35,838 bases of DNA, taken from Candidatus Gemmiger stercorigallinarum. Its GTDB lineage: Bacteria; Bacillota; Clostridia; Oscillospirales; Ruminococcaceae. Location: contig DWWX01000033.1 of NCBI GenBank assembly GCA_019119495.1, positions 1 through 35,838 on the forward strand. Direction: 5' to 3'. This document shows, piece by piece, positions 1-35,838 of this stretch. Under the pieces are notes generated by a model. The model ran no database searches, had not been told where the DNA came from, and saw only the letters and a program-made list of their open reading frames with translations. Numbering within the stretch: position 1 is the first letter of the stretch; each line of letters opens with the position of its first letter. Made by a program: the position numbers and the translations under genes.

Positions 1-1066
1 GCAGCACTCCACAGCCATCATCCGCCTGCCATGCCTGCCGTCCCCGATCCCGCCGCCCGTTTGCCCTGCATTGTAGGGCGGGCGTTCACGCCCGCCGGAA
101 AAGTCTGCGGCGGCCCGGAAGGATATTGGCAAGGCCAGGTGCGGCACCCCTCAGTCGGCTGAGGCCGCGTTACCGGCTTGCGGTGCCCGCATCGCGCTGC
201 GTGTGCTGAAGCACACTTGCGTTCTGCGACCGCTGCGTTGCCGCGAAGCGGCAAAGACCGGAGCGGTGAGCGAAGGGCGGTCCTATGCTTTCTATCGCCG
301 AACAGGCGATAATGAAAGGAGTGACGGCCGTTTGCCGTATGAGAAACAGCTTTTCCGCCGCAGGCGGCGCTCGACTCTGCAGCCCCTTGCAGGGGAGCCT
401 TTCAGACGGCAGTCTCCCAAAAGCCTCCCCTGCAAGGGGAGGTGGATGCGCCGCAAGGCGCAGCCGGAGGGGTGCATTGCCGCCTTGCGGCGGAGGTGTC
501 CTGCGAAGCCGGGCAGGGCCTTGCCCTGTGTTCCGCAGGGGGCGATCTCCGTGCTAAGAGCCGGCACTTCGTACTTTGCGCTCCGAAACGCCGCCTGCGG
601 GCGGCAGTGCTTGCATCGTCCCGGAAGCCATGCGGCCGGGAGTGGACGGCGGTATACAACCGGCAGCCCCCACCAGGCCCAACGGCGGGCCGATGAAATC
701 ATCGGCCCCTGCGCAGGGGGCAGCACTCCACAACCATCATCCACCCGCCATGCCTGCCGTCCCCGATCCCGCCGCCCGTTTGCCTTACATTGTAGGGCGG
801 GCGTTCACGCCCGCCGGGAAGGTCTGCGGCGTCGCCCGCCTTTCCTCCAAAAAATTCTCGAAAAAACCGGGGCGGGCTGCAAAATCCCGGCCGGGCCGTT
901 CGTAGTATAGACAGAAGGCGCCGATGCGGAGGGCGTTGCGGGGGCCGGACGGCAGTCCGGCAGGACCCGCACACCCGGAAAGGCCCTTCCGCGGGGGCTC
1001 GGCGCGTTCGGTTGGCTTTTGGCTCGGTGTTCCCCGCACAGGAAGCTTCCAAAACAGACAAAGGGG
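1..1066. repeat. Gene-free region with dispersed GC-rich repeats
   Basis: No open frame here has a convincing start, ribosome site or protein signature. Bases 1-112 recur at 720-831 with only a few differences (period 719). Each copy contains a perfect hairpin, GGCGGGCG-TTCA-CGCCCGCC, at 77-96 and 796-815. Between the copies, near-perfect 19-base inverted arms at 384-402 and 421-439 (built on CCCCTTGCAGGGG) flank an 18-base loop. A smaller palindrome, TGCGCC-GCAA-GGCGCA, lies at about 447-462. I interpret this as a cluster of dispersed intergenic repeats. Long frames on both strands are a by-product of GC-rich DNA. Confidence 0.7.
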
Positions 1067-1597
1067 GTGTGCCGGCTGAACAACGAGCAGTTCGCCAGCC
1101 TGATGCGGCAGTATCAGCGGCTGGTGTATACCGTGTGCTATCAGTTCGTCCACGACCCCCACACCGCCGAGGACCTGACCCAGGATACCTTCCTTTCGGC
1201 CTGGTCCAACATTGACCGGTGCGACCCGGCCTACCACAAACAGTGGCTGGTGCGGGTGGCCACCAACAAATGCAAGGACCACCTGAAAAGCGCCTGGGTC
1301 CGCCGGGTGCAGGCCCAGCAGGACGACCAGCTGCCCGAACCCCGCGGCGCGCCGCCCGGCGACGCCCAAAACCCGGAGGAGGCCCTGATCGCCCGCGAGG
1401 AAGCCGGCGCTTTGCAGAACATGGTGCGCACCCTGCGGGAACCCTACGGCAGCGTGGCCACCATGTACCTGCTGGAGCACAAGACCGTGCCGGTCATTGC
1501 ACAGGCGCTGGGCAGGCCGGAAAAAACGGTGCAGAACCAGATTTTCCGCGCCAAGGTCATCCTTCGGCAGCAAATCCTGGAAAGGAGGCAGGCATAA
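1067..1597 (+). CDS. ECF-type RNA polymerase sigma factor
   Basis: The product (about 176 residues) has the two-domain form of group IV sigma factors. Sigma region 2 comes first, with LVYTVCYQFVHDPHTAEDLT followed by QDTFLSAW. A Pro/Glu-rich linker follows, then region 4 with a helix-turn-helix (VPVIAQALGRPEKTVQNQIF). It should direct RNA polymerase to a small regulon. The start is uncertain. GTG 1067 lies only three bases from the AAAGGGGG ribosome site at 1060-1066, while CTG 1076 lies at ideal distance and would give L(M)NNEQFASL; a TTG at 1019 is also in frame. The stop TAA directly abuts the ATG of the next gene, so the two are translationally coupled, as expected for a sigma/anti-sigma pair. 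The regulon is unknown. Confidence 0.88.
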   Translation: MCRLNNEQFASLMRQYQRLVYTVCYQFVHDPHTAEDLTQDTFLSAWSNIDRCDPAYHKQWLVRVATNKCKDHLKSAWVRRVQAQQDDQLPEPRGAPPGDAQNPEEALIAREEAGALQNMVRTLREPYGSVATMYLLEHKTVPVIAQALGRPEKTVQNQIFRAKVILRQQILERRQA

Positions 1598-2218
1598 ATG
1601 CAAAACGCACTGGTACCCTTTGACAATCAAAACCTGTTCGACGACCGCGGCCATCTGACCGGCGCCGGCCTGAACGCCATGGAAAACGGCAGCCTGGATG
1701 AGCTGGGCAGCTTGGAGGCGGCCGAGCACCTGAGCTTCTGCGACGCCTGCCTGAACCGCTACACCAACTGGCTGGAGGCCATGCCCCAGGCGCTGCTCAG
1801 CCCCGCGCGGGACATTGCGCCCCAGGTGCAGAACCTGCTGCGCATGCGCTCCATCCGGGTGTTCACCAACAAATACGTGTCCATTGCGGCGGCAGTCATT
1901 CTGGCCTTTGCACTGTGGAATTTCGGGGCGTTCAATATCAGCACCGGCGCCGCGCAGCGCGGCGTGGACCGCCTGGCAGAGGGGCCGCGGTTCTCCATCA
2001 GCCAGAGCATCCAGCAGTTTATCGGCGGCATCGGCAAGGGCATCGACGATGTGCTCAGCGAGATGCAGGCCTACGTGCAAAGCGGCTTTGCCCAGCTGGC
2101 TGAGCCCCGCAACGGCAGCGGCGCCGAAACCGAGGCCGACGCCAGCAGCAACACCGGCAGCAACGATCCCGGCAACCACCGGCAATACGGCGGCGTGCAG
2201 CCCGCCAGGGGGGAGTAA
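1598..2218 (+). CDS. Putative zinc-type anti-sigma factor, single-pass membrane protein
   Basis: This 206-residue protein begins immediately after the sigma factor stop, with AAAGGAGG at 1581-1588. Near residue 50 it carries His-x3-Cys-x2-Cys (HLSFCDAC), the ZAS-type zinc motif of anti-sigma factors. One hydrophobic segment (about residues 92-110, YVSIAAAVILAFALW) should cross the membrane. A 90-residue Ser/Gly/Asn-rich tail would lie outside. By analogy with known pairs, the N-terminal domain would hold the ECF sigma factor at the membrane until a signal arrives. Motif, topology and position all agree, but no overall sequence family was recognised. The low-complexity C-terminus (GSGAETEADASSNTGSND) looks disordered. 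Confidence 0.8.
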   Translation: MQNALVPFDNQNLFDDRGHLTGAGLNAMENGSLDELGSLEAAEHLSFCDACLNRYTNWLEAMPQALLSPARDIAPQVQNLLRMRSIRVFTNKYVSIAAAVILAFALWNFGAFNISTGAAQRGVDRLAEGPRFSISQSIQQFIGGIGKGIDDVLSEMQAYVQSGFAQLAEPRNGSGAETEADASSNTGSNDPGNHRQYGGVQPARGE

Positions 2219-2224
2219 ACCACC

Positions 2225-2950
2225 ATGAAGAAAAACGGACTTTTGACCTTTATTTTTGCCTGTATCCCCGGCGCGGGACAAATGTATTACGGCTATATGA
2301 AGCGCGGCCTGGCGCTGCTCTCCATCTTCTGCATCGGCGTGGGGCTGGGGGCCATCATCTCGCCGCTGATCATCGTCTGCCCCATCGTGTGGATGTACAG
2401 CTTTTTTGACACCTACGACCTGATCCGCCACATGACCCAGGGCGACCCCAAGCCGGATACCTTGCTGCCCTTTGAGAACCTGGATTCTCTGCGGCGGCTT
2501 TTCCCCTCCGGCAACCGGGTCATCGGCTGGGTGTTCATCGGCCTGGGCGCGTGGGCGCTGTACAGCAGCATCATCGAGCCGCTGGTCATCAACTTTATCG
2601 GCTGGTACGCGGCCAACATGGTCCCCACCCTGGTGGTGGCCGCCCTGCTGATCGCCGGCGGTTTCTGGCTGCTGAAAGGCCCCCGCGGCGGGCGCGGCAG
2701 CGGCCCGGACGATATCCCGCCCTACACCGGCGGCTATGATCCCGGCTACGGCGGCCCGGACGACATCCCCGACTTTTCCGGTATGCCGGACGATACCTTC
2801 GGCACCGGCCCGGCGCCCCAGTGGCCCAGGGCCGGCGTGCATCCCCGGACGGGCGAGGGTGCCCCTCGCCCGGAAGCCGGAGCTCCGGCTTCCGATGAGG
2901 GGCTGAACGCAGACGATACCGCAGGCGCCGATACCGGCAACGCCCGCTGA
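2225..2950 (+). CDS. TM2-like membrane protein with Gly/Asp/Pro-rich tail
   Basis: A 241-residue protein, six bases after the anti-sigma gene. The N-terminus resembles a TM2 domain: a hydrophobic helix, then PGAGQMYYGYMKRGLAL, then a second and third hydrophobic stretch. Two more membrane segments lie at about residues 98-116 and 128-145. The C-terminal 90 residues are hydrophilic and repeat a PDDIP motif (GPDDIPPYTGGYDPGYGG, then PDDIPDFSG). The tail is encoded partly by two adjacent hairpins at 2852-2894, reported separately. Its place in the sigma operon suggests an envelope-stress role, but no function is established. The ATG is preceded only by weak purines, in keeping with coupling to the upstream gene. 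Confidence 0.75.
   Translation: MKKNGLLTFIFACIPGAGQMYYGYMKRGLALLSIFCIGVGLGAIISPLIIVCPIVWMYSFFDTYDLIRHMTQGDPKPDTLLPFENLDSLRRLFPSGNRVIGWVFIGLGAWALYSSIIEPLVINFIGWYAANMVPTLVVAALLIAGGFWLLKGPRGGRGSGPDDIPPYTGGYDPGYGGPDDIPDFSGMPDDTFGTGPAPQWPRAGVHPRTGEGAPRPEAGAPASDEGLNADDTAGADTGNAR
2852..2894. repeat. Two palindromes embedded in coding sequence
   Basis: GGCGAGGG (2852-2859) pairs with CCCTCGCC (2863-2870) across a three-base loop. It is followed at once by a perfect 24-base palindrome at 2871-2894 (CGGAAGCCGGAG and its reverse complement). Both lie in frame within the disordered tail of the TM2-like protein, where they encode GEGAPRPEAGAPAS. Perfect palindromes of this kind are unusual in coding DNA and resemble in-frame insertion of a mobile palindromic element. 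Confidence 0.75.
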
Positions 2951-2970
2951 GCCGGGCAGGGAGGAATACA

Positions 2971-3915
2971 ATGGAATACCAGAACAGGCAGTCTGCGCCC
3001 GGCGGGGCGCAGGCCGGGAATACTGCGCCCCATCCGCCGGCCGGCGGCCCCCGCGCCGCCGCATCGCAGCCTCGCAAGGTGCGCCGGGTGGGCACGGTGG
3101 CCTTTGGCATCACGCTGATCTTTGTGGGCATTTTGATGGTGGCGGCCATTTTGGTGCCGGGCATCGACGTGCTTTCGGTGCTGAGGCTGTCGCCGCTGAT
3201 TTTGGTGGTGCTGGGCGTGGAGGTGCTGATCTACTCGGTGCGCCCCGACGTGACGCTGAAATATGATTTTTTGAGCATGTTCGTCTGCTTTCTGCTGCTG
3301 GCGGCGGCGGGCTGCGCGTCCATCCTGGGCCAGCTGGCCGAAGGCTGGGGCCCCAGCCACGAGTACGCCGAGAACCGCCTGGCCGCCTGGCTGGAACAGC
3401 AGGCCTACGACGCGCTGAAAGACGACGGGAACATCCGGGATATCTCGGTGAATGTGACGCTGCAGCGGGCGGTGGCCGGCAGCGAACGGGACACGGCAGG
3501 CGTTACTGACGCGGACGAGGTCTGGGCCTATGTAACGCTGGAAAACCGCTACACCGATGCGCAGAGCTTTGCCGAGAGCTGCCGGGCCATCATCGACGAG
3601 GCCGAGCAGGCGGGTCTGCCCTTCACCAGCTATACCTTTGACACGGTGTGGGATACGGCGTCGGGCAGTATGGCCAACCTGTCCCGCAGCTATTACCTGA
3701 ATGTGGACGGCGTGTGGAGCATCCACCGCACCGGCGACCAGCTGGTCCAGGACGTGGACGAGGACTTCTGGTACGACGGCGACCGCTTTGACAGCGAGCG
3801 GGACCTGAACGACTACCTGGCCCAGTTTGACACCAGCGTGGACCAGCTTCTGCCTTCCACCGCCGAGAGCGCCGCCCAGAGCGGTGACCTTGCCGCAGGC
3901 GAGGAGACGGCATAA
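2971..3915 (+). CDS. Conserved membrane protein, last gene of the sigma operon
   Basis: 314 residues, preceded by GGGAGGAATACA for ATG 2971. The cytoplasmic N-terminus (about 33 residues) is Pro/Gly/Gln-rich. Three hydrophobic segments follow at about residues 43-62, 68-88 and 96-116, including TVAFGITLIFVGILMVAAIL and LSPLILVVLGVEVLIY, an arrangement reminiscent of LiaF/DUF5668-type proteins. The remaining 200 residues are soluble, acidic and presumably extracytoplasmic, with no recognised catalytic motif. It lies 20 bases after the TM2-like gene and ends before a strong terminator, so it closes the operon. It may be a sensor or effector of the same stress system; that is inference. Confidence 0.72.
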   Translation: MEYQNRQSAPGGAQAGNTAPHPPAGGPRAAASQPRKVRRVGTVAFGITLIFVGILMVAAILVPGIDVLSVLRLSPLILVVLGVEVLIYSVRPDVTLKYDFLSMFVCFLLLAAAGCASILGQLAEGWGPSHEYAENRLAAWLEQQAYDALKDDGNIRDISVNVTLQRAVAGSERDTAGVTDADEVWAYVTLENRYTDAQSFAESCRAIIDEAEQAGLPFTSYTFDTVWDTASGSMANLSRSYYLNVDGVWSIHRTGDQLVQDVDEDFWYDGDRFDSERDLNDYLAQFDTSVDQLLPSTAESAAQSGDLAAGEETA

Positions 3916-3978
3916 ACTGTGCCGCGGCGGGTTGCAAAACGCTTCCCGCGCTGGCAGCCGTCAATGGAAAACAGCAAA

Positions 3979-4029
3979 GCCCCCAGCCCGGCCGGCTCCA
4001 AGTTCCGGCGGGCCGGGGGCATTTTTTTG
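3979..4029 (+). terminator. Rho-independent terminator of the ECF operon
   Basis: A GC-rich stem made from GCCCCCAGCCCGGCCGG and CCGGCGGGCCGGGGGC around a short loop is followed by ATTTTTTT. It lies 63 bases after the last operon gene, in the same orientation. Confidence 0.9.
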
Positions 4030-4068
4030 CCGCGGGCAGTCCCCAAAAGGGGATGATGGCGGAAAGGA

Positions 4069-4112
4069 AGCAGCGACGATGGCTTGCGAAACGCGCAGGC
4101 TCGCTGCTTTTT
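4069..4112 (+). terminator. Possible second terminator-like hairpin
   Basis: AGCAGCGA (4069-4076) pairs perfectly with TCGCTGCT (4101-4108), followed by a short T run. It lies just downstream of the main operon terminator and may back it up. The 24-base loop makes it a weaker candidate. Confidence 0.4.
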
Positions 4113-4207
4113 GTATGCAGGAAGGGGACCCTTCCGCCCCGGTCGGGACGCAAGGTGGCCGGACGGGCTGTTCGAGTCCCTTCCGGAGACTTCCGGAAAC
4201 AACAAAA

Positions 4208-4243
4208 AAGAAGAGGCTCCTTGTTTCCTTGGAACCTCTTCTT
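4208..4243 (-). terminator. Terminator copy in the tRNA-tail array (distal)
   Basis: Minus-strand hairpin AAGAAGAGGTTCC / GGAGCCTCTTCTT followed by TTTT. It is a copy of the terminator next to the intact tRNA, with one arm changed. Confidence 0.7.
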
Positions 4244-4369
4244 TGGTGCGCTGGAAGGGACTCTCCCGCGCCCTTGCGGACAGTCCGCAGGACTGTCCGC
4301 CCCGGCCGGGACGCAAGGCGGCCGGACGGGCTGTTCGAGTCCCTTCCAGAGACTTCTAAAAGCAACAAA

Positions 4370-4407
4370 AAAAGAAGAGGTTCCTTGTTTCCTTGGAACC
4401 TCTTCTT
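4370..4407 (-). terminator. Terminator copy in the tRNA-tail array (middle)
   Basis: Minus-strand hairpin AAGAAGAGGTTCC / GGAACCTCTTCTT with a following T run. It sits directly after a copy of the tRNA 3' tail and CCA. Confidence 0.75.
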
Positions 4408-4532
4408 TGGTGCGCTGGAAGGGACTCTCCCGCGCCCTTGCGGACAGTCCGCAGGACTATCCGCCCCGGCCGGGACGAAAAGCGGCCGGACGGGCTGTTC
4501 GAGTCCCTTCCAGAGGCTCCCGAAAGCAACAA

Positions 4533-4570
4533 AAAAGAAGAGATTCCTTGTTTCCTTGGAACCTCTTCTT
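4533..4570 (-). terminator. Terminator of tRNA-Arg
   Basis: Directly after the CCA of the intact tRNA, the minus strand reads AAGAAGAGGTTCC, a short loop, GGAATCTCTTCTT and then T residues. This is the functional terminator of the tRNA gene and the apparent source of the two copies further downstream. Confidence 0.85.
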
Positions 4571-4647
4571 TGGTGCGCTGGAAGGGACTCGAACCCCCGG
4601 CCTTCTGATTCGTAGTCAGACACTCTATCCAGCTGAGCTACCAGCGC
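4571..4647 (-). tRNA. tRNA-Arg (anticodon ACG)
   Basis: The minus strand folds as a full cloverleaf. The acceptor stem is GCGCTGG / CCAGCGC, followed by discriminator A and an encoded CCA (4571-4573). The D arm contains AGCTCAGCTGGATAGAGT. The anticodon arm is TCTGA-CTACGAA-TCAGA with anticodon ACG, which reads CGN arginine codons after deamination to inosine. The T arm contains GGTTCGAGTCC. A consensus promoter lies upstream and a hairpin terminator directly downstream. Its 3' half has been copied into the adjacent repeat array. Confidence 0.97.
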
Positions 4648-4660
4648 AGGTGCAAGAAGT

Positions 4661-4689
4661 ATAATAGCACAGCAGGGGGGGAATGTCAA
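4661..4689 (-). promoter_or_regulatory. Sigma-A promoter of tRNA-Arg
   Basis: On the minus strand a perfect -35 TTGACA (4689-4684) and -10 TATTAT (4666-4661) are separated by 17 bases. The predicted start lies a few bases before the mature tRNA 5' end at 4647. Confidence 0.85.
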
Positions 4690-4746
4690 GCATTTTTTTC
4701 GATTTTTTCCTGCAAAAAACAGACCGGTTCCGGGAGCAGGGCAAAA

Positions 4747-5400
4747 TCACAGCCGGCCGGCTGCCAGCAGGTCCCGCACGTCCAGCAGCGTCTTGCAGCA
4801 GGCGGTGCACAGGGCGCGGATCTCCGGCGTGGGCTGGGTCAGGTCGGGCACCATCACCGTCACGGCGCCGGCGGCGTGGCCGGCCCGCACGCCGTTAAAG
4901 CTGTCCTCCAGCACCAGGCAGTGTTCGGGCGGCAGACCCAGGCGGCGGGCGGCTTCCAGAAAAACCGCCGGGTCCGGCTTGGAGAACGCCACATCCTGCC
5001 CGCTGACCCGCGCGGCAAAGTACCGCTCAATGTCCGCAATGCGCAGGTAGCGGTCGATGGTCTCCCGCGTGCTGGAGCTGGCCACCACGCGGGGGATGCC
5101 CGCCTGCTCCAGCCAGTCCAGCAGTTCAAACAGGCCCGGCTTGGCGGGCGCGCCGTTGGCCAGCGCGGTGCGGCCCAGCTCGTTCACCGCGTCCAGCAGC
5201 TGCTGCGGGTCGCAGGCGGGGTAATTCTCGGCCAGGTAATGCAGCATGTTTTCGCCGGCCAGGCCGCGGGCCCCGGCAACGAAAGCCTCGGTGGGGGCAG
5301 GCTGCCCCAGCCGCTCCAGCGCAGGGGCCCACAGGGTGGCCCAGATGCGCTCGGTGTCAAACATCAGGCCGTCCATATCAAAAATCACGCCTTGGATCAT
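4747..5400 (-). CDS. HAD-superfamily phosphatase / phosphoglucomutase-like hydrolase
   Basis: A 217-residue protein of HAD subfamily I. Motif I is FDMDGLMFDTE (nucleophile Asp8, acid/base Asp10), motif II is VVASSS near residue 105, motif III is the Lys of FSKPDP, and motif IV is VLEDSFNGVRAG. The helical cap between motifs I and II matches the beta-phosphoglucomutase / sugar-phosphatase branch. The substrate is probably a small phosphorylated sugar but cannot be read from sequence. The start ATG 5400 is preceded by AAAGAGG at good spacing; in-frame extension upstream is Arg/Pro-rich and not credible. A promoter lies at 5515-5543. The gene appears monocistronic. Confidence 0.88.
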   Translation of the reverse strand: MIQGVIFDMDGLMFDTERIWATLWAPALERLGQPAPTEAFVAGARGLAGENMLHYLAENYPACDPQQLLDAVNELGRTALANGAPAKPGLFELLDWLEQAGIPRVVASSSTRETIDRYLRIADIERYFAARVSGQDVAFSKPDPAVFLEAARRLGLPPEHCLVLEDSFNGVRAGHAAGAVTVMVPDLTQPTPEIRALCTACCKTLLDVRDLLAAGRL

Positions 5401-5514
5401 AGCACAAACCTCTTTCCGGCCGCGGGACATGGGGCGCCGTGCCGGCGCCGGCATAGCGCCCGCCCTTGTGCGTTTTCGGGCTGCGGGTCTGCCGCGCCCC
5501 GCGGGACCGTTTCT

Positions 5515-5543
5515 ATTGTAGCCCATTTTCCCGGCTGCTGCAA
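5515..5543 (-). promoter_or_regulatory. Promoter of the HAD phosphatase gene
   Basis: Minus strand: TTGCAG (5543-5538), 17-base spacer, TACAAT (5520-5515). It lies 115 bases upstream of the start codon. Confidence 0.6.
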
Positions 5544-5611
5544 GGCGTGCGGCGGCATTTTGCCTGCGGCTGCGCCGGGGCGCAAAAAAGTAAAAAAATA
5601 GGCAAAACGGC

Positions 5612-5641
5612 TTGACTTGCTGCTGTTTCCGGTGGTACGAT
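5612..5641 (+). promoter_or_regulatory. Promoter of the mgtE leader
   Basis: TTGACT (5612-5617), 18-base spacer and TACGAT (5636-5641) predict a start near 5648. This gives an unusually long leader of about 290 bases before mgtE, with a terminator inside it. The 10-mer GGTGGTACGA overlaps the -10 region and recurs at 5692-5701. Confidence 0.6.
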
Positions 5642-5702
5642 AGGGCCGGAAGCGGCCGTACATCCCGCTTTCCATACCAACAACAAAGGCAGGTGGTACG
5701 AC

Positions 5703-5837
5703 GTGGAAAATCCCGCTAGTCCCAGTAGTCGATGTACACAAAATCATACGGCAGCCGCTGTTTTGACCACAGACGCACGGCAACGGGCGGACGGGAATGA
5801 TTCCCCGTCGGCCTGGTTTTCGGCGCGTCTTTGGTGA
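5703..5837 (+). CDS. Possible mgtE leader peptide (44 residues)
   Basis: GTG 5703 is preceded by AGGTGG (5691-5696) at six bases. The frame encodes 44 residues beginning MENPASPSSR and ending AWFSARLW, and its TGA stop (5835-5837) falls at the loop/3' arm of the leader terminator. A ribosome finishing this peptide would block the terminator stem, which is how leader peptides control downstream magnesium transporters in other bacteria. No homologue is recognised. Other short frames overlap it on both strands, so coding status is uncertain. Confidence 0.3.
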   Translation: MENPASPSSRCTQNHTAAAVLTTDARQRADGNDSPSAWFSARLW

Positions 5838-5852
5838 CGCGCCTTTTTCTTT
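5822..5852 (+). terminator. Terminator inside the mgtE leader
   Basis: GGCGCGTC (5822-5829) pairs perfectly with GACGCGCC (5836-5843) and is followed by TTTTTCTTT. It ends 88 bases before the mgtE start, so it would stop mgtE transcription unless antitermination occurs. Confidence 0.85.
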
Positions 5853-5939
5853 GCCTGCCCTGCGCCGGACTGTCCCGGCGGGGAGCGGGCGGGCAATGCG
5901 CGCCCCGGCATCGGCTGCCCCAAGAAGGAGGTATGCCCG

Positions 5940-7301
5940 ATGTCCGATACCGCGATCCAGACCTTGAAGAACATGCTCGCCCATCTGGACGACGCCAAAA
6001 AGTACCAGAGCCTGCGGGACGTGATGGAAACGCTGAACGCCCCCGACCTGGCCGCCGTGTTTGAGGACCTGCCCCAGGAGAAAATGCCGGTTTTGTTCCG
6101 GCTGATGCCCAAGGACCTGGCCGCCGAGGTGTTTGCCGAGCTGACGGCCGACACCCAGGAGGCGCTGATCCAGGGGCTTTCCGACCGGGAGCTGAAACTG
6201 GTCATTGACGAGCTGTTTGTGGACGATGCCACCGACCTGGTGGAGGAGATGCCCGCCAGCGTGGTCAAGCGCATCCTGGCCCAGGCGTCGCCCGACACCC
6301 GCCAGATGATCAACGAGCTGCTGAAATACCCGGAGGATTCCGCCGGCGGCGTCATGACCACCGAGTTCATGGAGCTGCGCCCGGACATGACCGTCAGCCA
6401 GGCAATGGACGCCATCCGCGAAAACGGCGTGGACAAAGAGACCATCAACAACTGTTATGTCACCAATGCCGACCGGACGCTGGCGGGCGTTGTCTCGCTG
6501 CGGACGCTGGTTTTGGAAAAGGACCCGTCCCGCCCCATCGCGGACCGGATGGACACCAACGTGGTCAGCGTCACCACCGCCACCGACCGGGAGGAGACCA
6601 GCCAGCTGTTTGAAAAATACGGCTTTTTGGCCATCCCCGTGGTGGACAACGAAAAACGCCTGGTGGGCATCGTCACGGTGGATGACGCGCTGACCATTTT
6701 GCAGGACGAGGTCAACGAGGACATTGCCAAGATGAACGCCATGGCCCCCACCGAGAAGCCCTATTTCAAGGCAAGCCTGTGGGAGCTGTACAAGAGCCGT
6801 GCGCCCTGGCTGCTGTTTTTGATGCTCAGCGCCACCTTCTCCAGCCTGGTCATCCGCAGCTACGAGGATGCCCTGGCCGCCGTGACCGCGCTGACCGCCT
6901 ACATCCCCATGCTGACCGACACCGGCGGCAACGCGGGCAGCCAGACCACCTCCACCATCATCCGCGGCATGGCCACCGGCGACATCGCGCCCCGCGATAT
7001 CCTGAAAGTGCTGTGGAAAGAACTGCGCGTCTCGCTTTTGTGCGGCCTGACGCTGGCGGTGTGCAATTTTGCCAAGCTGCTGTGGTTTGACGGCGTGGGC
7101 GCCGGCGTGGCGCTGGCCGTCAGCCTGACGCTGATCTGCACCGTGCTGCTCAGCCAGCTGATCGGCGGCGTGCTGCCGGTGGCGGCCCGCAAGGTGGGCA
7201 TCGACCCGGCGGTGATGGCCTCGCCGCTGATCACCACCATCGTGGATACCACCACGCTGCTGATCTACTTCAATTTTGCCCGCCTGGTGCTGCACCTGTA
7301 A
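5940..7301 (+). CDS. mgtE: Magnesium transporter MgtE
   Basis: A full-length 453-residue MgtE. The N-terminal superhelical domain covers about residues 1-130, with typical repeats such as LFRLMPKDLAAEVFAEL. Two CBS domains follow at about 135-260 (for example FLAIPVVDNEKRLVGIVTVD). Five membrane helices occupy about residues 280-453. The pore signature PMLTDTGGNAGSQ and the conserved DPAVMASPLITTIVD are present. MgtE is a homodimeric Mg2+-gated channel whose cytosolic domains close the pore when internal Mg2+ is high. AAGAAGGAGG precedes ATG 5940 at good distance. An attenuator-like leader lies upstream and a strong terminator downstream, so it is a single-gene unit. Confidence 0.97.
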   Translation: MSDTAIQTLKNMLAHLDDAKKYQSLRDVMETLNAPDLAAVFEDLPQEKMPVLFRLMPKDLAAEVFAELTADTQEALIQGLSDRELKLVIDELFVDDATDLVEEMPASVVKRILAQASPDTRQMINELLKYPEDSAGGVMTTEFMELRPDMTVSQAMDAIRENGVDKETINNCYVTNADRTLAGVVSLRTLVLEKDPSRPIADRMDTNVVSVTTATDREETSQLFEKYGFLAIPVVDNEKRLVGIVTVDDALTILQDEVNEDIAKMNAMAPTEKPYFKASLWELYKSRAPWLLFLMLSATFSSLVIRSYEDALAAVTALTAYIPMLTDTGGNAGSQTTSTIIRGMATGDIAPRDILKVLWKELRVSLLCGLTLAVCNFAKLLWFDGVGAGVALAVSLTLICTVLLSQLIGGVLPVAARKVGIDPAVMASPLITTIVDTTTLLIYFNFARLVLHL

Positions 7302-7322
7302 GCCGCCATCCCGCTGAAATAT

Positions 7323-7376
7323 GCGCCCCGCCCTCCCTCTGCCCGCAGGCAGCAGGGAAGGCGGGGCGCTGTTTTT
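7323..7376. terminator. Terminator between mgtE and the TetR gene
   Basis: GCGCCCCGCC and GGCGGGGCGC form the stem, followed on the plus strand by TGTTTTTGC. It ends mgtE. The stem is symmetrical and may also serve the convergent TetR gene, though T residues are clear only on the plus side. Confidence 0.85.
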
Positions 7377-7385
7377 GCGCATGGG

Positions 7386-7913
7386 TCACCCCATGGCGTC
7401 CGGGGCGGTCAGGCGGCTGATGGTCTCCACCACCAGCTGCTCGCCGTAGCGGCGGTTTTCCAGGTAGGTGTAGTAGCCCCCGTAGATGCGGAAGGTCAGC
7501 GAGATCTGGAACACCGGGTCCTGCTCCAGCTCCGGGTGCTGGCGGAAGATCATCTCCTTCAGCGCGGCGGCGATGCGGGTGATCAGCAGTCCGCTGCGGC
7601 TGCCGGAAAACAGCACGTTCAGCCGCTGCGACCGGGGCGCAAAGGCGGTGAACAGCTCCCGCGTGAACCGGGCGGTGTCCTGCAGGGCCGCCTCCGGGTG
7701 GGGGATGGCCGCCAGGATCTCCTGCACCGCCTGCTCCTCCAGCCGGTCGGCCAGGTCGTACACGTCCTTGTAGTGGGCGTAAAAGGTCGAGCGGTTGACC
7801 ATGGCTTTGTCGCACAGCTCCCGCACCGTGATCTTTTCCAGCGGTTTGCGGGCGCGCAGCGTCAGAAAAGCGTCCACAATGGCTTGTTTGCTTTTTTGGA
7901 TGCGCAGGTCCAT
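7386..7913 (-). CDS. TetR/AcrR-family transcriptional regulator
   Basis: A 175-residue regulator. The N-terminal 55 residues form the TetR DNA-binding domain, with KQAIVDAFLTL followed by the helix-turn-helix ITVRELCDKAMVNRSTFYAH and the typical YKDVYDLADRLE. The C-terminal helical domain has no recognised ligand signature; it resembles the TetR group with a C-terminal Y/F-rich GGYYTYLE helix. ATG 7913 is preceded by AAGGAGC. It is divergent from glgB with 216 bases between them, so it may control itself and possibly glgB, but the ligand and targets are unknown. Confidence 0.9.
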   Translation of the reverse strand: MDLRIQKSKQAIVDAFLTLRARKPLEKITVRELCDKAMVNRSTFYAHYKDVYDLADRLEEQAVQEILAAIPHPEAALQDTARFTRELFTAFAPRSQRLNVLFSGSRSGLLITRIAAALKEMIFRQHPELEQDPVFQISLTFRIYGGYYTYLENRRYGEQLVVETISRLTAPDAMG

Positions 7914-7945
7914 GGCAAGGCTCCTTCCAACAATTTGCTACAGCC

Positions 7946-7959
7946 GTTGGTTATCCAAC
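7946..7959. promoter_or_regulatory. Candidate TetR operator
   Basis: GTTGG-TTAT-CCAAC is a small perfect palindrome 33 bases upstream of the TetR start, in the divergent region shared with glgB. Its position suits autoregulation. Sequence support is limited to five-base arms. Confidence 0.3.
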
Positions 7960-8129
7960 AGATGCCGGAATTTGACGGTGGGCAAAAGATTGAACACGGT
8001 GTATACTGAATGGCGGGGGAAAGCGCACAGCCGACGCCCCGCATCTATCCTTTATTATACGGCGCGGCCCGGCGCCTGTCCAGCCGCAGTGGGCCGTGCC
8101 TGACCCTGTACAAAAGGAGCCCTGATCCC

Positions 8130-9926
8130 ATGCAAGCAATGGACTTTTACACCGGCCATGCCTTTGACGCCTACACGGTGCTGGGGGCGCACCCCGGCCC
8201 GGAAGGTACCCGCTTTGCGGTGTGGGCGCCCTCGGCCCAAAAGGTGGAGGTGGTGGGGGACTGGGCGCCCGACGGCGCCGCGATGGCCCGCGACACAGAA
8301 ATCAGCGGCGTGTGGAGCTGCCTTTGCCCGGAAGCGGAGAAAGGCATGCCCTATTTTTACCGCGTCACCGGGGCGGACGGCAGTGTGACGGACCACTGCG
8401 ACCCCTGCGGCTTTGCCATGACGCTGCGCCCCGACGGCTGCAGCATCATTGCCGGCCTGCCGGACTACGCTTTTACCGACGGCGCCTGGATGGCCGCCCG
8501 CACCAAAAACTTTGACAGCCCCTTAAATATCTACGAGCTGCACGCCGCCAGCTGGCGGCGCCACCCGGACGGCAGCTGGTACACCTACGACGACCTGGCC
8601 GCCGAGCTGCCCGGCTATCTTTTGGAAAACGGCTACACCCACGCCGAGTTCCTGCCCCTGGCCGAGCACCCCTTTGACGGAAGCTGGGGCTACCAGATCA
8701 CCGGCTTTTACGCGCCCACCAGCCGCTACGGCACGCCGGAGGGCCTCTGCCGCCTGATCGACGCCTGCCACAACGCGGGCATCGGCGTGATTTTGGATTT
8801 TGTGCCGGTGCACTTTGCGGTGGACGACTACGGCCTGCGCCGCTTTGACGGCACCGCCCTGTACGAGTACCCCGCCGGGGACGTGGGCGCCAGCGAGTGG
8901 GGCAGCTGCAACTTTATGCACTCCCGCGGCGAGATCCGCTGCTTTGTGCAGTCCTGCGCCGATTATTGGCTGCGGTGCTTCCACGCCGACGGCCTGCGGA
9001 TGGACGCGGTCAGCCGGCTGATCTACTGGCAGGGCGACCCGGCCCGCGGCGTCAACGGTACCACGCTGGAGTTTTTGAAGGGGATGAACGCCGGCCTGCA
9101 GGCCCGCCACCCCACCGCCATGCTGATCGCCGAGGACAGCACCGCCTACCCCAAGGTCACCGCGCCGGTGGAGTACGGCGGCCTGGGCTTTGACTACAAG
9201 TGGGACCTGGGCTGGATGCACGACACGCTGGACTATTTCCAGAAATCCCCACAGGAGCGCCGCCAAAACCCCAACCTGCTGACCTTCTCGATGGTGTACA
9301 ACTACCAGGAGCACTACATTCTGCCCTTCTCCCACGACGAGAACGTCCACGGCAAGGCCACCATCCTGCAAAAAATGAACGGAGGCTATGACGGCAAGTT
9401 CCCCCAGGGCCGGGCGCTGTACCTGTACATGATGGCCCACCCCGGCAAAAAGCTGGACTTTATGGGCAACGAGTTCGGCCAGCTGCGGGAGTGGGACGAG
9501 AGCCGCCCCCAGGACTGGGAGCTGTTCCGCTTCCCCAACCATGACGGCTTTTACCACTTCCGTCAGGAGCTGGGCCGGCTGTACCGGCAACTGGACGCCT
9601 TTTGGGACGGTGAGCTTGACCCCGACAACTTTGCCTGGCTGGACTGCGACAGCGCCGGCAACGGCACCTTTGCGCTGATCCGCCACGGCCGGCAGAGCTG
9701 CGTGTTCGCGGCTTTCTGCTTTGGCGATGCGCCCGCCCGCTGCCCGCTGACGCTGCCCGGCCAGGGCTGGGCCGAACTGCTGCTGGATACCGACTGGCAG
9801 TGCTTCGGCGGCGGCAGCCCCCGCCCGCAGCAGCCGCAGACTGCCGCGGTGGACGCATCCGGCCGGCTTGCGCTGGAGCTGGCGCCCTTCAGCGGCCAGC
9901 TGTGGCGCTGGCAGCCCAGGCTGTGA
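8130..9926 (+). CDS. glgB: 1,4-alpha-glucan branching enzyme GlgB
   Basis: A GH13 branching enzyme of 598 residues that forms alpha-1,6 branches in glycogen. An N-terminal CBM48 domain (FAVWAPSAQKVEVVGDW) leads into the catalytic barrel. Catalytic residues are visible: nucleophile Asp292 in GLRMDAV, acid/base Glu335 in LIAEDS, and transition-state Asp403 in FSHDEN. Region I reads DFVPVHF. The C-terminal beta domain is intact. It is somewhat shorter than the E. coli enzyme (728) because it lacks the extra N1 module, which is normal for Firmicute forms. ATG 8130 follows AAAGGAG. It stands alone, without other glg genes, and is closed by a strong terminator. Confidence 0.96.
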   Translation: MQAMDFYTGHAFDAYTVLGAHPGPEGTRFAVWAPSAQKVEVVGDWAPDGAAMARDTEISGVWSCLCPEAEKGMPYFYRVTGADGSVTDHCDPCGFAMTLRPDGCSIIAGLPDYAFTDGAWMAARTKNFDSPLNIYELHAASWRRHPDGSWYTYDDLAAELPGYLLENGYTHAEFLPLAEHPFDGSWGYQITGFYAPTSRYGTPEGLCRLIDACHNAGIGVILDFVPVHFAVDDYGLRRFDGTALYEYPAGDVGASEWGSCNFMHSRGEIRCFVQSCADYWLRCFHADGLRMDAVSRLIYWQGDPARGVNGTTLEFLKGMNAGLQARHPTAMLIAEDSTAYPKVTAPVEYGGLGFDYKWDLGWMHDTLDYFQKSPQERRQNPNLLTFSMVYNYQEHYILPFSHDENVHGKATILQKMNGGYDGKFPQGRALYLYMMAHPGKKLDFMGNEFGQLREWDESRPQDWELFRFPNHDGFYHFRQELGRLYRQLDAFWDGELDPDNFAWLDCDSAGNGTFALIRHGRQSCVFAAFCFGDAPARCPLTLPGQGWAELLLDTDWQCFGGGSPRPQQPQTAAVDASGRLALELAPFSGQLWRWQPRL

Positions 9927-9965
9927 CCGGCCGCAGGATATCCGGCCGGGACCCCGAAAAAAGTG

Positions 9966-10024
9966 GACCGCCCCCGGTGCAAGGTACGAAGCCTTGCCGC
10001 CGGGGGGCGGTCTGTTCTTTTCGA
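9966..10024 (+). terminator. glgB terminator
   Basis: Long stem from GACCGCCCCCGG and CCGGGGGGCGGTC with inner pairing GCAAGG/CCTTGC, followed by TGTTCTTTTC. It lies 39 bases after glgB. Confidence 0.88.
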
Positions 10025-10063
10025 TTTAGATTGGCTAGATTGGCTGGATCGGCGCGGGCAGGC

Positions 10064-10663
10064 TCACTTGGGGCCGTGGCCGTTTTCGACCTGGCTGGTG
10101 CCCCGTTCCATCAGGTAGGTGGCGGTCAGGTCGGCAATGTGCAGCTTGACGGCCAGCGGATAGCTGTTGTAGGCGTCGCTGACGGCATGGCTGCCGCCCC
10201 GCACCGCGTCGTCAAAGCCGCCCATATGCCAGCGGATGGCAATGGCCTCGGCGGTTTTCAGCCGCATAAAATGCTCGATCAGGTAGACGCTTTTCTCGCC
10301 GTGGCCGTAGGGCAGCTGGTCGGCCACCTGGTAAAAGGGGACCTTCTCCCACTGGCCGGTCTCGTCGTTTTTGACGTTGCGGGTGCCCACCTTGTAAAAG
10401 TTCGCCTTGCACAGGTCGTGCAGCAGGCCGCAGATGGCGTAGCTCTCGGCGTTTTCGCCCTCGGTGAAAAAATGCTGCATCATGGCCTGGTAGACATTGA
10501 TGCTGTGCATCACCAGCCCGCACTGGCAGGCGCCATGGTACCGCGTCGAGGCCGGCGCGGTAAAAAAGTCGGTGCTTTCCAGCCATTTCAGCAGGCGGTC
10601 GGCGCCGGGGCGGGTGATGTTGGCGTTGTAAAGCTCGATAAACTGCTTGCGATAGTCTTCCAT
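10064..10663 (-). CDS. HD-domain hydrolase
   Basis: A 199-residue protein with an HD-type metal-dependent phosphohydrolase fold. The metal-binding order is seen as His in VMHSIN, the HD doublet in GLLHDLCK, further histidines in PYGHGEK and IRWHMGG, and a late Asp in IADLTATYL. Family members cleave phosphates from nucleotides or similar compounds; the substrate here is unknown. Its ATG (10663-10661) overlaps the stop of the YdbC-like gene (10665-10663) in an ATGA arrangement, so the two are translationally coupled. No terminator was seen immediately downstream on its own strand. Confidence 0.8.
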   Translation of the reverse strand: MEDYRKQFIELYNANITRPGADRLLKWLESTDFFTAPASTRYHGACQCGLVMHSINVYQAMMQHFFTEGENAESYAICGLLHDLCKANFYKVGTRNVKNDETGQWEKVPFYQVADQLPYGHGEKSVYLIEHFMRLKTAEAIAIRWHMGGFDDAVRGGSHAVSDAYNSYPLAVKLHIADLTATYLMERGTSQVENGHGPK

Positions 10664-10884
10664 CACAGCTCCAGTTCGTTCAGGATGTCCTTCAGCACGG
10701 CCATCTCGTCGTGGGAAAGGCTGATGCCCTTGCTCATCTTGCTGCCGTCGGGGGACCAGTCGCGGATGTCGTACTTGGGCTCGTGGTCGTTCCAGCTGAT
10801 CATGTTCAGCTGGCGCTCCCAGCCGCGGGCGTTGGTGGAGAGCACAGCAATGCGCTCGGTGATCTCGTATTTGAATTCTGCCAT
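10663..10884 (-). CDS. YdbC-like small protein with PC4-type fold
   Basis: A 73-residue protein starting MAEFKYEITERIAVLS, with W-N-D-H-E-PKYDIRDWSPDG and a C-terminal helix (HDEMAVLKDILNEL). This is the pattern of the YdbC/PC4 single-stranded nucleic-acid-binding family, widespread in Firmicutes. It probably binds ssDNA or RNA; a specific process is not known. AGAAGGAA precedes ATG 10884. The coupled HD hydrolase downstream suggests a joint nucleic-acid or nucleotide role, which is inference. Confidence 0.82.
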   Translation of the reverse strand: MAEFKYEITERIAVLSTNARGWERQLNMISWNDHEPKYDIRDWSPDGSKMSKGISLSHDEMAVLKDILNELEL

Positions 10885-11019
10885 GGGGGATTCCTTCTTT
10901 CGCAGGAAATTTCACTGTACGTCCGCCCGTCGGGGCGGCGCATCGGGAACATCATAGCGGATTTGCCGCAAAAATGCAAGGGGAAAGCGCCGGCGCGCAC
11001 CGGGGCAAAGGCCGGGCGG

Positions 11020-11724
11020 TCACCGGCCGCTTTGCCCGCCGCTCTCCGGCGGGCGGCGCAGCGGCGGGGTGTCCAGCTGGCCGGGACCGGGGGGATACTC
11101 GCCCTGCAGGCGGGCTTCGGCGCGGCTCAGGCGGGCTTCCAGGCTGGCGATGCGCTGCTCGAAAATGTCGGGGATGTCCTGCTGGTCCAGGTCGTCGGCA
11201 GGGCAGACCTTTTTGTTGTTGATGCGCACGATCTCGGCGGGCACGCCCACCGCGGTGGCGTTGGCGGGCAGGTTTTTCAGCACCACGCTGCCCGCGCCCA
11301 CCCGCACGTTGTCGCCGATGTACACCGGGCCCAGCACCTTGGCCCCCGCGCCGATCAGCACGTTGTCGCCCAGGGTGGGGTGGCGCTTGCCCGTCTCCTT
11401 GCCGGTGCCGCCCAGCGTGACGCCGTGGTAGATGGTGCAGTTGTCGCCGATCTCGGTGGTCTCGCCGAACACGATGCCCATGCCGTGGTCAATAAACAGC
11501 TTGCGGCCGATCTTGGCGCCGGGGTGGATCTCGATGCCGGTCAGGTGGCGGGACAGCTGGCTGATCAGCCGCGCCACAAAAAACCACTTGTGCCGGTACA
11601 AAAAATGTGCCAGCTTGTGCGTGACCAGCACATGAAAGCCGGGGTACAGGATGATGACCTCCAGCACGTTGCGCGCCGCAGGGTCCTTGTCCCGGATATT
11701 TTTGGCGTCCTCCCACAGGCCCAT
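11020..11724 (-). CDS. cysE: Serine O-acetyltransferase
   Basis: A 234-residue CysE that acetylates L-serine with acetyl-CoA for cysteine synthesis. The N-terminal helical region (LWEDAKNIRDKDPAARN) precedes a left-handed beta-helix built from hexapeptide repeats (IEIHPGAKIGRKLFIDHGMG and GDNVLIGAGAKVLGPVYIG). The signature IDHGMGIVFGETTEIGDNC and the catalytic-loop GVTLGGTGK are present. A charged C-terminal tail of about 45 residues (ASLEARLSRAEARLQGEYPP) extends beyond the usual end and looks coiled and disordered. ATG 11724 is preceded by GGAGGTG; an upstream ATG lacks this. Cysteine synthase (cysK) is not adjacent. Confidence 0.95.
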   Translation of the reverse strand: MGLWEDAKNIRDKDPAARNVLEVIILYPGFHVLVTHKLAHFLYRHKWFFVARLISQLSRHLTGIEIHPGAKIGRKLFIDHGMGIVFGETTEIGDNCTIYHGVTLGGTGKETGKRHPTLGDNVLIGAGAKVLGPVYIGDNVRVGAGSVVLKNLPANATAVGVPAEIVRINNKKVCPADDLDQQDIPDIFEQRIASLEARLSRAEARLQGEYPPGPGQLDTPPLRRPPESGGQSGR

Positions 11725-11862
11725 TCGCCCACCTCCATGTTGCGTCCTGCCGCCATGCAAAATCATACAGATATACACGGTGTTTGCTTTTCTAGCATAC
11801 CACGTTTTGCCGGGGTTGTACAGCGGCCGGGCCGGAAAAAGGGCGGCCGGGCGGCGCAGAAC

Positions 11863-11886
11863 GCAAAAATGCCCTGCCGGCAGGGC
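11863..11886 (-). terminator. Terminator of the PepSY lipoprotein gene
   Basis: Perfect 16-base palindrome GCCCTGCCGGCAGGGC followed on the minus strand by ATTTTTGC, 36 bases after the stop codon. Confidence 0.82.
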
Positions 11887-11921
11887 GGTGCGCGGCAGGG
11901 CAGGGAAAAAGCGGGGGAAAC

Positions 11922-12791
11922 TCAGTCGTCGATCTCAAAGTGGAGGATGCTGCCGCTGGAGGCGTCCACCGTGCATTCGTACTCGGTGCCGCCGACACGC
12001 CATTCCAGCTCGTACTCCAGGCGGCCGTCGTCCTCGTCCAGATCGATCTTCAGCCGGGTAACGTCGGCCTCGGCCACGCCGGCGTGGGCAAAGGCGGCGG
12101 CCTTGGCATCGTCGGCCGAGATGGTGCTGCCGCTGCCGGCAGAAGCCTGGTGATACTCGGCGTCGTAGTCGTAGTGCAGCACCTCGCCGGTCACGGCGTC
12201 GATCTCGTAGTCATACTCGCTGCTGCCGGTCCAGAACTCCACCTCGTACACGGTGCGGCCGTCGTCCCGGTCCAGCTCGGTATGCACAAACTGCACGCTG
12301 CTGTTGTCGGCCAGGCCGGCGTGGGCCAGCGCAGCCAGGCGGGCGGCGTCCTCGCCGATCCATTCGCCGGAGGCGCTGTCGCTCTGGCTTGCGGCGGGGG
12401 TGTAATTCTCGGCGTCCTGGTCCATTGACAGGATCTCGCCGGACACGGCGTCGATCTCGTAGTCGTACTCGGCGGTGGCGGTCCAGAACTCGATGTCATA
12501 GACGGCGCGGCCGTCGTCGTAGTCCAGCCGGCCGTACATGCCGCTGACGCTGTCGGCGGTCAGGCCGGCGTCGGTCAGGGCGATGCTCTCGGCGTCGGCC
12601 TGGGCGATGTACTCGTCCGAACCGGCGCTGCCGGCAATGCCGGCCGAGACGGTGCTGGAGGGGGATCCCGCCGGCGCCACGTCGGAGGCAGCGGCGGCGG
12701 AGGAACTGTTCATGGCGGCGGCGGTGCAGCCGGTCATCAGGCCAAGGGCCAGGGTCAGTGCCAGGGGGGCGAACAAGGTCGTCTTTTTCAT
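11922..12791 (-). CDS. Lipoprotein with three PepSY-like repeats
   Basis: 289 residues. A lipoprotein signal peptide (MKKTTLFAPLALTLALGLM, then TGC) gives a diacylglyceryl Cys at residue 22, followed by a Ser/Ala-rich linker. Three PepSY-type units follow, each with a helix (for example DAARLAALAHAGL) and a strand pattern (DDGRxxYxxEFWTxxxEYDYEIDAxxGEIL). The third unit (VGGTEYECTVDASSGSIL) is most diverged. PepSY domains are known in secreted protease inhibitors and sensor proteins; here they would face the outside of the membrane. ATG 12791 follows GGAAG. It is followed by a palindromic terminator and preceded by a possible response-regulator site. Confidence 0.88.
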   Translation of the reverse strand: MKKTTLFAPLALTLALGLMTGCTAAAMNSSSAAAASDVAPAGSPSSTVSAGIAGSAGSDEYIAQADAESIALTDAGLTADSVSGMYGRLDYDDGRAVYDIEFWTATAEYDYEIDAVSGEILSMDQDAENYTPAASQSDSASGEWIGEDAARLAALAHAGLADNSSVQFVHTELDRDDGRTVYEVEFWTGSSEYDYEIDAVTGEVLHYDYDAEYHQASAGSGSTISADDAKAAAFAHAGVAEADVTRLKIDLDEDDGRLEYELEWRVGGTEYECTVDASSGSILHFEIDD

Positions 12792-13102
12792 GGGGATCTT
12801 CCTTTCTTCTGGATGCGCCGGGCCGGGCGGCGGAGGGGAGCTGCGCTCCGGCCTTTTTGGCGCTGCGGTTTTGTTTGTTGTGACTGTATTGTATCCTGTC
12901 AAGATTAAAGCCGCATTAAGAAAGAAAAAATCTTTTATTTTTTGTGGGGCGGGGAGTCCGGACGAAAAAAGGCGGCAGTAAGCCCCCGCAGACTGCCGAA
13001 AAAGTTAAAATCCGCCGCCGTTTGCGCGGCAGCCTGCCTGCAAAACGCGCCTGCGGGCGCAGTGCGCCGCCAACGGCGGCACAAAAGGCAGGGGCGGGCG
13101 GC
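12792..13102. promoter_or_regulatory. Intergenic region upstream of the PepSY gene
   Basis: No gene is seen here. On the minus strand two TTAAT boxes (plus-strand 12904-12908 and 12915-12919) are spaced by 11 bases, upstream of a -10-like TACAAT (12893-12888). This spacing is typical of OmpR/PhoP-type response-regulator sites. A TTGACA also occurs at 12902-12897 but has no good -10. The part from 12945 to 13102 is GC-rich with a small perfect hairpin GCCGCC-AAC-GGCGGC (13066-13080), without a T run, near the end of the RpiR gene. Confidence 0.3.
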
Positions 13103-13894
13103 TCAGCCCGGATAGAGTTTGGCGACCTCGTACAGCAGCAGCTCCAGGAACAGGTAGACGATGATCTGGTCCTCAAAAAAGTTGTCGCCTGCGTCATGGC
13201 TGATCCAGGGCAGGGCGAACACCAGGTCGGCATACTCGGCGGCAGGCTGTTTGGGGTTCATGCAGATCAGGATGATCTTACAGCCCCGCTCGCGCAGGGT
13301 GCGCAGCGTGTTCTCCCGCCCGCGAATACCGCGGCCCATGGTGCTGATCAGGATGCACAGATCCCCCTGGGCCAGGATCTCGGCGTCGTCGCCCATGACG
13401 ACCCAGTCGTCGGTGACCTGGTTGAAGATGCCCAGCCGCCCCAGCCGGTTGGAAAGCTGCTTGGCGGACTGAAAGGTGCGGTTGAACCCCCAGATGGAGA
13501 TGTGCCGCGCGGTGCAGATGCTCTGTGCGGCGCGGCGCAGGTCATCGGTGTTTACACAGTCCGGGATGCGGCGCAGGTAGCGCACATAGGTCTCGATGGT
13601 GTTGTGCATTGGGTCGGGGGCGGCGGGGCCTTCGCCGCTTTCTTCGCCGCGCTCGGCCCCCTGGGCCAGCAGATACCGGTGCATCGAATATTTGAATTCG
13701 GAATAGCCCTTGTAGCCCAGCTTCTGGCACAGCCGCACCAGCGCCGCGTTGGAGGAACGGGCCGCCTTGGAAATGTCGGATATGCCCAGCCCGTCCAGCA
13801 CGCAGCGCGGATGGGACAAAATATAGTCGGCCAGCCGCTGCTCGGCCTTGGTCAAGGTGTCGTAGTTCCGCTTTAACATGGTGACAGGGTCCAT
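13103..13894 (-). CDS. RpiR/MurR-family transcriptional regulator
   Basis: 263 residues. The N-terminal HTH domain (about 1-77) has the RpiR pattern TLTKAEQRLADYIL and ISKAARSSNAALVRLCQKLG followed by YKGYSEFKYSMHRY. The C-terminal half is a SIS sugar-phosphate-binding domain (about 105-245), with HISIWGFNRTFQSAKQLSNR and ILISTMGRGIRGRENT. Regulators of this family sense phosphosugars. ATG 13894 is preceded by CAGGAGG. It is divergent from the PTS/sulfatase operon, and palindromes related to TGGAAA-N2-TTTCCA lie between the two, so it probably controls that operon with a phosphorylated, possibly sulfated, sugar as effector. Confidence 0.92.
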   Translation of the reverse strand: MDPVTMLKRNYDTLTKAEQRLADYILSHPRCVLDGLGISDISKAARSSNAALVRLCQKLGYKGYSEFKYSMHRYLLAQGAERGEESGEGPAAPDPMHNTIETYVRYLRRIPDCVNTDDLRRAAQSICTARHISIWGFNRTFQSAKQLSNRLGRLGIFNQVTDDWVVMGDDAEILAQGDLCILISTMGRGIRGRENTLRTLRERGCKIILICMNPKQPAAEYADLVFALPWISHDAGDNFFEDQIIVYLFLELLLYEVAKLYPG

Positions 13895-14329
13895 GGCAGC
13901 CTCCTGACAGTAGGGTGTGGGGAATGATGCTGGAAAAGTTTCCAAACCGTTGCTTCTATCATACCGCATCCTGCCGCAAAAAGCAACAGACGGGGCAGGG
14001 GGGCCTTGGTTGACCGGAAAAAGAAACACTTTCAAATGGACGATAAAGCGGTGGAATTGGCAGATTCGACAAAGGAAGCACTGTCGATTTGAACATATTT
14101 CCAAAAATGAAAAAACTTCCAAAATTCTATTGAAAATTCTTCCAACCAAGGCTATACTGAGGGTGTTGAAGGCCGGATGTGTAGCGCGCGCACGCCGGCC
14201 GGGAAGGTGCCTGCCCGCCGCACCGGCAGGGCAGGCCACACCGTTTGAGACGGCGGAGCGCCGGGGGAAACGCATGCCGGCAAGGGCTGTGTTTCCGCCC
14301 CGCGGCGCCCGTTCAGGAGGAATGTTATT
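13895..14329. promoter_or_regulatory. Divergent control region of rpiR and the PTS/sulfatase operon
   Basis: Besides the promoter at 14130-14158, this region holds a perfect palindrome TGGAAA-AG-TTTCCA (13931-13944) just before rpiR. Related half-sites (TTTCCAAA, CTTCCAAAA, TTGAAAA, CTTCCAA) are packed at about 14097-14145, overlapping the PTS promoter. These are the best candidates for the RpiR operator. The stretch 14170-14310 is a GC-rich leader with no clear structure or gene. Confidence 0.5.
14130..14158 (+). promoter_or_regulatory. Promoter of the PTS/sulfatase operon
   Basis: TTGAAA (14130-14135), 17-base spacer, TATACT (14153-14158). TTCCAA/TTGAAAA half-sites overlap it, which suits repression by the divergent RpiR protein. 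The predicted leader before the EIIC start is about 165 bases. Confidence 0.7.
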
Positions 14330-15628
14330 ATGATGGAAAAATTCCAGGCGGCCATGGAAAAAAGCCTGATCCCGGTCGCCAACAAGCTCTCGGCCAGCAA
14401 GATCCTGCGCGCCATCAGCCGCGGTTTTTCGGCGCTTTTGCCCATCATCATGGTGGGCGCCATCGCCTCGCTTCTGTCGGGGCTGAACATTGAAGCCTAC
14501 CAGACCTTTATCACCAACATCGGCCTGAAACCGGTCATCTCGATGGTCTCCACCTACACCACCAACATGATCGCCCTGTATGCGGTGTTCAGCATCGGCA
14601 AGGCCATGGCGGACCAGCTGGAATGCAAGGACCAGTCCACCCTGGCCGGCCTGATCACGCTGCTGATGTTCCTGCTGGTCATCCCCACCGGCGTGGGCGA
14701 GGGCGACACGGCGGTGTCGGCCGCCATCTCCACCAGCTATTTCGGCGCGGCGGGCCTGTTCACCGCCATGCTGCTGGGCATCGTGGTGCCGCTGATCTAT
14801 AATCTGTTCATCAAATACCACATCGTCATCAAAATGCCGGAGGGCGTGCCGCCCCAGATCGCCAACGGTTTCTCGGCCATCATCCCGGCTGCGGCTCTCA
14901 CCGTGATCTTTGTCGTTGTCCGCCAGCTCTGCGCCATGACCAGTTTCGGCACGCTGAACGACCTGGTCTACGGCATTCTGCGCGCCCCGCTCAGCACCCT
15001 GACCGAAAGCCCCGTCACCTTTGTCATTCTGCTGCTGCTGTGCAATATTCTGTGGTTCTTTGGCATCCACGGCGGCATGGTCACCATGTCTTTCCTGAGC
15101 ATGCTGTACATGGCTCCCGCCATGGAAAACCTGGAAGCCCTGGCCGCCGGCCAGGAACTGCCCAACCTGCTGACCAATACCTGGTGGTTCACCTTCGCCC
15201 AGCTGGGCGGCTCCGGCGGCATCATCGGTCTGGCCGTCTGCATGCTGCTCTTTGCCAAAAGCCAGCGTTATAAGGCGCTGAGCAAGATCGCCATCCTGCC
15301 GGCCCTGTGCTCCATCTCGGAACCGCTGGTCTTTGGCATCCCGCTGGTGCTCAACGTCATCATGCTGATCCCCATGATCCTCAGCCCGCTGTGCTGCTTC
15401 CTCAGCTCTTATATCCTGACAAGCATCGGCGTACTGCCCTACCTCAACGGTATCCAGCTGTCCACCGGCACGCCGGTGGTGCTGGCCGGCTTCCTGGCCG
15501 GCGGCGTGCCCGCGGCCATCTGGCAGGTGGTGCTGGTGGCGCTGCAGTTTGCGATCTACTTCCCCTTCTTCCGCATTGTGGACAAGCAGGCACTGGAGGC
15601 AGAGCAGGCCGCAGCCGCCGGCAAGTAA
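14330..15628 (+). CDS. PTS lactose/cellobiose-family EIIC permease
   Basis: 432 residues with about ten hydrophobic segments. This is a separate EIIC of the Lac/Cel PTS family (CelB type), the membrane channel that imports a disaccharide during phosphorylation. Family marks include FFGIHGGMV near residue 243 and SISEPLVFGIPLVLN near residue 328 (the Glu of the NxEP-like motif binds sugar). EIIA and EIIB are encoded downstream as separate proteins, with a sulfatase gene between. CAGGAGG precedes ATG 14330; ATG 14333 is also possible. The sulfatase neighbour implies a sulfated substrate; the family generally takes beta-linked disaccharides. Confidence 0.94.
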   Translation: MMEKFQAAMEKSLIPVANKLSASKILRAISRGFSALLPIIMVGAIASLLSGLNIEAYQTFITNIGLKPVISMVSTYTTNMIALYAVFSIGKAMADQLECKDQSTLAGLITLLMFLLVIPTGVGEGDTAVSAAISTSYFGAAGLFTAMLLGIVVPLIYNLFIKYHIVIKMPEGVPPQIANGFSAIIPAAALTVIFVVVRQLCAMTSFGTLNDLVYGILRAPLSTLTESPVTFVILLLLCNILWFFGIHGGMVTMSFLSMLYMAPAMENLEALAAGQELPNLLTNTWWFTFAQLGGSGGIIGLAVCMLLFAKSQRYKALSKIAILPALCSISEPLVFGIPLVLNVIMLIPMILSPLCCFLSSYILTSIGVLPYLNGIQLSTGTPVVLAGFLAGGVPAAIWQVVLVALQFAIYFPFFRIVDKQALEAEQAAAAGK

Positions 15629-15706
15629 CACACCCGGAGCAACACCCGCCCCGCCCGCCGCGGTGCACTGCGGCGTCGCGGGAATTTTTGGAAGGACGTG
15701 ACCGTT

Positions 15707-17197
15707 TTGAGCAACCGACCCAACATCGTCTGGTTCGTGGCGGACCAGATGCGGCATGACGCCATGGGCCATGCCGGCAACCCTGCCGCCTGCACCCCCA
15801 ACCTGGACGCCCTGGCGGCCGAGGGCGTCAGCTTTACCAATGCCTACTGCCAGAACCCGGTCTGCGTGCCCAGCCGGTGCAGCTTTCTGACCGGGTGGTA
15901 TCCCCACACCATGGGCCACCGCACCATGCACTATATGATGCGGAAAGAGGACCCCAATCTGCTGAAAACCATGAAGCAGAACGGTTACGAGGTGGTGTGG
16001 ATCGGCCGCAACGACTTTATCCCCGGCAGCTGGGCCAAGACCGACTACTGCGACCGCTTTTACGACGGCACCGATCTGACCGAAAAAAGCGCCGTGGAGG
16101 GCGGCGGGATGCACATCGGCCTGGGGACGGACGTCAGGCCGGAGATCGCCCCGGTAATGCAGGGCGCGGACCTGAAATATTCCTTCTACCTGGGCCGCTT
16201 CCCGGAACATTCGCTGGACCGCAGCTTTGACTGGAACTGCGTCAACGCGGCGCTGAACTACCTGGACGAGCGCGCCCGGCAGCCCGGCGGCAAGCCGTTT
16301 TTCCTTTACTGCACCCTCAGCTTTCCCCATCCGCCCTATGGCTGCGAGGAACCCTGGTACTCGCTTATCGACCGCAGCAAGCTGCCGCCCCGCCGGCCCG
16401 ACCTGGAAACGCTTTCCGGCAAGGCGGGCATCCTGCAGGGCATCCGCGCCAGGCAGGGGCTGCAAAACTGGACCGAGGCCCAGTACGACGAGGTCCGGGC
16501 CGTTTACCTGGGCATGACCGCCCGGTTCGACCACCAGCTGGGCCTGGTGCTGGACAAGCTGAAACAGACCGGCGTCTACGACGACACCAGCGTGTTTGTG
16601 TTCAGCGACCACGGCGACCTGACCGGCGACTACGGCATTACCGAAAAGTGCCAGAACAGCTTTGAGGACCCGCTGACCAATGTGCCGCTGGTGGTCAAGC
16701 CGGCGGCCGGCACGCCGCTGCGTCCGGGCGTCAACGACGCCCTGGTGCAGCTGAACGACCTGCCCGCCACCGTATGGGAGATGACCGGCGTGCAGCCGGA
16801 TTATATCCAGTTCGGCCAGTCGCTGTGCGGCACCATCGCCGACGGCGGGCCGCACCGGGACGCCGTCTTTTGCGAGGGCGGCCGCCTGCGCGGTGAGGTG
16901 CAGGCCATGGAGCCGGAGCACGGCCCCCAGTCGCCCTACTGGCCGCGCATCAGCACCCAGCACGAGAGCGACGCCGCCCACACCAAGGGCTGCATGATCC
17001 GCATGGGCAGCCTGAAGTACATCCTGCGCCTGTACGAGGACGACCAGCTTTACGACCTGGAAAAGGACCCGATGGAACTGGAAAACCGCATCGGCGATCC
17101 GGCCTATGCCGACGCCCTGCGCACCATGAAGGAGCGGATGCTGCGCTTTTATATGGAGACCGGCGACTTTGTGCCCACCAGGATGGACAAACGCTGA
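15707..17197 (+). CDS. Cytoplasmic formylglycine-dependent sulfatase
   Basis: About 496 residues of the type I sulfatase / alkaline phosphatase fold. The activation signature Cys-x-Pro-Ser-Arg is present (CVPSRCSFLTGWYPHTMGH); Cys53 should be converted to formylglycine. Other metal and sulfate ligands appear in NIVWFVADQ near the start, in VFSDHGDLTGDYG and in the conserved TKGCMIRMGSLKYIL. There is no signal peptide, so it acts in the cytoplasm, as fits a PTS-imported substrate. TTG 15707 is the likely start (GGAAGGA ten bases before; MSNRPNIVW suits the family); GTG 15698 is too close to that site. No maturase (anSME) gene lies in the window. A phosphodiesterase-like role cannot be excluded. 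Confidence 0.9.
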   Translation: MSNRPNIVWFVADQMRHDAMGHAGNPAACTPNLDALAAEGVSFTNAYCQNPVCVPSRCSFLTGWYPHTMGHRTMHYMMRKEDPNLLKTMKQNGYEVVWIGRNDFIPGSWAKTDYCDRFYDGTDLTEKSAVEGGGMHIGLGTDVRPEIAPVMQGADLKYSFYLGRFPEHSLDRSFDWNCVNAALNYLDERARQPGGKPFFLYCTLSFPHPPYGCEEPWYSLIDRSKLPPRRPDLETLSGKAGILQGIRARQGLQNWTEAQYDEVRAVYLGMTARFDHQLGLVLDKLKQTGVYDDTSVFVFSDHGDLTGDYGITEKCQNSFEDPLTNVPLVVKPAAGTPLRPGVNDALVQLNDLPATVWEMTGVQPDYIQFGQSLCGTIADGGPHRDAVFCEGGRLRGEVQAMEPEHGPQSPYWPRISTQHESDAAHTKGCMIRMGSLKYILRLYEDDQLYDLEKDPMELENRIGDPAYADALRTMKERMLRFYMETGDFVPTRMDKR

Positions 17198-17222
17198 ATC
17201 TGAAAACAAGGAGGAAACTGCG

Positions 17223-17585
17223 ATGCAGCTGACACAGGACCAATACGACGAGATCGTGATGAACCTGGTGGTGGAGGGCGGCAACGCCCGCAGCCTGGCC
17301 ATGGAGGCCATCCAGGCCGCCAAAAAGGGCGACTTTGCCCAGGCCGACCAGCGCATGAAGGAGTGCGAGGAGGCGCTGGTGGAGGCCCACAACACCCAGA
17401 CGGAGATGATCCAGGCCGAGATCCGCGGCGACCATATCCCGGTGATGCTGCTGATGGTCCATGCCCAGGACCACCTGATGGACGCCATGGTGGTCAAGGA
17501 CCTGGCTGCCGAGATCATTGACCTGTACCGCGCCCGCGGTCAGGAAACCGCGGCCCTGCCCGGTGCGGAACCCCCGATAGGGTGA
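17223..17585 (+). CDS. PTS lactose/cellobiose-family EIIA
   Basis: 120 residues of the all-helical EIIA-Lac family. The phosphorylated histidine is His80 in MVHAQDHLM, with the metal-binding Asp83 of the trimer next to it. The N-terminal MNLVVEGGNARSLAMEAIQA and DFAQADQRMKECEEALVEAH are typical. It passes phosphate from HPr to the EIIB encoded next. ATG 17223 follows AAGGAGG, 25 bases after the sulfatase stop. Confidence 0.95.
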   Translation: MQLTQDQYDEIVMNLVVEGGNARSLAMEAIQAAKKGDFAQADQRMKECEEALVEAHNTQTEMIQAEIRGDHIPVMLLMVHAQDHLMDAMVVKDLAAEIIDLYRARGQETAALPGAEPPIG

Positions 17586-17636
17586 CTACGGATTGTATAA
17601 AAGTGACAAAATATAACAGATAAGGAGCATGTCGCC

Positions 17637-17936
17637 ATGAAAAACATTGTTTTGTTCTGTGCTGCCGGGATGTCCACCAGCCTGCTGGTGAGCAAGATGC
17701 AGGCTGCCGCCAGGGAGATGAACTTTGACTGCACCATCCAGGCCTACAGCCTGAATGACCTGAAAGAGAAGGGCGCCGACGCCGACTGCATCCTGCTGGG
17801 CCCCCAGGTGCGCTACCAGAAGGACAAGGTCGTTGTTGCTTACCCGGACAAGCCCATCGCCGTTATCGATATGACGCTGTACGGCATGATGAAAGGCAAA
17901 GAGGTGCTGGAGCAGGCCATCGCAATGATGCAGTAA
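17637..17936 (+). CDS. PTS lactose/cellobiose-family EIIB
   Basis: A 99-residue EIIB with phosphorylated Cys8 in VLFCAAGMSTSLLVSKM, the hallmark of the Cel/Chb EIIB family, and the downstream ILLGPQVRYQ. It takes phosphate from EIIA and gives it to the sugar at EIIC. AAGGAGC precedes ATG 17637. It is the last gene of the first transcription unit; a strong terminator follows at 17977-18023. Confidence 0.96.
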   Translation: MKNIVLFCAAGMSTSLLVSKMQAAAREMNFDCTIQAYSLNDLKEKGADADCILLGPQVRYQKDKVVVAYPDKPIAVIDMTLYGMMKGKEVLEQAIAMMQ

Positions 17937-17976
17937 GCGAAAGCAGCCAGCCGTCAGAACCTTTTCTGGCGGACAC

Positions 17977-18023
17977 GCCGGCCCCTTCCGCCCGCCCGGC
18001 GGGGGAGGGGGCCGGCCTTTTTT
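17977..18023 (+). terminator. Terminator after EIIB
   Basis: GCCGGCCCCTTCC pairs with the GGGGGAGGGGGCCGGC side and is followed by CTTTTTT. It separates the PTS/sulfatase unit from the GH1 unit, which has its own promoter. Confidence 0.85.
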
Positions 18024-18044
18024 GATGCGGCGGCCCCCGCGGTC

Positions 18045-18073
18045 TTGCAGTGGCAGGGCGAATGGTCTATACT
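18045..18073 (+). promoter_or_regulatory. Promoter of the GH1 / TauE unit
   Basis: TTGCAG (18045-18050), 17-base spacer, TATACT (18068-18073), 75 bases before the GH1 start. I did not see a clear copy of the TGGAAA/TTTCCA palindrome here. Confidence 0.7.
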
Positions 18074-18141
18074 ATAAATTAAAGCAAAGAAACAAATCGC
18101 AGCGGCTGCTGCACTGGCATCCCTGCCAGGCAAGGAGGTAA

Positions 18142-19587
<1,446 letters not shown>

Positions 19588-19626
19588 AAGCGGCGGAGAA
19601 TGTAAAAAGAAAAGGGGCGTTTTGGC

Positions 19627-20421
19627 ATGCAGCAATTTCTGTTTTTGGCGGTCAGCCTGCTGGCCTCGGTGGCGGGGGCCATCTGCGGCATCGGCGGCGG
19701 CGTTATCATCAAGCCGGTGCTGGACCTGTTCGGGCTGGCAAGCGTTTCGACCATCAGCTTCCTGTCCGGGTGCACGGTGCTTTCCATGAGTGCCTACTCG
19801 GTGGGCAAGGGGCTGATCTCCCGCGACAGCGCCGTGGACCTGAAAAGCGGTACCTACCTGGCGGTGGGCGCCGCGGTGGGCGGCGTCTGCGGGCAGCAGC
19901 TGTTTGCACTGGTGCGCGGCCTGTTTGAAAACCAGGACACCGTGGGCGCGGTGCAGGCGGCCTGCCTGTTTGTCATCACGCTGGGCACGCTGGTCTACAC
20001 CATCCGCAAGGCGAACATCCGCACCATCAGGGTGCAGGGCGCTGCGCCGGGGGTGCTGATCGGCCTGGCGCTGGGCGTTATGTCCAGCTTTTTGGGCATC
20101 GGCGGCGGCCCCATCAACCTGGTGGTGCTGGGGTATTTCTTCTCGATGGAGACCAAGACCGCCGCCCAGAACAGCCTGTACATCATCCTGTTCAGCCAGA
20201 TCACCAACCTGCTCACCACCATCGTGGCCGGCAACGTGCCGGAGTTCGAGGTGCTGACGCTGGTGTTGATGGTGGCGGGCGGCATCGGCGGCGGCATGAT
20301 CGGCCGCTTCTTCAGCCGCCGCATGGACAACCGCGCGGTGGACAAGCTGTTCATCGGGCTGATGGTGGTCATTATGGGCATCAGCGTCTGGAACACCGTC
20401 CGCTACAGCGGCCTGCTGTAA
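19627..20421 (+). CDS. TauE/SafE-family anion exporter
   Basis: 264 residues with about eight membrane segments. The two halves each carry the family's glycine-rich motif: GAICGIGGGVIIKPVLDLFG near residue 20 and MSSFLGIGGGPINLVVLG near residue 155. TauE/SafE proteins export sulfite, sulfoacetate and other organosulfur anions; several members are of unknown substrate. Its position 39 bases after the GH1 gene and behind a sulfatase suggests that it removes sulfate or a related anion released during substrate breakdown. That role is inference from context. The ATG at 19627 has only a weak purine-rich site upstream (AAAAGGGGCG). Confidence 0.88.
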   Translation: MQQFLFLAVSLLASVAGAICGIGGGVIIKPVLDLFGLASVSTISFLSGCTVLSMSAYSVGKGLISRDSAVDLKSGTYLAVGAAVGGVCGQQLFALVRGLFENQDTVGAVQAACLFVITLGTLVYTIRKANIRTIRVQGAAPGVLIGLALGVMSSFLGIGGGPINLVVLGYFFSMETKTAAQNSLYIILFSQITNLLTTIVAGNVPEFEVLTLVLMVAGGIGGGMIGRFFSRRMDNRAVDKLFIGLMVVIMGISVWNTVRYSGLL

Positions 20422-20425
20422 GCTG

Positions 20426-20487
20426 CAAACAAAAATCTCCCGGCAGGGCCGGCCCCGAAAGGCCCCCTGCCGGGAGATTTTGTTTGC
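20426..20487. terminator. Bidirectional terminator between TauE and the flippase
   Basis: Near-perfect long inverted repeat: CAAAATCTCCCGGCAGGG against CCCTGCCGGGAGATTTTG with a GGCC-rich loop. T runs occur on both strands, so it can end both convergent genes. Confidence 0.92.
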
Positions 20488-20513
20488 CTGTATGCGGGCG
20501 CGCGGCCCGGCGC

Positions 20514-21956
20514 TTATTTGCGGCCCTTGGCCAAAGCGGGGAAGAACCGCCCCAAAAGCAGCATGGCCATATGCCACACATCGCGGAAATTGATGGCGAT
20601 GACCACGGCGGTGGGGATGGCGCACAGCCACAGCGACTGTTCGGGGAAAAGGTAAAGCAGCACGATCTCGGCCAATACAATGGCCAGGTTCAGGCCCATC
20701 CAGGCCGGACGGAAGTCGATCTCCAAAAGCCCGCGGGTGGAGTAGGCACGCAGCAGGAACACCAGAGACAGCGACAAAAAGCTGGCCAGCGTGACGCCCA
20801 CCGGGCCGATCCACAGGATGAAGAAGTAGTTCAGGATCACATTGAGCACCGCGCCCGCCAGCATGGTGTACAGCGAGCTGAAACTCCGCTTGAACACCAC
20901 ATAGACGCTGTTGGTGAACTGGTTCAGGCAGGTGCACATGGAACTGAGCACCAGAAACGGCACAAACTGCCAGGCGTCAAAGTAGCTTTGCTGGAAAATG
21001 TTCATCAGCGGGCGGCACAGCCAGATGATGCCCGCCGTGCAGCAGAACAGCACGCTGCCGTAGATCCGGAACACCTTGGAGAAAAAGGCCTCCCGGTCGG
21101 TCTCCTCGCTGACGGCAGACAGCTGCCATGCCTCGTAAAAGATCTGCCCCACAATGGTCAGGATCTGCGGCAGAAAATAGCCGGTGGAAAGCAGGCCCGC
21201 CCACTCGTTGCCGGTGCGGCCGCCGGTGCCCTCGCACATGGCCTGGACAAAGAACATGTCCGACGCATTGATGACCCAGAAGCTGATGGACGCCGGGATC
21301 ATCGGCACGCAGTATTTCAGCATGTCCTTCCACAGCCGGACGCTGAATTTGCGGATGTCGAAAAACTGGTAGCACCTGCCGGCGATAAAGACAAAGAGGG
21401 TGGAAAGCGCATCGCTGGCCGCCATGGCCAGCAGGTAACCGGTGGCGCCCAGGTCCAGCACGTTCAAAAACAGCACGTAGCCGCCCAGCAGCTCGGCGGT
21501 GGTCAAAACGCCGTCCACCGCCACCAGCCGGTTGAGCATCCTGGCCCGGATGAACTGGGTGCACAGCGTGCGCAGGCAGCTCATCAGCACGCACAGGTAC
21601 AGCAGGATCAGGTACTCGCCGGCGTTGGGGATCAGCGCCACCAGCGGCCAGCACAATGCCATGATGCCAAACCCGGTGGCGATGGTGGCCAGGCCGTTCA
21701 TGAACACCGAACTTTTGTCCTGGGCTTTGTCCAGGCCAAAGCGGATGACCGCATAGCTGACGCCCAGGCTGACCACCGGGATCAGCAGGTTGGCCACCTG
21801 CTGCATCAGCTTGGTCACGCCCATCACGTCGGGGCCGTCCAGCACGTAGCTCAGGTAGGGCTGGCTGATCAGGCTGAGCAGCTTGGAGCTGAAATTGCTG
21901 ATGGCAAACAGCAGGGTGTTGTTCATCAGTGTGGAATAGCGTTTGTTGTCGGACAA
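20514..21956 (-). CDS. Polysaccharide flippase-like membrane protein (MATE/Wzx superfamily)
   Basis: 480 residues with about 12-14 hydrophobic helices, for example NTLLFAISNFSSKLLSLI at the start and the repeated paired helices of the polysaccharide biosynthesis (Wzx/MurJ-like) superfamily. Members flip lipid-linked sugars across the membrane. The start is judged to be TTG 21956, preceded by GGGAGG at six bases; a longer frame upstream runs through the end of the metallopeptidase gene and is not credible. No glycosyltransferases lie nearby, so the cargo is unknown. It shares its strand with the YgjP-like gene 44 bases upstream, probably co-transcribed. Confidence 0.87.
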   Translation of the reverse strand: MSDNKRYSTLMNNTLLFAISNFSSKLLSLISQPYLSYVLDGPDVMGVTKLMQQVANLLIPVVSLGVSYAVIRFGLDKAQDKSSVFMNGLATIATGFGIMALCWPLVALIPNAGEYLILLYLCVLMSCLRTLCTQFIRARMLNRLVAVDGVLTTAELLGGYVLFLNVLDLGATGYLLAMAASDALSTLFVFIAGRCYQFFDIRKFSVRLWKDMLKYCVPMIPASISFWVINASDMFFVQAMCEGTGGRTGNEWAGLLSTGYFLPQILTIVGQIFYEAWQLSAVSEETDREAFFSKVFRIYGSVLFCCTAGIIWLCRPLMNIFQQSYFDAWQFVPFLVLSSMCTCLNQFTNSVYVVFKRSFSSLYTMLAGAVLNVILNYFFILWIGPVGVTLASFLSLSLVFLLRAYSTRGLLEIDFRPAWMGLNLAIVLAEIVLLYLFPEQSLWLCAIPTAVVIAINFRDVWHMAMLLLGRFFPALAKGRK

Positions 21957-22000
21957 AGCGGTCCCTCCCTTTTGGGGAAAATGCGGGGCGCGGCCCCGGT

Positions 22001-22558
22001 TTACGGCTGCAGCGGCGCGCGCAGCAGGGCGCGCCGGGCCTTGTAGTCGGGCAGGCAGCGGGCGACCTCGGCCCAAAAAGCGGGCGAGTGATCGGGGTGC
22101 AAAAGGTGGCAGAGTTCATGCACCGCCACGTACTCCCGCGCCGGGGCGGGCATGGCCCACAGCCGCAGCGCAAAGCACAGTGTGCGGGTGCGCAGGCTGC
22201 AGCTGCCCCAGCGGGTGCGCATGTCCCGCACCCGGACTTTGGGCATGGGGCCGGCGCAGCGGGGCGCGAAGGCGGGCCACCAGCGTTCCGCCAGCGCCTG
22301 CATGCCGACCAGGGCCTCGGCCTTATCTGGCGCGGACAGGCCGGCTTCGGCGGCGCGGCGGGCGGCCATGCGCCGCTGCGCGCCGGCCACCCAGGCGGTG
22401 TGGGCCGCCACAAAGGCGTCCACCTCCCGCAGCGGCGTGCGCGCAGGCGCGGACACTGCCACGCTGCCGTCCGGCCGCACCCGCAGGTTCAGGTTTTTGA
22501 CCCGGCGGCGGGTGAGGGTAAAGGTCACGCCGCCGGCGGTGCGCTGCTGCTGTTCCAT
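22001..22558 (-). CDS. YgjP-like metallopeptidase domain protein (M48-type)
   Basis: 185 residues. The zinc motif HELCH with third ligand His in PDHSPAFW, and the preceding MRTRWGSCS, define the YgjP/DUF45 metallopeptidase-like family. The N-terminal beta portion (VTFTLTRRRVKNLNLRVRPDGSVAVSAP) is also typical. It is shorter than most members (about 230) but has all visible metal ligands. Biological function is not established. ATG 22558 has a GAGGGG site upstream. It lies just upstream of the flippase on the same strand. Confidence 0.88.
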   Translation of the reverse strand: MEQQQRTAGGVTFTLTRRRVKNLNLRVRPDGSVAVSAPARTPLREVDAFVAAHTAWVAGAQRRMAARRAAEAGLSAPDKAEALVGMQALAERWWPAFAPRCAGPMPKVRVRDMRTRWGSCSLRTRTLCFALRLWAMPAPAREYVAVHELCHLLHPDHSPAFWAEVARCLPDYKARRALLRAPLQP

Positions 22559-22689
22559 GGCGGTGCCCCCCTCTTATTTTGCCGGTGCTGCTTACGCAGC
22601 GGCGGGCAGCACGCCGCCGCACACCATTTATTATATACGCATTCGCCCCAAACCGCAACGCGCGGGACGGTGAAATGTTGGGAAAACGG

Positions 22690-22723
22690 GAACACGGCAG
22701 GCCCCGCGGGGCCTGCCGTGTTC
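22690..22723 (-). terminator. Cupin gene terminator
   Basis: Perfect 34-base inverted repeat GAACACGGCAGGCCCCG and its complement, followed on the minus strand by a short CCGTTTTCC. It lies 33 bases downstream of the cupin stop; the following T run is modest. Confidence 0.75.
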
Positions 22724-22756
22724 TTACATATTATTTTGACAACGGTTTTTCTCAAA

Positions 22757-23170
22757 TCAGTCCAGCTTGCCGTACTGCTCGTCGTCCACCGGCTCGCACC
22801 ACTCGTTGCGGGTGTCCACGCCGGGGACCTCCACGGCCAGGTGCACGAACCAGCTGTCCCTGGCGGCGCCGTGCCAGTGCTTGACGCCGGCGGGGATGAC
22901 CACCACGTCGCCGGCGTGCAGCTCGCGGGCGGGCTGGCCCCATTCCTGGTACCAGCCGCGGCCGCCGGTGACCAGCAGGATCTGGCCGCCGCCCTCCTTG
23001 GCGTGGTGGATGTGCCAGTTGTTGCGGCAGCCCGGCTCAAAGGTCACGTTGCCGATGCCCACGCCCTGGGTGGTCAGCATGTTCAGGTAGGACTGGCCGA
23101 TGAAATACTGCGCAAACGCGGTGTTTTTCTCGCCGCGGCGGAAAATCTCGTGCTCGATCATGTTTGCCAT
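22757..23170 (-). CDS. Cupin-domain protein
   Basis: 137 residues. Cupin motif 1 is seen as WHIHHAKEGGGQILLVTGG (His ligands and Glu) and motif 2 as GDVVVIPAGVKHWHGAA. This resembles small single-domain cupins often found with carboxymuconolactone decarboxylase-like proteins; no enzymatic activity can be assigned. ATG 23170 is preceded by AAAGGAGAGG, a good site; a second Met follows at residue 4. It appears to be a single-gene unit with its own terminator. Confidence 0.9.
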   Translation of the reverse strand: MANMIEHEIFRRGEKNTAFAQYFIGQSYLNMLTTQGVGIGNVTFEPGCRNNWHIHHAKEGGGQILLVTGGRGWYQEWGQPARELHAGDVVVIPAGVKHWHGAARDSWFVHLAVEVPGVDTRNEWCEPVDDEQYGKLD

Positions 23171-23345
23171 AAAAACCCTCTCCTTTGTGATCAGACTGCC
23201 AAACTGCCGACCTGCAGCGGTTTGCGGGCCGGCGGGAGGCAGCCCTGGCCTGGCCTTTCGTCTTTATTTTACCGCGCGGCCGCGGCAAAGTAAAATGCCT
23301 GTTTTGCAGTTCTGACGATGCTTTGCGGGCATGGGACCCGCGGCA

Positions 23346-24218
23346 TTATAGACTGCGGGAGAGATACCGCTCCAGCGCGGGCAGGGCGGCTTTGGCTTCC
23401 TCGCGGCCCTCGTTGATCAGGGCCAGCAGCTTGGCGCGGTCCTTCTCGGTGCGGCGCACCTCCACCGGCCGCCGGGGCCGGATGACAAGGATGCGGCCTT
23501 CCTCCTCCAGCCGGTCGATCCGGTCCATCAGCGCGTTGTAGCGCAGGTCCGCCGTCAGCAGCGCGGCAAAAAAGCGGGGATGGGCGGCGTAAAAATCGCT
23601 GTACAGGTCCACCATCCGCTGGCTGGTCACCGGTTTGCGGTAGCCCTTGGCCTGGGTGGCCACTACCACGATGTGCCCAAAGCCCTGCGCCAGCGCCCAG
23701 TCCAGCGGGATGTGGCAGGCGCAGCCGCCGTCCAGGTAGGGGCGGCCGTCGATCTTGACCGGCCAGCTGACCAGCGGCATCGACGCCGACGCAATGACCG
23801 CGCGGGCAAAATCGCTGCACTTGCCTTTCTCGAACAGCTCGGCCCTGCCGGTGTCCACGTTGGTGGCTGCCACCAGCAGCCGCTGGGGGCTGCTTTCAAA
23901 GGCGGCGGCGTCAAAGGGCTCCTTTTCCGTCAGGCCGTTGACGATAAAATCCAGCCCGAACAGCCCGCGGCTGCGCACCAGCGCCAGCGGCCCGGAATAG
24001 CGGGGGTCGCTTCGGTAGCGCAGGTTGATGCGGGCGCTGCGCCCCGGCTGGCGGGACAGGTAGTTGACGGCGTTCAGCGCCCCGGCGGACACCGCCGCCA
24101 CGGTGGGAAAGTACAGATCGTTCTGCATCAGCACGTCCAGCACGCCGCTGGTGTAAACGCCGCGCATGGCGCCGCCCTCCAGCAGCAGTACGCTGTCGGC
24201 AGGAATCTTGTATGGCAT
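23346..24218 (-). CDS. Patatin-like phospholipase
   Basis: 290 residues. The oxyanion-hole motif GGAMRGVY is close to the N-terminus (LLLEGGAMRGVYTSGVLD). The nucleophile is Ser in AVSAGALN, a variant of GxSxG with Ala at the first position. The catalytic Asp lies in the DGG motif (YLDGGCAC). This matches the bacterial RssA/YjjU-type patatin hydrolases, probably cytoplasmic serine lipases or esterases. ATG 24218 follows CAGGAGG. It is flanked by intergenic DNA on both sides and is likely monocistronic. Confidence 0.92.
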   Translation of the reverse strand: MPYKIPADSVLLLEGGAMRGVYTSGVLDVLMQNDLYFPTVAAVSAGALNAVNYLSRQPGRSARINLRYRSDPRYSGPLALVRSRGLFGLDFIVNGLTEKEPFDAAAFESSPQRLLVAATNVDTGRAELFEKGKCSDFARAVIASASMPLVSWPVKIDGRPYLDGGCACHIPLDWALAQGFGHIVVVATQAKGYRKPVTSQRMVDLYSDFYAAHPRFFAALLTADLRYNALMDRIDRLEEEGRILVIRPRRPVEVRRTEKDRAKLLALINEGREEAKAALPALERYLSRSL

Positions 24219-24415
24219 GGGAACCTCCTGGCAGATCAAGTGGAAAGCGCCGTCCGGCAGGGCGGCGGAAGAAACAACACGGCGCTGCCCGGCGGGGCAG
24301 CTGCGCTTTTTCTATTGTAGCCTGCTTTCGGCAAAATGGCAAAGACAACTGGGGCTGTTTTGTGCAAAATATGCACCGCCGGCGGGGAAAAAGGCAAAAC
24401 CAGCCCCAGCGGGCC

Positions 24416-24475
24416 TGCAAAAAACACCCTGCGTCGGCGTCCCCGGTGGGGGGAGTCGCCGCCGCAGGGCGGGAA
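24416..24475 (-). terminator. dnaK terminator
   Basis: On the minus strand CCCTGCG-GCGGCG pairs with CGCCGACGCAGGG around a C/G-rich loop, followed by TGTTTTTTG. It begins 18 bases after the dnaK stop. Confidence 0.88.
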
Positions 24476-24492
24476 ACGGCACAGATCCTGTT

Positions 24493-26289
<1,797 letters not shown>

Positions 26290-26615
26290 ACCTGCAATGT
26301 CCTTTCGCAAAAGCAAGAGCGGCGCGGACCCCGCCGGAAAAAAGCAGGATAAGCCACTCTGCGTACTATATTGTACCGCGCCCGCATACAGAAGTTGTTG
26401 CGAAATCGTAAACTATCTTTGAAAACACTGTCACAAAATCGCGGGCGGCAGCTGTCAATTTTGCACAAACTCCCGCGAAAGGTTGACGCGCCCCGGCACA
26501 GATGCTATGATTTAGAGGTGTAAACCAACATACAGGGGCATGGCTGGCATCTCTCCGGCAGTTCGGGGGAGCCGGATACGCCCCCTGCCGGCACAGAAGA
26601 AGGGGGAGGGCGCCC
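26290..26615. other. Divergent dnaK/hisB intergenic region
   Basis: No gene was found. The hisB promoter lies at 26483-26511. On the dnaK side the minus strand has a TACAATATAG -10-like element (plus-strand 26371-26380) without a convincing -35. The CIRCE repeat TTAGCACTC-N9-GAGTGCTAA is absent. Confidence 0.6.
26483..26511 (+). promoter_or_regulatory. Promoter of hisB
   Basis: TTGACG (26483-26488), 17-base spacer, TATGAT (26506-26511), about 105 bases before the start codon. Probably transcribes hisB, glyA and the VOC gene, since no terminator is seen between them. Confidence 0.75.
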
Positions 26616-27203
26616 ATGGCACGCACGGCATCGGTCGAGCGCAGAACGCGGGAGACGGACATCACGCTGACCATCGACCTGGACGGCACCGGCCGGGCCG
26701 ACATTGATACCGGGATCGGTTTTTTTGACCACATGCTGGACGGGTTTGCCCGCCACGGCCTGTTTGACCTGACGCTGCGCTGCAAGGGCGACCTGGCGGT
26801 GGACTGCCACCACACCATCGAGGATGTGGGCATCGTGCTGGGCGGCGCCATCCGCCAGGCGCTGGGGGACAAGCAGGGCATCGCCCGCTTTGGCAGCTGC
26901 CTGCTGCCCATGGACGAAACGCTGGCGCTGTGCGCCGTTGACCTGGGCGGCCGGCCCTACTTTGTCTACAACGCGGCCTTTGCCGGCCAGAGCTGCGGCG
27001 GCATGGACACCCAGATGGCGCGGGAATTTTTCTATGCCGTCAGCTACGCGGCGGCCATGAACCTGCACCTGAAAGTCCTTTACGGCGAAAACGACCACCA
27101 CAAGCTGGAGGCCATGTTCAAGGCCTTTGCCAAGGCGCTGGACGCCGCATCCCGCCCCGACCCCCGCATCGAGGGGGTCCTGTCCACCAAGGGCACGCTG
27201 TAA
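26616..27203 (+). CDS. hisB: Imidazoleglycerol-phosphate dehydratase
   Basis: 195 residues, the normal length for a monofunctional HisB. It dehydrates imidazole-glycerol phosphate in histidine synthesis. Metal-binding histidine/glutamate clusters are visible: [26 protein letters not shown] and [13 protein letters not shown]. The N-terminal RRTRETDI and the C-terminal GVLSTKG are family-typical. A purine-rich GGGGGAGGG precedes ATG 26616. No other his gene lies in the window; it is instead followed by glyA, 88 bases on. Confidence 0.97.
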
Positions 27204-27291
27204 CGGTTCCCCGCAGGGCGCGGCCCTGCATTTGGATACAAACCCGTCGATACCCGGCCGCCGGCCGGAACTGAGAGGAGAGCAGGAACGT

Positions 27292-28545
27292 ATGTATCAG
27301 GACATGATGGACACCATCGGCTTTGTGGGCCGCCAGGACCCGGAACTGGCCGCCGCCATGGACCGGGAACTGGCCCGCCAGCGCCAGAACATCGAGCTGA
27401 TCGCCAGCGAGAACATCGTCTCGCCCGCGGTCATGGCCGCCATGGGCAGCGTGCTGACCAACAAGTACGCCGAGGGCTACCCCGGCCACCGCTACTACGG
27501 CGGCTGCCAGTACGTGGACGAGGTGGAGCAGCTGGCCATCGACCGTGCCTGCAGGCTGTTCGGCGCCAAGTACGCCAACGTCCAGCCCCACTCCGGCGCG
27601 CAGGCCAACCTGGCCGTCTACTTTGCGCTGCTCAACGTGGGCGACACCGTCATGGGCATGGACCTGTCCCAGGGCGGCCACCTGACCCACGGCAGCCCCG
27701 CCAACATGAGCGGCAAAAACTACAACTTTGTCTCCTACGGCGTGGACGACAACGGCTTCATCGACTACAAGGCGCTGGCCAAGCAGGTCAACAAGGTGCG
27801 GCCCAAGCTGCTGGTGGCGGGCGCCTCCGCCTACCCCCGCGCCATCGACTTTGAAAAGCTGGCCGAGATCGCCCACGGCTACGGCGCCATGCTGATGGTG
27901 GATATGGCCCACATCGCCGGCCTGGTGGCGGGCGGCGTGCACCAGAACCCGGTGCCCTACGCCGACGTGGTCACCACCACCACCCACAAGACGCTGCGCG
28001 GCCCCCGCGGCGGCCTGATCCTGACCAACAACGAGTACCTGATCAAGCGCATCAACTCTGCCATCTTCCCCGGCACCCAGGGCGGCCCGCTGGAGCACAT
28101 CATCGCCGCCAAGGCCGTCTGCTTTGGCGAGGCCCTGAAGCCGGAGTTCAAGGACTACGCCCAAAAGATCGTGGACAACGCCCAGGCCCTGGCCGCGGCG
28201 CTGACCGCCCGCGGCGTCAAGCTGGTGTCCGGCGGCACCGACAACCACCTGATGCTCATCGACCTGCTGGACGAGGAGTGCACCGGCAAGGAGCTGGAGC
28301 ACAACCTGGACGAGGTGCACATCACCGCCAACAAGAACACCGTCCCCGGCGAGAAGCGCAGCCCCTTTGTCACCAGCGGCCTGCGCATCGGCACCCCGGC
28401 GGTCACCACCCGCGGCATGGGCCCCGCCGAGATGCAGGTCATCGCCGACTGCATCGCCGACTGCATCTTTGACTTTGCGGCAAAGAAAGCCGACGTGGCC
28501 GCCCGTGTCGCCGCTCTGGTGGAACAGTTCCCGCTGTACCAGTGA
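27292..28545 (+). CDS. glyA: Serine hydroxymethyltransferase
   Basis: 417 residues. A PLP enzyme that converts serine plus tetrahydrofolate to glycine and methylene-THF. Signatures are [11 protein letters not shown] near the start, [26 protein letters not shown], and the PLP-lysine motif [14 protein letters not shown]. The C-terminal [16 protein letters not shown] is also typical. ATG 27292 follows AGAGGAGAGCAGG. It is likely co-transcribed with hisB upstream and the VOC gene 17 bases downstream. Confidence 0.98.
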
Positions 28546-28562
28546 TCGGCCGGGAGGCTGGC

Positions 28563-28946
28563 ATGAAGATCGAACACATCGCCCTCTATGTCAACGACCT
28601 GGAAGGCGCCAGGGACTTTTTTGCCCGCTATTTCGGCGGGCAGCCCGGCGGGCTGTACCACAACAAAACGACGGGGTTCCGCTCTTATTTCCTGACCTTT
28701 GCGGACGGCGCCCGGCTGGAGCTGATGACCCGCCCCGGCCTGGCCGACCCGGAAAAGCAGCCGCTGCAAACCGGGTACATCCACCTGGCATTCTCGGCCG
28801 GCAGCCGGGAGGCGGTGGACGCCCTGACAGCCCGCCTTGCCGCCGACGGCTGGCCCGCCGTCAGCGGCCCGCGCGTGACCGGCGACGGCTACTACGAAAG
28901 CTGTGTGGCCGGCTTTGAGGGCAACCTCATCGAGATCACGGTATAA
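28563..28946 (+). CDS. VOC-family (glyoxalase/bleomycin resistance fold) protein
   Basis: 127 residues with the two beta-alpha-beta-beta-beta modules of the vicinal oxygen chelate superfamily. Likely metal ligands are His5 (IEHIALYVNDLE), the Glu in ARLELMTRP, His in YIHLAF and the C-terminal Glu in LIEITV. Members include lactoylglutathione lyases and dioxygenases; the reaction here is unknown. GGGAGG precedes ATG 28563. Last gene of the hisB-glyA unit, followed by a strong terminator. Confidence 0.88.
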   Translation: MKIEHIALYVNDLEGARDFFARYFGGQPGGLYHNKTTGFRSYFLTFADGARLELMTRPGLADPEKQPLQTGYIHLAFSAGSREAVDALTARLAADGWPAVSGPRVTGDGYYESCVAGFEGNLIEITV

Positions 28947-28965
28947 TTATTTCAACAAAGCAAAA

Positions 28966-29005
28966 ACCGGCGCACGGCCCCGCAGGCTGTGCGCTGGTTT
29001 TTTTT
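28966..29005 (+). terminator. Terminator of the hisB-glyA-VOC unit
   Basis: ACCGGCGCAC (28966-28975) pairs with GTGCGCTGGT (28989-28998, one G-U), followed by eight T residues. Confidence 0.92.
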
Positions 29006-29035
29006 GCGGCGGCTATTGCAAAACGAAAAGCAATG

Positions 29036-29051
29036 TGATATATTTATATCA
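29036..29051. promoter_or_regulatory. Candidate operator of the XRE regulator
   Basis: TGATATA-TT-TATATCA is a perfect 16-base palindrome 42 bases before the membrane protein/XRE pair, in an AT-rich promoter region with TTGCAA upstream. It is well placed for autoregulation. Confidence 0.5.
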
Positions 29052-29092
29052 TAATGATAAAAATACACCACATAGCAACAAGGAGGTAACCC

Positions 29093-29461
29093 ATGAAGGC
29101 ACACAAATGGTATTGCAATCCGCTGGCGCTGATGGCGCTGCCCGCCCTGATCTGTGTTTGGGCGTTCGCATTCGACGAGCCGGGAATGTTCGGCTTTTTG
29201 GGCTTTGCATATTATCTGCGGTATCTGCGGGTCCAGCCGGACGAATTGTTCTGGCTGAATGTGCGCAAGGCGGCTTTTGCCGCCTGGTTTGCTGAGATCA
29301 TCACCCTGCCGCTGCTGTTTGCGGGCCTGGCGCTGTGCGGCATGGGGGAGCGGGCCCTGCGCGCTGCCATGGGGCTGAGCTTTGCGGCGGCGATCCTTGC
29401 ATTCACCATCGTCAACCTGGTGCTGGAATACCGGGAGGCCGGGGGAATTTCCAATGATTAA
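29093..29461 (+). CDS. Small membrane protein, DUF3796-like
   Basis: 122 residues with four hydrophobic segments: LALMALPALICVWAFAF, FGFLGFAYYLRYL, a segment around AEIITLPLLFAGLALCG, and LSFAAAILAFTIVNLVLEY. Size, topology and coupling to a downstream small XRE regulator match the DUF3796 type of membrane protein, though I identify it by pattern only. AAGGAGG precedes ATG 29093. Function is unknown. Its last eight bases overlap the XRE gene. Confidence 0.7.
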   Translation: MKAHKWYCNPLALMALPALICVWAFAFDEPGMFGFLGFAYYLRYLRVQPDELFWLNVRKAAFAAWFAEIITLPLLFAGLALCGMGERALRAAMGLSFAAAILAFTIVNLVLEYREAGGISND

Positions 29462-29651
29462 CAACCGTATCCGGGAATACCGCGCCCGGTTCAATATGAA
29501 GCAGGAGGAACTGGCTGAGAAGGTCGGCGTCCGGCGCGAGACCATCGGCAACCTGGAAAAAGGCCGCTATAACCCCTCGCTGGCGCTGGCGTGGCACATT
29601 GCCCAGGTGTTTGGCGTGACGATCGAGGAGATCTTTACGGTGGAGGATTGA
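29454..29651 (+). CDS. Small XRE-family HTH regulator
   Basis: 65 residues forming a single Cro/C1-type domain. The helix-turn-helix is seen in FNMKQEELAEKVGVRRETIG followed by NLEKGRYNPSLALAWHIAQV and the typical FGVTIEEIF. It overlaps the upstream membrane protein gene by eight bases, which indicates translational coupling. It probably represses its own promoter through the palindrome at 29036-29051. Confidence 0.93.
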   Translation: MINNRIREYRARFNMKQEELAEKVGVRRETIGNLEKGRYNPSLALAWHIAQVFGVTIEEIFTVED

Positions 29652-29740
29652 AGCGGAGACTGCGGGGGGCACATTGTGCGGGGGCGCCCCCTGCAGAACA
29701 AGATGGTTTAGGGTGTTTTTATTAGATGCCCTGGGCAAAT

Positions 29741-30097
29741 TCAGTTCTGGTCCCGGCTTTTGCCCGCCAGCGCGGCCAGTACGCCGAACACCAGGCTGGC
29801 GGCTATGCCGCCGGCGGCGGCTGTCAGCCCGCCGGTAAAGATGCCCGGCAGTCCGATGGCGTCCACCGCGTCGGCCACGCCCTGGGCCAGCAGATGCCCA
29901 AAGCCCAGCAGCGGCACGCTGGCCCCCGCGCCGGCAAACTCGGCCAGCGGCTGGTACAGGCCCAGCCCGCTCAGCACCACGCCGGCCACCACGTAGCCGG
30001 TCAGGATGCGCGCCGGGGTCAGCGCGGTGTAATCGATCAGCAGCTGCCCTGCCACGCAGATGGCGCCGCCCACCACAAAAGCCCACAAATACTGCAT
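29741..30097 (-). CDS. spoVAE: Stage V sporulation protein AE (SpoVAE/AEB)
   Basis: 118 residues with about four membrane segments (FVVGGAICVAGQLLIDY, ILTGYVVAGVVLSGLGLY, VPLLGFGHLLAQGV and a C-terminal glycine-rich helix). This is the SpoVAE type membrane component of the spore dipicolinic-acid channel. The glycine-rich TGGLTAAAGGIAASLVFG is typical. The start lies three bases after the SpoVAD stop; AAAGGAGG lies in the end of spoVAD. The pair is one transcript read in the forespore. Confidence 0.9.
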   Translation of the reverse strand: MQYLWAFVVGGAICVAGQLLIDYTALTPARILTGYVVAGVVLSGLGLYQPLAEFAGAGASVPLLGFGHLLAQGVADAVDAIGLPGIFTGGLTAAAGGIAASLVFGVLAALAGKSRDQN

Positions 30098-30100
30098 GGT

Positions 30101-31135
30101 TCACGCCTCCTTTGCCGGGGTGTCCGGCGCGGCCAGCTCCACCGCATGGGCAATGCCGGGGATGCTTTCGCCCTGCAGGTAGGTGGTCTGGCTCATCAGT
30201 GCGCCGGTGGACAAAAACAGCACCCGCCGCCACCGGCCGGCCAAAAGCCGGGGCAGCACATGGGCGCACAGCACCGCGGCGCTGCACCCCGCGCCGCTGC
30301 CGCCCGCCTGTACCTGCTGGGCGTCCACGTCGTACAGCAGGCAGCCGCAATCCCGGTGGTTTTCCAGCGCAAAGCCCTCGCGGCGCATCTGGTCGTGCAG
30401 CAGCTCGCTGCCCACCCGGCCCAGGTCTCCGGTAAAAATCACGTCGTAATCCGACGGCCGGGTGCCGGCGTCGGCAAAATGGTGGCACAGCGTGGACACG
30501 GCGGCGGGCATCATGGCGGCGCCCATGTTGTTGATGTCGTGCACCTCGTAGTCCTGCACCCGGCCAAAGGTCACGCTGCGCACCGGCACGCCCTGCGCCC
30601 CCGCCCCGCCCGGCGAGACCAGGCAGGCCCCGGCGGCGGTGGCCGTCCACTGGGCGGTGGTGGTGCGCTTGCCGCCGTAGTCCAGCGGTGTGCGGAACTG
30701 CCGCTCCGCCGCGCAGAAATGGCTGCTGGTAAAGGCCAGCGCCTGCCCCGCATACCCCGCCGCGGCCATGCAGGCGGCCAGGGCCAGGCCCTCGGCCATG
30801 GTGCTGCAGGCGCCGTACAGCCCGGCATAGGGCGCGCCCAGCGCCCGCATGGTGTAGTTGGACGCGGTGCACTGGGCCTGCAGGTCGCCCGCAAAAGCCA
30901 GGTCGATCTGGTCCTGGTCCAGCCCGGCGGCGGCCAGGCAGCGGGCCACGCATTTCTGCTGCAGCAGGCTTTCGGCCTTCTCCCACTTGCCGCACTGGAA
31001 GGAGGCGTCGGGGAACAGCAGGTCGAAAGCGCCGGCCAGCGGGCCTTCGCTTTCCTTTTTGCCGCCCGCCGACGCCCAGGCCCGCACCACCGGCGGGGTG
31101 GAAAAAAAGATGGTGTCGCCGCTGCGCACCGGCAT
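30101..31135 (-). CDS. spoVAD: Stage V sporulation protein AD (SpoVAD)
   Basis: 344 residues of the thiolase/KAS-like fold used by SpoVAD to bind Ca2+-dipicolinic acid on the forespore inner membrane. Seen are GACSTMAEGLALAACMAAAG (the former active-site region), the TSSHFCAAERQFRTPLDYGG block, VHDINNMGAAMMPAA and IFTGDLGRVGSELL, all characteristic of SpoVAD. AGGGGGA precedes ATG 31135. It is the first gene of a two-gene unit with spoVAE. The gene that usually comes first, spoVAC, is absent from this locus. Confidence 0.93.
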   Translation of the reverse strand: MPVRSGDTIFFSTPPVVRAWASAGGKKESEGPLAGAFDLLFPDASFQCGKWEKAESLLQQKCVARCLAAAGLDQDQIDLAFAGDLQAQCTASNYTMRALGAPYAGLYGACSTMAEGLALAACMAAAGYAGQALAFTSSHFCAAERQFRTPLDYGGKRTTTAQWTATAAGACLVSPGGAGAQGVPVRSVTFGRVQDYEVHDINNMGAAMMPAAVSTLCHHFADAGTRPSDYDVIFTGDLGRVGSELLHDQMRREGFALENHRDCGCLLYDVDAQQVQAGGSGAGCSAAVLCAHVLPRLLAGRWRRVLFLSTGALMSQTTYLQGESIPGIAHAVELAAPDTPAKEA

Positions 31136-31190
31136 AAAGATCGTCCCCCTTGCTGTTTCAGGCTTTCCCGCCTGCAGGGCGGGACGCTGT

Positions 31191-31219
31191 TATTGTGCCG
31201 CTTTTTGCCGGGGTTATGC
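31191..31219 (-). promoter_or_regulatory. Forespore (sigma-G/F-type) promoter of spoVAD
   Basis: On the minus strand GCATA (31219-31215) and CACAATA (31197-31191) are 17 bases apart. The sigma-G consensus is about GHATR then CATWHTA, so only one position of the -10 differs. The start would be about 50 bases before SpoVAD, as expected for a forespore gene. Confidence 0.6.
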
Positions 31220-31261
31220 GCGCCGACGACAGAGAGGCGGAAAAGGCCGCGCCGGCGCGGC

Positions 31262-31313
31262 AAAACAAAGCGGCCCCCCCGGAAAAGCCGTTTGGCTTGA
31301 CCGGAGGGCCGCT
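31262..31313 (-). terminator. sdpI terminator
   Basis: Minus strand: AGCGGCCC-TCCGG, inner GCC-AAAC-GGC, CCGG-GGGGCCGCT, then TTGTTTTGC. It follows the sdpI stop by about 65 bases and separates it from the spoVAD promoter. Confidence 0.82.
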
Positions 31314-31378
31314 CTCTGCAAGATCGTTTTGGGGCGGGCTGGCCTGCGGCGGCTCCCCGCGGCGTTTTTGGGGCGCCG

Positions 31379-32068
31379 CTATTTCATTTTGCCGATATAC
31401 ACCAGCCAGGAATACAAATAGACCCAGGCGATGCCGCCCAGCAGCAGCGCCAAAAAGACGTAGACCAGCACGCCGGTGCCCAGCAGCAGGTCCTCTAAAA
31501 TGGAGGCCAGCAGCATCACGCCGCCCAGGATGAACACGATGCCGGCCATCCGCTGGGTGCGCTGCCAGCAGTGCTCGTCCGCCAGGGCCCAGGGCGTCTT
31601 GGCGCCCATGGTGTAGTTCTGGCGGATGCGGGGCATGTAGTTGCCCAAAGCGATCAGCCCGGCGGCCACGGCGGCGATCAGCAGCCGGGGCACCACCTGC
31701 CACACCGCTCCGGGGCCCCACAGGTACAGCTCGGTCATCCAGGTAAAGGCCACAAAGCCCACGGTAAAGCAGGCGGTAAAGACGTTCCACATCCGGCGGC
31801 TTTTGCGGTAGCTGTCGGACCGGGGGTCCATCACCGGCAGGATCTTGAACAGCAGCACCAGCGCCGCCGGCAGCATCCACAGCCAGGGCAGCGTCGTCTT
31901 GGACATCCAGCTGTTCACCTCGCCGCTCATGGCCCACTGCCGGGGCACCTGGTCGGGCAGGGCAGGGTACAGCGCCAGGTGCACCGCCAGCGATACGCCC
32001 GTCAGCGCCAGCAGCACCCAAAACAGCCTCCAGCCCAAAATGGGCGTCTTGTCAGTCGTGCGTTTCAT
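31379..32068 (-). CDS. SdpI-family (DUF1648) membrane protein
   Basis: 229 residues with about seven hydrophobic segments. The N-terminal DUF1648 pattern (ALYPALPDQVPRQWAMSGEV) and the later GNYMPRIRQNYTMGAKTPWA are diagnostic of the SdpI family. B. subtilis SdpI gives immunity to the SdpC toxin and titrates the repressor SdpR. ATG 32068 follows AAGGAGG at eight bases; GTG 32077 lies directly on that site and is unlikely. It overlaps the upstream sdpR-like gene by 17 bases. No sdpC toxin gene is present, so a general envelope role is as likely. Confidence 0.9.
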   Translation of the reverse strand: MKRTTDKTPILGWRLFWVLLALTGVSLAVHLALYPALPDQVPRQWAMSGEVNSWMSKTTLPWLWMLPAALVLLFKILPVMDPRSDSYRKSRRMWNVFTACFTVGFVAFTWMTELYLWGPGAVWQVVPRLLIAAVAAGLIALGNYMPRIRQNYTMGAKTPWALADEHCWQRTQRMAGIVFILGGVMLLASILEDLLLGTGVLVYVFLALLLGGIAWVYLYSWLVYIGKMK

Positions 32069-32339
32069 CGTCGGCACCTCCTTCCAGCAGGCCCAGGTCG
32101 TAGAACCATTTCATCAGCTCCTGCAGAACCGTCAGGTTCAGGTGGTAGATGATGCTCTGCCCCTGCCGCTCGTCGGTGACCAGCCCGGCGTCCCGCAGGA
32201 TGGAAAGATGGTGGCTGATGGAAGGCTTCGCCATGTCGAAATGGGCTGCGATCTCGCCGGCGGAAAGGTCCCCGCCGGACAAAAGCTCCAGGATCCTGCG
32301 CCGCGTCGGGTCCGCCAGCGCCTTGAACGGCTCGCCCAT
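32052..32339 (-). CDS. ArsR/SdpR-family repressor
   Basis: 95 residues forming one winged helix-turn-helix: FKALADPTRRRILELLSGGD, then the recognition region MAKPSISHHLSILRDAGLV and the wing DERQGQSIIYHLN. It lacks the Cys metal sites of classical ArsR members and matches the SdpR autorepressor type. ATG 32339 follows GAGGAGG; an in-frame GTG/ATG further upstream is less suitable. It is coupled by overlap to the SdpI-family gene, as in the B. subtilis sdpRI operon. A matching operator lies at 32406-32421. Confidence 0.92.
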   Translation of the reverse strand: MGEPFKALADPTRRRILELLSGGDLSAGEIAAHFDMAKPSISHHLSILRDAGLVTDERQGQSIIYHLNLTVLQELMKWFYDLGLLEGGADDETHD

Positions 32340-32405
32340 GGCGTTATGCCTCCTCTCTTTGCCCACCCCGCCGTGCGGGAAACCGGCGGTGCGGACATGT
32401 GATAT

Positions 32406-32421
32406 TTAGAAAAACGTCTAA
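32406..32421. promoter_or_regulatory. Candidate SdpR-type operator
   Basis: TTAGA-AAAACG-TCTAA is an inverted repeat 67 bases upstream of the repressor start, in the AT-rich promoter stretch. Similar TTAGA/TCTAA repeats are typical for ArsR/SdpR-like repressors. Confidence 0.5.
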
Positions 32422-32479
32422 CAATCTTCTGGCCCAATTGTAGCACATCAGCGCGCGGAATGCAAGCGCGCCGGGGCAG

Positions 32480-33010
32480 TCAGTCTGCCGGCAAAAGCGG
32501 CTGGGCGGCGTGCTCGCGGGCGCAGTCCCGGTAAAATGCCGCGTCGGCTTCCAGCTCGGCGGCGGCCTGGGGGCGCACCTTGCCGCAGATTTTGGCCGGC
32601 ACCCCCACCGCCACCGTGCGGGGCGGCAGCACAAAGTTTTCGGTCACCAGCGCGCCGGCCCCCACGATGCTGCCCTCACCGATGACCGCCCCGTTCATCA
32701 CGGTGGCGTGCATGCCGATCAGCGCGCCGTCGCCCACGGTGCAGCCGTGCACCAGCGCGCAGTGGCCCACCGTCACATTCCGGCCGATGCGCACATCCTG
32801 GTCGGTGCCGGTGTGCACCACCGCGCCGTCCTGGATGTTGGTGCCCTCGCCCACCGTGATGCTGCCGCTGTCCGCCCGCAGCACCGCGCCGTAAAAGACG
32901 CTGGTCTGGGGCGCCAGCGCCACGTCGCCGGCCAGCACCGCCGTCTCGGCCAAAAATGCCGGCCGGTCCAGCCGGGGCGCTTTGCCCTTGTATGCCTTGA
33001 TGATCGCCAT
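32480..33010 (-). CDS. Gamma-carbonic anhydrase family protein
   Basis: 176 residues in a left-handed beta-helix of hexapeptide repeats (for example VALAPQTSVFYGAVLRADSG and IGRNVTVGHCALVHGCTVGD). The three zinc ligands can be placed at His66 (VVHTG), His82 (VGHC) and His87 (LVHGC), with the second and third five residues apart as in the archaeal Cam enzyme; Arg45 and Asp47 are also conserved. The acidic loop essential for Cam activity is missing, as in YrdA/PaaY homologues, so it may not hydrate CO2 efficiently. ATG 33010 follows a GGGAGG site. A TATAAT -10 element lies on the minus strand at 33071-33076. Confidence 0.92.
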   Translation of the reverse strand: MAIIKAYKGKAPRLDRPAFLAETAVLAGDVALAPQTSVFYGAVLRADSGSITVGEGTNIQDGAVVHTGTDQDVRIGRNVTVGHCALVHGCTVGDGALIGMHATVMNGAVIGEGSIVGAGALVTENFVLPPRTVAVGVPAKICGKVRPQAAAELEADAAFYRDCAREHAAQPLLPAD

Positions 33011-33070
33011 GGTATCGTCCTCCCTCTGCGGCCTGCCGCCGCCGTTGGCGTGATATACGGGTCTGGGGAT

Positions 33071-33076
33071 ATTATA
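33071..33076 (-). promoter_or_regulatory. -10 element for the gamma-carbonic anhydrase gene
   Basis: A perfect TATAAT on the minus strand, 61 bases before the start codon. The -35 is not conserved. Confidence 0.45.
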
Positions 33077-33113
33077 CGACATTTTCGGCCGCCGTGCACC
33101 GGGGTGCGGCGCC

Positions 33114-33142
33114 TTGCGCGGCGGGCGGCAGTGTGTTACAAT
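33114..33142 (+). promoter_or_regulatory. Promoter of the Cof-type phosphatase gene
   Basis: TTGCGC (33114-33119), 17-base spacer, TACAAT (33137-33142), 67 bases before the start codon. Confidence 0.6.
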
Positions 33143-33209
33143 TTTTGCGGCGCAGCGCGCGGAGAAGCACCCCGCGCCCGCCGACACCGGCAGAAAAGGG
33201 GAGAACGCC

Positions 33210-34001
33210 ATGATCAGGATGGTTTGCAGCGACCTGGACGGCACATTGCTGCAATACGGCAAACAGTGGCTGGAGGGCGAGATCTTTGACCAGATCCGCG
33301 CACTGGCCGCCCACGGCATCCGGTTCTGTCCGGCCAGCGGCCGGCAGTACACCAGCCAGCGCAAGCTGTTTGCGCCGGTGGCCGAACACTGCGTCTTTTT
33401 GTGCGAGAACGGCGCGGTGCTGTATCAGGGCGGGCGGGTCATTGCCAAGACGCCCATGCCCCGGCAGCTGGCCGAGGAGATCGCCCGGGACTTTTGGACA
33501 AACAGCGACGGCAAGGGCGAGGTGATGCTTTCGGGCGAGAACACCAGCTACCTGATGGACCGCGGCCTGGGCATGGTGGACCGCATCCGGTTTATCGGCA
33601 ACCACTATACCTTTATCACCGACCCCGCCGACATCCCGGAGGAGATCGTCAAAGTCTCGGTCTACTTTGAGCAGGGCTGCGCCCCCTACGTGGACCGCTT
33701 TGTGCCCCGCTGGCGGCAGGCCAACTGCGCGGTGGCCGGGCCCAAGTGGATCGACACCACGCTGGCCAGCAAGGGCACCGGTGTGGCGGCACTGTGCCGG
33801 GTGCTGGGGATCTCCCCCGCCGAGGTGCTGGCCTTTGGCGACAACTACAACGACCTGCCCATGCTGGATGCGGTGGGTACGCCCTATATCATGGAAAGCG
33901 CCGCGCCGGAGCTGCTGCGCCGTTACCCCCGCCATACCGCCCGCCCGGAGGATACGCTGGCGGATCTGCTGCGCCGGCTGGATGCCGGCGAGACGGTTTG
34001 A
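33210..34001 (+). CDS. Cof-type HAD-superfamily phosphatase
   Basis: 263 residues of HAD subfamily IIB. Motif I is CSDLDGTLL (Asp8, Asp10), motif II the Ser/Arg of CPASGRQY, motif III the Lys in TLASKGTGV, and motif IV FGDNYNDLPML. The alpha/beta cap domain lies between motifs II and III (about residues 85-185). Enzymes of this group dephosphorylate sugar phosphates, FMN or other small metabolites; the substrate is unknown. ATG 33210 follows AAAAGGGGAG. It precedes licT but has its own promoter. Confidence 0.93.
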   Translation: MIRMVCSDLDGTLLQYGKQWLEGEIFDQIRALAAHGIRFCPASGRQYTSQRKLFAPVAEHCVFLCENGAVLYQGGRVIAKTPMPRQLAEEIARDFWTNSDGKGEVMLSGENTSYLMDRGLGMVDRIRFIGNHYTFITDPADIPEEIVKVSVYFEQGCAPYVDRFVPRWRQANCAVAGPKWIDTTLASKGTGVAALCRVLGISPAEVLAFGDNYNDLPMLDAVGTPYIMESAAPELLRRYPRHTARPEDTLADLLRRLDAGETV

Positions 34002-34059
34002 AGCAAAACCACAATCAAGATATACAAAAATCCAAATGCAATTTTGTGCAAACTAATTA

Positions 34060-34088
34060 TGGACAATTTGTAAACGAAACGGTATCAT
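34060..34088 (+). promoter_or_regulatory. Promoter of licT
   Basis: TGGACA (34060-34065), 17-base spacer, TATCAT (34083-34088). The predicted start is just before the antiterminator at 34101. The AT-rich DNA from 34002 to here holds no gene. Confidence 0.65.
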
Positions 34089-34100
34089 AATAGTAACACA

Positions 34101-34181
34101 AGATTGTTACTCCCATCGAGGCATTACTTGTACATGTCGACGTATTTCGCCTGTACCGTACCTGCGTCTGGGAGTTTTTTT
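34101..34181 (+). promoter_or_regulatory. RAT antiterminator and terminator in the licT leader
   Basis: A ribonucleic antiterminator (RAT) of LicT/SacY type is seen at 34101-34129: AGATTGTTACTC, short loop, GAGGCATTACTT (consensus GGATTGTTACTG...GCAGGCAAAACC). Its centre overlaps the left arm ACTCCCA (34109-34115) of a terminator whose right arm TGGGAGT (34169-34175) is followed by seven T residues. The two structures exclude each other, so LicT bound to the RAT lets transcription reach its own gene. The terminator has a long internal region with additional pairing. Confidence 0.8.
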
Positions 34182-34335
34182 GTTGCCCGCGTTCTGCTCC
34201 GGCACACAGGCGCAGGGAGCGCGGACCCCGCAGGCCCGCCAAAGCAGCGGCCGCTGCTTTCTGCACCGCGATTTCTGCGGTGCAGAAAAGGCTTTAACGG
34301 CCGCGCAGAACAAACAGGATGGTACGGGAGCGAGC

Positions 34336-35178
34336 ATGGAGATCACCAAAAAAATCAACAACAACGTGGCGCTGGCCCGCGACGGACGCGGCCGGGAGCT
34401 GGTCGTGTTCGGCAAGGGGATCGGGTTTCCCGCCATGCCCTATGAGCTGACGGATCTGTCCAAAGTATCCCGCACCTTTTACGATGTAAAGGCCGAATAC
34501 CTGAGCCTTTTGAGCGAGATCCCCGACGAGATCGTGCTGGCGGCCGACGACATTGCCGAGACCGCCCGCGATGAGCTGGACAGCCCGCTGAACCCCAACC
34601 TGACCTTTGTTCTGGCCGACCATCTGAATTTTGCCATCCAGCGCAGCCGCGCCGGCGTCAACGTGGAAACGCCGCTGGCCTACGACGTGCGCCATCTGTA
34701 CCCGGACGAGTACCGCATCGCCAGCCAGGCGCTGCATGCCCTGAACCGGATGCCGGACGTGCAGCTGCCCGACACCGAGGCCGTCAGCATTGCGCTGCAC
34801 CTGATCAACGCCGAGGCTGAAAGCGGCGACATCCACGCCACCATGACCGCCACCCAGATCATTGCCGAGCTGAGCCGGATGGTGGAGGAGTTTTTCGACA
34901 TCACGCTGGACCGGGACAGCTTCCACTATTCCCGCTTTGCCATGCACCTGCGCTACCTGGTGCAGCGGATGATGCAGGGCGAGCCGGTGGACAACGACCC
35001 CGGCACGCGGGAGCTGTTCAACACCGTCCGCCGCGAATATCCGCAGATCTACACCTGCGTCCAGCAGATCGTCCGCTATTTTTCGGACACCTGGCATTGG
35101 GACTGCTCGGTGGGAGAGCAGCTGTACCTGATGATCCATATCCACCGCGTTACCACCGACCGCAGCAGCGGGAAATGA
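34336..35178 (+). CDS. licT: BglG/LicT-family PRD transcription antiterminator
   Basis: 280 residues. The RNA-binding CAT domain covers residues 1-56 (KKINNNVALARDGRGRELVV, FGKGIGF). Two PTS regulation domains follow, with phosphorylatable histidines at His96 (ADHLNFA), His155 (IALHLINAE), His204 (AMHLRYL) and His268 (MIHIHRV), close to LicT positions 100, 159, 207 and 269. The protein prevents termination at RAT sites when its beta-glucoside PTS is active. ATG 34336 follows GGGAG. The RAT in its own leader and another at 35230 before an EIIB-like start show the classical bgl-type layout. Confidence 0.94.
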   Translation: MEITKKINNNVALARDGRGRELVVFGKGIGFPAMPYELTDLSKVSRTFYDVKAEYLSLLSEIPDEIVLAADDIAETARDELDSPLNPNLTFVLADHLNFAIQRSRAGVNVETPLAYDVRHLYPDEYRIASQALHALNRMPDVQLPDTEAVSIALHLINAEAESGDIHATMTATQIIAELSRMVEEFFDITLDRDSFHYSRFAMHLRYLVQRMMQGEPVDNDPGTRELFNTVRREYPQIYTCVQQIVRYFSDTWHWDCSVGEQLYLMIHIHRVTTDRSSGK

Positions 35179-35493
35179 CCTTGCCGGGGGCGCCCCGGAC
35201 CACAAAAATAAAAATCGACTTTGCTTTTCAGGATCGTTACCCCTGCTTTGCTCAGGGGGCGTCACCCAGGGCAGGGCACAGGGGGCATTGCTTCCCGGCG
35301 CCGCTGCTTTGGGTTTTCTTTTTGCCCGGCGGCTGCCGGGGCGGGGCGCCGCGCCCTGCATAGAGCTTATGGTATGTATCGCCGTGCGCGCAGGCGAACA
35401 TCAATATAAGCATGGGATCTTTCTGCCCGACGGGGCGGCGGGACGCCATGCGCCGGAACCTTTGACACAGCACACAGAAAGCGGGGGATGCCA
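35179..35493. promoter_or_regulatory. Leader between licT and the EIIB-like fragment
   Basis: This stretch contains no gene. It holds the second RAT/terminator (35230-35323) and a 170-base leader before ATG 35494 in which I see no further structure except GC-rich inverted patches around 35320-35360. Confidence 0.6.
35230..35323 (+). promoter_or_regulatory. Second RAT antiterminator and terminator
   Basis: AGGATCGTTACCCCTG (35230-35245), loop, CAGGGGGCGTCACCC (35253-35267) resembles a LicT RAT, though with a somewhat longer loop than usual. Its 3' side overlaps CCCAGGGCAG (35265-35274), which pairs with CTGCTTTGGG (35304-35313; two G-U pairs) and is followed by TTTTCTTTTT, an intrinsic terminator. 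The overlap gives the same either/or switch as in the licT leader. It should control the PTS gene that begins at 35494. Confidence 0.65.
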
Positions 35494-35631
35494 ATGAACA
35501 CGCAGCCGGTCAGCGACCGGATCGCCGCCTGCCTGGGCGGCAGCGACAATTTGGCGTCCTGCACCCGCCGCGGCGCAAAGCTGCGTTACACCGTAAAGGA
35601 CCAGAGCCTGGTGGAGCTGGAAAAGAAAAAC
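35494..35631 (+). pseudogene. Truncated, degenerate PTS EIIB domain start (bglP-like)
   Basis: From ATG 35494 the frame encodes about 44 residues matching the start of a glucose/beta-glucoside-type EIIB: RIAACLGGSDNL, then AKLRYTVKDQSLVELEK (family: LGGxxNI...CxTRLRFxLKD). At the place of the phosphorylated Cys (family HCATRLR) the sequence reads RRGAKLR, so the essential residue is missing; a Cys three residues earlier is not equivalent. After about 35620 the similarity stops and the DNA becomes AT-rich. The frame stays open to 35700 but reads unrelated sequence (NHCCMVCWLPCSSG). The PTS gene seems to have been cut by foreign DNA. It remains preceded by a RAT and licT. Confidence 0.65.
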
Positions 35632-35671
35632 CACTGTTGCATGGTTTGTTGGCTTCCATGTAGCAGCGGTT
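35621..35671 (-). terminator. Terminator of the opposing AT-rich gene
   Basis: Minus strand: AACCGCTGCTACATGG (35671-35656), 11-base loop, CCATGCAACAGTGGTT (35644-35629), then TTTCTTTTCC. Fifteen of the 16 positions pair, counting two G-U pairs. It starts 15 bases after the stop of the minus-strand gene. Confidence 0.75.
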
Positions 35672-35685
35672 TGTGCTGTGGTTAT

Positions 35686-35838
35686 TCAGTTGAAATTTGA
35701 ATATTGCATAATATCCTCTTTCTGCAAAATTACTTTTTCTCCTTCGCCGCATGGCTCCTGAAATGCGTGATAATGATGTTCCAATATTTCATCTGTTATC
35801 ACAAACGGCGAATTGGCATTTAAGACCTGATTTCTTTT
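35686..35838 (-). CDS. C-terminal part of an unidentified protein (runs off the window)
   Basis: The minus strand is open from the window edge to TGA 35688-35686, giving 50 residues starting KRNQVLNANSPFVITDEILE and ending KEDIMQYSNFN. The 5' part lies beyond the window. Codon use (AT-rich, many AAT, GAA, ATA) differs strongly from all other genes here. A hairpin with a T run follows directly. I do not recognise the family. Composition and placement inside a broken PTS gene suggest part of a mobile element or other acquired DNA. Confidence 0.55.
   Translation of the reverse strand, partial: KRNQVLNANSPFVITDEILEHHYHAFQEPCGEGEKVILQKEDIMQYSNFN

Follow-up and report, generated by a model that had tools for sequence, protein, structure and literature searches.

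A Gemmiger Locus Pairing a Lac-Type PTS with a Putative Cytoplasmic Sulfatase: A Candidate Operon for Catabolism of a Sulfated Beta-Glycoside

Introduction

Beta-glycoside PTS operons of the bgl/cel/chb type resemble the locus described here in their Lac-family EIIC, EIIA and EIIB and in a BglA-like GH1 enzyme with the Ser/Lys/Tyr set (2xhy), but, to our knowledge, contain no sulfatase, maturase or TauE gene. The well-studied gut sulfatases of Bacteroides generally act outside the cytoplasm. The S1 carbohydrate sulfatases of these bacteria share the S1 fold and formylglycine site with the sulfatase of our locus, but one of them, 7oz8, has K-x-H; for the heparin pathway they are placed in the periplasm (PMC10154612), and they are not coupled to a PTS.

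In gene set, the locus resembles the Streptococcus pneumoniae island SPH1922-SPH1930, for which the uptake of a sulphated sugar, the removal of the group and its export via TauE were proposed in 2012 (PMC3302838, PMC3283741). The passages that describe this island list a Lac-type PTS, a sulfatase, a sulfatase-modifying enzyme, TauE and a divergent sugar regulator, as in the set studied here, but the regulator is of the ROK/MarR type instead of RpiR, there are two EIIC genes and a ComA-like gene, no GH1 enzyme is named, and the maturase lies within the island, whereas none lies in our locus. According to the same passages, 4-methylumbelliferyl sulfate activity was not detected in the pneumococcus, the island mutant grew like its parent in the media tried, and the island affects fitness in mice (PMC3283741). 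Putative glycosaminoglycan (GAG) loci of gut Firmicutes, called uncharacterized in the relevant section, contain a PTS or ABC importer, a glycoside hydrolase and regulators; their figure legend names RpiR and a sulfatase, as here, but they have polysaccharide lyases PL8/PL12, which our locus does not show (PMC9067506). An intracellular sulfatase of Bifidobacterium breve UCC2003 acts on GlcNAc-6-S, and the description of its sulfatase clusters does not mention PTS or GH1 genes, both of which are present here (PMC7326374). Thus, the view of the first-pass annotation that intracellular desulfation of a PTS substrate would be unusual is only half true, as far as these descriptions go. A pathway of this kind was already proposed for the pneumococcus and never proven, and the gene set reported here is probably a new, conserved version of it. 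What is new is the inclusion of GH1 and RpiR, the wide clade, a version with two PTSs and two sulfatases, and an altered sulfatase pocket.

Results and Discussion

Gene Content and Regulatory Region

The window is a stretch of 35,838 nucleotides from Candidatus Gemmiger stercorigallinarum (contig DWWX01000033.1). Profile searches with Pfam and NCBIfam confirmed the set of seven genes annotated at 13103-20421 (RpiR, Lac-family EIIC, sulfatase, EIIA, EIIB, GH1 and TauE; Table 1), including a complete Lac-family PTS, and PTS enzyme I was found above cut-off in the same genome. Cys8 of EIIB is presumably the phosphorylation site. The regulator is divergent, as annotated, but its start had to be corrected to 13894, the minus-strand frame staying open to 17518. 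The sulfatase starts at GTG 15698 or TTG 15707, of which relatives favour the latter.

Table 1. Features of the locus in window coordinates.
Feature	Position	Strand	Basis
RpiR-family regulator P0007 (HTH_6 + SIS)	13103..13894	-	PF01418 and SIS matches; divergent
Candidate RpiR operator, perfect palindrome TGGAAA-AG-TTTCCA	13931..13944	.	Intergenic region comparison
Putative promoter/operator block	14098..14158	+	Conserved in alignment, 6 rows
PTS EIIC P0001, lactose/cellobiose family	14330..15628	+	PF02378; TIGR00410 280.6 bits, cut-off 236
Formylglycine-type sulfatase P0002	15698..17197	+	PF00884, 139 bits; C56-V-P-S-R60
PTS EIIA P0003, Lac family	17223..17585	+	PF02255; start corrected to 17223
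PTS EIIB P0004, Lac family	17637..17936	+	PF02302; Cys8 in CAAGMSTS
GH1 6-phospho-beta-glucosidase-like P0005	18148..19587	+	PF00232; PRK09589 600 bits
TauE/SafE (TSUP) membrane protein P0006	19627..20421	+	PF01925

An RpiR relative occupies the same position in loci L018-L022 (50-68% identity) and L024 (34%), but none was found in L025 and L026. The divergent intergenic region holds palindromes as well as the promoter, which we count in favour of an operon for a sulfated glycoside. The operator-like palindrome is perfect in L019 and, at a different alignment position, in L022, and has one mismatch in L018, L020 and L021. The promoter block reads, in order, TTTCCAAA, CTTCCAA, TTGAAA (-35), 17 nt, TATACT (-10) and CTTCCAA. 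A hairpin between the EIIC and sulfatase genes of the window was no better than in shuffled sequences (z -0.67).

The Sulfatase Belongs to a Clade Paired with Lac-Type EIIC

In a tree of 22 sulfatases, P0002 and L018-L026 formed one clade (10/22 rows, support 100/100) spread, judging from the titles and taxonomy of the records, over Oscillospiraceae, Lachnospiraceae, Clostridiaceae and Erysipelotrichaceae. The underlying alignment, A1, comprised 21 sequences, Niallia L141 being added for the tree only; a sulfatase cut by a contig end (L014), the hits of a genus search (L059-L066) and the Subdoligranulum sulfatase of L142 were excluded from it. A Lac-type EIIC gene adjoins the sulfatase gene in 10/10 clade members, a count that, with loci fetched by sulfatase presence, is silent on how often such EIICs occur without a sulfatase. 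In the window and L018-L025 it immediately precedes the sulfatase gene, whereas in L026 the two genes converge; the EIIC product is 66-87% identical in L018-L023 and 31-37% in L025 and L026. In the fetched regions of the remaining 12 tree rows no Lac-type EIIC was found. The predicted co-occurrence of sulfatase and EIIC, and the conservation of the sulfatase gene in the locus, a check set beforehand, were both borne out in 9/9 loci, meaning those returned by a scan of genome contigs with 8-residue P0002 patterns, which detects close relatives only.

Since EIIC, EIIA, EIIB and GH1 make up a complete cellobiose or aryl-glucoside pathway by themselves, the locus could also be a common PTS operon for beta-glucosides that has acquired a sulfatase gene by insertion, the enzyme serving to scavenge sulfur or acting on an unrelated substrate. 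We consider this improbable: the sulfatase gene sits between those of EIIC and EIIA, and EIIC is its neighbour throughout the clade, even at the lowest identities. Moreover, the single genome of the family with a close EIIC (1/297, the window's own) also has the sulfatase, although this is one case.

EIIA was found only in L018-L022. Two of these loci, L018 and L019, contain a second PTS (EIIBC) and a second sulfatase (CMPAR, with no leader by eye) upstream of the same GH1-TauE pair; a second RpiR was recognized by a match to P0007 (31-32% identity) and by Pfam. Of the eight genus-search hits, six are 46-48% identical; the other two, at 86% and 84%, probably belong to the same species as L018 and L019. 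An order-wide search at E<=1e-100 gave 2/394 genomes, only the window's own and G008. Among plasmids, the hits were in Niallia taxi (46%) and in a Subdoligranulum record (44%).

The Maturase and TauE in Relatives

A maturase elsewhere in the genome had been named as a check on the proposed pathway, with a divided outcome. An anaerobic maturase (anSME) was found in 12/12 other genomes with a P0002 homologue, nine from the clade and three from its sister clade (11 matches above cut-off, one at 323.9 bits). In contrast, in the window's own MAG, which is 86.6% complete, neither anSME (best match 44 bits, cut-off 349) nor FGE was found. Among the 297 genomes of the family, 76 have anSME; at E<=1e-80, it was present in 10/10 sulfatase genomes other than the window's own versus 66/286 others (Fisher p 8e-7, which is too small, as genomes were treated as independent). 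The chance of 13/2500 that entered the statistics is a rough figure. Three of the nine loci (L020, L021 and L024) contain the anSME gene themselves, the hosts being Faecalibacterium gallinarum, a deer-gut MAG and Clostridium paraputrificum. The in-locus gene is the sole anSME above cut-off in the L020 and L021 genomes; that of L024 scores 344.3 versus 349.45. L138, with a weak radical-SAM match of 113 bits, does not figure as anSME in the region counts.

The claim that TauE is a dedicated exporter proved weak. Relatives of 87-88% identity follow GH1 in L018 and L019, and Lac PTS, sulfatase and TauE occur together in one locus in the window and in these two, but at E<=1e-20 no TauE was found in the genomes of L020, L022 and L026 (3/9 genomes with the sulfatase), and the gene in the L025 genome has an internal stop. 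Dedication of TauE to this sulfatase was rejected, as 26/36 TauE regions of the family contain neither a sulfatase nor a full maturase. In these counts, contig ends cut 12/36 regions to less than 12.7 kb, and sulfatases of other types may have escaped the home-made profiles. Visual inspection of nine of the 36 regions revealed no shared neighbour. At the genome level, anSME was present in 29/35 family genomes with TauE versus 47/261 others, genomes being treated as independent. Judged by gene content, TauE is a loose part of the set.

An Altered Pocket in the Sulfatase

P0002 has the features of an S1 sulfatase, a PF00884 domain and C-x-P-S-R, and the annotated CVPSR activation motif was confirmed at residues 56-60. 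Against each of the NCBIfam sulfatase models listed, the protein scores far below cut-off. The annotated lack of a signal peptide was also supported: in the predicted structure the first strand begins at residue 9, which would leave no room for one, and the reading frames of L021, L023, L024 and L025 have their first start codon at the corresponding position. On these grounds, a secreted sulfatase was rejected. Two other sulfatase-domain proteins of the same genome, L002 and L003 (647 and 632 aa), are without Cys-x-Pro-x-Arg, so P0002 is the only formylglycine-type candidate in the assembled part of the genome.

Asp16, Cys56, Pro58, Ser59, Arg60, His211, Asp304, His305 and Lys317 are invariant in 21/21 homologues. 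By sequence alignment, the same 21/21 have R/K104-N105-D106 where the solved sulfatases 4upi, 4upl, 7oz8 and 6pt4 show K-x-H, and K-x-H was found neither in P0002 nor in any of the others. We take K-x-H to be part of the S1 sulfate subsite. In the section of a review that deals with it, this subsite is called invariant in S1 (PMC10154612); if P0002 works as a sulfatase without K-x-H, this view would be corrected. The sister-clade sulfatases (L006-L013 and L016, 42-49% identical to P0002) have R-N-D in all nine, and that of Niallia taxi (L141, 46%) has K-N-D with CTPSR. Their neighbours include ABC-, MFS-, ROK- and LacI-type genes and, in the fetched regions, no Lac EIIC, in a qualitative scan of 50/92 neighbour ORFs, picked by eye to drop antisense frames, with 25 of 72 families listed.

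Because of the altered pocket, P0002 could instead be a formylglycine phosphodiesterase or an enzyme resembling phosphonate monoester hydrolases (PMHs), which would take a group in phosphodiester linkage off an imported glycoside without involvement of sulfate. PMHs also need formylglycine, so the maturase link is compatible with this. The PMHs 2vqr and 2w8s likewise lack K-x-H, and Foldseek placed PMHs (4uph, 2vqr, 2w8s) level with sulfatases (6pt4, 4upi, 7oz8), with no split of the classes. However, at this position 2vqr and 2w8s have Y-T-T, which the alignment does not show in P0002, and the Arg/Lys of R/K-N-D keeps the positive charge. Furthermore, the profile search ranked 4upi, 4upl, 7oz8 and 6pt4 ahead of PMHs, even though 2vqr came fourth, before 6pt4, in the single-sequence search, and TauE in the locus and the genome-level anSME link (29/35 versus 47/261) point to sulfur. 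Thus, a phosphodiesterase or PMH appears quite unlikely.

A more far-reaching idea, which we regard as doubtful, is that the clade may be a new subfamily of formylglycine enzymes with a rebuilt sulfate pocket (R/K-N-D and an invariant His74-Arg75), specialised for sugars both sulfated and 6-phosphorylated as the PTS makes them, and that in Gemmiger relatives two PTSs may feed two cytoplasmic sulfatases converging on one phospho-glycosidase.

GH1 and the Proposed Pathway

Alignment with E. coli BglA (2xhy) confirmed the annotated phosphate-binding Ser433, Lys439 and Tyr441 of GH1. Both catalytic Glu residues are also present, as we take them to lie in TFNE (from 173) and VENG (from 376). The best subfamily was PRK09589, 6-phospho-beta-glucosidase (600 bits, below the cut-off of 624); identity as a 6-phospho-beta-galactosidase was rejected (PRK13511, 253 bits). 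GH1 was present in 7/9 fetched loci, from adjacent to about 5 kb distant, and was not found within L023 and L024.

What is observed is the gene set with its order, the conserved neighbourhood of sulfatase and Lac-type EIIC, and the association with maturases. The reading that we favour, with a probability of roughly 0.6, is a catabolic operon for a sulfated beta-glycoside, with PTS import, cytoplasmic desulfation and phospho-beta-glycoside cleavage. EIIABC would import a sulfated disaccharide or aryl/alkyl beta-glycoside, phosphorylating O6 of the non-reducing hexose. Lac-family PTSs phosphorylate the non-reducing sugar at O6; if so here, sulfate on that O6 is excluded, and it would sit at another position of this hexose, on the reducing sugar or on the aglycone. 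Cys56 would be converted to formylglycine by an anaerobic maturase, and the cytoplasmic sulfatase would then remove the sulfate. GH1 would split the 6-phospho-beta-glycoside, before or after desulfation, with hexose-6-phosphate entering glycolysis. The SIS domain of RpiR would sense a phosphorylated intermediate and control both promoters via the candidate TGGAAA-type operators. The freed sulfur anion may leave the cell through TauE, which is the weakest step. The pathway sketched in the first-pass annotation is thus supported in part, by the conserved EIIC neighbour and the maturases of relatives, but not in its dedicated exporter. Counted against our reading are the missing maturase of the window's MAG, the R/K-N-D pocket, the TauE gaps, the absence of EIIA or GH1 from some loci, and the negative activity and growth results for the pneumococcal island.

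By the same pathway, the natural substrate could be a glycoside with a sulfated aglycone, phenolic or glucosinolate-like, rather than a sulfated disaccharide of host or algal origin. The nearest relatives of GH1 are phospho-beta-glucosidases of the BglA type, and in E. coli the breakdown of sinigrin has been linked to bglA and ascB (PMC6767122). For L019-L021, record titles or names suggest an origin in bird and deer guts. On the other hand, the second sulfatase of L018 and L019 would fit a more heavily sulfated sugar, and the nearest solved match of P0002 by single sequence, 7oz8 (BT1918, S1_46), acts on 3S,6S-GlcNAc and would favour a sugar of host origin, although its identity is no more than 24%. 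We consider such an aglycone unlikely.

Bacteroides sulfatases outside the cytoplasm can feed neighbours, whereas a PTS-coupled cytoplasmic route would, if true, be private, with sugar and sulfate freed only inside the cell. The clade includes the genome of a named cultured strain, F. gallinarum JCM 17207, with the maturase in its locus, so that the question can be addressed in an organism other than a pathogen.

Conservation of the EIIC–Sulfatase Pair

The seven genes that the first-pass annotation had assigned to the locus (RpiR, Lac-family EIIC, sulfatase, EIIA, EIIB, GH1 and TauE) were all found in that order, with small corrections to start sites, as were the CVPSR motif of the sulfatase P0002 (residues 56-60) and Ser433, Lys439 and Tyr441 of the GH1 enzyme, which align with E. 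coli BglA. Judging from the relatives of its sulfatase, the source MAG appears to lie near Gemmiger and Faecalibacterium. On the minus strand, the rpiR frame stays open over 1471 codons (13103-17518), antisense to the EIIC and sulfatase genes, probably a high-GC effect able to mislead gene callers. An ORF downstream of rpiR (11922-12902, minus strand) contains three PepSY stretches and starts like a lipoprotein gene; it had no evident link to the operon.

A pattern scan with P0002 over GTDB species genomes yielded nine loci (L018-L026). The proposed comparison with related genomes bore out the EIIC–sulfatase pair, as a Lac-type EIIC gene adjoined the sulfatase gene in 9/9 loci (immediately 5' of it in L018-L025 and convergent with it in L026), a count taken from the sulfatase side, since all loci were picked by sulfatase and EIIC genes without one were hardly sampled. 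In a maximum-likelihood tree of 22 sulfatases, P0002 and those of the nine loci formed a single clade (support 100/100), and no Lac EIIC occurred in the fetched regions of the remaining 12 rows (nine from the sister clade, L141 from Niallia taxi, and the distant L015 and L017).

The other parts were found less regularly. Among the nine loci, a divergent RpiR gene was present in L018-L022 and L024 and absent from L025 and L026; L025 has a PRD/EII-type regulator (assigned by eye), and the L023 sequence starts 198 bp ahead of EIIC. EIIA occurred only in L018-L022, and EIIB in L018-L023 and, as a more distant form, in L026. GH1 was present in seven loci, separated from EIIB by unrelated genes in L020 (Faecalibacterium gallinarum), and missing from L024 and from L023, where other genes come next. 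The gap between sulfatase and EIIA in L021, a deer-gut MAG, holds a small ORF (7159-7701), acetyltransferase-like by eye, which was not seen in the window.

Across 297 family genomes, every sulfatase match except the MAG's own had at most 51% identity, and EIIC at E<=1e-70 was found in two, the MAG itself and a 33% relative; 35 genus genomes added two sulfatases (86% and 84% identity). Together with the locus comparison, these counts therefore show that the cassette is rare and patchy, and that EIIC and sulfatase are constant partners while the remaining parts vary.

Second Sulfatase Units and Other Importers

Features located in the window and in related loci
Feature	Position	Remarks
Second divergent RpiR, EIIBC and second sulfatase between EIIB and GH1	L018 10239-14451; L019 about 10295-14422	two PTS–sulfatase pairs ahead of one GH1–TauE
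Apparently decayed second sulfatase and TauE pieces after sulfatase–anSME	L024 9570-11698	Clostridium paraputrificum; only fragments of both in this locus
Niallia taxi megaplasmid region	L141 844-17161	both sulfatase types, FGE-like, ROK-like and two symporter-like genes (non-sulfatases named by eye)
Palindrome TGGAAAN2TTTCCA	window 13931-13944	rpiR–EIIC intergenic region
Promoter TTGAAA-17-TATACT with TTTCCAA half-sites around it	window 14098-14158	rpiR–EIIC intergenic region
Hairpin in EIIC–sulfatase gap	window 15629-15700; L018 7903-8003; L019 7893-8003; L021 5476-5622	

By Pfam, run on L018 only, the second unit encodes an EIIBC of the glucose/beta-glucoside type (PF00367 and PF02378) and a sulfatase with PF00884 and CMPAR. 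In L024, the second sulfatase and TauE have apparently decayed. An EIIBC–GH1 pair lies about 3 kb past the second sulfatase of L141, in a record whose table carries no annotated features. Qualitatively, sister-clade sulfatases are surrounded by ABC, MFS, ROK and LacI genes. Desulfation after import by several kinds of importer is therefore a reasonable but unproven generalisation.

The Sulfatase Pocket

Asp16, Cys56, Pro58, Ser59, Arg60, His211, Asp304, His305 and Lys317 were invariant in 21/21 homologues. His74 and Arg75, also invariant, are candidates for additional pocket residues on the alignment. Where the solved sulfatases 4upi, 4upl, 7oz8 and 6pt4 have G-K-x-H, the K position of the P0002 group is taken by R in 19 homologues and by K in two, and Asn105 and Asp106 are found in 21/21; the Niallia sulfatase has K-N-D, and the phosphonate monoester hydrolases (PMHs) 2vqr and 2w8s have Y-T-T. 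The P0002 model, of good overall quality (pLDDT 85.7, pTM 0.91; residues 57-59 and 71-80, the latter holding His74 and Arg75, under 50), had PMHs and sulfatases mixed among its closest folds. With this and the altered motif, P0002 is therefore a probable, not a proven, sulfatase.

Sulfatase Maturation

The maturase expected elsewhere in the genome was found only in relatives. The source MAG (2.06 Mb, 44 contigs, 86.6% complete) yielded neither FGE nor anSME; the top anSME match (L004, 44 bits) would be a different radical-SAM protein, going by score. All 12 other genomes searched (nine of the clade, three of the sister clade) carried anSME, 11 of them over the cut-off; the remaining one scored 323.9 bits, its match spanning profile positions 1-331. 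The family baseline was 76/297 at E<=1e-80 (69 over the cut-off), with anSME in 10/10 non-own sulfatase genomes vs 66/286 others (Fisher p 8e-7, kinship uncorrected). In L020 and L021, anSME comes after RpiR in the same orientation, and neither genome has another copy over the cut-off. In L024 it stands directly 3' of the sulfatase gene (344.3 bits, cut-off 349.45), and C. paraputrificum has another copy, over the cut-off, outside this locus; in the L023 genome, anSME adjoins a TauE gene. Incompleteness would be the simplest reason for its absence from the source MAG.

TauE

Sulfatases release sulfate; the substrates described for TauE-family proteins are sulfite and sulfonates. TauE follows GH1 in L018 and L019, and only a fragment remains in L024. 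Genome-wide (E<=1e-20), 6/9 clade genomes had it, with an internal stop in the L025 copy; the genomes of L020, L022 and L026 gave no match. At E<=1e-40, 36/297 family genomes (own counted) carried TauE, and anSME was present in 29/35 non-own carriers vs 47/261 others (hand count; Fisher p 3e-14, kinship uncorrected), which therefore links TauE to sulfatase-using genomes. Within the 36 TauE regions (about 6 kb per side, 12 shortened by contig ends), seven held anSME (three genera, four of the seven from one), three more a sulfatase-like gene without anSME, and 26 neither. For the proposed export of the released anion by TauE, the genome-level link stood, but the three clade genomes in which no TauE was found and the 26 regions without either partner weaken it. 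Export is the least supported step.

Relation to Known Systems

We give a probability of roughly six in ten to PTS import of a sulfated beta-glycoside, cytoplasmic desulfation and phospho-beta-glycoside cleavage. The conserved EIIC–sulfatase pair and the maturases of relatives argue for this originally suggested pathway, which is partly supported; the MAG without a maturase, the altered sulfatase pocket and the clade genomes without a TauE match argue against it.

Two papers of 2012 deal with an island in pneumococcus that combines a Lac PTS, a sulfatase, an enzyme modifying sulfatases and a TauE protein. PMC3302838 already proposed uptake of a sulphated sugar, removal of the group and export by TauE; PMC3283741 connects the island with fitness loss in mice; it reported no sulfatase activity on MU-sulfate, and growth was unimpaired in the media used there. 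The island shares Lac PTS, sulfatase and TauE with the window, whereas GH1 and RpiR are the window's additions. According to the relevant passages of PMC5583593, mucin-desulfating GlcNAc-6-sulfatase genes occurred in Bacteroidetes and Akkermansia only, among its analysed genomes. Relative to open-licence PMC full text (other work may exist), GH1 with RpiR, the four-family clade, the two-PTS form and the altered pocket are new.

Candidate Regulatory Elements

The palindrome is perfect in L019 and L022, in the latter at a different place, and has one mismatch in L018, L020 and L021. The EIIC–sulfatase hairpin was no stronger than shuffles in the window, L020 and L022, and strong against them in L018 (z -3.2), L019 (-2.6) and L021 (-5.3); it may set the expression of EIIC relative to that of the downstream genes.
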